A DNA stretch of 64,000 nucleotides from Simiduia sp. 21SJ11W-1 (GTDB taxonomy: Bacteria; Pseudomonadota; Gammaproteobacteria; Pseudomonadales; Cellvibrionaceae), in contig NZ_CP090959.1 of assembly GCF_024138675.1 (NCBI RefSeq), forward strand, positions 2,883,501 through 2,947,500, written 5' to 3'. The position numbers and the translations under genes are program-made. The notes beneath the pieces are model-generated. The model worked only from the letters and a program-made list of their open reading frames with translations, did not search any database and had not been told where the DNA came from. This document shows, in pieces, positions 1 to 64,000 of this stretch; positions within the stretch are counted from its first letter, which is position 1; the number at the start of each line of letters is the position of its first letter.

Positions 1-1
1 T

Positions 2-625
2 AGCCGCGAAAGACGTAGGGCTATTCTCGAAGCCACACTTCGAATTGTTGTCCGCGATGGGATTCGCGGTGTTCGACACAGAGCCATTGCCAAAGAGGCC
101 AACGTGCCATTGGCGGCCACCACCTATTACTTTAAAGACATTCAGGAACTGGTTTCCGATGCCTTTAACCTATTCGCCCAAGACAGCTTGAAGCAAACCG
201 AAGCACTGGCCGAAACCAGTTTCGCCGCGCTCGATAAGCTCAAAGGCGCAAACCTTGCCGACCCGCAAATTTTTGACGTACTGGTCACCGGGCTTACCAA
301 TGCCATGGTCAACCACATCAAAAACCAGATAGCAGATCGCGACCGGCGCGTTATTGAGCACTCGTTTAAAACCGAAGCACTGCGCAACCCGGCACTGGCG
401 CGCACCGCGTGTATTCCACAAGCGAACATCACTACCAGCATTATGAATTTCTTTAAATTGCTGGGCTCAAAAGAACCCGATGCCGATGCCCACATTGTGC
501 ACGGGGTTATTTTGTTTATGGAGTATCAACTGCTGCTGGGCGACGACATCATGGCCATGGAAACAGCACACAAGTCACTGCGCAGAATGATCAGCCAGCT
601 GCTGGCGCTGGCAGTGAAACGCTGA
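2..625 (+). CDS. TetR-family transcriptional regulator (5' end outside window)
   Basis: The frame is open from the first bases of the window, so the N-terminus lies upstream. The visible start (RRRAILEATLRIVVRDGIRG, then VRHRAIAKEANVPLAATTYYF) is the helix-turn-helix of TetR repressors: helix 1, the RAIAKEANV recognition region and the TTYYF(K) end of the DNA-binding domain. About 205 residues are present. The C-terminal ligand-binding part (DIQELVSDAFNLF onward) is all-helical and has no recognisable ligand signature, so the effector is unknown. An internal GTG at 104 would remove the HTH and is not the real start. It converges with the solute-binding protein gene at 972. Confidence 0.9.
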   Translation, partial: SRERRRAILEATLRIVVRDGIRGVRHRAIAKEANVPLAATTYYFKDIQELVSDAFNLFAQDSLKQTEALAETSFAALDKLKGANLADPQIFDVLVTGLTNAMVNHIKNQIADRDRRVIEHSFKTEALRNPALARTACIPQANITTSIMNFFKLLGSKEPDADAHIVHGVILFMEYQLLLGDDIMAMETAHKSLRRMISQLLALAVKR

Positions 626-817
626 TTGCACGGCGCAGCTCCCAGAGCCCGGCATTGCCCACTGCTGCCACATAGTTTGAGCGTCCATAGAAGACAGGCG
701 TAGAAGCTAACTAGATCGCAGAATCTCTAAGCTATGTCTGGACATGAAATCCAGGGCGCAGTTTGTGACGCAACGCAAATACCCTTCGGGGCCTGCCTAC
801 AAGCACAGTGTGTAAAC

Positions 818-858
818 GTTTAAGCGCCCGCAAAGCAATGCTTTGCGGGCGCTTAAAC
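818..858. terminator. Perfect 20-bp inverted repeat between convergent genes
   Basis: GTTTAAGCGCCCGCAAAGCA (818-837) is followed by one base and its exact reverse complement (839-858). It lies between the convergent TetR and solute-binding-protein genes. Neither flank has a clear T-run, so it is only a candidate bidirectional terminator. The rest of the 626-971 gap shows no gene. Confidence 0.5.
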
Positions 859-971
859 CCATGCAGGTGACGGTCACGAACGCCGCGCCAAATTCCATGC
901 CGCTAGATTTGTAGGGCAACAGTGCTGCATTGCCGGTTTTTTTATTGCCGCGATGCAGGCTGCTTAACACT

Positions 972-1820
972 TCACAAACTTGCGCGGGAATCGTCTGGCA
1001 ACTCCCTTAAGCCGTAGCTTGCAAGCAATGCCTGCCAGCGCCCGTCGGCTCGCCATTGGGTGAGTGCAGCGCTCAACGCTGCAACCACTTCTTCGCCGAG
1101 GCTACTATTGGCCAACGCAATATGTAACGGCCGGGCACCAAAGCGGCCGGCGATCACCAGATCAGGCCGGTTCATCATTTGCGCGGTGTAAGCCAATACC
1201 TCGGGGTTGTCGATCACTGCATCCACTCGCCCGCCAATAAGCATCTTCACCATTTGCCCAACGGGATTCGCTGAAGACACATGAACAATTCGGTTGTCGC
1301 CTTGAGCCAAGCGTTGCTTCAGGTAAAACTCCAGCGGGTTGCTGGCAAACTCAAGCTCGGTATTTGATTGTGCGATGCGCAGGCCGTTCAGCAGGTACAA
1401 GTTGTTGCCTTGCACGGGCCCGTTAAAAAGCGGCTTTACGCTCATGATACTGGTGCTGTCTGAGCCCAGGGGCGGAGAGAGCAACCAACCCCGTGCGCGC
1501 TGCGCGGTAATGGCTAGCACACCATCCACCTTTCCGGCCTGCATCAAGCGTACTGCACGGGGCCAGAGTTGCTCCACAAACGCCACCTCAAAACCCGCTG
1601 GCGCCAGCGCGGCCTTGGCAAAATCCACCATATAGCCTTGGCCGATGGGGTTATCAGGCGCACACACATAGGGGCAGAACTGATCGCTCACCAACACCAG
1701 CGTCCTTGCCGCACTGTTGGCTGCCACCACTTGGGCGCCGGCCAGTGCCCAGCCTAGAGCCAAAAGCCACACCCAGGGCACCCAGCGCCTGCATTGCCGG
1801 CGTGTACAACTCCAGCGCAT
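972..1820 (-). CDS. Periplasmic substrate-binding protein (SBP_bac_3 / PBPb type)
   Basis: A 282-residue exported protein. A basic N-region and hydrophobic stretch (WVPWVWLLALGWALAGAQVVA) form a signal peptide. The mature part has the layout of polar amino-acid binding proteins: an opening strand (RTLVLVSDQFCPYVC), then GYMVDFAKAALAPAGFEV, then a lobe with KVDGVLAITAQRARGWLLSPP and later GRVDAVIDNPEVLAY. Start chosen at the ATG at 1820 because GGAGG lies 5-6 nt upstream; in-frame ATG 1832 and GTG 1835 are alternatives. No permease or ATPase gene is adjacent, so it may serve a distant transporter or act as a sensory protein. Two cysteines near the mature N-terminus (CPYVC) could form a disulfide. 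Ligand unknown. Confidence 0.8.
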   Translation of the reverse strand: MRWSCTRRQCRRWVPWVWLLALGWALAGAQVVAANSAARTLVLVSDQFCPYVCAPDNPIGQGYMVDFAKAALAPAGFEVAFVEQLWPRAVRLMQAGKVDGVLAITAQRARGWLLSPPLGSDSTSIMSVKPLFNGPVQGNNLYLLNGLRIAQSNTELEFASNPLEFYLKQRLAQGDNRIVHVSSANPVGQMVKMLIGGRVDAVIDNPEVLAYTAQMMNRPDLVIAGRFGARPLHIALANSSLGEEVVAALSAALTQWRADGRWQALLASYGLRELPDDSRASL

Positions 1821-1961
1821 TGCCACCTCCATCACCGCGTTATCAGCTCGATCTCAGCCACCACTCTACGCCCATGCCCTATACCAACTCCAACTAAAGC
1901 GCCAAATTCGTGGATTTGCGAGCCATTATTGTATTGGCCCACACAAAGCCCAGCCGCCGGG

Positions 1962-1990
1962 CTTACTTAGTAGTTGTACTCATGTATAAT
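1962..1990 (+). promoter_or_regulatory. Sigma-70 promoter of the cytochrome operon
   Basis: A perfect -10 TATAAT lies at 1985-1990, with CTTACT at 1962-1967 as a 17-bp-spaced, weak -35. The predicted start near 1997 gives a leader of about 80 nt to the cytochrome start at 2080. Confidence 0.5.
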
Positions 1991-2004
1991 TCTCACAACA
2001 ACAT

Positions 2005-2020
2005 TGGTACGAAAGTACCA
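2005..2020. promoter_or_regulatory. Palindromic operator candidate TGGTAC-GAAA-GTACCA
   Basis: Two perfect 6-bp arms (2005-2010, 2015-2020) flank GAAA, just downstream of the predicted transcription start of the cytochrome operon. As DNA it would suit a dimeric repressor; as RNA it would be a GAAA-tetraloop hairpin. I do not recognise the site as belonging to a named regulator. Confidence 0.4.
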
Positions 2021-2079
2021 CATAAGAATAACTATGCTTATACGCAGCCCAATATCTGACGTTGAGGAACTCCCCCACC

Positions 2080-2679
2080 ATGCGCTCACTCATTGCCGTT
2101 TGTTTGCTCAGCATTGCCTGCACCGCGCTACACGCCACACCGCAATATCAAACCTGCATTAGCTGCCATGGCGACCAAGGCCAAGGTAACCCGGCCCTGA
2201 AGGCGCCCGCCTTGGCGGGCCAATCCGCCAGCTACCTGGCGCGCCAGCTGTCGCACTTCAAAGCCGGCATTCGCGGCAGTGATGCGAGCGACACCCTGGG
2301 CCAACAAATGCGCGCCATGGCCAACACCCTGCCAGACCAAGCTGCCATTGAGGCGGTAAGCAATTACTTGAGCACACTCCCTCGCACCTGGCCTGCGGCC
2401 ACCGTTGAGGGGAACGCCGAGGCCGGCTACAAGCTCTACAACATGAAGTGCGGTGCTTGCCACGGCCCCAATGGCCAAGGCAACGAAGCCCTGAAGGCAC
2501 CGGCACTGGCGGGCGTGGGCGATGCCTACTTGGCGCGCCAGTTCGAACAATTCAAAACAGGCGTGCGTGGCAGCCACCCGCAAGACAGGCCCGGGCGCCA
2601 AATGAAGATGATGGCCACCCATATGAGCAGCGCCGAACTGCACGATGTATTGGCCTACCTCAACGGGCTCGCCCAATGA
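2080..2679 (+). CDS. Diheme c-type cytochrome (c4/c553-like)
   Basis: A 199-residue periplasmic electron carrier. Signal peptide: MRSLIAVCLLSIACTALHA. The mature protein is an internal duplication of about 90 residues. Each half has a heme site (CISCH and CGACH) followed by the same run GxxxQGNxALKAPALAG, then YLARQ..F K.G.RG, and distal methionines (MRAMA, MKMMA) that could be axial ligands. This is the layout of cytochrome c4. ATG 2080 was chosen over an upstream TTG (2062) because AGGA precedes it and the signal peptide starts there. Its stop overlaps the next start (ATGA). It probably carries electrons to or from the MauG-like protein that follows. Confidence 0.9.
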   Translation: MRSLIAVCLLSIACTALHATPQYQTCISCHGDQGQGNPALKAPALAGQSASYLARQLSHFKAGIRGSDASDTLGQQMRAMANTLPDQAAIEAVSNYLSTLPRTWPAATVEGNAEAGYKLYNMKCGACHGPNGQGNEALKAPALAGVGDAYLARQFEQFKTGVRGSHPQDRPGRQMKMMATHMSSAELHDVLAYLNGLAQ

Positions 2680-3875
2680 TGCGATTGACCACCCGACTAG
2701 CCGCGCTGCTTGCGCTCAGCGGCCTTGCTACTGGCGCTTTGGCGAGCGAGTTTCAGCTAAGTGAGCAGTGCCCGCCGAGTTTTGAGCGCACCACCGACAA
2801 CAGCTGCCGACTGCACAGCCTGTACGACCAGTACAACTCGCTCTACGGCCGCGGTGTGGGTGGGCTGAAAACCGCCCTGCCGAGCCGACGCGACGGTTTC
2901 AGCCCCCAGCAAATAGACCTCGGCCGCTTTTTATTTTTCGACCCCTTGCTGTCGGCCGACAACAGCCTGTCATGCGCGAGCTGCCACCACCCGGATTTGG
3001 GCTTCGCCGATGGCCGCGCAACAGCCTTGGGTGTGGGCGGTGCCAAGGGCCACCGTGGCGCACCCAGCCTCTGGAATATGGCATTTCTAACGCGCTTTTT
3101 CTGGGATGCCCGGGCATCCAGCCTTGAAGCCCAAATGCAGGGCCCACTGTATGCCCCCGAAGAAATGGGCACTAATCCCGCACAATTGTTACAAAAGCTG
3201 AATGCCAATGACGCCTACCGGGCCATGTTTGAACAGGCTTTTCCAAACGCCGATCAATACATCACACTGGATCAAATTTACACCGCCATTGCCGCATTCG
3301 AAACGTCGCTGGTGTCGTTAAACAGCCCCTATGACCGCTACGCCCACGGCCACCACCAAGCCCTGAGCGAACCCGAAATTGAAGGGCTCAATATTTTTCG
3401 CTCTTTTGTGGCGCGCTGTGCCGAGTGCCATACCCCGCCACTGTTTACCAACCAGCAAATTGCCGTTATCGGCATTGCCGATGGCGAGGGCAACCTGCCC
3501 GATGAAGGTGCAGGCGCAGTCTTTAACAACCCCAGCTGGCGTGGCGGTTTTAAAGTGCCGAGCTTGCGCAACATCGCGCGCACTGCGCCCTATATGCACA
3601 ACGGCATGTTCGATTCGCTCAAAGATGCCGCGCGCTTTTACACCCTTGGGCGTGGCCACGCGCTGAACGATAAAGAAAAAAGCAACACCGTACTGCACTG
3701 GCACATCTGGGAGCCCAAGCTCACAGATGCCGAGTTGGACCGGCTAGTGGACTTCATGAACACCCTGACCGATGAACAATTTACCCCCGCAATACCCAAC
3801 AAACTGCCCTCTGGCCTGAAGCCTGTGGGCGCACTTCCACCGGCGCTTTCGTCGCCTGTGGCACGCAACAATTAA
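2676..3875 (+). CDS. Diheme cytochrome-c peroxidase / MauG-family protein
   Basis: A 399-residue secreted protein: signal peptide (MMRLTTRLAALLALSGLATGALA), then two heme sites, CASCHHPDLGF and CAECHTPPLFTN, with the family motifs GRFLFFDPLLSADNS, RGAPSLWN, FWDARA and PSLRNIARTAPYMHNG. CCP/MauG proteins either reduce peroxide using cytochrome electrons or oxidise protein side chains via a bis-Fe(IV) state; the sequence alone does not separate these. It starts inside the stop of the c4 cytochrome (ATGATG at 2676), with no Shine-Dalgarno, so it is probably translationally coupled. The beta-helix cytochrome follows after 16 nt. A role in modifying that protein is a guess. Confidence 0.88.
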   Translation: MMRLTTRLAALLALSGLATGALASEFQLSEQCPPSFERTTDNSCRLHSLYDQYNSLYGRGVGGLKTALPSRRDGFSPQQIDLGRFLFFDPLLSADNSLSCASCHHPDLGFADGRATALGVGGAKGHRGAPSLWNMAFLTRFFWDARASSLEAQMQGPLYAPEEMGTNPAQLLQKLNANDAYRAMFEQAFPNADQYITLDQIYTAIAAFETSLVSLNSPYDRYAHGHHQALSEPEIEGLNIFRSFVARCAECHTPPLFTNQQIAVIGIADGEGNLPDEGAGAVFNNPSWRGGFKVPSLRNIARTAPYMHNGMFDSLKDAARFYTLGRGHALNDKEKSNTVLHWHIWEPKLTDAELDRLVDFMNTLTDEQFTPAIPNKLPSGLKPVGALPPALSSPVARNN

Positions 3876-3891
3876 AACGAGAAAAGGGAGA

Positions 3892-5445
3892 ATGGCATTG
3901 AGCAATAAAATTATAACTACCGTTGCCGCACTGGGCCTGTTGGCTGGCGGTGCCTGGCTGGGCCAACAACTGGGCTCAGACAACAGCGCAACACTGGTTG
4001 GCGACGCCAGCCGCTATAACAACAACGCAAACGCAGGCTTGGGCGCCGGCACCCGCTTAGACGCCACTGTGGGCGCAAGCGGTTCAGGCAAAACCATCGA
4101 TGTGTACAACGGCGAATCTATTCAGGCTGCGGTAAAACGCGCAGCACCCGGCGACATCATTCGTGTGTTTCCGGGCGAGTACAAGGAAACCGTGTATATC
4201 GATAAAGACGACATCTGGCTTACCGGTGTAATTCAAGGTGGCAAATGGCCGGTACTTGAAGGTGAGCACAAGCTCAACGATGCCGTGCTCTACTCGGGCA
4301 ACAACATCACCGTAGAAAACCTGCGCATCACCCACTACAAAGGCAATGCGGTAATGGGGCAGGCGGGCAACAACTTTTTAATCCGCAACAACCATGTGAT
4401 TGATACCGGCGTGTACGGTATTTTCCCGCAGCTGGGTAAAAACGGGCTTATTGAGCGCAATATTTTAAGTGGCATTGAAGATGCCGCCATCTACGTGGGC
4501 ATGTGCGATAACATTCACGTGAACAACAACGAAGTGTTTGCAAATGTTGCCGGCATTGAAATTGAAAACACCCGCCACGCCATTGTTGAAAACAACAAGG
4601 TGTACAACAACACCGGCGGCATTCTGGCGTTTATTACGCCGGGCCTGCCTATTAAAACCGCCTACGACATCATTATCCGCAATAACTTTATTAACGATAA
4701 TAACCACGTGAACTTTGGCGCCCCAGGCTCCATTGTGGCAGGCGTGCCGTCTGGCTCTGGTATTGTGGTTATGGCGGCAGATCAAGTTACCATTGAAGGC
4801 AATATTATTTCCAACAACAAAAATATTGGCATCGTAGTGACAGATCACCACAGCTTTTCCAATATTACTATCGACCCGGAGTCAGACCCCACATCAGATC
4901 AAGTTGCCATTCTAGACAACGTGATGTTTAACAACGGCTACGAGCCCATTAAAGAAATTGCCGCCTACAAGCTTGCCAACCTCATTAACGATGATGTGGA
5001 TATCATCAACGTGGGCGACAGCAAAGACAGCTGCATTTTGGATCGTGGCAAGTACGTGGGCCTGGGCCTGGGTGATTACGGCACCTGTAATTTTTCCGAC
5101 ACCAGCGGCACGGTTGCCTACCTGCTGGCTGAACCCGCCGAACCGCACCCGTTCAGCGAGGAAGACAAAGGCAAAATGGCCTACTACGGCATTTGCTCTG
5201 GCTGCCATGCCTACAATGTGCGCATGATTGGCCCACCGGTGCAGATTATTCAGGCGCTGTACATGGAAAACCCCGAAGGTCTGGCTGAATACATTGCCAA
5301 CCCCGTGAAAAAGCGTGAAGACTACCCCGAGATGCCAGCGCAAGATTACCTGGCACCGGAAATGCGTTTGGCGGTTGCCAAATACATGCTGGGAGTAGAT
5401 AACCAGGGCCGCTTTAACGACCCGGCGCTGAATCAAAACCAGTAG
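3892..5445 (+). CDS. Right-handed parallel beta-helix protein with C-terminal cytochrome c domain
   Basis: 517 residues. An N-terminal hydrophobic segment (IITTVAALGLLAGGAWLG) is a signal peptide or anchor. Residues about 60-370 are repeated beta-helix coils rich in NN and I.N.....G patterns (ENLRITHYKGNAV, IRNNHVIDTGVYGI, VNNNEVFANVAGIEI, VENNKVYNNTGGI, IEGNIISNNKNIGI). Near residue 440 a heme site (GICSGCHAYNVRMIGPP) and a distal MP follow in a cytochrome c-like tail. The beta-helix part resembles the TIGR03805 family, known to occur beside secreted heme proteins of unknown function. AAAAGGGAG precedes the ATG. It closes the operon before a strong terminator. Substrate unknown; beta-helices commonly bind polysaccharide, which would be an inference. 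Confidence 0.85.
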   Translation: MALSNKIITTVAALGLLAGGAWLGQQLGSDNSATLVGDASRYNNNANAGLGAGTRLDATVGASGSGKTIDVYNGESIQAAVKRAAPGDIIRVFPGEYKETVYIDKDDIWLTGVIQGGKWPVLEGEHKLNDAVLYSGNNITVENLRITHYKGNAVMGQAGNNFLIRNNHVIDTGVYGIFPQLGKNGLIERNILSGIEDAAIYVGMCDNIHVNNNEVFANVAGIEIENTRHAIVENNKVYNNTGGILAFITPGLPIKTAYDIIIRNNFINDNNHVNFGAPGSIVAGVPSGSGIVVMAADQVTIEGNIISNNKNIGIVVTDHHSFSNITIDPESDPTSDQVAILDNVMFNNGYEPIKEIAAYKLANLINDDVDIINVGDSKDSCILDRGKYVGLGLGDYGTCNFSDTSGTVAYLLAEPAEPHPFSEEDKGKMAYYGICSGCHAYNVRMIGPPVQIIQALYMENPEGLAEYIANPVKKREDYPEMPAQDYLAPEMRLAVAKYMLGVDNQGRFNDPALNQNQ

Positions 5446-5528
5446 CATTTGATTGACTTCAACGCGTGAGCACGCCCAAGGCATAGCTTGCTCGCGCGCT
5501 TTTAATCGCACGATAGAACCACAAAGAA

Positions 5529-5558
5529 GGCGGCCCCTCATCGGGCCGCCGTTTTTTT
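5529..5558 (+). terminator. Rho-independent terminator of the cytochrome operon
   Basis: GGCGGCCC / GGGCCGCC stem (5529-5536, 5543-5550) with a 6-nt loop and seven Ts. It ends transcription about 100 nt after the beta-helix gene. The 5446-5858 gap otherwise holds only this and the hairpin at 5777-5800; no gene seen. Confidence 0.9.
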
Positions 5559-5776
5559 GCGCCGCTTAGCCAAAAACCCACCGGCCACCAGCGGTTAATA
5601 CGCCACTTTTTACCCATTTTATTGCACCCCTTGCCCGCGCCCTATTGCTTGGTTATTGTTAGTGCTCGACTCAGGAATACCCATGAATACTTTTGCACAG
5701 CACATTACTCGCCCAGTCTCCCTCGCCCTATGGCGTTTGGTTGCGGCAGCGGGTGTGCGTGCGTAAGCATTTTTTT

Positions 5777-5800
5777 CACCGGCTGCAAACGCAGCCGGTG
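5777..5800. other. 10-bp perfect hairpin upstream of the EamA gene
   Basis: CACCGGCTGC-AAAC-GCAGCCGGTG. The T-run lies before rather than after it on the plus strand, so it is not a standard terminator. It sits 58 nt before the transporter start and could be an operator or leader structure. Confidence 0.4.
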
Positions 5801-5858
5801 CAATTGTCTACCCGATAATCTCACTCGCTGCGTTGCCACCACTCAAGGAAGGAACGCA

Positions 5859-6788
5859 ATGAACACACCTGCCGCAAGGCCTGCACCCTATGCCCACGCG
5901 ATGGCCATTGCCGCTATCACGTTATTTTCAGCCAAGCCGATTTTCATCAAGTGGGCCTTTGCCCACGGCATAGATGCCAGCCAACTTATGATGTTGCGCC
6001 TGTTAATGGCTGCGCCGCTGTTTGCCCTTGCCGGGCTGTGGGTAGTGCGCAACCATCGCAGTACCTTGCGCGATGTGGGCATTGCCGCGGGCCTTGGGGT
6101 ACTGGGTTCTTATATTTCCGGGCTTTTGGATATGACGGGCCTGATGTACATCAACGCCCAGCTCGAGCGTATGCTGCTATTTACCTACCCGATTTTCACC
6201 GTACTGTTGAGCTGGGTGATCTACAAGCGCCGCCCCTCAAGGGCCATTTACCTGTGCATTGTGATGACCTACGCAGGCCTTGCGCTCATGTTCAGCAACG
6301 ACCTCAGTCAGCAGGGTGAAGGCGTGATTACCGGCACCTTGCTGGTGCTTGCCAGTGCGCTCTTGTTCGCTTTGTATATGGTGTTATCGCGCGCACCCAT
6401 CCAGCGCATGGGCGCCATTCCATTTACCGCCGTGGCCATGCTCTCGTCTACGCTTGTGATGGGCGTGCACCAAGGGTTGCTGGCACCTGGGCAATTAAGC
6501 CTTGCCCACCTTACGGGCTATTCGCCTGAGGTATACGGGTTAACGGCGGGCCTGGCGGTATTTTGTACGTTCATTCCCGCACTGCTCGGCAGTGAAGCAG
6601 TACGCCAACTGGGGCCAGAGCAAGTTAGCCTGCTGGGCAATGGCGGGCCGGTTATCACCACGGCACTTGCGGTGCTGCTGCTGAACGAGACCTTTACGCC
6701 CTGGCATGCCGCCGGCATGGGGATGATTCTGGCTGGCCTGTGGTTGCTACAGCACCCACCTGCGGCATTAATCGCAGCAAGAAGCTAA
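5859..6788 (+). CDS. EamA/DMT-superfamily transporter
   Basis: 309 residues with about ten hydrophobic segments arranged as two five-helix EamA repeats; the second starts near GTLLVLASALLFALYMVLSR. The loop GPEQVSLLGNGGPVITTALAVLLLNETFTPWHAAGMGMILAGLWL is the typical end of the drug/metabolite transporter family. AAGGAAGG (5845-5852) supports ATG 5859. The family exports amino acids, sugars or other small metabolites, but the substrate cannot be read from sequence. It precedes the homogentisate genes, separated by their own promoter, so a functional link is not shown. Confidence 0.85.
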   Translation: MNTPAARPAPYAHAMAIAAITLFSAKPIFIKWAFAHGIDASQLMMLRLLMAAPLFALAGLWVVRNHRSTLRDVGIAAGLGVLGSYISGLLDMTGLMYINAQLERMLLFTYPIFTVLLSWVIYKRRPSRAIYLCIVMTYAGLALMFSNDLSQQGEGVITGTLLVLASALLFALYMVLSRAPIQRMGAIPFTAVAMLSSTLVMGVHQGLLAPGQLSLAHLTGYSPEVYGLTAGLAVFCTFIPALLGSEAVRQLGPEQVSLLGNGGPVITTALAVLLLNETFTPWHAAGMGMILAGLWLLQHPPAALIAARS

Positions 6789-6878
6789 GTGATGGCACAG
6801 GTTATACAGCAGCCCATTGCGCGCGGGCAGGTTTTCGACGGCGGCCATTGCGAATCCGGGGTGTCTGCCCTGTGCGGT

Positions 6879-6907
6879 TTGACATTGGTTACATTTGTAA
6901 CTAAGTT
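6879..6907 (+). promoter_or_regulatory. hmgA promoter with embedded palindrome
   Basis: Perfect -35 TTGACA (6879-6884), 17-bp spacer and -10 TAAGTT (6902-6907). The spacer holds GTTAC-ATTT-GTAAC (6888-6901), with TT and AA in symmetric outer positions. A bound dimer there would block RNA polymerase, so a repressor is likely; homogentisate operons are known to be controlled by IclR- or MarR-type repressors, but which one acts here is not visible. Confidence 0.6.
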
Positions 6908-6940
6908 AGGCGCACCTAACAGCAAGCGAGCCAATAGCCT

Positions 6941-8236
6941 ATGGAATCTGTGTCTTACTTGACCGGCTTTAACAACGAGCACGAAACCGAGGCCCTGCCG
7001 GGCGCGCTGCCCGTGGGCCAATTCAACCCACAAAAAGTGGCCTACGGGCTCTATGCCGAACAGTTTTCCAGCACCGCCTTTACCGCACCGCGCGCGCACA
7101 ACCGCCGCACCTGGCTGTACCGCATTCGCCCCTCGGCCGTACAGGGCGACTACCAAAGCTTCCAGCAGGCCAGCCAACTGGTGCGCACAGGGCCCATTAC
7201 CGAGCAGGCGCCGGTGCCCAACATGCTGCGTTGGTCGCCCCTGCCCATGCCCAGCGACCCCACCGATTTTGTAGATGGCCTGGTTACCCTGGCCGCCAAT
7301 GGTGATGCCGCCACCCAAACGGGCCTGGGCGTGCACTGCTACCTGGCCAATCAATCCATGAGCGAGCGCTTTTTTTACAATGCCGACGGCGAGCTATTAG
7401 TTGTGCCGCAAACCGGCGCCCTGCGCCTGCACACAGAGTGCGGCATTTTGGATATCGACGCCGGCGACATTGCGGTCATTCCGCGTGGCATGAAATTTCG
7501 CGTGGTATTGCACGGGCCCGAGGCCCGGGGCTACCTGTGTGAAAACTACGGCGCCTGCTTTGAATTGCCAGAGCGTGGGCCGGTGGGCGCGAACGGCTAC
7601 GCCAACGATCGCGATTTCCAATACCCGGTGGCGGCCTATGAAGATCGCGAAGGCGCCTTCGAACTCATCTGCAAATACGGCGGCAATTTTTTCCGCGCAG
7701 CCATTGGCCACTCGCCCCTGGATGTGGTGGCCTGGACGGGCAACTCCGCGCCTTACAAATACGATCTGGCGCGCTTTAACGTGATCAACACCGTGAGCTT
7801 TGACCACCCGGACCCGTCTATTTTTACCGTGCTCACCTCGCCCTCAGATACCGCAGGCGTGGCCAATTGCGACTTTGTAATTTTCCCTCCGCGCTGGATG
7901 GTGGCCGACAACACCTTTCGCCCGCCCTGGTACCACCGCAACATCATGAGTGAATTCATGGGGCTGATTAAAGGTGTGTACGATGCCAAAGAAAAAGGCT
8001 TTGAACCGGGCGGCGCAAGCCTGCACAACTGCATGAGCCCACACGGGCCGGAGGCTGAGGTGTTTGAAAAAGCGAGTAACGCAACACTTGCACCACAGCG
8101 CTACGAAAACACCCTGGCGTTCATGTTTGAATCGCGCTATGCCTTCACGCCCACGCGTTTCGCCATGACCACCAGCGCCCGCCAGCAAGATTACGTGGCC
8201 TGCTGGAATTCACTTAAAAAACATTTTCGCCCATAA
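6941..8236 (+). CDS. hmgA: Homogentisate 1,2-dioxygenase
   Basis: 431 residues, the usual length. It opens the ring of homogentisate to maleylacetoacetate in phenylalanine/tyrosine breakdown. The N-terminus [22 protein letters not shown](F)NPQ is diagnostic, as are the cupin-region motifs [23 protein letters not shown], the iron-ligand region [20 protein letters not shown], and [17 protein letters not shown]. It is followed at 42 nt by the fumarylacetoacetase-like gene and then maiA, so the three lower-pathway enzymes form one operon. hppD, which makes homogentisate, is not in the window. Confidence 0.97.
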
Positions 8237-8278
8237 ATTTTCACGCCGGTGTACACCGGCCCAAAAGGGAATGACACC

Positions 8279-9289
8279 ATGAAACTTGCATCATTGAAGC
8301 AGGGCCGCGACGGCGCCCTGATCGTTGTTAGCCGCGACCTCACCAAAGCGGTAAAAGCGGCACACATTGCCCCCACCCTGCAGGCAGCACTGGACGACTG
8401 GGCCGCCAAGGCACCCAAGCTTCAAGCCCTGTACGAAGACCTGAACGCCGGCAAAGCCACCGGCAGTTTCGCCTTTGACGAAGCCGCCTGCGCCTCGCCA
8501 CTGCCGCGCGCCTACCAATGGGCCGATGGCAGCGCCTACGTGAATCACGTCGAGCTGGTGCGCAAGGCGCGCAACGCCGAAATGCCCGAAACCTTCTGGA
8601 CAGACCCGTTGATCTACCAGGGCGGTTCCGATGATTTTATTGGCCCGCGCGACGACATTCCGCTGCCATCAGACGAGTGGGGTGTTGATTTTGAAGGCGA
8701 GATTGCCATCATCACCGACGACGTACCCATGAGCACCGATGCCGAAACCGCCAAAGAGCACATCAAACTGCTTATGCTCGTTAACGATGTCTCCCTGCGT
8801 GGCTTGATTCCGGGCGAGCTGGCCAAGGGGTTCGGCTTTTTCCAATCCAAACCCGCCTCGGCTTTTTCACCGGTTGCAGTCACGCCCGATGAATTGGGCG
8901 ATGCCTGGGACGGCAGCAAAGTGTCACGCCCGCTGTTGTCTTACCTCAATGGCGAGGCCTTTGGCAAACCCGATGCCGGCACCGATATGACCTTTCACTT
9001 TGGCCAGCTGATTGCCCACGTGACCAAGTCGCGCAACATGGGCGCAGGCGCCATCATCGGTTCGGGCACTGTGTCGAACAAACAGGGCACCGGCCACGGC
9101 ACCTCCATTGCAGAAGGCGGCGTTGGCTATTCGTGCATTGCGGAAATCCGCATGATCGAAACCATCCGCGACGGCAAGCCCAGCACCGGGTTCATGAAGT
9201 TTGGCGATCGCGTGAAAATTGAAATGCGCGATAAAGACGGCCACTCCATCTTTGGCACCATTGAACAAACCCTGGTGAAAAACGCCTAG
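8279..9289 (+). CDS. Fumarylacetoacetate hydrolase family protein, likely fumarylacetoacetase
   Basis: 336 residues. It would split fumarylacetoacetate into fumarate and acetoacetate, the last step after HmgA and MaiA. The FAH fold is shown by DPLIYQGGSDDFIGPRDDI, the metal-site acidic cluster WGVDFEGEIAIITDDV, MLVNDVSLRGLIP, and GAGAIIGSGTVSNKQGTGHG. It is shorter than the roughly 420-residue classical FahA and belongs to the compact form common in marine gammaproteobacteria. ATG 8279 was chosen because AAAAGGGA precedes it. Its place between hmgA and maiA is the main support for substrate. Confidence 0.88.
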   Translation: MKLASLKQGRDGALIVVSRDLTKAVKAAHIAPTLQAALDDWAAKAPKLQALYEDLNAGKATGSFAFDEAACASPLPRAYQWADGSAYVNHVELVRKARNAEMPETFWTDPLIYQGGSDDFIGPRDDIPLPSDEWGVDFEGEIAIITDDVPMSTDAETAKEHIKLLMLVNDVSLRGLIPGELAKGFGFFQSKPASAFSPVAVTPDELGDAWDGSKVSRPLLSYLNGEAFGKPDAGTDMTFHFGQLIAHVTKSRNMGAGAIIGSGTVSNKQGTGHGTSIAEGGVGYSCIAEIRMIETIRDGKPSTGFMKFGDRVKIEMRDKDGHSIFGTIEQTLVKNA

Positions 9290-9303
9290 GCAAGGAGCCT
9301 GTG

Positions 9304-9939
9304 ATGAAACTCTACGGCTATTTCCGGTCATCGGCGGCCTATCGGGTACGCATTGCGCTGAACCTCAAAGGCCTGAGCGCCGAGCAGGTACCTGTGTCGC
9401 TCATCAAGGGCGAGCAGCAAGGAGCCTACCGCGAGCTCAACCCCCAGGGGTTGGTGCCCGCGCTGGGTACCGAGCAAGGGCTGCTCACGCAATCGCTGGC
9501 AATCATCGAATACCTTGAAAGCCTGCACCCTACACCTGCCCTGCTGCCCGGCGACGCCTGGCAACAGGCGCAAATTCGCGCCTTTGCACTCTCGCTTGCC
9601 TGCGATGTTCACCCGCTTAACAACTTGCGCGTGCTGAAATACCTCACGGACGACCTGGCCCTCAACGAGAACCAGAAAAACGCCTGGTACGCCCACTGGA
9701 TTCAAACGGGCTTTACCGCTCTGGAAACCCAGCTGGCCGAGCACGCCGGCGATTATTGCTTTGGCATACGCCCAAGCCTTGCCGATGTGTGCCTGATCCC
9801 GCAGGTGTACAACGCCAAGCGCTTTAATGTGGATCTTGGCGCCTTCCCCACCATTTTGCGTATTTACGAGCACTGCAACACGCAACCGGCCTTTCAAGCG
9901 GCACAACCCGAGCAGCAGCCAGACGCGCCACAAAGCTGA
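9304..9939 (+). CDS. maiA: Maleylacetoacetate isomerase (zeta-class GST)
   Basis: 211 residues. It isomerises maleylacetoacetate to fumarylacetoacetate using glutathione. The catalytic N-terminal motif YFRSSAAYRVRIALNLKG carries the zeta-class SSxxxR(V)R signature; NPQGLVPAL and LTQSLAIIEYLE form the glutathione site; the C-terminal helical domain includes PSLADVCLIPQVYNAKRF. AAGGAG at 9292-9297 fits ATG 9304 better than GTG 9301. Last gene of the hmgA operon; 14 nt after the FAH-family gene. Confidence 0.95.
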   Translation: MKLYGYFRSSAAYRVRIALNLKGLSAEQVPVSLIKGEQQGAYRELNPQGLVPALGTEQGLLTQSLAIIEYLESLHPTPALLPGDAWQQAQIRAFALSLACDVHPLNNLRVLKYLTDDLALNENQKNAWYAHWIQTGFTALETQLAEHAGDYCFGIRPSLADVCLIPQVYNAKRFNVDLGAFPTILRIYEHCNTQPAFQAAQPEQQPDAPQS

Positions 9940-10134
9940 GGTGCCCCCTTCAAACATCAGGCCTGTGAACCGGCCTGGTGTTGACGGTTGCCTACCCTTC
10001 ACCCGCTCTCTGCCCTGACACGTAAGTTATTCCTAACCCAGCTAACGGACAAAGGCCGCTAATAGCCCGCGCGCCACGGCTGTACCGCCCACAGTGCCTG
10101 CCATTGCGGCGTCCATACACATTCCACCCACAAG

Positions 10135-10143
10135 TTATCCACA
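10135..10143 (+). promoter_or_regulatory. DnaA box upstream of nrdB
   Basis: TTATCCACA, an exact match to the consensus DnaA box, 36 bp before the predicted -35. E. coli nrdAB is also controlled by DnaA bound just upstream of its promoter, so the position makes sense. Confidence 0.6.
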
Positions 10144-10147
10144 GCTG

Positions 10148-10194
10148 CCACCATATATAGTGTTATTGCCAATTAGAATTTGCATATCTTGTGC
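10148..10194 (+). promoter_or_regulatory. Pair of NrdR boxes
   Basis: Box 1 (10148-10163, CCACCATATATAGTGT) matches 14 of 16 positions of the NrdR consensus acaCwAtATaTwGtgt. Box 2 (10179-10194) matches 9 of 16, and starts exactly 31 bp later, the three-turn spacing typical of NrdR pairs. Box 2 overlaps the -35, as expected for ATP/dATP-responsive repression of ribonucleotide reductase. Confidence 0.65.
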
Positions 10195-10207
10195 TAGGCG
10201 TTAGAAT
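10180..10207 (+). promoter_or_regulatory. nrdB sigma-70 promoter
   Basis: -35 TTGCAT (10180-10185), 16-bp spacer, -10 TAGAAT (10202-10207). Transcription would start near 10214. Confidence 0.5.
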
Positions 10208-10594
10208 AATTGCCATCATTTGGGGTGCAGGGGCCGGTGCAGCAGACCGGCCGGATTGAAGATGCAGGCAAGGCGGATTCAGCTGCAATGGGAGGGCAAG
10301 GAATAGCGCCCGCGGTTTACAGCCGCACCCAGGCATTCAGCGCAATTTCGCACCAGTGCTCACAGCCATCACAATCAACCAGACAGACAAACAGTAAAAC
10401 GCTGCTGTTTGAGCTTGGGTACAAACACGATAAGAGCCCTCAGCTGTGCAAACCACAAGCGCAACATGAGGCCAAGCCCCGCCACCAAAGGCAGGCGCCA
10501 AGGCGGGGCGTCACACACAGATTCCAGTTTTGCCATTTCCGGGGTTACCCGGCCGAATTATTCACAATTAAAAGCAGTTTAAGGACCATTGACC

Positions 10595-11842
10595 ATGCTG
10601 AGTTGGGACGACTACGAGAACGAAGCCACCACAACCAAGCCCACCGAACCGCAACCGGCCGCTGCCCCACAGCCCGCACCCAAGGTGCAGGCGACCCAGG
10701 CAGCGCCGGTAGCGGCCCAAACGGCCGCAACCGATAAACCCGCGAGCGATGCCATCGCCAAGGCCCGCGCCGCTGTCGCTAACCTCGACACCGCCGCCGG
10801 CATCGCCGACCTGGAACTGGGTGCCGAGCGCGTTCAGGTAGACGACAAGCGCATGATCAACTGCCGTGCAGATCTCAACCAACTGGTGCCCTTCAAATAC
10901 GAGTGGGCCTGGCAGAAGTACCTGGATGGCTGTGCCAACCACTGGATGCCCCAGGAAATCAACATGACCGCCGACGTTGCGCTGTGGAAATCGGCCGATG
11001 GCCTGACCGAAGACGAGCGCCGCATTGTGATGCGCTCGCTGGGCTATTTCTCAACGGCTGACTCCCTGGTGGCCAACAACCTGGTGCTGGCCATTTACCG
11101 CCTGATCACCAACCCCGAATGCCGCCAGTACATCTTGCGCCAATCCTTCGAGGAGGCTATCCACACCCACGCCTACCAGTACTGCATCGAGTCGCTGGGC
11201 ATGGATGAAGGCGCAGTATTTAACATGTACCGCGAGCTGCCCTCTGTGGCCAACAAGGCGGTGTGGAGCCTGAACCACACCAAATCGCTGTCTGACCCGA
11301 CCTTCACCACCGGCACCCCCGAGACAGACCAAGAGCTGCTACGCAACCTGATTGCCTTCTATGTGGTCACCGAGGGTATCTTCTTCTACTGCGGTTTCAG
11401 CCAAATTCTTTCTATGGGCCGTCGCAACAAAATGACCGGTGTGGCCGAGCAGTTCCAATACATTTTGCGCGATGAATCCATGCACCTGAACTTTGGTATT
11501 GATGTCATCAACCAGATCAAACTGGAAAACCCGCACCTGTGGACGGCCGAATTCAAAGCCGAAGTGGTACAGATGATTCTGGAAGGCACCGAGCTTGAAA
11601 TTGCCTACGCACGCGATTCTATGCCGCGCGGCGTACTGGGCATGAATGCCGCCACCATGGAAGAGTACCTGCACTTCATTGCCAACCGTCGCCTGGCGCA
11701 GTTGGGCCTACCCGAGCAGTTCCCGGGCGCGCAGAACCCCTTCCCGTGGATGAGTGAAATCATGGACTTGCGCAAAGAGAAGAACTTCTTCGAAACGCGC
11801 GTTATTGAATACCAAACCGGTGGCGCACTGAGCTGGGAGTAA
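10595..11842 (+). CDS. nrdB: Ribonucleoside-diphosphate reductase class Ia, beta subunit
   Basis: 415 residues. It carries the diiron-tyrosyl radical used by the alpha subunit to make dNDPs. Metal-site motifs are visible: MTADVALWK, the [11 protein letters not shown] helix (E, H and the radical Tyr spaced as in E. coli E115/H118/Y122), EGIFFYCGF and DESMHLNF. The C-terminal tail ends ...GGALSWE, the part that docks on the alpha subunit. The first 60 or so residues are an Ala/Pro-rich extension not found in E. coli. ATG 10595 follows AAGGA. nrdA is not adjacent on either side, so the two subunits must be coordinated in trans. Confidence 0.96.
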
Positions 11843-11856
11843 CCCTCAGGCGTCTT

Positions 11857-11880
11857 TGCCGGCAGCGCCCGCTGCCGGCA
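11857..11880 (+). terminator. nrdB terminator
   Basis: 11-bp perfect stem TGCCGGCAGCG / CGCTGCCGGCA with a 2-nt centre, followed by TTTGTCATT. Confidence 0.7.
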
Positions 11881-11916
11881 TTTGTCATTAACCAAGAGTT
11901 GTCAACGGAGAGAACG

Positions 11917-12105
11917 ATGGAACATGACCGACGCAATAACCTAGACCCGATGCAAGAGGCCATGCTGATTAGCCTCGATCAATTAAGCCAAACGCTGGAA
12001 GTAATGGGCCAGGTGATCAACCGGCTGCGCTACCAGGTAGAAGACATGGCAGACACACGCCCACCAACGGCGGAAGAAGCCGACCGGCTCTCCCCCATGC
12101 ATTAG
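11917..12105 (+). CDS. Small conserved-looking protein of unknown function (62 aa)
   Basis: I do not recognise it. The product is acidic and helical (LDPMQEAMLISLDQLSQTLEVMGQVINRLRYQVEDM), with heptad-like spacing of Leu/Met/Ile that suggests a short coiled coil, then a Pro/Glu-rich tail. No membrane segment or cysteine. GGAGAG lies 6 nt before ATG 11917, which favours a real gene. It sits between the nrdB terminator and the diguanylate cyclase gene and may be cotranscribed with the latter. Confidence 0.6.
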   Translation: MEHDRRNNLDPMQEAMLISLDQLSQTLEVMGQVINRLRYQVEDMADTRPPTAEEADRLSPMH

Positions 12106-12160
12106 CCTCAAAATCACGGGATTCTGTCTATACTGCTTTAAACCCAAGGGAAAGTAGTTG

Positions 12161-13063
12161 ATGGCCAGAATATTCATCGTTGATGACGTAGAAGATAACA
12201 TCAAGTTGCTCTGGTATAACCTGGAGGACGACGGCCACGAGGTCGCTTCCGCCAACAGCGGCCAGGCATGCATAGATCAAGCACCGGCCTTCAAGCCAGA
12301 TGTAATCTTGCTCGACATGATGATGCCTGGCATGAGCGGCATTGAAACCCTCAAGGTGCTGAAAACCTTGCCGGAGGTTGAGAATGTGCCGGTTATTATG
12401 GTGTCTGCCGACGACAGTGACGACAGTATCATCGACGCCCTCGACATAGGCGCGCACGACTTCATTTCCAAACCCTTCATCTACCCGGTGCTGGAAGCCC
12501 GCGTGCGCTCGGCGGTGAGGCTCAAGCAAAGCCAGGAAGAACTGGGCGCCGCCAACGAGCGGCTGGCCATTCTCGCCTCAACAGATTCCCTGACCGGTTG
12601 CTTTAATCGACGCCACTTCTTTGAGATGAGCCAGCTGGAGTTCGCCAAGGCCACCCGCCACGGACGGCCTTTGTCGGTAGTGATGCTCGATGCCGATAAA
12701 TTCAAAGCCATTAACGACACCTACGGCCACGCCATGGGCGATGAGGCACTGAAGGCCATTGCCGACACCTGCCGAAGCTGCCTGCGGGAATCAGACATAC
12801 TGGCGCGCCTGGGGGGTGAAGAGTTTGCCTTATGCTGCGCTGAAACCAACCGTGATGGCGCCGCCCAACTGGCCGAACGCATCCGGCAAGCCATTGAGAA
12901 GACCACCGTCGAGCTTGACGGGCAGGCCATCAACTTTACCCTGAGCCTGGGTGTTACCGAACTGGGTGAAGGGGATATCAGCTTCGATCAGTTGATAAAC
13001 CGCGCCGATCAGCTGCTATATCAGGCTAAGTCTAATAATCGAAATTGCGTGGTGGCAGGCTGA
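12161..13063 (+). CDS. Response regulator with GGDEF output (diguanylate cyclase)
   Basis: 300 residues. Receiver domain 1-120: acidic pocket VDDVED, phospho-acceptor Asp in VILLDMMMPGM, then VSAD and the KP lysine in FISKPF. A short helical linker follows (RLKQSQEELGAANERLA) and then a GGDEF domain: TDSLTGCFNRRHF, DADKFKAINDTYGH, and the active site ARLGGEEFAL. An inhibitory I-site RxxD (RESD) lies five residues before GGEEF, so product feedback by c-di-GMP is likely. This is the WspR/PleD-like arrangement; the partner histidine kinase is not in the window. The Rsm-like RNA genes lie immediately downstream. Confidence 0.93.
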   Translation: MARIFIVDDVEDNIKLLWYNLEDDGHEVASANSGQACIDQAPAFKPDVILLDMMMPGMSGIETLKVLKTLPEVENVPVIMVSADDSDDSIIDALDIGAHDFISKPFIYPVLEARVRSAVRLKQSQEELGAANERLAILASTDSLTGCFNRRHFFEMSQLEFAKATRHGRPLSVVMLDADKFKAINDTYGHAMGDEALKAIADTCRSCLRESDILARLGGEEFALCCAETNRDGAAQLAERIRQAIEKTTVELDGQAINFTLSLGVTELGEGDISFDQLINRADQLLYQAKSNNRNCVVAG

Positions 13064-13088
13064 GCCAAGCAGCCGCCAGCCTCACCCT

Positions 13089-13106
13089 TGTAAGCCATGG
13101 CTTACA
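13089..13106 (+). promoter_or_regulatory. GacA-type upstream activating sequence, RNA gene A
   Basis: TGTAAGCCATGGCTTACA matches the GacA/UvrY consensus TGTAAG-N6-CTTACA at all 12 defined positions; the palindrome extends to 20 bp (13088-13107). Its centre is 56 bp from the centre of the -10 CAGAAT (13151-13156). Confidence 0.8.
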
Positions 13107-13162
13107 AAAGCTTCAGCCATACGCCACTATCGCCTACACCCTGCCTTGGGCAGAATACACAA

Positions 13163-13378
13163 CATACAAGGAAGTCGACACGGAAGTGATTCAGGCCATT
13201 GATGGTCAAGGGAGGCGCCCTTTGGAAAACAGGGCCATAACAAATACGGTCAGGGATACGGCATCAAGGATAGGCAGAAGGATTCTGCAAGATGATGCAA
13301 GGACAGCGATTAAGGATTAATCGATAAGACCGACACTTAGGGAAAGATATTCAAAGGCCAGCACTGCTGGTCTTTTTC
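13163..13378 (+). ncRNA. Putative Csr/Rsm-type protein-sequestering RNA, copy A
   Basis: About 216 nt. The start is inferred from the -10 CAGAAT; the end is an intrinsic terminator (AGGCCAGCA / TGCTGGTCT, 13355-13373, with T-run). It has 10 GGA motifs, most as AGGA or GGGA, beginning with ACAAGGAAG at the 5' end and ending with CTTAGGGAAA just before the terminator. Repeated GGA is the binding signal for CsrA/RsmA. The perfect GacA-type box upstream makes this the best-supported of the three. No plausible protein is encoded. Confidence 0.75.
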
Positions 13379-13415
13379 ATTTCCGGGCTTTACTAATCCC
13401 GTGAAGCCACAGCCG

Positions 13416-13433
13416 TGTCAGCCAAAGCTGACA
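13416..13433 (+). promoter_or_regulatory. GacA-type upstream activating sequence, RNA gene B
   Basis: TGTCAGCCAAAGCTGACA is a perfect palindrome around N6 and matches 10 of 12 positions of TGTAAG-N6-CTTACA. Its centre is 78 bp from the -10 CATAAT (13500-13505), 22 bp (two helical turns) farther than in copies A and C. Confidence 0.6.
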
Positions 13434-13511
13434 AGCCGCTGGCCAGAAACCTACGCCTGCTGCCGTTCCAAGCCACTGGGCGCACAGCAGGTGGTTTTGC
13501 ATAATACCCAT

Positions 13512-13661
13512 CAACAAGGAAGTACACAGGATGTAACGCGGCCACTGAAGGCAAAGGGAAGTACCTCCCGGATGGAGGTCATAGATAGGTCAAGGAATAG
13601 GGACGAAGACCAGCACTTAGGGAAAACGCTTTAAGAGGGCCAGCTTTGCTGGCCCTCTTTC
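13512..13661 (+). ncRNA. Putative Csr/Rsm-type RNA, copy B
   Basis: About 150 nt with 8 GGA motifs (ACAAGGAAG near the start, ACAGGATG, a CGGATGGAGG pair, CAAGGAATAGGGA, CTTAGGGAAA before the end). Terminator AGAGGGCCAGC / GCTGGCCCTCT (13634-13658) then Ts. The promoter and 5' part align with copy C (GCATAATACCCATCAACAAGG versus GCAAAATACCCATCAACAAGG). Confidence 0.72.
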
Positions 13662-13694
13662 ATTTGCGCGTTAAAAAAAGCTGCGGCTTACGGA

Positions 13695-13712
13695 TGTAGG
13701 TTTTGGCTGACA
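13695..13712 (+). promoter_or_regulatory. GacA-type upstream activating sequence, RNA gene C
   Basis: TGTAGGTTTTGGCTGACA: 10 of 12 matches to TGTAAG-N6-CTTACA, though the two halves do not mirror each other perfectly. The centre is 56 bp from the -10 CAAAAT (13757-13762), the same as in copy A. Confidence 0.55.
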
Positions 13713-13768
13713 CACTCTGGCGCTTCCCGCCACTAGGCGCACACGGGGCAATTTTGCAAAATACCCAT

Positions 13769-13933
13769 CAACAAGGACGTACCACAAGGAAGTATCGAGG
13801 CCAGCGAAGGCCAAGGGAAGCGCCCTCAGGACGACAGGGCCAAATAAACAAGGTCAAGGAAAAAGGATCACGGACGGTTCAAGACCACAACTTAGGGAAA
13901 CACATTCAAAAGCCGGCATTGCCGGCTTTTTTT
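13769..13933 (+). ncRNA. Putative Csr/Rsm-type RNA, copy C
   Basis: About 165 nt with 8 GGA motifs (ACAAGGACG, ACAAGGAAG, CAAGGGAAG, CAGGACG, CAAGGAAAAAGGATC, CGGACG, CTTAGGGAAA). It ends in the strongest terminator of the three: AAAAGCCGGC-ATT-GCCGGCTTTT (13908-13930) plus extra Ts. Similar to copy B over the promoter, 5' end and pre-terminator region, diverged between. Confidence 0.72.
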
Positions 13934-14006
13934 CTATCCGTCACCTGCGACTTCTCAGTCAGCCACAATCTCGTATACTGCCTGAAAATAACAACGAGTA
14001 GCGCCC

Positions 14007-14669
14007 ATGGCATTTCGCATTCCCTCTACCAACACATTTTTAATTCAGGCCTTTGTGCTTTTGGCCTGCGTCTATTTGGTGAGTTTATGGTTGTCTTTGC
14101 CTGTGTACCTTGCAGCGGTGCTAAAGGTGGCCCCCATACTGTGCTTGCTGACGCTGGCTCTGAAGGCGCCGCAGCGGGCCAACTTTCTAGTGGGCGCCCT
14201 GGTATTTTCCGCCCTGGGCGATGTGTTACTCGCACTACCTATTGAACACAGTTTTGTATTGGGCCTGGGTGCCTTTTTAATTGCACAGTCGATTTATGCC
14301 GCAGGCTTTTTTGTGCGTCGCGCGCAACCGATTAGCGCACAGCATAAGGGACGTTTATTTTTTGTGTTGGTAATAAGCCTGGCCTTGGCCACTATCATTT
14401 TGCCGCGCACCGGCGCCTTGGCAATGCCCGTCACGGTTTACCTGTTGGCCATTGCTGCCATGGCGGCAACCGCAGCCACTGTCCCCAAGGCGGGGGCCGC
14501 GTTATTTTGCGGGGCCTTATTGTTTGTACTTTCAGATGCCTGCATAGCAATCAACAAGTTTGTGTACCCTTTCAACGGCAGCGACATTGCCATCATGAGC
14601 ACCTACTACGGCGCACAGGCACTTATTTGCTATGGGGTGCTACGCCACCAGCGTCAGGTGCAGCGCTAA
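14007..14669 (+). CDS. YhhN-family membrane protein (lysoplasmalogenase-like)
   Basis: 220 residues with about eight hydrophobic helices. It has the family pattern of conserved acidic residues in membrane helices (FSALGDVLLALP and FVLSDACIAINKF) and the end YYGAQALICYGVLRH. Family members (TMEM86, YhhN) hydrolyse the vinyl-ether bond of lysoplasmalogens in animals; the bacterial substrate is uncertain. Its last 47 bp overlap the end of the convergent DUF3833 gene. Confidence 0.85.
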   Translation: MAFRIPSTNTFLIQAFVLLACVYLVSLWLSLPVYLAAVLKVAPILCLLTLALKAPQRANFLVGALVFSALGDVLLALPIEHSFVLGLGAFLIAQSIYAAGFFVRRAQPISAQHKGRLFFVLVISLALATIILPRTGALAMPVTVYLLAIAAMAATAATVPKAGAALFCGALLFVLSDACIAINKFVYPFNGSDIAIMSTYYGAQALICYGVLRHQRQVQR

Positions 14670-15237
14670 GGTCTTGGCAGTCAGCCACTGATTGATCGGC
14701 CGCGCGCTGAAAAAACAGCGTTACCCGGGCCACGGTAATTCCCCACTTTTTGATTGCCGCCTGATTAAACAAGTGGTCGTTATCCAGCTGGTACATCCAG
14801 TCGTCAAAGCGCACATGGTATTGGGAATCGCCCACGGGCAAATCCATTGCATACTGCCACTGCAGGGCAAACCCTTCACTGCGCCCGGTAGCTGTGCCAC
14901 TGATGTCTGCCGCACGCCCGGTGTAATGACCTGCGCTACTTTCATCAATAACCCATTGCCGGAACTGCGTTTCACCGTCGTCATAAAGAAAGTGCTCGTC
15001 GAGCACCAGCTGACCATCGCGCACGCACCCAACAAGATCTACGGTGAAACGTCGAACCACCTTGCCCGTGTAATCCCGCACCATGCCCCAGGCGCGGGAT
15101 TGGCCGTTAAAAAAATGCAAAAGATCTACCCGCTGCTGCTCAGCGGGCGTGGCCGGTGCGTAACTCTCTATGCCGCTGCACCCCGCCAGCGCCAATAACA
15201 TCGCTGCAGCTATAAGCCATTTTTTAAAGCAAATCAT
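14623..15237 (-). CDS. DUF3833-family lipoprotein
   Basis: 204 residues. The signal peptide ends in the lipobox ALAGC (WLIAAAMLLALAGCSG), so the mature protein is anchored to a membrane. The body contains the DUF3833 pattern: F.G...AWGMVRDYTGKVVRRFTVDLVG, FLYDDGETQFRQW, ADISGTATG and DDWMYQLDNDHLFNQAAIKKWG, a lipocalin-like beta-rich protein. Function unknown. ATG 15237 overlaps the stop of the preceding chalcone-isomerase-like gene (ATGA), so the two are coupled; this pairing suggests a shared role in the envelope. Confidence 0.85.
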   Translation of the reverse strand: MICFKKWLIAAAMLLALAGCSGIESYAPATPAEQQRVDLLHFFNGQSRAWGMVRDYTGKVVRRFTVDLVGCVRDGQLVLDEHFLYDDGETQFRQWVIDESSAGHYTGRAADISGTATGRSEGFALQWQYAMDLPVGDSQYHVRFDDWMYQLDNDHLFNQAAIKKWGITVARVTLFFQRAADQSVADCQDLSAAPDAGGVAPHSK

Positions 15238-15767
15238 TCCGCAAGCCCCGCCAGTTGATTGCGAACCGATGTGTTGCGGGCATTGGGGTGCAACCAAATG
15301 GCTGCGAAGGTAGACGCAAACTGCGCGTGTTCTACGGCGCCTAACAGCTGGCCGTTCATGTAAAACTTCGCCCGGTCATCGGTATCGACCCACAAAGTCA
15401 GCTCGTCACCTGCTTCTACGCTTTGCCAAATAGCCCGAAGCTCGGCAAGCCACGCTTGCGTGTGTTCACCGACAAGGCCCAAGCGTTGCCACTCGTCGCG
15501 GGTGGTTTCAATCAGGTCTTGGCGGTCAATGTCCCGGTGATAGTGAATCACCAGGGCAAAGGGTTTCGGCAAGGCCTTGTGATCAACAATTGCGCGCCCT
15601 TCGCAGCCGAAGGTGTGCGCGCGATAAATTTTAATTCCCCAATAGCGCAACTCGGCTGCCCCGATTTTTTGCAACTGCTCAGTGGCAGGCGCTTCAACCG
15701 GGCGTTCGCAGGCTACACTTGGCAGAGCGCAGATCAGCATCACCAACAGCAGGAAAAACCGTTTCAT
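15234..15767 (-). CDS. Periplasmic chalcone-isomerase-like protein
   Basis: 177 residues with signal peptide MKRFFLLLVMLICALPSVACE. The mature sequence (LQKIGAAELRYWGIKIYRAHTF, PFALVIHYHRDIDRQDLIETTRDEWQRLG, AGDELTLWVDTDDRAKFYMNGQLLGAVEHAQFASTFAAIWL) fits the bacterial chalcone_isomerase-like family, which shares the fold but not the plant enzyme's chemistry; a fatty-acid or lipid ligand is possible. ATG 15767 is the start that gives the signal peptide. Coupled to the downstream lipoprotein gene. Confidence 0.8.
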   Translation of the reverse strand: MKRFFLLLVMLICALPSVACERPVEAPATEQLQKIGAAELRYWGIKIYRAHTFGCEGRAIVDHKALPKPFALVIHYHRDIDRQDLIETTRDEWQRLGLVGEHTQAWLAELRAIWQSVEAGDELTLWVDTDDRAKFYMNGQLLGAVEHAQFASTFAAIWLHPNARNTSVRNQLAGLAE

Positions 15768-15893
15768 AAAAGTGTCACCCATAAACCCTATGTACTGGCA
15801 TACGGCCAAATCCTAAAATTGGATGAGACTTACAGGCCCAGCCCGTTTTCCGGTAGAGTGGCCACCTTTTTTCCGGCAGCAGGACTCGGTGCC

Positions 15894-17303
15894 ATGAGCC
15901 ACACTCAAGAACACGCCCACAGCGAAAGCCAGGTTCAGCAAAAGGGCCTCTGGGGCATGACCCGGCCCATGTTGCTAGAACAAGCGCTGGTGCTCAGCAT
16001 TCCCATGACGGATTTGTTTTTTCTGAGCCGCATATCCGACAGTGCAGCAGCCGCCGTGGGTGCCATCACCCCTATTTTGTACTTTTCTTTCACCTGCCTG
16101 TGGGTGGTGGCCTTTGCGGGCTCCGCGCTGACCTCCCAGCGCATGGGAGCAGGCGATTACCAAAAGGCCAATGCCACCATAGGCGTGTACGGGCTGTGGC
16201 TTTTGCTGTTTAGCCTGCTGGCTACCGCCATGGTGTTTTACGGCGGCCCTTTGGTTTCCGGCTGGATGGGCCTTGAAAGTGCAATAAAAGCCGATGCCGA
16301 TACCTACCTGCGCATTACTGCCTGGATGATAGGCGTGTGGGGTATTCATTCACTCACCCACAGCATCCTCACCGTCTACGGCCTGCCCCAATGGAACCTG
16401 CTGGCCAATGCCGTGTATTTCATCAGCAATGTGATTGGCAACAGCTGTGTGGTTTTCGGCTTGTTTGGCCTGCCAAAACTCGGGCTCGAAGGCGTAGCCT
16501 GGGTGAGCGTTTTTTCATCGCTGCTAGGGGTTGTGATCGCAATACTGGCCATTAGATTGAAACTTAAACTGCACATTGCATGGGCCAGGGTGCGCGCTGA
16601 TTTTCGGGGTCACTCCCGCCAGCTGGGGCGCATTGCGCTACCCAGCATTGCCGAGCCACTCTCCTTTGATGGCCAAATGATTGTGCTGAGTGCCATCGTG
16701 GCCGTGGGCGGTACCACGGAATTGGCGGCGCGCGCCTACACCTTTAATACCTTTATGGTGCTGCTGATTTTTACCATTGCCATCAGTACCGCTACCGAAG
16801 TTCTGGTGGGGCAACATGTGGGCGCCGGCCACTTCAAAAAGGCGCACAAACAATTGCACCAAAGCCTGAAGGCGGCCTATTGGGGCGCACTTGGCCTGGG
16901 TGTACTACTGACGCTATGTGCGCCCCAGATCATGGCGCTCTACACCAACGACGCCGCCATCCTCGCCATGGCCTACTTCTACTTTGGCTTATCGCTGCTG
17001 GCAGAGCCCGGGCGGGTAACCAACATCATTGTGGGCAACACACTCAGGGGCACCGGCGACGGCTGGTTTATCTCGATTGCCGGGGTTCTGTTCAGTTGGC
17101 TGGTGGCCGTACCACTGGCCTGGTTGCTGGCCATTCACTTAGGCTGGGGGCTTTTGGGCGTGTTGGTGGCAGCAGCCATGGATGAGTGTTGCCGCTCGCT
17201 GATTTACTACCGCCGCTGGGGCCAGGGCCACTGGCGCCATAAAAACGCCACCGCGCTCGAACGAGCCCAACAACAATTGAACCAAACCGGCGATGGTATT
17301 TAG
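15894..17303 (+). CDS. MATE-family efflux transporter
   Basis: 469 residues, about twelve transmembrane helices in two MatE halves. The first half begins GMTRPMLLEQALVLSIPMTDLFFLSRISDSAAAAVGA, a form of the family's PM...Q......D....G.lG pattern; the second begins GRIALPSIAEPLSFDGQMIVLSAIVAVGG. MATE proteins export cationic drugs or metabolites in exchange for Na+ or H+. ATG 15894 begins a hydrophilic lead (SHTQEHAHSESQ). Its stop overlaps the stop of the convergent DTW gene by a few bases. Confidence 0.9.
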   Translation: MSHTQEHAHSESQVQQKGLWGMTRPMLLEQALVLSIPMTDLFFLSRISDSAAAAVGAITPILYFSFTCLWVVAFAGSALTSQRMGAGDYQKANATIGVYGLWLLLFSLLATAMVFYGGPLVSGWMGLESAIKADADTYLRITAWMIGVWGIHSLTHSILTVYGLPQWNLLANAVYFISNVIGNSCVVFGLFGLPKLGLEGVAWVSVFSSLLGVVIAILAIRLKLKLHIAWARVRADFRGHSRQLGRIALPSIAEPLSFDGQMIVLSAIVAVGGTTELAARAYTFNTFMVLLIFTIAISTATEVLVGQHVGAGHFKKAHKQLHQSLKAAYWGALGLGVLLTLCAPQIMALYTNDAAILAMAYFYFGLSLLAEPGRVTNIIVGNTLRGTGDGWFISIAGVLFSWLVAVPLAWLLAIHLGWGLLGVLVAAAMDECCRSLIYYRRWGQGHWRHKNATALERAQQQLNQTGDGI

Positions 17304-17836
17304 GGCAGGTTGCGTGGTTGGGCCATAAATTCCATAAAGCGCGCGTGCAGTGCGCGCGCCTCCTGTGGCTGGCCAGCCAAAAACAATAATTCAATGGCGC
17401 ACTCAACCGTGCACAGGCCACCCGGGCGTTGATTGCGCCGCAGCCGAAACAGCGAAGGCCCCTCACGCACCAGAGCCAGGCGCGGTACATCGGCCAAATA
17501 AGGGCTGTGGTTCACCATTTTCTGTGCTTGCTGCCAGGTGGCATCCATCAAAATCACTTTTACAGGGCCACCCAAGCGCGCGCGCAGCTGATTTTCAAGG
17601 GGTTCGCGCTGCAGGGATTCAGGCACACAATCAAACGCCTCACCCTGCATGCCAAGCAGCGGGTATACCAACCAGCACTCCTGTCTGGCGATGGCCGTTA
17701 ATAGCGCGGCATCCGGTGCTTTGCGCGCCCAAATAATTTGCCTGGCGCGAATTGCAGGAAAGTGCATAAGCAACTGGCCGGTGTTGGATTTCTTAGCCAG
17801 CTCACGCTCATGGCACAGCAAAATAAATTCAAGCAA
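17300..17836 (-). CDS. DTW-domain protein (tRNA acp3U47 transferase-like)
   Basis: 178 residues. The defining DATWQQAQKM motif (the DTW box) and CHERELAKKSNTGQLL, LLGMQGEAFD, LRRNQRPGGLCTVECA identify a DTW-family enzyme; E. coli TapT of this family transfers a 3-amino-3-carboxypropyl group from SAM to U47 of tRNA. It lacks the N-terminal cysteine cluster of TapT and is shorter. The start is TTG at 17836 with AGAGGG 8 nt before it; an in-frame stop lies eight codons upstream, so no longer form is possible. It may be a naturally short family member or a shortened gene. Confidence 0.82.
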   Translation of the reverse strand: MLEFILLCHERELAKKSNTGQLLMHFPAIRARQIIWARKAPDAALLTAIARQECWLVYPLLGMQGEAFDCVPESLQREPLENQLRARLGGPVKVILMDATWQQAQKMVNHSPYLADVPRLALVREGPSLFRLRRNQRPGGLCTVECAIELLFLAGQPQEARALHARFMEFMAQPRNLP

Positions 17837-17891
17837 CTGATCACCCTCTGTTGCCGATTACAGCCGTTAAAGACATAAAACAAACGCCCAT

Positions 17892-17915
17892 AAAAAAGCC
17901 CCGGCAAGCCGGGGC
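17892..17915 (-). terminator. pnp terminator
   Basis: On the minus strand GCCCCGG-CTTG-CCGGGGC is followed by six Ts, 19 nt after the pnp stop. The other flank has four Ts on the plus strand. Confidence 0.85.
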
Positions 17916-17933
17916 CTTTTAACTACACAACAA

Positions 17934-20060
17934 TTACTCGGCAGCGGGTGCCGGGTCTTCGTTGGCAGCTGCAGCTTCAGCAGCGGCTTCTTTGATAGAC
18001 AACTTAATGCGGCCACGCTGATCTACGTCCAAGCACTTAACGCGCACAACCTGACCTTCTTTCAGGTAGTCGTTTACGTCATTCACGCGCTCTTCAGCAA
18101 TTTGCGAAATGTGCACCAAACCGTCTTTGCCTGGCAAGAAGTTTACAAACGCACCGAAGTCTACAATACGCACTACAGTGCCTTCGTAAATGGCGCCCAC
18201 TTCTGCTTCGGCAGTAATCGCACTGATACGATCCAATACGCTGCGAATCACATCGCCGTTGGCACCGAAGATACGCACAGTACCGTCGTCTTCGATATCG
18301 ATAGATGCGCCGGTTTCTTCGGTCATAGAGCGGATAACGGCGCCGCCTTTACCGATGATGTCGCGAATCTTGTCGGGATCGATCTTGATCACTTCAAAAC
18401 GTGGCGCGTTATCAGAGATCTCACCACGTGGTGTGGCGATCACTTTGTTCATTTCCGCCAAGATGTGCAAACGCGCGTGCAGAGCCTGCTCTAACGCAAT
18501 TTCCATAATCTCTTCGGTAATGCCTTCGATCTTGATGTCCATCTGCAGCGCAGTCACACCGTTGGCGGTACCGGCTACTTTGAAGTCCATGTCGCCCAGG
18601 TGATCTTCATCGCCCAGAATATCGGTCAGTACGGCGAAACCGTTGTCTTCTTTAACCAGGCCCATGGCAATACCGGCCACAGGAGCCTTCAAGGGTACAC
18701 CTGCATCCATCAGCGCCATGCTGGTGCCACACACAGAAGCCATTGAAGAAGAACCGTTAGATTCGGTGATTTCACTTACCACGCGCAGGCTGTAAGGGAA
18801 ATCATTCATGTCTGGCAGCATGGCGGCAACACCGCGGCGCGCCAGGCGGCCATGGCCGATTTCACGACGACCGGTAGCACCCATACGACCGCACTCACCC
18901 ACTGAGTAGGGCGGGAAGTTGTAGTGCAGCATGAAGGGGTCTTTGCGCTCGCCTTCCAGGGCATCAATAATTTGGGCATCGCGGGCACTGCCCAAGGTAG
19001 CCACAACCAATGCTTGGGTTTCACCACGGGTGAACAGAGCAGAACCGTGAGCCTTTGGCAGCACGCCCACTTCCACATCAATGGCGCGCACGGTTTTGTT
19101 GTCGCGGCCATCAATACGCGGCTCACCAGCCACCACGCGGGTACGCACAATATTTTTCTCAAGCTTGCCAAACGCTTCGCGCACGTGCTCTTTGGTTACG
19201 CCAGACTCTTCGTCTACCAGCTCTTCAATGGCCTGGGTACGCAACTCACTCAAGCGGTCGTAGCGCTTGGCCTTATCGGTAATGCGGTAAGCAACACCAA
19301 TGGAGTCTTCAAAGCCTTTCACCAGTGCGGCTTTAAGCTCTGTGTTTTCAGCAGGCGCTTTCCAATCCCATACGGGCTTGGCGGTATCGCGGGCCAAATC
19401 ATTAACCGCTTGAATAACCGCTTGCAGCTCCTGGTGTGCGTAAAGCACGGCGCCCAGCATGATGTCTTCAGGCAGCTCATTGGCTTCGGATTCAACCATC
19501 AGCACGGCGTCTTGGGTACCGGCAACCACCATGTCCAGCTCGGAATCTTTAAGCTCGGTGTAGGTTGGGTTCAGCACATAACCCGATGCCTGGGTGTAAC
19601 CCACGCGCGCGGCACCAATGGGGCCGGCAAAGGGAATACCAGAAATCGAAAGCGCAGCCGAGGTGCCGATCATTGCGCAAATATCGGGATCAACATCGTT
19701 GTTTGCAGACAGTACAGTACACACCACCTGCACTTCATTTTTGAAACCATTGGGGAACAGCGGGCGGATCGGGCGATCGATCAAGCGCGAAGTCAGGGTT
19801 TCTTTTTCGCTCGGACGGCCTTCACGCTTGAAGAAGCCACCGGGAATCTTGCCCGCAGCGTAAGCCTTTTCGATGTAGTGTACAGACAGGGGGAAGAAGT
19901 CTTGACCATCTTTTGCTTCTTTTGCGCCCACTACGGTACATAAAACAGAGGTGTCACCAATGCTGGCAATTACAGCGCCATTGGCCTGGCGCGCTACGCG
20001 GCCAGTTTCGAGGGTGACAGTTTGGTTTCCGTATTGAAACGATTTAATTACAGGATTCAC
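17934..20060 (-). CDS. pnp: Polynucleotide phosphorylase
   Basis: 708 residues, standard length. 3'-5' phosphorolytic exoribonuclease and degradosome component. Two RNase PH domains (first about 10-140; second from [14 protein letters not shown]), the second with the conserved [22 protein letters not shown] region; then KH ([20 protein letters not shown]) and S1 ([20 protein letters not shown]). The start is GTG at 20060. It lies downstream of rpsO, as in E. coli, where it controls its own leader with RNase III; the 270-nt rpsO-pnp interval would allow the same, but I cannot show the RNase III stem. Confidence 0.98.
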
Positions 20061-20300
20061 TTATATCGTCCTTTTCTCTTTGCTTTCAATTAATTCTAAA
20101 ATTCGACTAACTACTTATAACGAACGTGTATTTAACAAGCTTGCTCGCACAAAGCCTTGCACAAGCATTGGTGTGAGCCACCACGACACAATTTGATTTC
20201 GGTATGCCGACAGCCTTACTCACAGCGTTGAGGTGCATATCACACCCATCGCATTCTTAAATTCCAAAGCGTGCAGCCGCACACAATTTTGGCTGCACAT

Positions 20301-20324
20301 AAAAAAGCGCCCGCTTGCGCGGGC
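20301..20324 (-). terminator. rpsO terminator
   Basis: Minus-strand GCCCGC-GCAA-GCGGGC followed by CG-free T6 nearby, just after the rpsO stop. It would attenuate read-through into pnp. Confidence 0.8.
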
Positions 20325-20332
20325 ACCGAAAC

Positions 20333-20602
20333 TTAGCGACGCAGGCCGAGTTTCTGAATCAGGGCAGTGTAACGCTCAGCGTTTTTACCCTTCAGGTAAT
20401 CCAGCAACTTACGACGCTGGTTTACCATGCGGATCAGACCACGACGTGAGTGGTGATCTTTCTTGTTCTCGGAGAAGTGACCCTGCAACTTGTTGATGTT
20501 GTAAGTCAACAAAGCTACCTGAACCTCTGGAGAACCAGTATCGCCTTCAGCTTGCTGAAAGTCTTTTACGATGTCCGCTTTTTCTTGTGCACTAAGTGCC
20601 AT
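20333..20602 (-). CDS. rpsO: 30S ribosomal protein S15
   Basis: 89 residues, exactly the family length, with the classic sequence [49 protein letters not shown] and [12 protein letters not shown]. It binds 16S rRNA helix 22 early in 30S assembly. An upstream in-frame start (20611) is rejected because the conserved protein begins at MALS. It lies between truB and pnp in the standard order. Confidence 0.98.
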
Positions 20603-20741
20603 ATCATTCACCTTTACGTATGACTACGTTTAAATATGCAAGTTACTTAACCACAGGGTGGTTATAGCAACCGGTTATAAAAGGCCTGTCCGTGCATATT
20701 TACAGACAGGTCTGCGCCCCACCGGGGCTATTCGGTAGCCG

Positions 20742-21689
20742 TTAGCTACCAGAATTTGAGGCCACCAGCCGCTTGGGAGCGACCCGGCCATCATCGGCAA
20801 GGGTGCCGATGCCTAAAAAAACACCAGTTTGATCAAAGACACGCACCATATCACCTTCATCACCCAAGGCAAAGGCCCGCGCATCCATCACCGGATTACC
20901 CTGGCGAAAATAGTAGGCGGTGGCCTCGGGAAGCGCCAGCGACGGCAGCTGCGCCACGGGTGCATCCACAGGTAATAACAGTGAATCCAATACCTCAGGC
21001 TCCCCTTCACCGCGCATGTCAGCCAGAGTTTCCAAGGATACGGCCTGTGCATCCGTAAAGGGGCCAGCCTGGGTGCGATGCAGGCGTGCCACATGGGCAC
21101 CCACGCCAAGGGCTGCGCCCAGGTCTTCTGCAATGCTGCGGATATAGGTGCCTTTGGAGCAGTGCACGGCGATATCTGCCTCGGCCACTTCACCGGGGCG
21201 AAAGGCCAGCAACGCGATGCTATACACCGTTACCTGGCGGGCTTTGCGCTCTACCTCTATGCCTTGGCGGGCAAGCTTGTAGAGCGGTTGGCCATCTTTC
21301 TTCAATGCCGAAAACATCGACGGCACCTGGCTGATCTCGCCTTTGAAGGCCTTTAGCTGCTCAGCCACCAAAGCCTCGGTAATATGTGCCGCGCTTTTGG
21401 CTTCGATTACCTCGCCATCAGAATCGCTGGTATCGGTGCGCTCACCAATACGGAACGTACTGGCATAGCCTTTATCGGCATCGAGTAAAAACTGGGAAAA
21501 CTTGGTTGAATCACCAAAACACAAGGGCAACACGCCCGTTGCCAGCGGGTCCAGGCTGCCCGTGTGGCCTGCTTTGGCGGCGTAATACAACCGCTTGGCC
21601 TTTTGCAGGGCGGCGTTTGAACTCATGCCGCCGGGCTTATTGAGCACCAGCACGCCACTGATCGGGCGACCTTTAGGTTTTCTTGCCAT
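20742..21689 (-). CDS. truB: tRNA pseudouridine-55 synthase
   Basis: 315 residues. It makes the universal pseudouridine in the T-loop. The catalytic Asp is in GHTGSLDPLATGVLP, preceded by GVLVLNKPGGMSSN; KGTYIRSIAEDLG and the C-terminal PUA-like part (FRQGNPV, VFDQTGVFLGIGTLADDGRVAPKRLV) complete the family layout. ATG 21689 gives the usual MARKPKGRPISG beginning. It starts 10 nt after the rbfA stop with no clear Shine-Dalgarno, suggesting coupling. Confidence 0.97.
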   Translation of the reverse strand: MARKPKGRPISGVLVLNKPGGMSSNAALQKAKRLYYAAKAGHTGSLDPLATGVLPLCFGDSTKFSQFLLDADKGYASTFRIGERTDTSDSDGEVIEAKSAAHITEALVAEQLKAFKGEISQVPSMFSALKKDGQPLYKLARQGIEVERKARQVTVYSIALLAFRPGEVAEADIAVHCSKGTYIRSIAEDLGAALGVGAHVARLHRTQAGPFTDAQAVSLETLADMRGEGEPEVLDSLLLPVDAPVAQLPSLALPEATAYYFRQGNPVMDARAFALGDEGDMVRVFDQTGVFLGIGTLADDGRVAPKRLVASNSGS

Positions 21690-21699
21690 AAAACGTGCG

Positions 21700-22089
21700 C
21701 TACTCGGCCGGATCTTCGGGGTTTTTGGCTTTGTCGTCAGCCACTGCCCGGTCAATCAAATTGGCCAATTGGTTGCCGCGAATGGTGGTTTTATCGTACA
21801 CAAACTGCAGGCGCGGTGTAGTACGTAAATCCAAATCCTTCGCAACAAGGCTGCGCAAAAAGCCGGCCGCCTTGTTGAGGATTGCCAGCGCAGCTTCACA
21901 CTCTGCATCGGTTTCGCGGCCAACAAAAGTGACAAAAATTTTCGCAAACGCCAGATCACGGGTTACCGTTACATCGTTTACGTTCACCATGCCAATGCGC
22001 GGATCGCGGATTTCTTGCTGGATAAACCGCGAAACAGATCGCTGCAGCGCATCTGCTACGCGATCTGTACGTTTAAATTCACGAGCCAT
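21700..22089 (-). CDS. rbfA: 30S ribosome-binding factor A
   Basis: 129 residues. Late-stage 16S maturation and cold-shock factor with a KH-like fold. Start MAREFKRTDRVADALQRSVSRFIQQEIRDPRIGMVNVNDV and the signature DLRTTPRLQFVYDKT are typical. Between infB (26 nt upstream) and truB, the usual order. Confidence 0.97.
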   Translation of the reverse strand: MAREFKRTDRVADALQRSVSRFIQQEIRDPRIGMVNVNDVTVTRDLAFAKIFVTFVGRETDAECEAALAILNKAAGFLRSLVAKDLDLRTTPRLQFVYDKTTIRGNQLANLIDRAVADDKAKNPEDPAE

Positions 22090-22115
22090 TGCAGTACCTC
22101 AAGCAGGAGAGCTAA

Positions 22116-24818
22116 TTAAAGCTCTCTTGCTACTTCTTTAACGTCGAAGACTTCGATCTGATCGCCGACTTTTACGTCGTAGTTCTTCACGCCAATACCA
22201 CATTCCATGCCGTTGCGAACTTCTTTAACGTCGTCTTTGAAACGGCGCAGAGATTCCAGCTCGCCCTCAAAAATTACCACGTTATCGCGCAATACGCGGA
22301 TGGGCTTGTTACGGTACACAGTGCCCTCAGTCACCATACAGCCGGCTACCTGGCCAAACTTGGGCGAACGGAACACTTCACGTACATCGGCAATACCCAC
22401 AATCTCTTCAACACGCTCGGGCGCCAACATACCGGCCAGTGCTGAACGGATTTCATCAAGCAGCTGGTAAATAATGCTGTAGTAGCGAATCTCAACAGAT
22501 TCAGCTTCAGCCAAACGACGCGTTGCAGCATCGGCACGTACGTTGAAACCAAGCACGATCGCGCCAGTAGCCAGCGCCAGGTTCACGTCGCTCTCGGTAA
22601 TGCCGCCCACACCGGAAGACACCACATTCACTTCAACTTCTTCGTTGCCGATATCAGCCATGGAACTCAAAATGGCTTCCAGTGAACCACGCACATCGGC
22701 TTTAACAACCACGGAGAGAATCTTCTTCTCTTCACTGCCCATGTTGGCAAACATGTTTTCGAGCTTGGCTGCCTGCTGGCGCATGAGCTTTTCGCTGCGC
22801 TCTTTCTCTGCGCGGTGCTCAGCCACTTCACGGGCCTTGCGCTCATCGGGTACCACGGCGAAGTCTTCACCGGCACCGGGCGCGTTGTTCAAGCCCAAAA
22901 TTTCAACGGGCGTTGAGGGGCCAGCTTCTTTCACAGTTTGGCCTTGCTCATTTACCATCGCACGCACGCGGCCATAGGCCTGGCCTGCCAACAGCATGTC
23001 GCCACGCTTCAGCGTACCCTGCTGAACCAATACCGTGGCAATGGCACCGCGGCCTTTATCAACACGGGATTCAACCACCACGCCCTTGGCGGGCACATCA
23101 ACGGGCGCTTCCAGCTCCAGGATTTCAGCTTGCAGTGAAATAGCTTCGAGCAGTGAATCCACACCGGTACCGGTGTGTGCCGACACCTCGATAAACTGCG
23201 TATCGCCACCCCAATCTTCCGGAATAACTTCATGCTGAACCAACTCGTTTTTCACGCGATCCGGATCGGCAGCTTCTTTATCACACTTGTTGATTGCAAC
23301 AACGATTGGCACGCCGGCAGCCTTCGAGTGCTGAATTGCCTCAATGGTTTGCGGCATCACGCCATCGTCGGCGGCTACCACCAAAATAACCACGTCGGTT
23401 GCCTGGGCACCACGTGCACGCATGGCGGTAAACGCGGCGTGACCGGGAGTATCCAGGAAGGTAATTTCACCCAGGCTCGTTTTTACACGGTATGCACCAA
23501 TGTGCTGGGTAATACCACCGGCTTCGCCTGCGGCCACTTTGGCTTTACGAATGTAATCGAGCAGTGAGGTTTTACCGTGGTCAACGTGACCCATTACGGT
23601 AACTACCGGTGCACGGCTGATCATTTCGCCATCGTGAGTGATAGAAAGCTCCAGCGCCTCTTCCAGCTCGTTATCGCTCTTGAGCTTGGCCGAGTGGCCC
23701 ATCTCTTCAACAATCAGCTGTGAGGTTTCTTGATCCAGAGAATCATTTAGTGTGGCCATCACACCCATTTTCATCATGCGCTTGATCAGTTCATTCGCTT
23801 TGATGTTCATGCGTGATGCCAGGTCGCTGACTGTAATCAGCGGGGGTAATTCAACTTCCAAAATTTGCTTCGCCGTCGGCTTCTTGAAACCGTGTTTGTT
23901 ATTTAGCTTCAGCGAGCCACGTGCACGACGCGGGGTTGCCAACTCATCTTCCAACTCATCCAGACGCTTCAAATCAATACGTGCGCCCTTCTTGGGTGCG
24001 GCAGGTGCCACAACTTTCTTGCTGGCGCGGTGGCCGGCTTTTTTCGTGTGCTTGCTAGCCTTGTCTTCGGCATCATCTACTTCAACATGGCGCGATTTTT
24101 TCGGCGCCTGGCCGTGCTTGCCTTTGGTCTCTTCTTCTTTCTTGGCCTTGGCCTCAGCATCAGCGCGCTGCTGGCGCAACTCTTCTTCGGCCTTGCGCTT
24201 GGCTTCTTCGGCCTTCAGGCGCTCTTCTTCTTCCTGCTTGCGTCGCGCATCCAGTGCCGCCAGGCGACGCTCTTCCATATCGTCTACACGAGTGCTGGCA
24301 ACCTTGGGGGCAGCGGGCTCGGCCGGGGTTGGTTCGGCGGCCGCAGTTTTTGCAGCTGGCGTTGCTGCTTCAGCAGCGGCACTTTTCGCCTCTTCTTCAG
24401 CGCGCGCTTTGGCAGCGGCTTCGGCTGCGTCTGCTTCGGCTTGGGCCTTGGCGGCGGCTTCAGCTTCCGCTTTGGCCGCAGCTTCTGCAGCGGCCGCTTC
24501 TGCAGCTTCCACTTCAGCCGGGTCACGCTTTACGTAGGTGCGCTTTTTGCGCACTTCAACGTTAACCACTTTGCGCGAAGCACCGGAACCTGTTTTCAAG
24601 GTAGTGGTGGTTTTGCGCTTCAAGGTAATTTTACGTGGCTCGGCCACTTCCTCACCGTGACTGCTCTTTAAAAAGCGCAGCAAGGTTTGTTTTTCTTCAT
24701 CAGAAACCGACTCATCAGCTTTCTTGTGCTTCAAACCGGCTTCTTGCATCTGCTTAAGCAGACGCTCGACGGGAGCACCGACTGATTCGGCGAGTTCGCT
24801 TACAGTTACTTCAGCCAT
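22116..24818 (-). CDS. infB: Translation initiation factor IF-2
   Basis: 900 residues. Delivers fMet-tRNA to the 30S subunit. The N-terminal subdomain ([28 protein letters not shown]) is followed by a long low-complexity Ala/Glu/Lys linker (about residues 95-240), a second N-terminal IF2 subdomain ([25 protein letters not shown]), the GTPase (G1 [15 protein letters not shown]3 DTPGHAAF, G4 NKCDK), and the C-terminal fMet-binding domains. Standard nusA-infB-rbfA order. The E. coli gene also gives a shorter form from an internal start; I did not find firm evidence of that here. Confidence 0.98.
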
Positions 24819-24833
24819 TCTCTTTCCTCGGTA

Positions 24834-26339
24834 TTATTGCTCGCCTGCGCTGTCTGACTCGTCAGCAAACCAGGGTTCACGTGCTTTCATGATCAGTGCC
24901 GCTGCGCGCTCTTCATCCATACCTTCAACGCCCAACAGGTCGTCTACGGATTGCTCGGCCAGATCTTCCATTGTGATAACGCCGTTAGCCGCCAGCAGGT
25001 AGGCCAGGTGCTTATCCATACCTTCCATGGTCAGCAAATCTTCTGCGGGCTCGGTATCCAGCTTCTCTTCAGAGGCCAGTGCCTGGGTAAGCAGTGCGTC
25101 TTTCGCGCGAGCACGCAATTCTTCGGCGATATCTTCATCAAAACCTTCAATGGCCAGCATTTCCTCCAGGGGAACATAGGCCACTTCTTCGAGGGTGGTG
25201 AAGCCTTCGTCTACCAGCACCTCGGCAACTTCTTCATCCACATCCAGTGCGGCCATGAAGTTTTCAACAATGCTGCCAGATTCTTCCTGCTGCTTGGCAC
25301 TCCACTCTTCTTCGCTCATCACGTTGATGGTCCAACCGGTGAGCTCGGATGCCAGGCGCACATTTTGGCCGCCACGGCCAATGGCCTGAGCCAGGTTATC
25401 TTCGGCTACGGCCACATCCATGGAACCTGCGTCTTCATCAACCACAATGGATTCGATTTCAGCGGGCGACATAGCGTTAATAACGAACTGGGCCGGGTTG
25501 TCGTCCCACAGCACAATATCCACGCGCTCATTGCCAAGCTCATTGGATACCGCTTGTACGCGTGAACCGCGCATGCCCACACAAGCACCTACCGGGTCTA
25601 TGCGGCCATCGTTGGTTTTTACGGCAATTTTGGCACGCGAGCCAGGATCGCGGGCCGCACCCTTGATTTCAATAACTTCTTCTGAAATCTCCGGCACTTC
25701 AATTTTAAATAATTCGATCAGCATCTCGGGGCATGAGCGGCTCAGGTAGAGCTGCGGGCCACGGGCATCGGGGCGCACATCCAATAGCAGTGAGCGCACG
25801 CGATCATTCATGCGAAACACTTCGCGACCCACTAACTGATCGCGCGGCAACAGGCCTTCTGCGTTGTTGCCCAAATCTACAATCACGGCATCGCGGGTGA
25901 CTTTCTTAACAGTACCGTTAATCAGCTCGCCTACACGGTCGCGGTACTCTTCCACGATTTGCGCGCGCTCGGCTTCACGTACTTTTTGTACAATCACCTG
26001 CTTGGCGGTTTGCGCGGCAATGCGGCCGAACTCCACGTTCTCCACCTGCTCTTCGTAGACGTCACCGGCTTTGAGCGCCGGGTCTTTTTCCGCGGCTTCT
26101 TCCAGCGTGAACTGGGTGCCAAGCTCTGCCAGGGTGTCGTCATCTACCACCAACCAGCGACGGAAGGTTTCGTAGCTGCCGTCTTTGCGGTTAATTACAA
26201 CGCGAATATCGGATTCTTCGTCGTAGCGCTTTTTAGCAGCCGTTGCCAGCGCTATTTCAATGGCTTCAAAGATCACATCACGGTCGACGCCTTTTTCATT
26301 GGAAACCGCTTCGGCGACCAGCAAAATCTCTTTGTTCAT
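24834..26339 (-). CDS. nusA: Transcription termination/antitermination protein NusA
   Basis: 501 residues. An RNA-polymerase-binding N-domain ([26 protein letters not shown]), S1 ([21 protein letters not shown]), two KH domains ([36 protein letters not shown]), and two C-terminal acidic repeats ([16 protein letters not shown]..; [15 protein letters not shown]), the gammaproteobacterial form. ATG 26339 matches the E. coli N-terminus; the ATG directly before it (26342) is equally well placed behind AAGAGG. Confidence 0.97.
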
Positions 26340-26377
26340 CATGGTTTAGCCTCTTAAATTCCATCTGGCTCCGGCAA

Positions 26378-26833
26378 CTAGAATTGCGGAACGATGTTAG
26401 CCTTTTCAATCGAATCTATGGGAAACAGGTATTCTTCGTTTTCTACCTGCAATATCACTTCGTCGTTTTCGATACCGCTAATGACGCCACTGAACTTGCG
26501 GCGGCCATCAAATGGGGTGCGTAAACGTAGCTCGGCCTTGTGGCCTTGAAAGCGTTGGTAGTGGTCTAGGGTAAAGAGCGGCCGATCAACGCCGGGAGAA
26601 GAAACTTCCAAGGTGTACTCGCCACTGATGGGGTCTTCGACATCGAGCACAGCGCTAACCTGGCGGCTGACTTTTTCGCAATCTTCCAGCATGACGCCGT
26701 TTTCGCGCTCGATGAAAATGCGCAAGGTGGTGTGACGCCCCTGGGATAAATATTCCATACCCCAAAACTCACATTCCATAGCCTCAGCTACGGGTGCAAT
26801 CAGTGCCTGCAAGGTTTCTTGCTTTGTCGCCAT
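26378..26833 (-). CDS. rimP: Ribosome maturation factor RimP
   Basis: 151 residues. Needed for 30S maturation. Family blocks seen: ALIAPVAEAMECEFWGMEY, RIFIERENGVMLEDCEKVSRQVSAVLDVEDPI, YTLEVSSPGVDRPLFTLDHYQRFQGH. ATG 26833 starts at the family N-terminus; in-frame sequence upstream reads through a terminator and is not coding. First protein gene of the tRNA-fMet-rimP-nusA-infB operon. Confidence 0.96.
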   Translation of the reverse strand: MATKQETLQALIAPVAEAMECEFWGMEYLSQGRHTTLRIFIERENGVMLEDCEKVSRQVSAVLDVEDPISGEYTLEVSSPGVDRPLFTLDHYQRFQGHKAELRLRTPFDGRRKFSGVISGIENDEVILQVENEEYLFPIDSIEKANIVPQF

Positions 26834-26953
26834 ATACGCTTCTGTGTTCTCGTAAAACAAACAAAAAATGGGCACTAGGCCCATTCTTATTATGACTGCC
26901 TTAGCTGGCAGTAATATCTTGCGCCGCCCGGAGGCTTGGCAATTCGCGCATAC

Positions 26954-26976
26954 AAAAAAGCCCCAAACTGGGGCTT
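26954..26976 (-). terminator. Terminator/attenuator between tRNA-fMet and rimP
   Basis: Minus-strand AAGCCCC-AGTTT-GGGGCTT followed by a T-run. It lies in the leader of rimP, so read-through past it would be needed for rimP-nusA-infB expression unless an internal promoter exists. Confidence 0.8.
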
Positions 26977-27104
26977 CTCGGCACGTCTTGCGACGCAGTT
27001 CGATAGCCAAAAGCCGATTCTGGTAATTCGGCCTTCGCCCGGCTATGCCGGCCTGTTGTAGCTCACTATAACCCAGTGGCGCTACGGGTACCAAACTTCA
27101 AAAT

Positions 27105-27181
<77 letters not shown>

Positions 27182-27224
27182 TCAACAACTTGCTTCAGAG
27201 CTGTGCTCTCAACCAAGGCCGCGA

Positions 27225-27253
27225 ATTATAGGGAGCACCCCACCCTCGGTCAA
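27225..27253 (-). promoter_or_regulatory. Strong promoter of tRNA-fMet operon
   Basis: On the minus strand, TTGACC, 17-bp spacer, perfect TATAAT, then a G+C-rich discriminator (TCGCGGCC), the feature of stringently controlled stable-RNA promoters. It is 43 nt before the tRNA. Confidence 0.8.
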
Positions 27254-27429
27254 CCCCCTTTTGCATTTATTTTATAAAAACAATTACTTAGATTAGTTTT
27301 ACAGCAATAAGCACAAAAACACGGCAACCACAGCCCCATCGAGCAGCGCACCAAGCGAGCGCCTATACAAAAGCACCAGCCACAGCGCTACGCAAACTTC
27401 ACAAGCCCCTCTCCAGCAAGGCGGCGAAC

Positions 27430-28333
27430 GGCCCGAAGGGTGAGCGCATCGCGCGAATCAACGCCGGACCTTGGTCCGGCCTGGCAAGTAAAAAAAAAGC
27501 CCGATGCGTTAGCATCAGGCTTCTTCAATTGGTGCCCACTAATCGAAGATTAGGACCGCGCAGCGGCCCGGAGGGTGAGCGCACTGCGCGAATCAACGCC
27601 GGACCTTGGTCCGGCCTGGCAGGTAAAAAAAGCCCGATGCGCTAGCATCAGGCTTCTTCAATTGGTGCCCACTAATCGCAGATTAGGACCGCGCAGCGGC
27701 CCGAAGGGTGAGGCATCGCGCGAATCAACGCCGGACCTTGGTCCGGCCTGGCAGGTAAAAAAAAGCCCGATGCGTTAGCATCAGGCTTCTTCAATTGGTG
27801 CCCACTAATCCCAGATTAGGACCGCGCAGCGGCCCGAAGGGTGAGCGCATTGCGCGAATCAACGCCGGACCTTGGTCCGGCCTGGCAAGTAAAAAAAAAA
27901 GCCCGATGCGTTAGCATCAGGCTTCTTCAATTGGTGCCCACTAATCCCAGATTAGGACCGCGCAGCGGCCCGGAGGGTGAGCGCATCGCGCGAATCAACG
28001 CCGGACCTTGGTCCGGCCTGGCAGGTAAAAAAAAGCCCGATGCGTTAGCATCAGGCTTCTTCAATTGGTGCCCACTAATCGCAGATTAGGACCGCGCAGC
28101 GGCCCGAAGGGTGAGCGCATCGCGCGAATCAACGCCGGACCTTGGTCCGGCCTGGCAGGTAAAAAAAAGCCCGATGCGTTAGCATCAGGCTTCTCCAATT
28201 GGTGCCCACTAATCCCAGATTAGGACCGCGCAGCGGCCCGGAGGGTGAGCGCACTGCGCGAATCAACGCCGGACCCTGGTCCGGCCTGGCAGGAAAAAAA
28301 AAGCCCGATGCGTTAGCATCAGGCTTCTTCAAT
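27430..28333 (-). repeat. Tandem array of ~134-bp repeats carrying the tRNA-Leu 3' end
   Basis: Seven copies (six complete, the distal one cut short), spaced 133, 133, 136, 134, 134 and 134 bp by their TTGGTG markers (plus-strand 27529, 27662, 27795, 27931, 28065, 28199; the marker at 28333 is the tRNA itself). Read on the minus strand each complete unit has TGGGCACCA (the last 9 nt of tRNA-Leu), ATTGAAG, a terminator AAGCCTGATGC-TAAC-GCATCGGGCTT with T-run, the palindrome CCGGACCAAGGTCCGG, a GC-rich segment, and a hairpin CTAATC-NNN-GATTAG that leads into the next TGGGCACCA. Copies differ by a few bases and in A-run length. Reading frames inside are by-products of the repeat and are not called. 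Confidence 0.95.
28301..28327 (-). terminator. First of seven identical-type terminators after tRNA-Leu
   Basis: Minus-strand stem AAGCCTGATGC / GCATCGGGCTT (one G.T pair) with TAAC loop, followed by a run of eight or more Ts, 7 nt beyond the tRNA CCA. The same element recurs once per repeat. Confidence 0.85.
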
Positions 28334-28418
28334 TGGTGCCCAAGGCCGGACTTGAACCGGCACGACTTGCGTCACTACCCCCTCAAGATAGCGTGTCTAC
28401 CAATTTCACCACTTGGGC
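28334..28418 (-). tRNA. tRNA-Leu (GAG)
   Basis: 85 nt with encoded CCA and a long variable arm, as expected for Leu. Anticodon loop TTGAGGG gives GAG. D-arm AAGTGGTGAAATTGGTAGACA and T-arm GCCGGTTCAAGTCCGGC are clear. It starts 11 bp after secG, the E. coli secG-leuU arrangement, so it is likely cotranscribed with secG. Its 3' end is the seed of the repeat array. Confidence 0.97.
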
Positions 28419-28429
28419 TAAACCTTTAC

Positions 28430-28777
28430 TCACTGCTCTGGCGCCTGCGGCACCTCATCAGCGGCATCTTCAACTACGGGTACTTCGGCGTCGCCAGCAG
28501 ACTGCTCGACAATGGCGGGAATACCGGCATTGGAAGAAATATCTGCTTTGTTTTTGGCCACAATGGCCAAGCCGAAGCTGGTGATGAAGAAAATCAATGA
28601 AAACACAGCTGTGGCGCGCGAAAAAAAGTTACCACCACCAGAGCTGCCAAATACTGTTTGCGAGGCACCACCACCAAAAGACGCGCCCGCTTCGGCACCT
28701 TTACCTTGCTGCAGCAAGATCAGGCCGATAATGGCCAAAGCTGCAAGCACGTGCACGATAATAATCAACTGTTCCAT
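28430..28777 (-). CDS. secG: Preprotein translocase subunit SecG
   Basis: 115 residues. Two membrane helices (LIIIVHVLAALAIIGLILLQQ and AVFSLIFFITSFGLAIVA) around the conserved loop GKGAEAGASFGGGASQTVFGSSGGGNFFSR. The acidic Pro/Ala C-terminal tail is variable in the family. It assists SecYE during protein export. Between tpiA and tRNA-Leu. Confidence 0.96.
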   Translation of the reverse strand: MEQLIIIVHVLAALAIIGLILLQQGKGAEAGASFGGGASQTVFGSSGGGNFFSRATAVFSLIFFITSFGLAIVAKNKADISSNAGIPAIVEQSAGDAEVPVVEDAADEVPQAPEQ

Positions 28778-28798
28778 AATATTCTCTACATTCGAGCC

Positions 28799-29542
28799 TT
28801 AAGCCAAGTGACTTATAGCACTCTCACAAATTTTGCTGAACTCAACACTGTCAAGCGCCGCTCCGCCCACCAAGGCGCCATCAATATCTGGCTGCTTGAA
28901 CAGCTCATCGGCATTGGCAGATTTCACGCTGCCGCCGTATAGCACACTTACGCGGCTACCGGCTGAACCCAGCTGCTCGCGAATGGCTGCGTGCACTGCC
29001 TGGGCTTGCTCAGGTGTTGCCGTTTTACCGGTGCCAATGGCCCATACCGGCTCATAGGCAACCACGATTTCGCTAACATCTTCAACCGCTTCTATAACTG
29101 CGGCCAACTGCCGTGCTACCACAGCAAATGTTTGCTCTTGCTCGCGCTCTGTAAGGGTTTCCCCTACGCAGACTACCGGCGTGACACCTGCAGCCAACGC
29201 CGCCTTTGTCTTTGCCGCCACCAGCGCATCCGACTCTGCCTGATACTCCCGGCGCTCGGAGTGGCCAACAATCGCATACTCACAGCCGACATCTTTTAAC
29301 ATGGCACCGCTGCACTGGCCGGTAAAGGCACCATTGGCTAGCTGATCGCTCACATCTTGCGCTGCCAGTGCAATACCTGCGCGCTGAAACCGCTCACTCA
29401 GCACCGCCAGGTAAGGCGCAGGCGCTGCGATTGCGACATCCACAACGGCGGCCTCCGGAATTCTGAAACCCTCAAGCCACTGCGCATTGGCAGCGTGCGA
29501 GCCGTTCATCTTCCAATTGCCCATCACCAGCGGACGACGCAT
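28799..29542 (-). CDS. tpiA: Triosephosphate isomerase
   Basis: 247 residues. Interconverts DHAP and glyceraldehyde-3-phosphate. Active-site residues: Lys in GNWKMNGS, His in IVGHSERR, Glu in VAYEPVWAIGTG, and the phosphate loop region LYGGSVKSANA. TIM-barrel of normal length. Lies 21 nt before secG, likely one transcript. Confidence 0.98.
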   Translation of the reverse strand: MRRPLVMGNWKMNGSHAANAQWLEGFRIPEAAVVDVAIAAPAPYLAVLSERFQRAGIALAAQDVSDQLANGAFTGQCSGAMLKDVGCEYAIVGHSERREYQAESDALVAAKTKAALAAGVTPVVCVGETLTEREQEQTFAVVARQLAAVIEAVEDVSEIVVAYEPVWAIGTGKTATPEQAQAVHAAIREQLGSAGSRVSVLYGGSVKSANADELFKQPDIDGALVGGAALDSVEFSKICESAISHLA

Positions 29543-29733
29543 AGATTCTCCTTGCTATAGGTCGCACCCAAGGGCGACTTATTTGCTCCCAATAGCGCAG
29601 GCGAAGCCTGGCAGGGGGCTTGAACACACCACACTCATGGGTGCCTCTCAAGCGGGCGCCAATGTTAGCGAAGTCGGTGCCGAGATACAACGGCTTTTTG
29701 CTCACTAAATCAATCAATTAGCAGGCGCACTAA

Positions 29734-31074
29734 CTAGGCGCCCACAGCGGCCTGAACCACCTCTGCAAGCTCGGCGGCCAACTTCTTGACGGCGCCTGCC
29801 TCATCGCCTTCAACCATCACCCGCACCACAGGCTCAGTGCCCGAGGGGCGCAAAAGCACGCGCCCGCGCCCGGCCAGCACAGATTCGGTTTCAGCAATGG
29901 CCGACTGTATAGAGGCGTTGCCCGCCAGCAACGATTTGTCTTTCACCCGCACATTTATCATGGTTTGCGGGCACTTGGTCATGGCGGATTTCAATTCGTG
30001 CAACCCCTTGCCGGTAGACACCATGGCGAGCAGCACCTGAAGGGCGGCCACAATGCCATCACCGGTGGTGGTTAAGTCGCCACAGATAATGTGCCCGGAA
30101 GATTCACCACCCAGATCCCAGCCGTTGTTGCGCATGGCTTCAATCACGTAACGGTCGCCCACATCGGCACGCACCAGGTCTACACCGATGTTTTTCAGGC
30201 CCAGCTCAAATCCGAAGTTGCTCATGAGCGTGCCCACCACACCGGGGCATTCACGACCCTGTTCTATGCGGTGCGCGGCAATGATATACAAAATCTCATC
30301 GCCATCGACCACCTGGCCTTTGTGATCTACAAAACAGACGCGGTCGCCGTCGCCATCAAAGGCAATGCCTAGGTCGGCGCCCAGCTCCAACACTTTTTCG
30401 CGCAGCACTTCGGGCTTTGTGGAGCCGCACGCGCGGTTGATGTTGGTGCCGTTCGGCTCGTTGGCAATGGGCACCACCTTGGCACCCAGCTCACGGAACA
30501 CGTCCGGCGCCACGTGATAGGTGGCGCCGTTGGCGCAATCCACCACTATTTTGAGGCCCTGCAGAGAAAAGCCCCAAGGCAAGGTGCCCTTACAAAATTC
30601 AATGTAACGCCCGGCGGCATCTTCAATGCGACGCGCCTTGCCCAGCCGCTCGGCGGTGGACATCGGCTCATCCAGCATTTGCTCAATTTTAAGCTCTACG
30701 CTGTCTGGCAGTTTGGTGCCTGAACCGCTGAAGAATTTGATGCCGTTGTCGCCATAGGGGTTGTGCGAAGCACTGATAACAATACCGGCTTGCGCTTGAA
30801 AGGTGCGGGTTAAATAGGCGATGGCAGGCGTTGGCATGGGGCCGAGCAGCCCCACATCCACACCGGCGTTAATCAAGCCCGCCTGCAATGCAGATTCGAA
30901 CATGTAACCGCTAATGCGCGTATCTTTACCAATCAAGATGCGCTTGGGGCCCTCAAAGCGCTCCCCCAGCACATGGCCGGCCGCCCAGCCGAGCTTCAGC
31001 ATAAAGTCTGGGGTAATGGGGAATTCACCCACGGCACCGCGAATACCGTCGGTACCAAAATATTTACGAGTCAT
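29734..31074 (-). CDS. glmM: Phosphoglucosamine mutase
   Basis: 446 residues. Makes glucosamine-1-phosphate for UDP-GlcNAc, feeding peptidoglycan and LPS. Phosphoserine loop [17 protein letters not shown], metal loop [12 protein letters not shown], sugar loop GGESSGH, and phosphate site [19 protein letters not shown] 31074 ([13 protein letters not shown]) is the family start. folP follows the usual neighbour order. The 190 nt to tpiA show no gene. Confidence 0.98.
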
Positions 31075-31151
31075 TGAATGTGTCCTATGTGGCGTCCATG
31101 CAGGAGGCAAAATAATGCAAACCGCCGATTCTACTGGAAATATGGCAGCCG

Positions 31152-31985
31152 CTAAAGTTGGCCGTGCACGGCAGTCAGCACCTTGAGTAGATCGCAGGTT
31201 TCCGCCACATCATGCACGCGCAATATGTGGGCGCCGGCCTGGGCTGCCAGTAGCGCAAATGCCAGGCTGCCCGCAAGCCGCTCTGGCACCTCGCGACCGC
31301 ATATCTGCCCCACCATGGATTTACGCGACACACCCACCAGCAAAGGGTACTGCTTTGCAAAATGGCTGATCGCCCGGAACAGTTGCAAATTGTGTTCAAG
31401 GGATTTACCAAACCCGAAACCCGGATCAAGTATCAGGCGATCAGGCCCTATGCCCGCGGCCAGGCACGCCTGCACCCGCTCGCCTAAAAACTGCTCAACT
31501 TCTGCCACAACATCAGAATATTGCGGGGCTGCCTGCATGGTTTTGGGCTTGCCGCGCATGTGCATTAAACACACGGGCAAGCCCGTGGCGGCCGCTGCTG
31601 ATAGCGCGCCTTCTGCGGTGAGCGCACGCACATCGTTAATCAGGCCCGCGCCACCGCGGGCGGCTGCAGTCATCACGCTCGCCCTGCTGGTATCCACGCT
31701 AATGACCGCAGAAAAGCGCGCGCAAAGCGCCTCTACCACAGGTACAACCCGATCGAGTTCTGCCTGCTCGGGCACAGGCTCGGCACCGGGGCGCGTGGAT
31801 TCGCCGCCCACATCCAATATGCTGGCACCGGCGGCCAGCATGCCGGCCGCCTCATCAATCACCCGCTCAATGCGCAGCCCGCCATCAAAAAAGCGCCCGC
31901 CATCGCTGAAGGAGTCTGGTGTGACATTGAGTATGCCCATGACCTGTGGGCGCGAAAGATCAAGCGTAGGTGCACCAAAAATCAT
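31152..31985 (-). CDS. folP: Dihydropteroate synthase
   Basis: 277 residues. Joins p-aminobenzoate to the pterin pyrophosphate in folate synthesis; the sulfonamide target. Signatures [49 protein letters not shown] and GVSRKSMVG. Between ftsH and glmM, as is usual. Confidence 0.98.
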
Positions 31986-32090
31986 TCAATACCTCATTGA
32001 GTAGCGGTTCGCACACCGCTTGGGATAGTTGCTAATCAAAGCGCATAAAACCTGCAGAAATCCCGCACCACGTAATTCAATACATCATAA

Positions 32091-32119
32091 AAAAACACCA
32101 GCGCAAGGCTGGTGTTTTT
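32091..32119 (-). terminator. ftsH terminator
   Basis: 12-bp stem AAAAACACCAGC / GCTGGTGTTTTT, 2 nt after the ftsH stop; T-rich on both flanks. It separates ftsH from folP transcription. Confidence 0.85.
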
Positions 32120-32121
32120 AA

Positions 32122-34044
32122 TCAGTGATCCTTGGCCGGCCCGCCGATTGGGCTTGAGGGCTTATCAGGATCTTTCCCGTCGTGCGATTCCTCGCCGCGG
32201 CCACCTTTGATGTGGCCGTTGAAATCGTTGTCGTCCCAATCCCTTGGCGGGCGCACCTTGCGACGGGCCATCAAGTCATCAACCTGCTCGGCATCAATGG
32301 TTTCGTATTCCATCAAGGCGTCTTTCATGGCCTCAAGAATATCGCGATTATCTTCAAGAATTTTGGTTGCACGGGTGTAACAGCTATCCACAATGCGGCG
32401 CACTTCTTCATCAATCATGCGCGAGGTGCCATCAGAGTGGGCAGCGTGGAAGGTGCCCGGGTAGGCGCCCTCTTCTTCACCGTAATTGAGCGGGCCCAAT
32501 TTTTCCGACAACCCCCACTTGGTAACCATATTGCGCGCAAGCTGGGTGGCGCGCTCAATATCGTTGGAGGCACCGGTGGTAACGCCCTCAAAGCCCAGGG
32601 TCATTTCCTCGGCAATGCGGCCACCAAACAGCGTGCACAACTGGGATTCCAGCGCGCGCTTGCTCAGGCTGTACTTGTCGTCTTCGGGCAAGAACTGGGT
32701 TACACCCAAGGCCCGGCCACGGGGAATAATGGTGACCTTGTGCACAGGGTCGTGCTCTGGCACCAAGCGGCCAACAATGGCGTGGCCCGCCTCGTGGTAG
32801 GCGGTGTTTTCCTTTTCTTTCTCGCCCATCACCATGGTCTTGCGCTCGGCACCCATCATGATTTTATCGCGGGCTTTTTCGAACTCTTCCATGGTTACCA
32901 GGCGCTTGTTGGCACGGGCGGCGAACAAAGCGGCCTCATTCACAAGGTTGGCAAGATCCGCACCAGAGAAGCCAGGGGTTCCGCGCGCAATAATGGATGC
33001 CTGCACTTTTTCATCCAAGGGCACTTTGCGCATGTGCACTTTCAGAATTTGCTCGCGCCCGCGAATATCCGGCAAGCCTACAAACACTTGGCGATCAAAG
33101 CGGCCGGGGCGCAAGAGGGCCTTGTCGAGCACATCCGGGCGGTTGGTGGCAGCAATCACGATGATGCCTTCATTGCCTTCAAAACCGTCCATCTCAACCA
33201 GCAGCTGGTTCAGGGTTTGCTCGCGCTCATCATGGCCACCGCCATGGCCGCCGCCACGGTGGCGGCCCACGGCATCAATTTCATCAATAAAGATAATACA
33301 AGGCGCCTGCTTCTTGGCCTGATCGAACATGTCGCGCACGCGCGAAGCACCCACGCCCACAAACATTTCAACAAAATCTGAGCCGGAAATAGAGAAGAAA
33401 GGCACCTTGGCTTCGCCTGCAATGGCCTTGGCCAGCAGGGTTTTACCGGTACCGGGTGGGCCCGCCATCAACACGCCCCGTGGGATCTGGCCGCCCAAGC
33501 GCTGAAAGCGCGATGGGTCACGCAGGAACTCCACCAGCTCCTGCACTTCTTCTTTGGCTTCATCCACACCGGCTACGTCTGCAAATGTGGTTTTAATCTG
33601 GTCTTCACCCAGCAGCCGCGCCTTGCTTTTGCCAAAGCTCATGGGGCCGCCACGGCCGCCACCACCGCCCTGCATCTGGCGCATAAAGAACATAAAAACG
33701 GCAATAATCAGTAAAATCGGGAAACTTGCGAAAAACAGCTGCTGCCAGAATCCGGCCTGCTCGGGCTGTTTACCTACCACCTTGACGTTGTGGTTGAGCA
33801 GATCATCCATCAATTTCATATCCACCAAATTCGGGCGAATCGTTGTGAATTGCGAACCGTCTGCCTGGCGGGTCCCCTCGATGACCAGGCCATCGATTTT
33901 CACCTCCTTCACCCTGTCGGCCTGCACTTCCAGTACAAACTCCGAGTAAGGAATTTCCTGCTTATTTGGGGTGGCACTAAAGTTCTGGAATACCGATAAC
34001 AGCACAGCGGCGATAATCAGCCACAGAACTAGATTTTTTGCCAT
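32122..34044 (-). CDS. ftsH: ATP-dependent zinc metalloprotease FtsH
   Basis: 640 residues. Membrane-bound AAA+ protease acting on sigma-32, LpxC and unassembled membrane proteins in other bacteria. Two membrane helices ([32 protein letters not shown]) around a periplasmic domain; Walker [13 protein letters not shown]; Walker [13 protein letters not shown]; second region of homology [18 protein letters not shown]; zinc site HEAGH. ATG 34044 chosen over TTG 34053. rlmE, normally directly upstream, is absent. Confidence 0.98.
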
Positions 34045-34360
34045 ATCATTCAAAGGGTTACCCTCACATCATTACGTCAGCAAGTTACTTTGCAACCGGG
34101 ATTTCCGGGGTGTTTTACCAAGGCGGTATGCATACCTATCAGCATGATACAGCTACGCACCGGTGTAAATGGTGGATTTCACAGCGAAGGACAAAAGCCC
34201 ACACAAAGCCGACCAATTGAGCCGTTGGGGTAAAATGGGGGCCAAGTGCGAAAATACAAGCACCGCCCACCAATTGCACCGACTGACTGCTAACTTTAGG
34301 CTACAATGCCGGCTCTGGGGTATGAGCCCCAATACGATTAGATAGAGTTCAGGATTTTAT
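34045..34360. other. 316-bp divergent gap between ftsH and yhbY; no gene seen
   Basis: The usual neighbour rlmE (about 620 bp) would not fit and no SAM-methyltransferase motif is found in any frame. TACAAT at 34302-34307 is a possible -10 for yhbY but lacks a well-spaced -35. Confidence 0.6.
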
Positions 34361-34663
34361 ATGCCAGTCAGTGCAGAGCGCAGAAAACAGTTTCGACAAA
34401 TTGGTCACAACCTCAAACCCGTGGTTATGGTCGCCGAGAAAGGCTTATCAGAGGGTGTTCTGGAAGAGCTTAACCGCGCCCTGGAAGATCACGAGCTGAT
34501 TAAAGTGAAGATGGTGATCAACGATCGAGACGCACGCAAGGCTGCCATTGAAGCCATGTGCAAGGCCGCCAGGGCCGAGGTTATTCAGGAAATCGGCAAG
34601 ATCGCCCTGATTTTCCGCGCCGCACGCGAGCCCAACCCCAAGCTTTCCAACATCCTACGCTGA
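34361..34663 (+). CDS. yhbY: Ribosome assembly RNA-binding protein YhbY (CRM domain)
   Basis: 100 residues, a single CRM domain: RRKQFRQIGHNLKPVVMVAEKGLSEGVLEELNRALEDHELIKVKMV with the GxxG-like loop region. It associates with pre-50S particles in E. coli. Divergent from ftsH and convergent with greA, the Pseudomonas-like layout. Confidence 0.96.
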   Translation: MPVSAERRKQFRQIGHNLKPVVMVAEKGLSEGVLEELNRALEDHELIKVKMVINDRDARKAAIEAMCKAARAEVIQEIGKIALIFRAAREPNPKLSNILR

Positions 34664-34695
34664 TTGGCAAGGGCGCCCAAAGGCGCCCGTCACCC

Positions 34696-35172
34696 CTAGC
34701 GGTGATACACCGCGTCTATTTCGTACTCCACTTCACCCGCGGGCGTGCGCACCAACGCCACATCGCCCACTTCTTTGCCAATCAAAGCACGGGCAATAGG
34801 TGAGGTAACCGAGATCATATTGGCTTTAACATCGGCTTCATCTTCACCCACAATTTTGTAGGTTTGAATGGCATCGGTTTCCAGGTTCAAAATATCTACG
34901 GTGGTACCGAAAATAACCTTATCGCCCTCCGGAATGGTGGAGATGTCGATCACCTGCGCATTACTCAGTTTGGCTTCAATTTCCTGAATCCGCCCCTCGC
35001 AAAAACCCTGCTGTTCACGCGCTGCGTGGTATTCGGCATTTTCTTTTAAATCGCCGTGCTCGCGGGCTTCTGCAATGGCCGTAACAATGCGCGGGCGCTC
35101 AACTTTTTTCAGATGCTCGAGCTCGGCGCGCAACTTCTCGGCGCCGGCTACGGTCATTGGATATTTGGTCAT
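34696..35172 (-). CDS. greA: Transcription elongation factor GreA
   Basis: 158 residues. Coiled-coil N-domain ([52 protein letters not shown] in part) with the catalytic acidic tip DLKENAEY, and an FKBP-like C-domain ending [14 protein letters not shown]. It stimulates transcript cleavage in backtracked polymerase. Its ATG overlaps the carB stop (ATGA), so it is translated with carAB. Confidence 0.98.
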
Positions 35173-38100
35173 GCATGTATCCTCTTATGCAGATCTTGCA
35201 GGCGGCGAACCTCTGTCTTTAACCCGAAACGCAAGGCAACACACAGCGCTTCTGCCGCTGCCAGCGTAGTGGTGTAATAGACGCGATGGCCCTCTGCGCC
35301 CCGGCGAATAGACGCCGAGTCTTTAATGGCTTGCTTGCCCTCGGTTGTGTTGATAATCAAATCGATTTCATCGTTTTTGATCATGTCCACAATGTGCGGG
35401 CGCCCTTCTGTCACCTTATTGACGATCTGTACCGGCACACCCGCAGCTTCAATTACCGCCGCAGTGCCCCGGGTCGCCACAAGCTCAAAGCCCAAATCTG
35501 CCAGTTCTTTGGCCACGGTCAACATGCCGTCTTTATCGAAGTCGCGCACTGAAATGAACGCGCGCCCCTTGGTGGGCAGCACATCACCGGCACCCAACTG
35601 CGCCTTGGCAAAAGCTTCGGCAAAGGTTTCGCCCACCCCCATTACCTCGCCCGTTGAGCGCATTTCCGGGCCCAGAATCGGGTCTACCGTTGGGAACTTG
35701 TTAAAGGGGAATACAGCCTCTTTAACGCTGTAGAAATCTGGCACGATTTCCGATGTAAAACCCTGCTCGGCAAGGCTTCGGCCGGCCTGGCAACGGGCCG
35801 CAACTTTCGCGAGCGACACACCAATGCACTTAGACACAAACGGCACGGTACGCGAGGCGCGCGGGTTTACTTCAATTACGTAAATCTCGCCGTCTTGATA
35901 AGCAAGCTGCACGTTCATCAAACCCACAACACCCAACTCCAGGGCCATTTTGCGCACTTGCTCGCGCATTTCATTTTGCACGTCCTTATCCAGTGAATAA
36001 GGCGGCAGCGAACAGGCCGAGTCACCGGAGTGAACACCGCACTGCTCAATGTGCTGCATGATGGCACCAATCACCACTTCTTTTCCGTCGGAGACGGCAT
36101 CAATATCCACTTCAATGGCATTGTTAAGGAAGTGATCTAGCAACACCGGCGCATCATCAGATACCTGCACGGCTTCGCGCATGTATTGCTTGAGCTCGGC
36201 TTCGTTGTACACAATTTCCATGGCGCGGCCACCCAACACGTAGCTGGGGCGCACCACCAAGGGGTAGCCCACGGCCTCGGCTGCGCGCAGCGCTTCTTCC
36301 GTTGAGCGCACAATGGCGTTGGAGGGCTGCTTCAAGCCCAAGCGAATCACCATTTGTTGGAAGCGCTCGCGATCTTCGGCGCGATCAATGGCCTCAGGGG
36401 ATGTACCAATGATCGGCACGCCGGCCTCTTCCAGTGCGCGGGCAAGTTTAAGCGGCGTTTGGCCACCAAATTGCACAATCACGCCTTTAGGTTTTTCCAG
36501 CGCTACAATTTCCAACACATCTTCAAGGGTAACCGGTTCAAAGAACAGGCGATCACTGGTATCGAAATCCGTGGACACTGTTTCCGGATTACAGTTCACC
36601 ATGATGGTTTCAAAACCGTCTTCGCGCATGGCGAGCGCTGCGTGTACACAGCAGTAATCAAACTCAATGCCCTGGCCAATGCGGTTGGGGCCACCACCGA
36701 GCACCAGAATTTTATCGCGATCAGAGGGCGCTGCCTCACACTCTTGCTCGTAGGTAGAGTACATGTAGGCAGTGGAGGTAGAAAATTCTGCGGCGCAGGT
36801 ATCCACACGCTTGTAAACCGGGCGAATATCCAGGCTATGGCGGTGCTTGCGGAAGGTTTTTTCGGTAACACCCAAGAGTGTGGCCAAGCGTTTATCGGAG
36901 AAGCCCTTGCGCTTTAAGGCAAACATCTTATCGGCATCTATGGCCGATAAGGCCATGGAGGCAAGTGCGGTTTCCTCTTTCACAATGTCTTCAATTTGCA
37001 CCAAAAACCACGGGTCGATGAACGAGGCTTCAAACACCTGCTCAACAGTCATACCCGCGCGGAAGGCATCTGCCACATACCAAATGCGGTTGGCACCGGG
37101 TGTGGTTAAATCGCGACGGATTTTGGTGAGCGCATCGGCCTCTGTGAGATCAACAATGGGCTCAAATCCTGCGCTGCCCACTTCCAGGCCGCGCAGGGCT
37201 TTTTGTACGGATTCCTGGAAGGTGCGCCCGATGGCCATCACCTCACCCACAGATTTCATCTGCGTGGTCAGGCGGGCATCGGCATCGCCGAATTTTTCGA
37301 AGGTAAAGCGCGGCACCTTAGTGACCACGTAATCAATGGAGGGCTCAAACGAGGCAGGCGTGGCGCCGCCGGTAATTTCGTTTTGCAGCTCATCGAGGGT
37401 GTAACCCACAGCCAGCTTGGCGGCAATCTTGGCGATGGGAAAGCCCGTGGCTTTGGAAGCCAGCGCCGAAGAGCGCGAAACGCGCGGGTTCATTTCAATA
37501 ACAACCAACCGGCCGGTTTTGGGATCTACGGCAAACTGTACGTTAGAGCCACCGGTTTCAACGCCAATCTCACGCAGCACCGCCACCGAGGCGTTACGCA
37601 TGATTTGGTATTCTTTATCGGTGAGGGTTTGCGCCGGCGCCACGGTGATTGAATCACCTGTGTGCACACCCATCGGGTCGAAGTTTTCGATAGAGCACAC
37701 GATAATGCAGTTATCGTTTTTATCGCGCACCACTTCCATTTCGTACTCTTTCCAACCAATGAGCGATTCATCAATCAACAGCTCGTTGGTGGGCGACAAA
37801 TCCAAACCGCGGGTACAAATCTCTTCAAACTCTTCCCAGTTATAGGCAATACCGCCGCCGGAGCCTCCCATGGTGAACGATGGGCGAATAATGCACGGGA
37901 AACCGAACTCTTTAGGCACTTCGCGCGCCTGCTCCATGGTGTGTACGATTTTCGCACGCGCACACTCAAGGCCGATTTTTTTCATGGCCTGATCGAACAA
38001 CTCGCGGTCTTCGGCTTTATTGATGGCCTCTTCATTGGCGCCAATCAATTCGACATTGTACTTTTCAAGCACGCCGTGCTTGTGCAGTGCCAGCGCGCAG

Positions 38101-38390
38101 TTGAGCGCTGTTTGCCCACCCATGGTGGGCAGCACCGCATCCGGGCGCTCTTTTTCAATAATCGCCGCCACCGTTTGCCACTCGATGGGCTCGATGTAGG
38201 TGGCATCGGCCATGGCCGGGTCGGTCATGATGGTGGCGGGGTTGGAGTTCACCAAAATTACGCGGTAACCCTCTTCGCGCAATGCCTTACAGGCCTGTGC
38301 GCCGGAGTAGTCGAATTCACACGCCTGGCCAATCACGATGGGGCCGGCGCCGAGGATCAGGATACTTTTAATGTCAGTTCTTTTTGGCAT
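35169..38390 (-). CDS. carB: Carbamoyl-phosphate synthase large subunit
   Basis: 1073 residues, standard. Two ATP-grasp halves: the first starts [23 protein letters not shown], the second [22 protein letters not shown]. Oligomerisation and C-terminal MGS-like allosteric domains ([34 protein letters not shown]) follow. Supplies carbamoyl phosphate for arginine and pyrimidines. Order carA-carB-greA; 52 nt after carA. Confidence 0.98.
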
Positions 38391-38442
38391 TGCTGTCTGG
38401 CCTGAAGCTTAAAGTGTTTAAAAAGGGTTAGAGGGCGCCGAT

Positions 38443-39579
38443 CTAGCGGCGCGCTGCCATCAACTCGATAAAGTGATCGAACAAGGGCGCGGCATCGTGC
38501 GGGCCGGGGCTCGCCTCTGGGTGCCCCTGAAAACTGAAGGCCGGTTTGTCGGTGCGGTGGATGCCTTGCAGCGAGCCGTCGAACAAGCTTTTGTGGGTGG
38601 CACGCAAGTTTTCCGGCAGGCTGGCCTCATCTACGGCAAAGCCGTGATTTTGCGCGGTGATCATCACCTTGCCGGAATCCAGATCCTGCACCGGGTGGTT
38701 GCCGCCGTGATGGCCAAATTTCATTTTTACGGTTTTGGCACCACTGGCCAGCGCCAACAGTTGGTGCCCCAGGCAAATGCCGAACACGGGAATGTCGGTT
38801 TCCAGCAGCTGGGTGATCGCCTCAATAGCGTAATCACAGGGCTCCGGGTCGCCTGGGCCGTTAGAGAGGAAAACGCCATCGGGCTTGAGTGCCAGCACGT
38901 CCTCGGCTGTGGTTTGCGCAGGTACTACAGTGAGATCGCACCCGCGATCCACCAGCATACGCAAAATGTTGCGTTTCACGCCGTAATCAAAGGCCACCAC
39001 CTTGTAGGGCTTGTGGCTGGGCGTGCTGTAGCCCTCGCCCAATGCCCAGGAGCCTTCTACCCAGGGGTAAGCTTTTGCCGCCGTCACTTCTTTGGCGAGA
39101 TCCATGCCTTTCAGCCCGCCGAAAGCCTGCGCTTTTGACAGGGCGGCATCAGCGTCCACATCGCCTGCCATAATGCAGCCGCTTTGTGCGCCTTTGTCGC
39201 GCAGAATACGGGTGAGCCTGCGGGTATCTATGTCGGCAATACCCACAACATTGCGCTCGGCCAGGTAATCCTGCAGTGATTGCTCGTTGCGGAAGTTGCT
39301 GGCCAGCAGCGGCAAATCGCGGATCACAAGGCCTGCAGCCCAAACGCGATCACACTCTGCATCCTCGGCATTGGTGCCGGTGTTGCCGATGTGGGGGTAG
39401 GTTAAGGTGACGATTTGGCGGGCATAGGATGGGTCTGTCAGGATTTCCTGATAGCCGGTCATGGCGGTGTTAAACACCACCTCGCCAACGCTCGCGCCAG
39501 AGGCGCCTATGGCTGTACCTTTAAAAATGCTGCCGTCTTCAAGAACAAGAATGGCGGGACGTGGGGCACCAGTAGACAA
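38443..39579 (-). CDS. carA: Carbamoyl-phosphate synthase small subunit
   Basis: 378 residues. Glutaminase subunit with an N-terminal CPSase domain ([36 protein letters not shown]) and a class I glutamine amidotransferase (nucleophile Cys in [12 protein letters not shown], His in [13 protein letters not shown]). The start is a TTG at 39579, set by a very strong AGGAGGT five bases upstream; no ATG is suitable. Confidence 0.97.
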
Positions 39580-39657
39580 GTCGACCTCCTAGGCAATGGC
39601 TGGCATTTTGACTTTTTTCAGGCTGAGCAAAACAACCATGCTTTTGACGGCATGTTG

Positions 39658-39670
39658 TGCGAATTTCGCA
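39658..39670. promoter_or_regulatory. Palindrome TGCGAA-T-TTCGCA upstream of carA
   Basis: A perfect 13-bp palindrome about 80 bp before carA, in the only space that could hold its promoter. It is not a clear ArgR or PyrR-type site. The remaining 39580-39886 gap has the terminator at 39704 and no gene. Confidence 0.35.
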
Positions 39671-39703
39671 TCATTTTTCGTAAAGAATTTCACCGCAGGT
39701 TGT

Positions 39704-39743
39704 AAAAAAGCGAGATGAAACCACTGTCTCATCTCGCTTTTTT
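39704..39743 (-). terminator. Terminator between the chemotaxis receptor and carA
   Basis: 15-bp perfect stem AAAAAAGCGAGATGA / TCATCTCGCTTTTTT with a 10-nt loop; T-rich on both sides. It insulates carA from the receptor gene. Confidence 0.85.
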
Positions 39744-39886
39744 AAAATTCTGTCTCGATCTATCCCCTGCGGTCGAAAAGGCGATTTTGCCCTGCTCTGA
39801 CCTAAAGCAACTTAACCGCGCATTTTACGGAAAGCGCCCTTGGCTGTCCACGCGCAATTTAAGTTAATTTCCGCAAGCCCCGCCCG

Positions 39887-41437
39887 TTAAACCTTAAACT
39901 GCTTCACAATCTTGGCCATACTGGCCGCCATTTCTGCCAATCGTGCTGTGCTGGCCGCAATTTCCATAGAACCTTCCGACGCCTGACGGGCCACACCGGC
40001 AATGTTTTCCATGTTGCGCTCCATTTCACGGGTAGCGGCGGATTGCTCTTCAGTGGCACTGGCAATTTGATTGGTTTTGTCTTTGATAGACCCAACCCCT
40101 GCGGTAATGGCATCGAGCGCGCGATTGGCCTCTTCGGCCTGGGTTACCGATTCACCAGCTTGCCCCGTGCCTTTATCCATCATTTGCACAGCTTCACGGG
40201 CGCCCGACTGCAGGCGCTCAATCATTACCTGAATTTCCTGGGTGGAGGTTTGGGTTCTGGAGGCCAGTGTGCGCACCTCATCGGCTACCACGGCAAAGCC
40301 GCGGCCTTGCTCACCTGCGCGCGCAGCCTCGATGGCGGCATTCAACGCCAGCAGGTTGGTTTGCTCGGCAATGCCGCGAATGACATCCAGCACGCTGCCA
40401 ATACTGTCGGTTTCAGAGCGCAGCTTGTCGATCACCTCTGCCGCGGCATTGATATCGCGTGCGAGGCCTTCAATTTTGATTACCGTGGAAGACACCACCG
40501 CCTTGCCACTATTGGCCTGGCGATCCGCCTCTTCGGCGTTGGCCGCAGCCTGTGACACGTTGCTGGACACATCGCCCACCACCTCGGCCATTTCGCGCAC
40601 GGCAGTAACCACCTGCTGGATTTCTGTTTGCTGGCGCACCACGCCGCGCTCGGTTTCTTTGGCCGTGCCTGAGAGCGAGGTAGCCTGCTGGTTGAGATCC
40701 GTTGCGGTGACCGAGAAGTCGGCAATAATGCCGTGCACCTTATCCACAAAGGTGTTGAACGCGGTAGACAGGCGCCCTACCTCGTCGTCTGAATTAACGG
40801 GCAAGCGCTGGGTGAGGTCGCCACCACCACCGGCAATATCTTCCAACGCCTCTGCCACCTGGTTGATGGGGCCCACAATGCCGGCCTGCAGCACATAACT
40901 GATAATGGCCGCCAGAATGCCAATCACCACCACAGTGCTAACCGCACCCCACACAGCGTCTGCTACCGCCTTGTTCAGCTCATCCAGGCTGGCAGAGAGG
41001 TATATGGTACCCACTTTGGCGCCATCAGCCTGAATGCCTGCCATTACATCCACCCGTTCATCGTGCACGGTAATGCCCAGGCTACCGGGCGAGCGTGGCG
41101 CGATGGCGGGCGGGCTATCGGCGCCTTTCACACCGCGCTCATACCACACAAACGGCTTGCCGTTTTGGCCGTAAATCACCGCCCCCAACACACGCCCCTG
41201 CTGCTGCAGGCTACCGAGAATGTCCCGCGCCGAGGCGCTATCGCCAAAAGCTATGGCGCCCACAGTGGCATTGCCGATAATTTCGGCCAAATCCTGGGTG
41301 TCTGATTGAATGGTGGCCTCCACGCGCTGCACCTCGGCGCGCACGGCCAGGGTGCTGGAGAGGATTACAGCCAGAATACTGGTGACGGTAATACCTAAAA
41401 ACACCTTCAATTTCAACGACATACTGAACATATTCAT
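39887..41437 (-). CDS. Methyl-accepting chemotaxis protein (CHASE8-like sensor)
   Basis: 516 residues. Membrane helix ([23 protein letters not shown]), periplasmic sensor of about 140 residues containing [22 protein letters not shown], a pattern of CHASE8 sensors, second helix ([18 protein letters not shown]), HAMP ([24 protein letters not shown]), then the signalling coiled coil with the invariant hairpin tip [38 protein letters not shown] 41437 chosen over two TTGs. It carries no C-terminal CheR tether. Ligand unknown. A sigma-28-like promoter precedes it. Confidence 0.93.
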
Positions 41438-41800
41438 CAACAATGCACCTTGTTATTTCGCGCCCCAAATACGCCACTGCGGCCTGGCCCCGGGCAAGCA
41501 CCCCTTCATCGGGCCGCCCGGCGATTACTCAATGAGGTTATCGCGCAGGCCAACCAAATCTTTAATTAATCACAAGCGCCTAAGCACAGCGGGCTCGGGC
41601 AAGCTGCCATGAAGGGGCAAGCAGGCACTATTGAGCATAGTCAGCACTGGCGAAATCACCAAATACCGCGCCCAATGGCGTGCAGGCCCGGCAAGGCAGC
41701 GCTTGGGCTGCCAAATGGCCAGAAAAACTACGGGAAAGTGCAGAAAAACAGACGCAGGCGCACGGGCGCCCGCAACAACAGAGGGGAAAAAGCGCGAGGG
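41438..41800. other. 363-bp gap between dapB and the receptor gene
   Basis: Apart from the sigma-28-like promoter at 41538-41564, no gene, tRNA or clear terminator is seen. A GC-rich inverted segment near 41760-41775 may end dapB transcription, without a T-run. Confidence 0.5.
41538..41564 (-). promoter_or_regulatory. Sigma-28 (FliA)-type promoter of the chemotaxis receptor
   Basis: On the minus strand TAAAGATT, exactly 11 bases, then CGCGATAA. The FliA consensus is TAAAGTTT-N11-GCCGATAA, so 7/8 and 6/8 match at ideal spacing, about 100 nt before the receptor start. Confidence 0.65.
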
Positions 41801-42643
<843 letters not shown>

Positions 42644-42653
42644 CTAGCCGCTT

Positions 42654-43781
42654 TTATATTTTCATGTCGCCGAAAAAGTTTTTCATGCCCTCAAACCAGG
42701 AGCTTTGGCGCGGCGAGTGCTTGCTGTTGCCCATGGTTTCCTGGAAGTCGCGCAGCATTTGCTTTTGCTTGTTCGAGAGGTTCACCGGGGTTTCAACCAC
42801 CACGCGGCACATGAGGTCGCCCGGGGCGCCGCCGCGCACGGGCACCACACCCTTGCCACGCAAGCGGAACATCTTGCCGGTTTGGGTTTCCGGGGGCACT
42901 TTCAGCTTCACCCGGCCATCGAGTGTGGGCACTTCCAGCTCGCCACCTAAGGCTGCATCCACAAAACTGATGGGCACTTCACAATAGAGGTTGCGACCGT
43001 CGCGCTCGAATATGGGGTGATCATTAACGTGCACCTGCACATACAAATCACCGGCCGGGCCGCCGGCCTCACCGGCCTCACCCTCACCAGACAAACGAAT
43101 GCGATCGCCCGTATCAACACCTGGCGGCACTTTTACAGACAGGGTGCGGGTTTCTTCCTTGCGGCCCTGGCCATGGCAGCTGGTGCATGGGTCGGTAATG
43201 ATGGTGCCGCGGCCACGGCAGTTCGGGCAGGTTTGCTGCACGGCAAAGAAGCCTTGCTGCATACGCACCTGACCCACGCCACCACAGGTGCTACAGGTGC
43301 TGGCCTTGGTGCCCTTTTTCGCGCCGGTGCCATCACAGGGGTCGCACGCAACCAGGGTGGGCACTTTGATTTTTACCGTGGTGCCTTTAACGGCACTTTC
43401 CAGATCGAGATCCAGGGTGTAGCGCAAATCGGAACCGCGCGCTGGGCCTCCGCGCCCACGGCCGCCTCCGCCGCCACCAAAAATATCGCCAAACACGTCG
43501 CCAAAAATATCTGAAAAATTACCAAAGCCCTGGCCACCGCCACCACCGGCCATGCCTTCCACACCGCGATGACCGTATTGGTCGTAGGCGGCACGTTTTT
43601 GGCTGTCTGATAAAACCTCGTAGGCTTCACTCGCCTCTTTGAACTTCTCTTCGGCGGTTTTATCGTCGGGGTTACGGTCGGGGTGAAACTTCATGGCAAC
43701 GCGACGATAGGCCTTTTTCAGTTCCTTTTCGTCAACGCCACGCTCCACACCCAGCACTTCGTAATAATCACGTTTTGACAT
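42654..43781 (-). CDS. dnaJ: Chaperone DnaJ
   Basis: 375 residues. J-domain with HPD ([11 protein letters not shown]), Gly/Phe-rich linker, four CxxCxGxG zinc motifs ([32 protein letters not shown]) and the C-terminal substrate-binding domains. Stimulates DnaK ATPase. The 137-nt gap to dnaK holds a 7-bp hairpin GTACCCC/GGGGTAC (43802-43824) without a T-run. Confidence 0.98.
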
Positions 43782-43918
43782 ACGCTGCTAACTTCACTTG
43801 GGTACCCCACACTTACCGGGGTACTGGGTTAATGCACTACGGCAAAAACAATGGCGCGACTCATTACAAGCCGCGCCCTGTTCGCTTACGATCAATTCAC
43901 TTCGGGGTTAACCGAAAC

Positions 43919-45856
43919 TTACTTTTGATCGTCTTTTACCTCTTCAAACTCGGCATCTACTACACCGTCGTCTGCTTTGGCTTTGGCGTTATCGGCGTCG
44001 GCTGCACCGGCACCGCCGGCGGCTTGGCCTGCCTGGGCCTGCTCGGCGTACATCTTCTGCGCCAAGGGTCCTGAGGCTTCGGTCAACTTCTGCGTTGCCG
44101 CATCCATTGCCGCCTTGTCATCGCCTTTCACTGCCACTTCCGCTTCTTTCAGGGCTGCGTCGATGGCGGCTTTCTCTTCATCGCTCGCCTTGTCGCCCGC
44201 CTCTTCCAGGGTTTTCTTGGTGGCTGAAATCAGGCCATCAAGGGTATTGCGGGTGGTCACCAGCTCTTCGAACTTCTTGTCCGCTTCGGCGTTGGCCTCG
44301 GCGTCGCGCACCATTTTTTCAATTTCTTCATCAGACAAGCCAGATGATGCCTTGATCACAATGGACTGCTCTTTACCGGTGGCCTTGTCTTTCGCGCTTA
44401 CGTTCAAAATACCGTTGGCATCGATGTCGAAGGTCACTTCAATTTGCGGCATACCGCGTGGAGCGGGCGGAATATCGGCCAAATCGAAACGGCCCAGCGA
44501 CTTGTTTTGTGCCGCCTGCTTGCGCTCACCTTGCACCACGTGAATGGTTACCGCGGTTTGGTTGTCTTCAGCGGTTGAGAACACCTGCGACTTTTTGGTC
44601 GGGATGGTGGTGTTCTTTTCAATCAGTGGTGTGGCTACACCGCCCATGGTTTCAATGCCCAGAGTCAGTGGTGACACATCCAGCAGCAGAACGTCTTTTA
44701 CATCGCCAGAGAGCACGGCACCCTGAATGGCTGCACCAATGGCTACCGCTTCATCGGGGTTGACGTCTTTACGTGGCTCTTTGCCGAAGAAATCGGTGAC
44801 GTATTTCTGCACCAGTGGCATACGGGTTTGACCGCCCACCAAAATTACGTCGTTGATCTCGCCCACTGAGAGGTCGGCATCGGCCAGCGCCTGCTTAACG
44901 GGCTCCATGGAACGCTTAACCAGCTCTTCAACCAAAGACTCAAGCTTCGAGCGCGTAAGCTTCACAACCAAGTGCTTGGGGCCGGTGGCATCTGCGGTGA
45001 TGTACGGCAGGTTCACTTCGGTCTGCTGGCTGGAAGACAGCTCGATCTTGGCCTTTTCTGCGGCTTCTTTCAGGCGCTGCAATGCCAGCGGGTCGCTGTG
45101 CAAATCAATGCCGTTGGTTTTCTTGAACTCGTCGGCCAAGTACTCGATCAGGCGCAGGTCAAAATCTTCACCGCCCAGGAAGGTGTCGCCGTTAGTGGCC
45201 AGCACTTCAAACTGGTGCTCGCCGTCTACATCGGCAATTTCGATGATCGAGATATCAAAGGTACCGCCACCCAAATCGTATACCGCGATGGTGCGATCGC
45301 CTTTCACTTTGTCCATGCCGTAGGCCAGTGCTGCCGCCGTTGGCTCGTTGATAATGCGCTTAACTTCAAGGCCTGCGATCTTGCCGGCATCTTTGGTGGC
45401 CTGACGCTGGGAATCGTTGAAGTAGGCCGGTACGGTAATTACCGCCTCGGTCACTGTTTCGCCCAGGTAATCCTCGGCGGTTTTCTTCATTTTCTTCAGC
45501 ACTTCGGCAGAAATTTGTGGCGGCGCCTTGCGATCGCCTTTCACTTCTACCCAGGCATCGCCATTGTCTGCACCCACAATTTTGTAGGGCACCATTTTGA
45601 TGTCTTTTTGCACAACATCGTCGGTGAACTTGCGGCCAATCAGGCGCTTCACCGCGAACAGGGTGTTGTGGGGGTTGGTGACTGCCTGACGCTTGGCGCT
45701 CTGGCCCACCAGTACCTCACCGTCATCGGTAAAGGCCACGATGGAGGGCGTAGTGCGATCGCCTTCAGCGTTTTCGATCACGCGCGTTTTCTCGCCGTCA
45801 AGTACAGACACACAAGAGTTGGTCGTACCCAGGTCGATACCGATGATTTTACCCAT
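43919..45856 (-). CDS. dnaK: Chaperone DnaK (Hsp70)
   Basis: 645 residues. ATPase domain opens [35 protein letters not shown] and [12 protein letters not shown] are signatures; substrate domain and helical lid follow, with a Gly/Ala-rich end and EEVKDDQK tail similar to the EEVKD end of E. coli DnaK. Order grpE-dnaK-dnaJ on one strand. Confidence 0.98.
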
Positions 45857-45900
45857 GAAATTTCTCCAATTACTTAATCGTAAAATTCTTTAATGCGTTT

Positions 45901-45916
45901 CGGTGGCCAGCCACCG
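45901..45916. other. 7-bp hairpin in the grpE-dnaK gap
   Basis: CGGTGGC-CA-GCCACCG, 45 nt before dnaK, without a T-run. Farther upstream in the same gap the minus strand has GGTTGAAAA and CCAATATA about 15 bp apart, a weak sigma-32-like pair that could serve dnaK. Confidence 0.35.
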
Positions 45917-46024
45917 CTGTTCAATTTGTCTTGGTTTCGCGATGCGCTTGGCGCTATCGGCTACTTGCTGTGTATATTGGCGCATTTGGCGGGTTTTCAA
46001 CCCCTGTACGCCAATTTATCGCCC

Positions 46025-46609
46025 TTATTCGGGCGCTTTGGCCACCACCACCATGGCCGGGCGCACCAAGCGACCATGCAGGGTGTACCCCTTCTGGAAC
46101 ACATCCATCACCGTGTTGGGCTCAACCTCGGGGTTGGGCACCATGGTCATGGCCTGATGGAACTCGGGATCAAAGGGCTCGCCCTTAGGATCTATTTGCT
46201 CCACCTTGTGGCGCTTCAAACCGTCGATGAGTGATTTGAGCGTGAGCTCCAGGCCTTCGGTGACAGACTTGAACTGCTCGTCGGCGCCTTCCACCGAGGC
46301 CAGCGCGCGCTCCAGGTTGTCTGCCACTACCAGCATGTCAGACACAATCTTCTCCTGGCCGAATTTGTGGGCTTTCTCCACATCGGCTTCCGCCCGGCGA
46401 CGAATATTCTGCGCCTCGGCTGCTGCGCGCAGGGTGTTTTCCTTGGCTTGCTGCAATTCGGCCTCAAGCTCGGCAATGCGCGCCTCAAGGCCCGCGGGCT
46501 CAGCAGCTTCTGCACCTTCGGGATTGGCCTCTGCCTGGGCCTCGGGCGCCTCGTCTAGGGGTTCTACCTGTGGATTTTCTTGCTCGGTGGTCACTGTGGG
46601 TTGCTCCAT
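46025..46609 (-). CDS. grpE: Nucleotide exchange factor GrpE
   Basis: 194 residues. An acidic disordered N-terminus, long coiled coil ([43 protein letters not shown] in part), then the beta-wing domain ending with [23 protein letters not shown]. Releases ADP from DnaK and acts as a thermosensor. ATG 46609 (MEQPTV) was chosen; the longer in-frame stretch overlaps the promoter. Confidence 0.96.
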
Positions 46610-46654
46610 CTCAATGTCTTCAATGGCGAGGGCTCGCCTTATAACAATGCAGCC

Positions 46655-46685
46655 TATATGGGGCCGCGCCAGAGACATTCAAGGG
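46655..46685 (-). promoter_or_regulatory. Sigma-32 heat-shock promoter of grpE-dnaK-dnaJ
   Basis: Minus strand CCCTTGAA, 14 bp, CCCCATATA: a near-consensus RpoH promoter (CTTGAA, CCCCATnT) about 45 nt before grpE. Confidence 0.88.
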
Positions 46686-46701
46686 AAATTTACTCAAGGG
46701 A

Positions 46702-46729
46702 TTGCATACAGTGAATTTTACTGTATAAA
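46702..46729 (+). promoter_or_regulatory. recN promoter
   Basis: -35 TTGCAT (46702-46707), 16-bp spacer, -10 TATAAA (46724-46729), overlapped by the LexA site. Confidence 0.65.
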
Positions 46730-46736
46730 TACACAG
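46721..46736 (+). promoter_or_regulatory. LexA (SOS) box of recN
   Basis: CTGTATAAATACACAG fits CTGT-N8-ACAG exactly and covers the -10 element. recN is a classic SOS gene. Confidence 0.88.
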
Positions 46737-46758
46737 CAAAAGAACCTAGGAGCCAGCC

Positions 46759-48417
46759 ATGCTCACACACCTCAGCATTCACAACTTCACCCTGGTAGAA
46801 CACCTGGAGCTGGAGTTAGACCAAGGCCTCACCGCCATTACCGGCGAAACCGGAGCCGGCAAATCGCTGCTACTGGATGCACTGGGCATGGCGCTGGGCG
46901 ACAAGGCCGATGCCGATAAGGTGCGCGCAGGCTGCGACCGTGCCGACATTTCCGCCACCTTTGATTTAAGCCAGCTGAGCAAGGCCTGCAAGTGGCTGAA
47001 GGCCCACGAACTAGAGGCCGAAAGTGAGTGCATACTACGCCGCACAGTGAGCGCTGATGGCCGCTCGCGGGCCTACATCAACGGGCAATCTGCCACCCTT
47101 ACCCAGCTGCGCAGCCTCGGCGAGCTGTTGATCGACATCCACAGCCAACACGCCCACCAGCGGCTCTTGAAGAAAGACCATCAGCGCGCGCTCATCGACC
47201 TCTACGGTGGCCACACCAGCCTCTACCAGGCCGTAAAGCAGGCTTGGCAAAGTTGGCAGGCGCTCGCCACGCAGCTGCAAGAACGCCAGCAAAACGATGC
47301 CGAAATATCCGCCCGCACCCAATTGTTGCGCTATCAGGTTGAAGAACTCGACCAGCTGGCACTGCAACCCCAAGAGCTGGACGCCCTGGAAGCCGAGCAC
47401 CGCCAGCTGGCCAATGCAGAATCTGTGATGGAGGCAAGCCAGCAGCTGGCAAACCTCTGCAATGACGATGAGCAAGGCCTGCTGGAAGGGCTAAACAAGG
47501 GGTTGCAGCTGCTAAAAAGCCTGCCCGATAAAAGCGAGCAGCTGCAAGAGGCCGAACAACTGCTGGTTACCGCACAGATTCAAATAGAAGAGGCCAGCCG
47601 CGCCATCGACCACCACATAGACAGCTTCGATGCCGACCCGCAGCGCCTGCAATGGCTGGAGCAGCGGCTGGACGCCATCTATCAGATTGCCAGAAAACAC
47701 CGGGTGAGCCCGCAGGAGCTGTGCGATTTGCACCAGTCTCTGGCTATGGAGCTGGCGAAACTGGCCGGTAGCGATATCGACCTGGATCAACTGGCGGCAG
47801 ATACCCAAAACGCGGAAGCCGGCTACCGCAAACTCGCCCTCGAACTCGGCCAGCAACGCCGCCAGGCCGCCATGCGCCTGGGCCGCGCCGTGAACCGCCA
47901 GTTGCAGCAACTGGCCATGACCAACGCCTCCATTGAGGTGAGCTTTACCGATTGCGCGCCTTCGGCCACGGGCCTTGAGGAGCTGGAAGTGTTAGTAAGC
48001 ACCAACCCCGGCCAACCACACCGCAGCCTGGCCAAGGTGGCCTCTGGCGGTGAGCTCTCGCGCATCAGCCTTGCCATTCAGGTGTGCCTGGCGCATAAGT
48101 CTGCCATTCCCACATTGATCTTTGACGAGGTAGACGTAGGTATTGGCGGCGCTACAGCCGATATTGTGGGCCGCCTGTTGCGCCAGCTTGGCCAGGCAGG
48201 CCAAGTGCTGTGTGTAACCCACCTGGCGCAGGTGGCCAGCAAGGCGCACCAGCACTTGCAAGTGCGCAAGCTCACACGCAAATCCGGCAGCGAATCCACA
48301 TTAGTGGCACTGGAGGGCGACGCCAAAACCGAAGAAATAGCCCGTATGTTGGGCGGCGTAGAGCTTACAGAGCAGTCGCGTGCCCATGCCCGTGAAATGC
48401 TGGAAATGGCCCAATAA
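46759..48417 (+). CDS. recN: DNA repair protein RecN
   Basis: 552 residues. SMC-like ATPase for double-strand-break repair. Walker A GETGAGKSLLLDALGMALG at residues about 29-47, long helical arms in the middle, ABC signature VASGGELSRISLAIQ and Walker B TLIFDEVDVGIGG near the C-terminus. TAGGAG precedes the ATG. SOS promoter upstream; convergent with fur. Confidence 0.98.
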   Translation: MLTHLSIHNFTLVEHLELELDQGLTAITGETGAGKSLLLDALGMALGDKADADKVRAGCDRADISATFDLSQLSKACKWLKAHELEAESECILRRTVSADGRSRAYINGQSATLTQLRSLGELLIDIHSQHAHQRLLKKDHQRALIDLYGGHTSLYQAVKQAWQSWQALATQLQERQQNDAEISARTQLLRYQVEELDQLALQPQELDALEAEHRQLANAESVMEASQQLANLCNDDEQGLLEGLNKGLQLLKSLPDKSEQLQEAEQLLVTAQIQIEEASRAIDHHIDSFDADPQRLQWLEQRLDAIYQIARKHRVSPQELCDLHQSLAMELAKLAGSDIDLDQLAADTQNAEAGYRKLALELGQQRRQAAMRLGRAVNRQLQQLAMTNASIEVSFTDCAPSATGLEELEVLVSTNPGQPHRSLAKVASGGELSRISLAIQVCLAHKSAIPTLIFDEVDVGIGGATADIVGRLLRQLGQAGQVLCVTHLAQVASKAHQHLQVRKLTRKSGSESTLVALEGDAKTEEIARMLGGVELTEQSRAHAREMLEMAQ

Positions 48418-48556
48418 ACGCCAATTACGCGTAGGCAAACAAAACACGCCGGGCGCACCTCTACACACTGATTTATAGGGCCGAGCGGATATATCGAGCG
48501 GGTTGAATTAAAGAGGCCAGAAACAGCAGCCGCGCCAACGCGCGGCCTGGGCGGGA

Positions 48557-48964
48557 TTACTTTTTAGGCTTAACGTAGAGCACCAGGTTGTGGTCGGTGA
48601 GCTCGTAGCCGTGCTCTGCGGCAATTTTTTCCTGCAGGGCTTCAATTTCATCATTGTGAAACTCAATCACCTTGCCGGTTTCAGTGCACACCATGTGATC
48701 GTGATGCTCGCCGCGATCAATTTCGAACACCGAGTGGCCCCCATCGAAGTTGTGACGGGTTACAAGGCCTGCGCTTTCAAACTGGGTAAGCACCCGGTAT
48801 ACGGTGGCCAGGCCCACATCTTCACCCTGCTCCAGCAAGGTTTTGTAGACTTCTTCTGCACTGTAATGGTGGCTGCCGTCAGACTCCAAAATTTGCAAAA
48901 TTTTCACCCGTGGCAACGTGACCTTGAGGCCAGCTTTGCGCAATTCCTGATTTTCCGAAGTCAT
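48557..48964 (-). CDS. fur: Ferric uptake regulator Fur
   Basis: 135 residues. Winged-helix DNA-binding half (LRKAGLKVTLPRVKILQILE...HYSAEEVYKTLLEQGEDVGLATVYRVLTQFESAGLV) and a metal-binding half with HFDGG-like region, HHDHMVCTETGKVIEFH. Only the first Cys of the CxxC pair of E. coli Fur is present, as in Pseudomonas Fur, so no structural Cys4 zinc site is expected. Divergent from bamE with a 72-bp gap. Confidence 0.97.
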   Translation of the reverse strand: MTSENQELRKAGLKVTLPRVKILQILESDGSHHYSAEEVYKTLLEQGEDVGLATVYRVLTQFESAGLVTRHNFDGGHSVFEIDRGEHHDHMVCTETGKVIEFHNDEIEALQEKIAAEHGYELTDHNLVLYVKPKK

Positions 48965-49036
48965 CTAGCATCCTCTATGCAGTGTCTGGCGAGTCCGGTA
49001 TTATCCCCGTTCGCTTAAGTTTGTGGAAGCCCTACA

Positions 49037-49510
49037 ATGTTGTCCCTGTTTCGCGCACCGGTTGCGCACCTGTTTTGTGTAAAAACTGTACTGATATTAA
49101 GCTTGGTTCTGCTTAGCGGTTGCAGCTATTTCCGTTTTCCCGGCGTGTACAAGATCTACATTCCCCAGGGCAATATCGTTAAAGAAGACATGGTGGACCA
49201 GTTGCAAGTGGGTATGACACGCCGCCAGGTGCGCTTTGTATTGGGTACGCCGCTCGTTGAAGACACCTTCCACGCCGACCGCTGGGACTACGTATGGACC
49301 TTGAAAGATCCTAAAGGCGAAACCCAGAAAAAGATTTTCACCGTATTCTTTGAGGGCGACCAGCTCACACGCTTTGAGGGCGACTACCACAAAGGCGCCG
49401 TACAAAAAGAAGAGGAAAGCCCGGCCTCTATAGCCGAGGCCAATAAAGTAGATGAAACCGCAGAAAAAGCGGCGGAAGATACCGTTGGCCCGCCGAAAGA
49501 AGACATCTAA
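49037..49510 (+). CDS. bamE: Outer membrane assembly factor BamE
   Basis: 157 residues. Lipoprotein signal ending in LLSGC (VLILSLVLLSGCS), then the SmpA/OmlA fold: VYKIYIPQGNIVKEDMVDQLQVGMTRRQVRFVLGTPLVEDTFHADRWDYVW in part. Part of the BAM complex. It has an acidic C-terminal tail (about 35 residues rich in Glu/Ala) beyond the E. coli length. Divergently transcribed from fur, as in Pseudomonas. Confidence 0.95.
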   Translation: MLSLFRAPVAHLFCVKTVLILSLVLLSGCSYFRFPGVYKIYIPQGNIVKEDMVDQLQVGMTRRQVRFVLGTPLVEDTFHADRWDYVWTLKDPKGETQKKIFTVFFEGDQLTRFEGDYHKGAVQKEEESPASIAEANKVDETAEKAAEDTVGPPKEDI

Positions 49511-49521
49511 GGCAATGACCA

Positions 49522-49547
49522 ACTGTTAGCGCCCGCGCGCTAACAGT
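49522..49547 (+). terminator. Hairpin after bamE
   Basis: 11-bp perfect stem ACTGTTAGCGC / GCGCTAACAGT with CCGC loop, 12 nt after the stop; no T-run follows, so termination strength is unclear. Confidence 0.5.
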
Positions 49548-49744
49548 GCCCTTGCAGACGAGATAGCGCAAAGCAGACCAATAGCGCAAACCCCGGCTAT
49601 GTAAATTCCACCCCCATCACGCTATAACCCGCCTATTCCCGCACAGCTAGTTCCCGCACAGCTAGCTGCGGTAAACACTCGAACATAAACAAGCCTGGGG
49701 CATAAACCCAACCGGCCCATCGCAGGAAAGCGTTCGGCAAGCCC

Positions 49745-50065
49745 TTAACTTTCTGCTTTGGCTTTCTCGGCCCGGCGCCTGCGCGCCTCTTTCGGGTCTG
49801 AAATCAGTGGGCGGTAGATTTCTACCCTGTCACCCTCTTGCAGCTCATGCTCGCGTGCAGCCTTCAGGCCCTTGGTACCCAGCGCCTGGCCGAAAATGCC
49901 CATTTTGGCGGTTTCGATATCAAGATCGGGAAAGAAGTCGGTAATGTTCGAGCGTACCACTGCCTGATAGGCGGTGGTGCCTGGCTCTACCAGCAACGCC
50001 ACAATTTTTTGCTGATGGGGCAGCGCGTAGGCCACCTCCACTCGAATTAAGTCGCGATCAGGCAT
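49745..50065 (-). CDS. ratB: RnfH/RatB-family protein
   Basis: 106 residues, ubiquitin-like UPF0125 fold: IRVEVAYALPHQQKIVALLVEPGTTAYQAVVRS, MGIFGQALG and EGDRVEIYRPLISDPKEARRRRAEKA. Function unsettled. It follows ratA by 9 nt, the standard ratAB pair. Confidence 0.93.
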   Translation of the reverse strand: MPDRDLIRVEVAYALPHQQKIVALLVEPGTTAYQAVVRSNITDFFPDLDIETAKMGIFGQALGTKGLKAAREHELQEGDRVEIYRPLISDPKEARRRRAEKAKAES

Positions 50066-50074
50066 CTTGGCTCC

Positions 50075-50509
50075 TCAGCCGCTGTAGAGTTGTTCGGCGC
50101 GCCGGCATAGGCAGTCTACTTGTTGGGAGGCCACGGCCTCAAACACCTTGCCCGCAGCCAGCGCGACCAATCCGTTCTTTAAATCAAAATCCAGGCTGAA
50201 TACAATTTTGCAGCCAATATCCCCCAGTGCAATGAATTGCCATTGGCCGCTGAAGTGCGAAAAAGGGCCTTCTACCAGCACCATGTCCATGCGGGTGGGC
50301 GGCGTTAGCGCATTGGTGGTCACAAAGCTTTGTTCAACGCCTGCCGCTTTCAAGGTCAATCTGGCCGTCAAGTGGCTTTCGCTCGCCTCAAGCACCTCAG
50401 CCGCCACACAGCCTGGCATGAATTCCGGGTAGCGGGCCACATCGTTTACCAGTGCAAACATCTGCTCAGTGGAAAATCGCACCAGCGCACTGCGCTCAAT
50501 TCTGGCCAT
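50075..50509 (-). CDS. ratA: RatA-family START/Coq10-like protein
   Basis: 144 residues with the polyketide-cyclase/START fold: MARIERSALVRFSTEQMFALVNDVARYPEFMPGC, GQWQFIALGDIGCKIVFSLDFDLKNGLV. E. coli RatA was described as blocking 70S assembly but is related to Coq10, so a ubiquinone-binding role is the alternative. ATG 50509 is the family start. Usually it is next to smpB; here a Na+ symporter gene intervenes. Confidence 0.93.
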   Translation of the reverse strand: MARIERSALVRFSTEQMFALVNDVARYPEFMPGCVAAEVLEASESHLTARLTLKAAGVEQSFVTTNALTPPTRMDMVLVEGPFSHFSGQWQFIALGDIGCKIVFSLDFDLKNGLVALAAGKVFEAVASQQVDCLCRRAEQLYSG

Positions 50510-50736
50510 AACAGGGTTGCCCGCCATCCAAGGGATCTAGTTGCTGCCGGAACGCTGCCGGCAAACACAAAAGGAGGGGCATTTTAGCCATAGGGGCCCC
50601 CCGCGGCCAGTGCCGACTTGTGGCAAAGGCTGTTAAGATCGTCTCTTTGATGCCTGCCATCGGGCCAAGGGCCGGATGCGCGGGAAATCTGCGCAAAAAA
50701 TAACCGCAACACAAAATAATAGAAGAAGTGACATCT

Positions 50737-52170
50737 ATGACTGCACCCAGAGAGCAATTCGGTTCCCGCCTTGGCTTTATTCTCGCAGCGGCGGGTTCCG
50801 CTGTCGGCATTGGCAACCTGGTGGGCTTCCCCGTGAATGCCGCCAAAAACGGCGGTGGCGCCTTTTTGTTGATGTACGCCATTTTCGTGTTTGTGATCTG
50901 CGTGCCCGTGATGATGGCAGAGCTCGCCACCGGCCGGCACTCCGCCAAGGGCCCGCTGGGCGCCTATGCCTCGCTCACCCAGGGCAACCGCCTGTGGAGC
51001 ATCGCCGGTTGGCTCTCGACCATAACGCCCTTCATGATTGCGGTGTTTTATACGGTCATTACCGTTTGGCTGTTTGAATACCTGTTCAGCGCCATTACCG
51101 GTGATCTGGATTTATTGGCCAATCCGGAAACCTTTGGCACCTTCATTACCAGTGGCGACATTTTTATCCACCTGGCCATTGTGGTGGGCATTGTTAACCT
51201 GATTTTGGTGGGCGGTGTAAAAGAAGGCATTGAGCGCAGCGCAAAAATTCTCATGCCTACGCTGTTTGTGATGCTTATTGGCATGGTGATTTTTGTACTC
51301 ACCCGCGATAACGCCATGGCCGGCCTGAAGTTCTACCTGATTCCCGATTTCAGCAAAATTACCGGCCCCGTAGTAAGTGGCGCGCTGGGCCAGGCGTTTT
51401 TCTCACTAAGCCTTGGCATGGGTATTCTGATTACCTACGGCTCTTATATGGATAAGCGCAGCTCCATATCAAGTTCGGCCAAAATGGTAGCCCTGGCTGA
51501 TACCTCGGTAGCTTTTTTTGCAGGCCTGATGATTTTGCCCGCCATTTTCAGCTTCAACCCCAACACAGACCCAACCCAGCTATCAGACTCCTCCGTTAGC
51601 CTGATTTTCACCTTCCTGCCCAAGATTTTCCTGGCGCTGCAGGCAAGCATTGGCTACCTGGGGGCCAGTATCGTGGCCAGTGTGTTCTTCTTGCTGGTGT
51701 TCTTTGCAGCACTCACCTCGCTGGTTTCCATTATTGAAGTGCCAGCGGCAAGCCTGGTGGACCAAAAGTGCTATAGCCGCCGCAAGGCACTGTTGGTTCT
51801 TAACATCGGCATGATTGTGTTCACCATCGCCTGTACCGCCTCTTTCGGCATGGTGGGCTGGCTTACGGAGTTCGTAAACTACGCAGGCGCGCCAAAATCC
51901 CTGTTCGATGTGGTGTACGACGTCTTCTACGACACCATTTTGCCCTTGAACGGCCTGCTCATTTGTTTGTTTGTGATTTACCGCTGGAAGAAATCCAACT
52001 TCAATGAAGAGCTTGAAACCGGCGATCCGGCCTTTAAGGGCTCGCTGCTTGAGCGCTACATGAACTTCTCACTCAGCACCTTTATCCCGGTCATTCTGGC
52101 GCTGATTTTCATCAATACTGTGGCCATTAAATTCTTCGGCCAATCGCTGCTGGCCAGTATTGGTTTCTAG
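50737..52170 (+). CDS. Sodium:neurotransmitter symporter (NSS/SNF) family transporter 1
   Basis: 477 residues, about 12 helices with the LeuT fold. The sodium-site helix 1 reads FILAAAGSAVGIGNLVGFP, with the unwound GIGN centre; helix 6 region is GQAFFSLSLGMGILITYGSY. Bacterial members take up amino acids with Na+. Start ATG 50737 after AGAAGAAG; GTG 50728 is an alternative. Similar throughout to the paralog at 52868, with smpB between them. Substrate not assignable. Confidence 0.93.
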   Translation: MTAPREQFGSRLGFILAAAGSAVGIGNLVGFPVNAAKNGGGAFLLMYAIFVFVICVPVMMAELATGRHSAKGPLGAYASLTQGNRLWSIAGWLSTITPFMIAVFYTVITVWLFEYLFSAITGDLDLLANPETFGTFITSGDIFIHLAIVVGIVNLILVGGVKEGIERSAKILMPTLFVMLIGMVIFVLTRDNAMAGLKFYLIPDFSKITGPVVSGALGQAFFSLSLGMGILITYGSYMDKRSSISSSAKMVALADTSVAFFAGLMILPAIFSFNPNTDPTQLSDSSVSLIFTFLPKIFLALQASIGYLGASIVASVFFLLVFFAALTSLVSIIEVPAASLVDQKCYSRRKALLVLNIGMIVFTIACTASFGMVGWLTEFVNYAGAPKSLFDVVYDVFYDTILPLNGLLICLFVIYRWKKSNFNEELETGDPAFKGSLLERYMNFSLSTFIPVILALIFINTVAIKFFGQSLLASIGF

Positions 52171-52178
52171 GCTTGCCA

Positions 52179-52209
52179 ACACCCGCCCGCCTTTTGGTAG
52201 GCGGGTGTT
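52179..52209 (+). terminator. Hairpin after NSS transporter 1
   Basis: 10-bp stem AACACCCGCC / GGCGGGTGTT right after the stop; no T-run, so terminator function is uncertain. Confidence 0.45.
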
Positions 52210-52248
52210 GTAGCGCTCCTCACCGCTCCCCTATATAATCGCCGCCCT

Positions 52249-52728
52249 ATGGCTAAACCTAAGAAAAAACCCGCAGACAACACCATCGCGCAGAACAAAA
52301 AAGCGCGCTTCGATTACGCCCTGGGCGAAAAGTTCGAGGCGGGCCTGGAGCTGCAAGGCTGGGAAGTGAAGAGTTTGCGCGCCGGTAAAATTCAACTGGT
52401 AGACAGCTTCGTGCAATTTCACAGAGGCGAAGCCTGGTTGATGGGCGCGCTCGTCTCGCCTATGCAGTCTGTATCTACCCACTATGTGGCCGAGCCCAAC
52501 CGCAAGCGCAAGCTGTTGTTGCACCGGCGCGAGCTGGCACGCCTGCAACAAGGGGTGGAGCAAAAGGGCTATACGGTGGTGTGCACCGCACTCTACTGGA
52601 AAAACCACCTGGTGAAGGCGGCCATCGCCCTGGCCAAGGGTAAAGCTGAACACGATAAGCGCAATACGGAAAAAGAGCGCGACTGGAATCGCGAAAAACA
52701 GCGCGTAGTGCGCGACCACAACCGCTGA
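52249..52728 (+). CDS. smpB: SsrA-binding protein SmpB
   Basis: 159 residues. Partner of tmRNA in trans-translation. Family core [43 protein letters not shown] in part, then [22 protein letters not shown] and [33 protein letters not shown] with the basic C-terminal tail. No ssrA gene lies in the following 130 bp. Confidence 0.97.
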
Positions 52729-52867
52729 TATAGTCCCATTTAGGCGGCCCGCCACTTGCGGAAACCCGCCCGCCAACCGTTTTACCTAGGCGCCCGGCCA
52801 GACACCGGGGCCCAACACCGGCCAAGCGCCGGTTTTTCACAATAATAATCGTAAGATGGACGCGTTC

Positions 52868-54217
52868 ATGAGTGCACCCAGAGGTCAGTTCTCCAGCCGA
52901 TTCGGATTCATCATGGCTGCGGCAGGTTCTGCCGTAGGCCTGGGCAACATTTGGGGCTTCCCCACCCAAACCGCCAGCAACGGCGGTGCCGCCTTCGTGT
53001 TGGTGTATTTGGTGTTAGCCTTCGTACTGGCCTACCCCGCGCTCATGGCAGAGCTGGTGATCGGCCGCCACGCGCGCGCCAATATCGTAACGGCCCTCGG
53101 CGGCTTGAGCCATAAACCCTGGCTCAGCCGGCTGGGCAGCTTCACCGGCCTCTACGGCGTGCTCACCGCCAGCCTGATCCTGAGCTTTTACACCATTGTG
53201 GCCGGCTGGATGATGAGCTTCCTGGCCGCCTCTGTTACCGATATCGCAGGCCTTGATGCCGCCACCGCGTGGCTCACCACCATGTCCGTTGAGCGCAACC
53301 TGCTGTTTGGCTTTTTGTTTGCAGCCTTAACGCTGTTCATTATTTCTTCTGGCGTGCAAAACGGCATCGAGAAGTGGTCTAGCCGCTTGATGCCCCTGCT
53401 GGTGGGCCTGTTGGTGCTGCTGATCATTTACGTACTGATGCAGCCAGGCGCCATGGAAGGATTGCGCGTGTACCTAATGCCCGACATGAGCCGCGTGCTG
53501 GAGCCCAAGCTGATCATCAGCGCCATGGGCCAGGCCTTCTTCTCGCTCTCGCTGGGTGTGGGCACCATGCTCGTTTACGGCTCTTACCTTTCCAAACAAG
53601 ACAGCCTGCCGCGCCTGGGCGCCATTGTGACGGTGGTGGATTTGGGCATCGCCTTTATAGCAGGCCTATTGATTCTGCCGGCCATGTTTGTGGCCAAAGA
53701 AGCGGGCATCAACATTACCGATGCCGCAGGCAATCTGATTGGCGATTCCGACATTATCTTCCAGGTATTGCCACCGCTATTTGATTCTATGGGTGGCGCC
53801 GGCCAATTTGTGGCCATGGCATTTTTCGCACTCATGACCATCGCCGCACTCACCTCCTCCATCAGCATGCTGGAAGTGCCCGTGTCACTCGCGGTGGAGC
53901 GCTTCGACGTGCAAAGGCCCGTGGCCGCGCTGGCCATTGGCGGCAGTATTTTCGCGATCTCCGCTGTGATTATCTTTAACTTTGGCAGCCTGTTCGGCTG
54001 GGTGATAGACCTCACCACCAAGTACTCACAACCCCTGCTGGGCGTGATGATCTGCTTGTTCTGTGGCTGGGTTTTCAAGCGCAACCAGTTATTGGAAGAG
54101 CTGAAACAAGGCCACGATGGCCTGGAAGACGGCCTGTTCTGGAAGATTTGGCCCTTCTACGTAAAGCTTGTGTGCCCGCTGCTCATTCTGTTTACCTTCT
54201 GGCAATCTATTGCCTAG
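52868..54217 (+). CDS. Sodium:neurotransmitter symporter family transporter 2
   Basis: 449 residues, LeuT fold; helix 1 GFIMAAAGSAVGLGNIWGFP contains the family's GLGNIWRFP-like sodium motif with Gly where many have Arg. Helix 6 region GQAFFSLSLGVGTMLVYGSY nearly matches paralog 1. ATG 52868 (MSAPRGQFSSRFGF) aligns with the paralog's start; ATG 52856 is possible. Followed by a strong terminator. Confidence 0.93.
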   Translation: MSAPRGQFSSRFGFIMAAAGSAVGLGNIWGFPTQTASNGGAAFVLVYLVLAFVLAYPALMAELVIGRHARANIVTALGGLSHKPWLSRLGSFTGLYGVLTASLILSFYTIVAGWMMSFLAASVTDIAGLDAATAWLTTMSVERNLLFGFLFAALTLFIISSGVQNGIEKWSSRLMPLLVGLLVLLIIYVLMQPGAMEGLRVYLMPDMSRVLEPKLIISAMGQAFFSLSLGVGTMLVYGSYLSKQDSLPRLGAIVTVVDLGIAFIAGLLILPAMFVAKEAGINITDAAGNLIGDSDIIFQVLPPLFDSMGGAGQFVAMAFFALMTIAALTSSISMLEVPVSLAVERFDVQRPVAALAIGGSIFAISAVIIFNFGSLFGWVIDLTTKYSQPLLGVMICLFCGWVFKRNQLLEELKQGHDGLEDGLFWKIWPFYVKLVCPLLILFTFWQSIA

Positions 54218-54239
54218 CACCCAGTTGCCAGTTCGAAAG

Positions 54240-54264
54240 CGCCGCGCTCAGCGGCGTTTTTTTT
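54240..54264 (+). terminator. Terminator after NSS transporter 2
   Basis: CGCCGC-GCTCA-GCGGCG followed by eight Ts. Confidence 0.9.
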
Positions 54265-54488
54265 GCTAAAAATTCGCACCTTTTCCTCTTGAATTCCGCC
54301 GCTGCGCCCCTAAATTCCCCCCGATCTTTCGCAAAACTCCATAAGGCGCTGTTGCCTGCCACTCGGGAACCTGGACATGGCTTTTTTCGCGAGATACCCC
54401 ACTCCTATTCCGTGCTTCCTGCGGCCCTTTGCACTGCGCCCTGATTTTTTCTACCCGTTGACTTTTTCCCACAATAACGGAGGACGCT

Positions 54489-55460
54489 ATGCTGGAAGTC
54501 AGCCAGTTAAGCCGGCGCTACGGCGAATATCTCGCCGTGGATTCGGTGAGTTTTTCAATAACAAAGGGTGAAATTGTAGGTTTACTGGGCCATAACGGCG
54601 CGGGTAAAACCACCATCATGAAAATGCTTAGCGGCTACCTTGAGCCCGATACCGGCAGCATTGTGGTAGATGGCCTAAACCTGGCCCAGCACACCAAGAA
54701 AATTCAAAAGGCCTTGGGCTACCTGCCAGAAAGCCTGCCGGTGTACCCTGAAATGACGGTGGCCGACTACCTAGATTATGCCGCCGATCTCAAGGGGCTG
54801 GCTGGCAATCACAAGCGCGAGGAAATCAAACACGCCATTGGTGCCACCGACATAAGCGCAAAGCTGAACGCGCCCATTGCCACTTTATCGCGCGGCTTCA
54901 AACAGCGCGTCGGCGTGGCCCAGGCCATACTGGGGCGCCCGAAGCTGCTGATTTTGGATGAGCCCAGCAACGGGCTGGACCCAGAACAAACCCTGCAAAT
55001 GCGCGCGCTGATCCGCGATATCGCCAAAGATGCCACGGTGATTTTATCTACCCATATCATGCAAGAAGTAGAGGCCTTGTGCTCGCGGGTACTGCTGGTT
55101 CGGGCAGGCCAACTGGCCGTAGATGCACAGCTTGCCGAGCTGCAACAAAGCCACAAAATTACCCTAGACACCAACCTGCCCCTCAGTGATCGCCAACTGC
55201 TTGAGCAGCTGGCAGAGGTGAACAAAGTTGATGCCGCTCCGGCAGAGGGCGCTGCAGACCCAACACCTGGTTATCGCTATACGCTCACTGTCAATCCTGC
55301 AGCGAACCAGCGTGCACTGCTGGCGCGCATTGCTGAAAAGCTGATCACCGCTGGCTATCAGTTATGGTCGCTCACACCCCAAAGCCGGGATCTTGAATCC
55401 CTGTTTAATGAATCACAAGACATCAAAAACCCACATCAGGAGGTGAACCGTGCAGCCTGA
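54489..55460 (+). CDS. ABC transporter ATP-binding protein (GldA-like)
   Basis: 323 residues. Walker A GHNGAGKTTIMKML, Q-loop region YLPESLPVYPEMTV, signature LSRGFKQRVGVAQAIL, Walker B LLILDEPSNGLDPEQ, switch His in STHIM. An extended C-terminal domain (residues about 220-323) is of the sort seen in ABC-2 and GldA-type ATPases. GGAGG precedes ATG 54489. Ten bases overlap the permease gene, so the two are cotranslated. Substrate unknown. Confidence 0.93.
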   Translation: MLEVSQLSRRYGEYLAVDSVSFSITKGEIVGLLGHNGAGKTTIMKMLSGYLEPDTGSIVVDGLNLAQHTKKIQKALGYLPESLPVYPEMTVADYLDYAADLKGLAGNHKREEIKHAIGATDISAKLNAPIATLSRGFKQRVGVAQAILGRPKLLILDEPSNGLDPEQTLQMRALIRDIAKDATVILSTHIMQEVEALCSRVLLVRAGQLAVDAQLAELQQSHKITLDTNLPLSDRQLLEQLAEVNKVDAAPAEGAADPTPGYRYTLTVNPAANQRALLARIAEKLITAGYQLWSLTPQSRDLESLFNESQDIKNPHQEVNRAA

Positions 55461-58359
55461 TCACAACACACTTGTAAATAAATCCGCACGCCACCCTGCG
55501 CTGCGGGTGGCGGCAAAAGAAATCAGCCTGTTCTTTGCATCGCCCATCGCCTACTTATTTTTGGGCGCCTTTGCCGCCATTACCTTGTTTGTATTTTTTT
55601 GGGGTGAGGCATTTTTCGCGCGCAACATCGCAGATGTGCGCCCACTGTTTGAGTGGATGCCCCTGCTACTGATATTCCTCAGCGCCACGCTCACCATGCG
55701 ATTGTGGAGCGATGAGCGACGCACCGGTACCCTTGAGCACGTACTCACCCAATCGGTGCCACTGTGGCATTTTGTGGTGGGTAAATTTTTAAGCTGCCTG
55801 TTTTTACTGGTGCTTGCCTTGGCGATTACCCTGCCACTGCCCATTACCGTGGCGCTGCTGGGCGACCTTGATTGGGGGCCTGTATGGGCGGGCTATTTGG
55901 CCACACTGGCGTTGGGCGCGGCCTATATAAGTATTGGCTTGTTTGTGTCGGCGCGCAGCGATAACCAGATTGTCAGCCTGATTATCGCCTCGGCGCTGTG
56001 CGGTGTACTTTATTTACTGGGCCACCCGGTGCTCACCAACCTGTTTGGCCACGCCACCGCCGAATGGCTGGCAGCACTAGGCACCGGCACCCGCTTTGAT
56101 GCCATCACCCGCGGCGTGATAGACCTGCGCGACTTCTACTATTACCTAAGCATTATGGCGGTGTTTCTCACGCTCAATACACTGGTGCTTGAGCGCGAGC
56201 GCTGGGTGCAACATGCGCGCAATTCGCAACACCGCCGCTGGCAATTTGTTGCGGGCCTGTTGATAGCCAACGCCTTGGGCGCCAATTTATGGCTTGGGCA
56301 AATAACGGCCTTGCGAGTGGATGTGACCCAGGGGCAAATGTATTCGCTGTCTGATGCCACCGATAACTACTTGCAACAGTTGCAAGAGCCGCTGCTGATC
56401 AGAGGCTATTTCAGCAACAAAACCCATCCACTGTTGGCGCCACTGGTGCCGCAGATGCGCGACCTGATGCGCGAATACGAAATCGCGGGCCAAGGCCAGG
56501 TGCGGGTGGAATTTATCGACCCGCTCGCAAACCCGGAGCTTGAGCAGGAGGCAAACCAAAAATACGCCATTACCCCGGTACCCTTTCAGGTGGCCGACCG
56601 CTACCAGTCGTCCATTGTGAGCAGCTACTTCAATGTGCTGGTGCAATACGGCGACGAACATCAGGTACTGGGTTTTCGCGACCTCATTGAAGTACAGGCC
56701 CGCTCGGAATCCGATTTAAATGTGCAATTGCGCAACCCCGAGCACGACCTCACCCGCGCCATCAAAAAGGTACTGCAAAGCTACCAGGCCGGTGGCAACC
56801 TGTTTGATACCGTAAAAAGCGAACTCACCTTCACGGCTTACTTGTCTCCTTCAGAGAAACTGCCGCCACAACTCGCCACTTTCCGCGAGACAGTGGAAGC
56901 TCAACTGACACAATACCAGGCACAAGCCAAAGGGCGCTTGCGCGTGCGGTGGGAAAACCCAGAGGCAAACGGTGGCGAGCTCGGCCGGCAAATTGCCGAA
57001 GACTACGGCCTGCGCCCCATGGCCACCAGCCTGCTCAGCAACGAGAGCTTTTACTTTTACCTCACGCTCACAAACGGCGAGCAACTGGTACAACTGCCCC
57101 TAGAAGACCTCAGCGAAGCAAGCTTCAAGCGCAATCTGGAAGCGGGCATCAAGCGCTTTGCCACAGGCTTTACCAAAACCGTGGCGCTGGTGGCACCGGA
57201 AAACGGCTATTCGCCCTACGGGAGCCCGCGTACATCGTTTCATCAGCTGGAGCAGTTTCTTAGTGCAGACCTGAATATTCAGCGCGAAGATCTAACCGAT
57301 GGTAGCGTGAGCGGTGAAGCCGATGTATTGATGCTACTGGCGCCTGAAAACCTTGATGAGAAATCACTCTTTGCGGTGGATCAATTCCTCATGCAAGGGG
57401 GAACAGTAATTGCGGCAACCTCGCCCTTTTCGGCGTCATTAAGCAACCGTTCGCTCAGCCTGCAAGACGTCAACAGCGGCCTGGAGAGCTGGCTTAAGCA
57501 CCACGGCATCCACATTGAAAAGCAGTTGGTGTTAGACCCGCAAAATACGGCGTTTCCGGTGCCAGTTACACGCAATCTGGGGGGATTTCAAATTCAGGAC
57601 ATGCGCCTGATAGACTACCCCTACTTCCCCGATTTGCGCGCCGATGAAATCAACCAAGTTCACCCCATGACCCGCGCATTGGGGCAACTGACGCTCGCCT
57701 GGGCCTCACCGATTACAGTAACCGAAAGCCAAGAGCGTACCGTCACTGAGCTGCTGCACTCCTCTGGCAGCGCGGGCCTTTCAAGTGCGCGCAATATTAT
57801 GCCGCAGCTCACCGAACAAGGGCTTACCCCCATGCAGCCCGAGCAGGATATTGGCCGCCATCTGCTTGGGGTAGTGAGTGAAGGGCGCTTTGAGTCTTAC
57901 TTCAAAGATAAACCCTCACCCCTCATAGAGGCGAGTGAGGCCGCAGCCGAATCAGATGCGGCCAAAGACGCGAGCACCGAGGCCGCTACAAGCTCGCCCT
58001 TCAGTCGCGTGATCAGTCACTCGCCCGAAGCTGCACGAATAATCCTGTTTGCATCAAACGATTTTTTAAGCGATCAGGTGGTGCGCTTAACCGGCAGCGC
58101 ACAACAGGGTGAGTACCTGGCCGGCTTACAACTGGCCAACAACGCCATTGACTGGGCGCTGGAAGACGCAGGCCTCACGAGCATTCGCTCGCGAGGGCAC
58201 TTCAATCGCACCCTGCCACCGCTAAGCCAGAATACACAAATGTTCTGGGAATACCTGAACTATGTACTGGCCGCACTGGCACTGGCTCTCATTGCCCTGC
58301 TCGCCCATTACCACAAACGCGCCAAGGCGCAACGCTACAGCGCTTGGCTGGCACATTAA
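55450..58359 (+). CDS. ABC-2 permease fused to a GldG-like auxiliary domain
   Basis: 969 residues. Residues 1-250 form a six-helix ABC-2 permease of the GldF/NosY kind (SPIAYLFLGAFAAITLFVFFW; MRLWSDERRTGTLEHVLTQSV). From about 262 a membrane helix starts a large periplasmic GldG-like (ABC_transp_aux) region: LRVDVTQGQMYSLSDATDNYLQQLQEPLLIRGYFS, DLMREYEIAGQGQVRVEFIDP, and VALVAPENGYSPYG, with a closing helix (YVLAALALALIALLAHY). In Bacteroidetes these are separate gldF and gldG genes. The start is GTG 55450 behind AGGAGGTG. An exporter of unknown cargo; gliding is not implied. Confidence 0.88.
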   Translation: MQPDHNTLVNKSARHPALRVAAKEISLFFASPIAYLFLGAFAAITLFVFFWGEAFFARNIADVRPLFEWMPLLLIFLSATLTMRLWSDERRTGTLEHVLTQSVPLWHFVVGKFLSCLFLLVLALAITLPLPITVALLGDLDWGPVWAGYLATLALGAAYISIGLFVSARSDNQIVSLIIASALCGVLYLLGHPVLTNLFGHATAEWLAALGTGTRFDAITRGVIDLRDFYYYLSIMAVFLTLNTLVLERERWVQHARNSQHRRWQFVAGLLIANALGANLWLGQITALRVDVTQGQMYSLSDATDNYLQQLQEPLLIRGYFSNKTHPLLAPLVPQMRDLMREYEIAGQGQVRVEFIDPLANPELEQEANQKYAITPVPFQVADRYQSSIVSSYFNVLVQYGDEHQVLGFRDLIEVQARSESDLNVQLRNPEHDLTRAIKKVLQSYQAGGNLFDTVKSELTFTAYLSPSEKLPPQLATFRETVEAQLTQYQAQAKGRLRVRWENPEANGGELGRQIAEDYGLRPMATSLLSNESFYFYLTLTNGEQLVQLPLEDLSEASFKRNLEAGIKRFATGFTKTVALVAPENGYSPYGSPRTSFHQLEQFLSADLNIQREDLTDGSVSGEADVLMLLAPENLDEKSLFAVDQFLMQGGTVIAATSPFSASLSNRSLSLQDVNSGLESWLKHHGIHIEKQLVLDPQNTAFPVPVTRNLGGFQIQDMRLIDYPYFPDLRADEINQVHPMTRALGQLTLAWASPITVTESQERTVTELLHSSGSAGLSSARNIMPQLTEQGLTPMQPEQDIGRHLLGVVSEGRFESYFKDKPSPLIEASEAAAESDAAKDASTEAATSSPFSRVISHSPEAARIILFASNDFLSDQVVRLTGSAQQGEYLAGLQLANNAIDWALEDAGLTSIRSRGHFNRTLPPLSQNTQMFWEYLNYVLAALALALIALLAHYHKRAKAQRYSAWLAH

Positions 58360-58370
58360 AGGAGGCTCCA

Positions 58371-59303
58371 ATGACCACATCTTTCAAACGGCTGCCCCAT
58401 TGGCTAAGCGGTTTGCTGGCAGCGCAGCTGCTGTTGGCAACTGGCATTTTCTGGGCCAATCAGCAGGGCACGCAGGTGCCTGCCACACCGCTGTTGGCAG
58501 ACATACAACAGCCAATCAATAAACTCACATTCACCGAGGGCGACCAACACACCACCCTCGTAAAGCAGGGCGATCAATGGCTAGTTGCCGGGCACCACAA
58601 GCTGCCGGCCAAACAATCCGAAGTGGAGGATTTACTGCAAGCGCTTAAGCAGCAAAAAACCCTGCACCCCATTGCCACCCAGCGCAACAGCCACGCGCGC
58701 TTTGAGGTGAGTGATGAGAATGCACAACACAGGCTTGAAGCCTTTGCCGGTGATACAAAAGTGGCCGAGCTACTGCTCGGCAGCTCACCGGGGCTGCGCC
58801 AGGTGCACTTGCGACGCGCCGGTGAAGACGCAGTATTCGTAGCCAAACTCAATCGCTACGATTTCAGCGCCCAGGCCGAGCATTGGCTGGATCGCAAGCT
58901 TTTGGCCACAGAGGCCCCCATTGAAATTTCAGGCCCGGATTTTACCCTGGCCAAAAAAGACGATCAGTGGAGGCTCGCCAACGCAGAAGACAAACCCGTA
59001 GATTCCGGTAAAGCGAGCGAGCTTGCCCGCGCACTGGAAAACCTGCAGGTGCAATCGGTGGCAGAGGGGGTTTCACTCGAGTCTCTGGAAAGCACAAAAC
59101 TGGAGGTTAAAATCCAAGGCCGAACTGAACCTTTGCGCTACCGCTTGGCAGAACTTAAGGGCAACCACTACATTGCCCGCGATGACATACCTGCGGTATT
59201 TAATGTCAGTGAGTTTGACTTCAAACGGCTCAATCAAACAGCGCTAACAGACCTTATAGCCAACCATGAAGCAGACGCCCATGCAGGCCAATCAGGCTCC
59301 TAA
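58371..59303 (+). CDS. DUF4340-containing membrane-anchored protein
   Basis: 310 residues. One N-terminal helix (LSGLLAAQLLLATGIFWA), then a periplasmic region with repeated DUF4340-type units: NKLTFTEGDQHTTLVKQGDQWLV, HKLPAKQSEVEDLLQALKQQKTL, and again ISGPDFTLAKKDDQWRLANAEDKPVDSGKASELARALENLQVQSVAE in part. Third gene of the Gld-like ABC operon, 11 nt after the fusion; GGAGG precedes ATG 58371. Probably an accessory of the exporter. Confidence 0.85.
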   Translation: MTTSFKRLPHWLSGLLAAQLLLATGIFWANQQGTQVPATPLLADIQQPINKLTFTEGDQHTTLVKQGDQWLVAGHHKLPAKQSEVEDLLQALKQQKTLHPIATQRNSHARFEVSDENAQHRLEAFAGDTKVAELLLGSSPGLRQVHLRRAGEDAVFVAKLNRYDFSAQAEHWLDRKLLATEAPIEISGPDFTLAKKDDQWRLANAEDKPVDSGKASELARALENLQVQSVAEGVSLESLESTKLEVKIQGRTEPLRYRLAELKGNHYIARDDIPAVFNVSEFDFKRLNQTALTDLIANHEADAHAGQSGS

Positions 59304-59330
59304 CCCCTAAACGCATCACGCGTTTACCTG

Positions 59331-59353
59331 GCCCCGCAAAGCGGGGCTTTTTT
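59331..59353 (+). terminator. Terminator of the Gld-like ABC operon
   Basis: GCCCCGC-AAA-GCGGGGC followed by six Ts. Confidence 0.9.
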
Positions 59354-59408
59354 ATTTCAAAATAAAATATAAACCCCTGCGGTTTTTACCAAAAAAAATA
59401 ACCGGCAT

Positions 59409-59438
59409 CCTTGAAATTGGCCAGCGCGCTACTAAATA
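59409..59438 (+). promoter_or_regulatory. ibpA promoter
   Basis: CCTTGAAA (59409-59416) fits the sigma-32 -35; TAAATA (59433-59438) at 16 bp after TTGAAA also fits sigma-70. The sigma-32 -10 is weak, so which factor acts is unclear. Confidence 0.45.
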
Positions 59439-59468
59439 GTTACCTGCCAAGGGCGAAGCTTTACAAGA

Positions 59469-59519
59469 TTGCCCGCGGCAACCATTGTTTTTCACATGTA
59501 TCGCTTAAAGTGAGGATAT
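59469..59519 (+). ncRNA. ROSE-like RNA thermometer in the ibpA leader
   Basis: TCGCT (59501-59505) fits the conserved ROSE motif U(U/C)GCU and can pair with the Shine-Dalgarno AGGA (59513-59516), leaving the central G bulged, just as in ROSE elements; flanking UA/UA pairs extend the stem. A small upstream hairpin TTGCC-CGC-GGCAA (59469-59481) completes the two-stem layout. ROSE elements commonly control small heat-shock genes. Confidence 0.65.
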
Positions 59520-59522
59520 ATT

Positions 59523-59993
59523 ATGAATGCAATAGATCTTACCCCCCTCTACAGAAACAGCATTGGCTTTGACCGTTTGGCGCAACTGCTCGATAGTGCG
59601 CTAAGTGCCGATACTGTCACTTCCGGATACCCTCCCTACAATATTGAGGAGCTGGAAGAAAATCGCTACGGCATCACCCTGGCTGTAGCCGGTTTTGAAG
59701 AAAGCGAACTCGATATCACCGTAGAGAAAGGTGTACTTACCGTGCGCGGCAAAAAGCACAAAGAGGAAGACCGCAAGTACCTGCACCAAGGCATTGCCAA
59801 TCGCGCCTTTGAACGCAAGTTCAACTTGGCAGACTATGTGAAGGTATTGGGTGCAGAAATGAGCAATGGTCTGCTGACCATAAGCCTTGTGAAAGAAATC
59901 CCCGAGGCGATGAAGCCACGCACCATTACCATTAACCAGCGCAGCAATGTGCTGGAACACAAATCTGACAGCAAGCGCGAGCAAGCTGCCTGA
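59523..59993 (+). CDS. ibpA: Small heat-shock protein (Hsp20, IbpA-like)
   Basis: 156 residues. N-terminus MNAIDLTPLYRNSIGFDRLAQLLD is IbpA/IbpB-like; alpha-crystallin core PPYNIEELEENRYGITLAVAGF, LDITVEKGVLTVRGKK, YLHQGIANRAFERKFNLADYVKV; C-terminal anchoring tail with EIPEAMKPRTITI. It holds unfolding proteins for DnaK/ClpB. The preceding leader looks like an RNA thermometer and a terminator follows. Confidence 0.95.
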   Translation: MNAIDLTPLYRNSIGFDRLAQLLDSALSADTVTSGYPPYNIEELEENRYGITLAVAGFEESELDITVEKGVLTVRGKKHKEEDRKYLHQGIANRAFERKFNLADYVKVLGAEMSNGLLTISLVKEIPEAMKPRTITINQRSNVLEHKSDSKREQAA

Positions 59994-60000
59994 CGTTCTC

Positions 60001-60030
60001 GGCCGGTGCCACTAAGGTACCGGCCTTTTT
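60001..60030 (+). terminator. ibpA terminator
   Basis: GGCCGGT / ACCGGCC stem (60001-60007, 60019-60025), inner G-C pairs possible, then five Ts. Confidence 0.85.
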
Positions 60031-60032
60031 AT

Positions 60033-60176
60033 GAAAGTCGCGTCACCCGTGCAGGAGCTCGCAGCCAACATTGCATTGAACTACCCAATGACGCTGATAT
60101 TGCCACCCTGGAAACCCATTGGCACGACAACGCCTTGACCTTATCACTCAACCGCAAGCAAGATAGCCCCGGTTAA
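60033..60176 (+). pseudogene. Possible remnant of a second Hsp20-type gene
   Basis: The frame ending at TAA 60176 reads HCIELPNDADIATLETHW then HDNALTLSLNRKQ, matching the end of an alpha-crystallin domain (ELP..AD...LEA....G.LTLTL.RK). There is no start or ribosome site, and the rest of the domain is missing, being replaced by the ibpA terminator. It may be what is left of a tandem hsp20 copy. Similarity is by eye only. Confidence 0.4.
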
Positions 60177-60229
60177 AACATGGGCGGCCTTCGCCCGCCA
60201 ATGCACAGATAAATACTTAAGGACACACT

Positions 60230-61588
60230 ATGAATTTGGTGCTTCAGCGCACCCTCGTGGGCGCAGGCCTTTGGTTAATTGCCACCTTAAGTGGCGCGGC
60301 CCTGCCCGCAGAAGGTGCAGACGGCAAGCCCTTCCCCTCGTTGGCCCCCATGCTGAAAGCCGTCAACCCGGCGGTGGTGAATATCGCAACCTATTCCACG
60401 CAGCAATACAGCTACAACCCTTTGCTGAACGATCCCTTCTTTCGCCATTTTTTTAATGTACCCCGTGGCTACCAACAACCGAAAAAGCGCCAACAAAGCG
60501 CAGGCTCCGGTGTGATAGTGAACGCCGAAGACGGCATTATTCTTACTAATTATCACGTTATTAAAGACGCAGATCAGGTACAGGTTTCACTGGTGGATGG
60601 CCGAAGCTTCGCGGCAAAAGTGCGCGGCACAGACCCGGAGCTGGATGTCGCGGTTCTGCAAATTGAGGCCCGCCAACTCACCGCGGTACCCACACGCTCA
60701 CGCCACCGGCTGGAAGTGGGCGATTTTGTAGTGGCTATCGGCAACCCTTTTGGCCTTGGCCAAACGGTGACCACGGGCATTGTAAGCGCACTGGGGCGCA
60801 GCGGTTTGGGGATGGACGGCTTTGAGAACTTTATTCAAACCGATGCCTCTATTAACCCCGGCAACTCCGGGGGGGCATTGGTGAATCTGGCCGGCGAGCT
60901 GGTGGGCATTAACACTGCCATCATCGCGCCCGCCGGTGGCAACGTCGGCATCGGCTTTGCCATTCCTACCGCCATGGCACTGGCCAGCATGGAACAAATT
61001 TTAACCCATGGCGCCGTACGCCGGGGGCATTTGGGGTTAAGTGCGCAAGACATCAGCTCGGATTTACGCAGCGCATTTAACCTTCCCCCCGGCCAACACG
61101 GCGCGCTGGTGGTAGAGGTTTACCCCAACTCCACAGCGGAGGCTGCGGGCCTGCGGGCCGGCGACATAATCGTCGCGGTAGATGCCGAACCCGTTCACTC
61201 AAAAGCCCAATTGCTGAGTTTACTGGCAGTGAAAGCGATTGATGATCAAGTGCAACTCACCTTGCTGCGCGAAGGCCGTGAACACCGGCTTACAGCACGC
61301 ATAGAAACCTTCCGCCTGGCGCATACCGACACCGCAGAAATACACCCGCTGCTGGCAGGGCTGGAACTTGAAAATGCACCCGATAACCAGGGCGTTTGGG
61401 TCACCGGCATGGTTCGCAACGCGCCTGCGGCTTTTAACGGCCTGAGGCCCGGCGACGTAATAGTGGCGGTCAACAAATACAGGGTGAAAAACCTGCGGGA
61501 GCTAAGCACACGTGCCGCCGCCGGTGGGCCCACCTTACTGCTACAAATTGTGCGCAATGGGCGTAGCTACCACGTTCAGTTGCGCTAG
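60230..61588 (+). CDS. degQ: Periplasmic serine endoprotease, DegQ/DegP type
   Basis: 452 residues. Signal peptide (LVGAGLWLIATLSGAALPAEG), trypsin-like domain with catalytic His in TNYHVIKD, Asp in DPELDVAVLQI and Ser in NPGNSGGALVNL, then two PDZ domains (RGHLGLSAQDIS..; and about 365-452 ending VQLR). The Q-linker length and 452-residue size fit DegQ more than DegP. Degrades misfolded envelope proteins. It follows ibpA, forming a small stress cluster. No sigma-E promoter was recognised. Confidence 0.93.
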   Translation: MNLVLQRTLVGAGLWLIATLSGAALPAEGADGKPFPSLAPMLKAVNPAVVNIATYSTQQYSYNPLLNDPFFRHFFNVPRGYQQPKKRQQSAGSGVIVNAEDGIILTNYHVIKDADQVQVSLVDGRSFAAKVRGTDPELDVAVLQIEARQLTAVPTRSRHRLEVGDFVVAIGNPFGLGQTVTTGIVSALGRSGLGMDGFENFIQTDASINPGNSGGALVNLAGELVGINTAIIAPAGGNVGIGFAIPTAMALASMEQILTHGAVRRGHLGLSAQDISSDLRSAFNLPPGQHGALVVEVYPNSTAEAAGLRAGDIIVAVDAEPVHSKAQLLSLLAVKAIDDQVQLTLLREGREHRLTARIETFRLAHTDTAEIHPLLAGLELENAPDNQGVWVTGMVRNAPAAFNGLRPGDVIVAVNKYRVKNLRELSTRAAAGGPTLLLQIVRNGRSYHVQLR

Positions 61589-61625
61589 GCCGGCCAACAC
61601 CTTGCAAGGCGTGCGCTGCTACAGC

Positions 61626-62330
61626 TCAGCGGTGCGCGCCTAGCCAAGCCTGCACCACATTGGCCAACGCTTGTGGCTGCTCCAGCGGCAACATATGGCC
61701 ACAATTTTCTACGCTGTACACCTTTGTGGCAGGCCGGGCCTCAACCAGGCGCGCTACCCACGCCTTGGATACAAGCGCATCCTGCTCACCAAAACAAAGC
61801 GCCAAAGGCTGGGTAAACCCAGCCAGCGCGCCCAATAAATCCTCTCGCTTGCTGGTAGCCGCCAACTGGTTGAGTAGATGCCCGGCCCCAAGGCGTGCAT
61901 CCATAGCTTTCATACAGGCACTGATTTCGGGCCGGCCAATATTTGAAGGCCCTACCATCTGCGCAATTTTTTGGTTATTCAGGCCACGGTAGCCCAACCT
62001 TTTAATGGCCTGCACCAGCTGCTCGCGCCCGCGAACTTCTGCTGCGGGCAGTGCGCAGGCACTGTTTGCACACACCAATAACCGGCTCACCCTCGCAGGG
62101 TATTGGGTTGCCAGGCGCGCACTTAAATAGCCGCCAAGGGAAAACCCAATGAGCGCAACCGGCGCCTCAGGCAATTGCGCCAACAGGCCTGCAACCATCT
62201 CATCAATTGAATTGGCCAGAGGGATGCTGAGATGGGTGCATTCATGTGGCGCAAGCAAAGGCCAAAGCCCGTGCCAAAGCTGTTCATCACATTGGGTGCC
62301 GGGAACAAAATAAAGGTGCGCGGGTTTCAT
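61626..62330 (-). CDS. Alpha/beta-fold hydrolase
   Basis: 234 residues. Nucleophile elbow GFSLGGYLSA (Ser about residue 84), acid in FGEQDALVSKAW and His in NCGHMLPLEQPQALAN, the full catalytic triad order. The lid region is helical (EVRGREQLVQAIKRLGYRGLNNQKIAQMV). It resembles carboxylesterases/BioH-like enzymes, but the substrate is not predictable. Stands alone between degQ and the TIGR02647 gene. Confidence 0.88.
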   Translation of the reverse strand: MKPAHLYFVPGTQCDEQLWHGLWPLLAPHECTHLSIPLANSIDEMVAGLLAQLPEAPVALIGFSLGGYLSARLATQYPARVSRLLVCANSACALPAAEVRGREQLVQAIKRLGYRGLNNQKIAQMVGPSNIGRPEISACMKAMDARLGAGHLLNQLAATSKREDLLGALAGFTQPLALCFGEQDALVSKAWVARLVEARPATKVYSVENCGHMLPLEQPQALANVVQAWLGAHR

Positions 62331-62452
62331 ATTCAGCCTGCAAATTCAACTGGCGCATACTTACACAAGCGCCCGGTGTACGCCAGCCAGTGCTTGGTAA
62401 GGGCCTTCGGTGAACCTTGGGTGAATAATGGCTGCGCGCGAGCCACCCCAAA

Positions 62453-62695
62453 CTACTGGGGGTTGGCTTGCAATATGCGCCGGGCGGCTTGCAGATGTTC
62501 TGCCACTTCACGCCCCAGGGCCGTTAGATAACCGCCATCCACGTGATCCACCAACCCCTTACGGTAAAGCCTGGCAGCAGCTTCAACCGCACTCGCATCG
62601 GCCTTGCTGTGCACCTTTAAGCCCGCCAGGGTTGTGCTTAAATCAAACTGCAACAGCAGGTTTACTTCTTCTTGTAACTCGGGTGACAACGCCAT
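62453..62695 (-). CDS. TIGR02647-family small protein
   Basis: 80 residues: LSPELQEEVNLLLQFDLSTT, GLKVHSKADASAVEAAARLYRKGLV and DGGYLTALGREVAEHL. This looks like the TIGR02647 family of gammaproteobacteria, a winged-helix-like fold suggested to bind DNA; the assignment is from memory of the pattern. No obvious partner nearby. Confidence 0.72.
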   Translation of the reverse strand: MALSPELQEEVNLLLQFDLSTTLAGLKVHSKADASAVEAAARLYRKGLVDHVDGGYLTALGREVAEHLQAARRILQANPQ

Positions 62696-62977
62696 GGCTT
62701 ACCTCTGTTTTATTGTTGTTGAATTTCGACATTAGCAGCCCGTCACCCCATATGCCAATGAAACGCTGAAGGCCTGCGGGCTTTTGCCACCCGGCCATTG
62801 CCAGCCAATAAAAAACCCGATGCTTCGCCCGCGCCGGCCTTTCATGTAACCTGCCCAAAGGCTGCACACTGGCAACACCGCGATGGCCCACACCTGGCAG
62901 AGCCACAGCCGGGAAAAACAACCGGGCGCAAAGTGTGCAAACTTACAACTACCCAGTAAAAAGAGACAGAGGCGCCC

Positions 62978-63499
62978 ATGAAGTTCTTACTCGCACTAGC
63001 CGCAACACTGTGCTTCATTACCCAAAGCCAGGCAGACGAGCGCGACCTGCTCAGGGCCTCTCTGGATGCCTTTTTAGCCGGTGCTGCAACCGACGTAGCG
63101 CAACATCAACGCTTTTGGGCTGATGATCTCATTTATACGTCATCGGGTGGCGAGCGCTTTGGCAAAGCAACAATCATTGAGGGTATGCAGGCCTCAAGTG
63201 CGCCGGCCACGGTGCGCTACTGGGCTGAAGATGTAGAAATCAAACTCTATGGCAATGCTGCAGTGGTGGCGTTTCGCTTAATGAGCGAGCCTCTTATTGA
63301 ACAGCAGATCCAACACCAGGCCCAAGAACAGGCCCCGACACAGGGCCAAGATGCCAAGCACCAAGAGGCAACCGCAAACCGGGCTGCCGGCGCTTACGGC
63401 CAGCAGTATCTAAACACCGGCACCTTTATCAAACGCAACGGCGAATGGGCCGTGGTCGCCTGGCAGGCCACCAAAACAGCTTCAAGTACGGGGCGCTAG
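62978..63499 (+). CDS. Secreted SnoaL/NTF2-like protein
   Basis: 173 residues with signal peptide MKFLLALAATLCFITQSQA. The mature part (LLRASLDAFLAGAATDVAQHQRFWADDLIYTSSGGERFGKATIIEGM in part, then YWAEDVEIKLYGNAAVVAFRL, YLNTGTFIKRNGEWAVVAWQATK) matches DUF4440/SnoaL-type cone folds. A Gln-rich insertion (about 108-132, QQIQHQAQEQAPTQGQ) is unusual. Function unknown. Its stop overlaps that of yfbR. Confidence 0.8.
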   Translation: MKFLLALAATLCFITQSQADERDLLRASLDAFLAGAATDVAQHQRFWADDLIYTSSGGERFGKATIIEGMQASSAPATVRYWAEDVEIKLYGNAAVVAFRLMSEPLIEQQIQHQAQEQAPTQGQDAKHQEATANRAAGAYGQQYLNTGTFIKRNGEWAVVAWQATKTASSTGR

Positions 63500-64000
63500 G
63501 CCTCGGCCATAAGCGCCTGCTCAACATCAGACAGCTTGCAGCCTTTGCCCTCGTCATTTAACAACTCATCCAGAGTTAACTGGTAGCTGGGGGCAAACAC
63601 CTGCAGAAAATAATCAACCTCTGGCAAAGCGTAGGCCACCAGCCGCTCGGCAATGTCTTCTGCCGCCTTGCTGAACTCGCGGTTGCCTGTGGCAAGCTCC
63701 GCCTGGCACTTTAAATAGGCAGAAAGCGTATCTGCGGCTTTTATAAGCTGGCGGTGCTCTGCCGGCAACCGGTGCTCCAGCATCACCCGGGCGAAATCTT
63801 CTCTGAGCGCCTCCGGCAATAGCCCTACCAGCTCTTGCTCTGCCTCATGCTCAATGGCCTTGTAGGCATGCTGAATAGCCGGTGAATGGTATTTGATGGG
63901 TGATGGCATATCACCGGTAATGACTTCGCTGCAATCGTGGTAGAGCGCGGCAGTCACCACTGCGTGAGCATCTACATTACCGCCGTACACGCGATTGCGA
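63496..64000 (-). CDS. yfbR: 5'-deoxynucleotidase YfbR (5' end outside window)
   Basis: The frame stays open to the window edge, so the N-terminus with the first HD-domain histidine is outside. The visible part has YHDCSEVITGDMPSPIKYHSPAIQ (HD motif), then YKAIEHEAEQELVGLLPEALREDFARVMLEH, IKAADTLSAYLKCQAELATGN and VDYFLQVFAPSYQLTLDEL, all close to E. coli YfbR. It removes phosphate from dNMPs. The apparent GTG at 63990 is internal. Confidence 0.92.
   Translation of the reverse strand, partial: RNRVYGGNVDAHAVVTAALYHDCSEVITGDMPSPIKYHSPAIQHAYKAIEHEAEQELVGLLPEALREDFARVMLEHRLPAEHRQLIKAADTLSAYLKCQAELATGNREFSKAAEDIAERLVAYALPEVDYFLQVFAPSYQLTLDELLNDEGKGCKLSDVEQALMAEA

Follow-up and report, generated by a model that had tools for sequence, protein, structure and literature searches.

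A conserved tandem array of three probable Gac/Rsm-type RNA genes in Simiduia

Introduction

Between a diguanylate cyclase gene and a YhhN-family gene of Simiduia sp. 21SJ11W-1 lies a short stretch of DNA in which the same set of regulatory motifs appears three times in a row. Are these three separate RNA genes of the Csr/Rsm class, the domains of one long transcript, or short coding regions, and when did the copies arise? All positions below are those of the window, the whole stretch of 64,000 nucleotides that was analysed.

In E. coli and Pseudomonas, it is established that GacA/UvrY controls RNAs of this class and that they sequester CsrA (PMC4682653, PMC7911923). Neighbouring copies of such RNAs are also known: PMC7911923 describes tandem rsmX-1 and rsmX-2 in Pseudomonas brassicacearum, with further pairs of rsmX genes in P. 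fluorescens F113, P. stutzeri and P. syringae. The members of these pairs are 101-179 bp apart, 107-113 nt long and 75-87% identical (PMC7911923, Table 1), and rsmX-2 has both a GacA upstream sequence and GacA-dependent transcription. In Pseudoalteromonas fuliginea, three Csr RNAs, Pf1, Pf2 and Pf3, contain 25, 21 and 9 GGA motifs, and their deletions have graded effects (PMC11882849). Among the matches listed in the open-access literature, we found neither Rsm RNAs of Simiduia nor a triple Rsm array.

Layout of the array

The interval 13089-13934 is made of three units on the plus strand, each with a GacA/UvrY box, a -10-like hexamer, an RNA start, a set of GGA motifs, the common sequence CTTAGGGAAA (at 13336, 13616 and 13891) and a terminator hairpin. 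In unit 1, the box TGTAAGCCATGGCTTACA (13089-13106) matches TGTAAG-N6-CTTACA at 12 of 12 positions, with 0 mismatches, and its centre lies 68 bp before the ACAAGG of the RNA start; it is followed by the hexamer CAGAAT (13151-13156) and by an RNA of about 211 nt (13166-13378) with 10 GGA motifs, its terminator hairpin included. The box of unit 2, TGTCAGCCAAAGCTGACA (13416-13433), matches at 10 of 12 positions (2 mismatches), with its centre 89 bp before ACAAGG, ahead of the hexamer CATAAT (13500-13505) and an RNA of about 147 nt (13514-13662) with 8 GGA motifs and a terminator-like hairpin. Unit 3 has the box TGTAGGTTTTGGCTGACA (13695-13712; 10 of 12, 2 mismatches, centre at 67 bp), the hexamer CAAAAT (13757-13762) and an RNA of about 162 nt (13771-13934), again with 8 GGA motifs and with its terminator hairpin. 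The 5' end of all three RNAs reads ACAAGGA[A/C]G, within the start sequence ACAAGGAAG at 13166 and 13514, and ACAAGGACG at 13771; the start sites given by the original prediction, 13163, 13512 and 13769, are plausible as putative positions.

A terminator scan reports the hairpins of unit 1 (13353-13375) and unit 3 (13908-13930). The hairpin of unit 2 is absent from its output; it is a perfect 12-bp inverted repeat (13633-13659) followed by CATTT. The original prediction had thus described the array correctly: its palindromes (12/12, 10/12 and 10/12), -10 hexamers and shared CTTAGGGAAA are all found where it placed them, its 8-10 GGA motifs per unit are counted as 10, 8 and 8, and the terminator that it gave to each unit is recovered by the scan in units 1 and 3 and as an inverted repeat in unit 2.

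Upstream of the array stands the REC-GGDEF diguanylate cyclase gene (12158-13063, plus strand, Pfam), and downstream the YhhN-family gene (14007-14669, plus strand, Pfam), its neighbour throughout the genus. In the leader of the REC-GGDEF gene (12143-12162), the sequence CCCAAGGGAAAG places an ANGGA just 5' of the start codon and close to the ribosome site; repression of this gene by CsrA is therefore conceivable.

GGA motifs and common fold

In the 64 kb, both strands included, the 150-nt segments with at least 8 GGA all fall into three runs, one for each unit. Compared with 1000 dinucleotide shuffles, which keep GG and GA, the plain GGA counts are not clearly above chance, being reached by 21%, 8% and 4% of the shuffles; the counts of the longer motif ANGGA, 9, 6 and 7 in units 1, 2 and 3, are reached by 0%, 0.5% and 0%. 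This context, typical of CsrA sites, surrounds 22 of the 26 GGA sites of the array. The mean probability that a GGA is unpaired is 0.71, 0.68 and 0.58, against 0.50, 0.50 and 0.45 in shuffles, values that 1.5%, 7% and 10% of 200 shuffles reach: the excess is clear only in unit 1.

The units share a fold composed of a GGCC hairpin, a GCCCT/AGGGC hairpin, a GGTC/GACC helix and the terminator. In most copies the loop of the GCCCT/AGGGC hairpin exposes a GGA, and the GGTC/GACC helix encloses further ones. Over 11 units of the genus, 94.7% of the helix cells are paired, against 20-52% in slid controls, and 100% in helix 4, the terminator; since the structure was drawn from the same sequences, these figures are support and not proof. 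In the same 11 units, and with controls that ignore phylogeny, 17 cells have changes on both sides (shuffle mean 5.9, with 0 of 500 shuffles as high). Counted by pairs, two-sided changes affect 6 of 23, a value that 34 of 500 shuffles reach; the 9 further pair types are below the shuffle mean of 12.0, and no change is seen in the four core pairs of helix 3. Folding z-scores against shuffles are -3.5, -1.9 and -1.4 for units 1, 2 and 3.

Class membership and partners in the genome

No Rfam family exceeds its gathering cut-off at the array. At a permissive threshold, RsmY (RF00195) has the best E-value of any family at each of the three units, with 30.7 bits over 13266-13375 (E 2e-5), 20.3 bits over 13555-13657 (E 0.015) and 27.6 bits over 13814-13930 (E 1.4e-4) in a search of 961 bases; none of these scores reaches the cut-off of 57 bits, and in unit 2 an unrelated family scores more bits than RsmY, at a worse E-value. 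Among eight loci of relatives, RsmY is found at two places with E up to 0.05, one unit each in L037 and L038. For PrrB_RsmZ (RF00166, cut-off 44 bits), the genome has three weak matches, the best at 19 bits and none at the array; the 300 bases inspected around the best one contain no ANGGA on either strand. Of the Rfam models proposed with the original prediction, RsmY matches every unit, but below its cut-off, and RsmZ has no match at the locus. Because the scores stay under Rfam's own cut-offs, the units cannot be classified as RsmY or as RsmZ. Elsewhere in the window, the Rfam ribosomal S15 leader scores 45.6 bits, above its cut-off of 39.5, at 20546-20655 on the minus strand.

Membership in the functional class Csr/Rsm is another matter. 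The units combine a non-coding RNA rich in GGA and ANGGA, an upstream GacA/UvrY palindrome and a terminator, and the genome (3.96 Mb in one contig) has CsrA, GacA and a GacS homologue. There is a single CsrA, beside a gene that reads as an aspartokinase, and one clear GacA/UvrY homologue, beside a uvrC-like open frame; the latter scores 272.6 bits, narrowly under the NCBIfam equivalog cut-off of 280, and the next response regulator scores 126. A GacS/BarA-like kinase covers positions 5-891 of the 920-position BarA model with 733 bits, under the equivalog cut-off of 890, the next match having 517. From these features, the RNAs are probably switched by GacA and sequester CsrA, while standing outside the current Rfam families.

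Distribution in the genus and the family

In order to find relatives, we use a covariance model, R1, of the -10 hexamer, the start and the first hairpin, built on 18 training rows, 11 of them from the genus. In the genome it has three strong matches, of 78.8, 74.1 and 84.3 bits for units 1, 2 and 3, the next being at 17 bits; these units and the other copies of the genus are among its training rows. Neither R1 nor RF00166 finds a dispersed fourth Rsm RNA in the genome, although a divergent one could escape them.

DNA similarity recovers the locus in the three other genomes of the genus that were compared: G127, which is S. aestuariiviva CECT 8571 (NZ_JACHXZ010000001.1), G128 and G129. The YhhN-family gene is present at each of them, and with R1 the array is seen at the same locus in 4 of 4 Simiduia genomes, in 3, 3, 3 and 2 copies. 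In G129 only units 1 and 2 are present, and R1 has no match in the roughly 450 bp that separate them; in that interval (L039, reverse complement 3375-3775) we note two copies of GGATGGCCGCCCCCTACAA.

At the scale of the family, R1 has a match with E of 0.01 or better in 63 of 144 genomes and 18 of 32 genera. One or two matches are found in 50 of the 63 positive genomes; where a genome has more than one, the matches are in some cases modules of a single RNA. The REC-GGDEF gene lies within about 1.5 kb at 13 of 34 family loci checked (11 genomes) and not at the other 21. Judged by the match coordinates in the family, this genus is the only one where three successive copies, each with a promoter of its own, were seen, the promoters having been read at the loci whose sequence was retrieved. 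Another genus (G006) has a tandem pair of Rsm-type RNAs with their own GacA boxes (L194, G006:C1:2858800-2861000, minus strand), and in G063 and G004 two copies are separated by a long open frame.

In a sample of 390 genomes of the order, R1 matches 14, six of them outside the family with E from 7e-5 to 0.0099; these six are not counted as relatives because five lack the start motif, a motif that also failed on some true family copies. Of the 80 listed loci, R1 was applied to four, with 51-83% identity, and it has no match at L109 of Teredinibacter sp. ISS155; the plasmid search gave no match.

In eight genomes of other genera (G123, G132, G040, G130, G134, G133, G135 and G136), the upstream neighbour of the RNA is again this REC-GGDEF gene. 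In the first five the gene is 55-57% identical and lies downstream of nrdB, and the RNA, which begins with CATCAACAAGGA, looks like a single longer one: it measures 300 nt in G130 and 341 nt in G134, and our script did not find its end in G123, G132 and G040. Within one apparent RNA, R1 matches four times in G040 (one match being weak) and three times in G123, and no separate promoters for the repeated modules are seen in these two. On the minus strand of the G040 locus (L043, 3636-4101), the four matches of the 5' module stand in a row, and GGA is dense over about 350 nt. The total of GGA motifs is not constant across loci, being 26 here and 14, 16, 12 and 10 in four other RNAs, those of nine tried whose end the script could find.

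This repetition of modules invites the conjecture that the Simiduia units are also domains of one long RNA, transcribed by read-through from the REC-GGDEF gene or across the array. The stop codon of REC-GGDEF is only about 25 bp from box 1, and the terminator scan reports nothing in between. However, each unit has its own box, -10 hexamer and terminator hairpin, and these are conserved in the genus. We thus regard read-through as improbable, and retain the reading as three separately transcribed genes.

Promoters and GacA/UvrY boxes

Taken alone, the palindromes are unremarkable: there are four such sites in 64 kb where 1.5 are expected, and 7 of 100 shuffles reach four. The pattern TGTNAG-N6-CTNACA is found at five places of the genome, two of them in the array, and the reversed control pattern at one. 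In 39 units of the family, fewer than all the places that R1 matches, the best box is at -66 to -68 from ACAAGG in 28 cases, five of which are ties; in 5 others, all of them copies of the Simiduia array, it is at -88 to -90. In 500 mononucleotide shuffles, the mean is 2.0 for either range and the maxima are 6 and 7 respectively, figures that do not translate into a probability because the 39 units are related. The two ranges are two helical turns apart.

The five distant boxes are those of unit 2 in all four genomes of the genus and of unit 3 in S. aestuariiviva. This last box is orthologous to the -67 box of the present genome, the alignment of the two species showing a 22-bp indel, and unit 2 of S. 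aestuariiviva has an additional 9/12 site at -67. Some copies are without a good box, such as unit 3 of G128, with 7/12 at -67 and its best site, 8/12, at -123; in several family units the best box has only 6-7 matches of 12.

The A.AAT of the -10 hexamer is invariant in the 18-row alignment. A scan for sigma-70 promoters finds none at the three units, as expected of promoters that depend on an activator and have no TTGACA box. A conserved [C/G]ACT element is visible about 40 bp upstream of the RNAs, at 13124-13129, 13473-13478 and 13730-13735, counted in 31 of the 39 family units and too far from the -10 hexamer for an ordinary -35. As a side observation, the minus strand of locus L004 has, from 1501, the sequence TGTAAGCCAAAGCTTACA, followed by an ATG some 120 bp downstream, a possible direct target of GacA and not an sRNA; at L003 a similar box precedes an open frame.

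Conservation and age of the triplication

Comparison with S. aestuariiviva, the nearest relative, tells how the region evolves. The boxes are 100%, 83% and 94% identical and the RNAs 85%, 92% and 85%, against 57-74% elsewhere in the promoters and 32-54% for the spacers. Of the 26 GGA sites 24 are conserved, compared with 297 of 433 (69%) for all trinucleotides (Fisher p 0.0075 against the others). A conserved protein across the region, which the original prediction had named as evidence against itself, is not found. Open frames of 91, 77 and 180 amino acids do exist, and could be read as short proteins; but they start with TTG or GTG, all 14 indels between the two species have lengths that are not multiples of 3 and so shift the frame, and identity is flat over codon positions, as in non-coding DNA. 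Coding is the least credible reading of the locus, and we give it practically no weight.

The local duplication suggested by the original prediction holds insofar as the units are tandem copies, but it was not recent. The bodies of the RNAs are 85-89% identical for the same unit in the two species, against 56-70% between units of the present genome, and a recent duplication was rejected on these values in favour of an older one. In the tree of the bodies, units 1, 2 and 3 of the two species pair by position, with supports of 0.979, 0.965 and 0.946; the second unit of G129 joins unit 2 (0.996) and unit 3 of G128 joins unit 3 (0.726). Unit 2 of G128 is unplaced (0.419), and for the unit 1 bodies of G128 and G129 the tree gives no firm grouping; in the promoter tree all four copies of unit 1 come together (0.997). 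Since the units pair by position and the array is found across the genus, the triplication predates the divergence of the two closest species; on this comparison it is probably older than the crown of the genus. Within a genome, the promoters of units 2 and 3 look alike near the start by eye; gene conversion between them is not claimed, as the trees, built on about 100 bp, do not decide the matter.

Copies this old might no longer be equivalent: all driven by GacA, they could be sponges of unequal strength or with additional inputs, giving separate outputs instead of a simple dosage. The pairing by position argues for this possibility, as do the lengths and box spacings (-67 or -89), which vary by unit. 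On the other side, the start, hairpins, GGA sites and terminator are kept in all copies, no second regulator site is identified, and the loosely placed units of G128 and G129 weaken the pairing. We consider it a serious contender, a little short of an even chance.

Discussion

Taken jointly, sequence, structure, comparison and genome content bear out the original reading of a CsrA sponge of the Gac/Rsm type, and we hold it highly probable that the array consists of three independent sRNA genes of the Csr/Rsm class, activated by GacA, self-terminated, and acting to free the targets of CsrA. Transcription, control by GacA and binding of CsrA are carried over here from the known Csr/Rsm systems. 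In the proposed mechanism, phosphorylated GacA would bind the palindromic box 67-89 bp upstream and activate a promoter that has no good -35 box; each RNA, of about 211, 147 or 162 nt, would stop at its own terminator and display 8-10 GGA sites between small conserved hairpins; the RNAs would then bind CsrA, and its mRNA targets would be freed.

The kind of RNA is well known and tandem pairs are published: the unusual arrangement is the conserved row of three. Like the rsmX pairs of Pseudomonas, these are adjacent duplicated Rsm RNA genes; unlike the pairs described in PMC7911923, they are three, of about 147-211 nt, with bodies 56-70% identical. In all three units the alignment to the RsmY family runs from inside the RNA through the terminator, but at 20-31 bits, compared with the gathering score of 57. 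UvrY, the activator of CsrB and CsrC, binds an 18-nt palindrome with this consensus (PMC4682653); at E. coli csrB, however, the centre of the site is at -183/-182 and optimal activation requires IHF, whereas the boxes here are 67 or 89 bp before ACAAGG. P. fuliginea also has three Csr RNAs per genome, but the part of PMC11882849 that locates Pf1-Pf3 places them in intergenic regions and does not describe an array.

What could be gained by having three genes? Three genes probably let one signal release more CsrA-binding capacity, and release it in grades, which would make them the dosage-tunable sponge that was first suggested; promoter strength may also vary among the copies with the spacing of their boxes. 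It is tempting to go further, and to see a genus-wide array whose boxes, at two phases of about 67 and 89 bp, draw three graded GacA outputs from one phosphorelay, while some sister genera repeat modules within one RNA for more sites; this extended picture is speculative, and we think it rather doubtful as a whole.

That the box of unit 3 is displaced by 22 bp from one species to another offers a natural test of the helical phasing of GacA. The same locus also allows two ways of raising the capacity of a sponge to be compared, more genes or more modules per RNA. With it, the Cellvibrionaceae, here a family of marine bacteria, gain a defined candidate for the Gac/Rsm output, one that current Rfam cut-offs miss.
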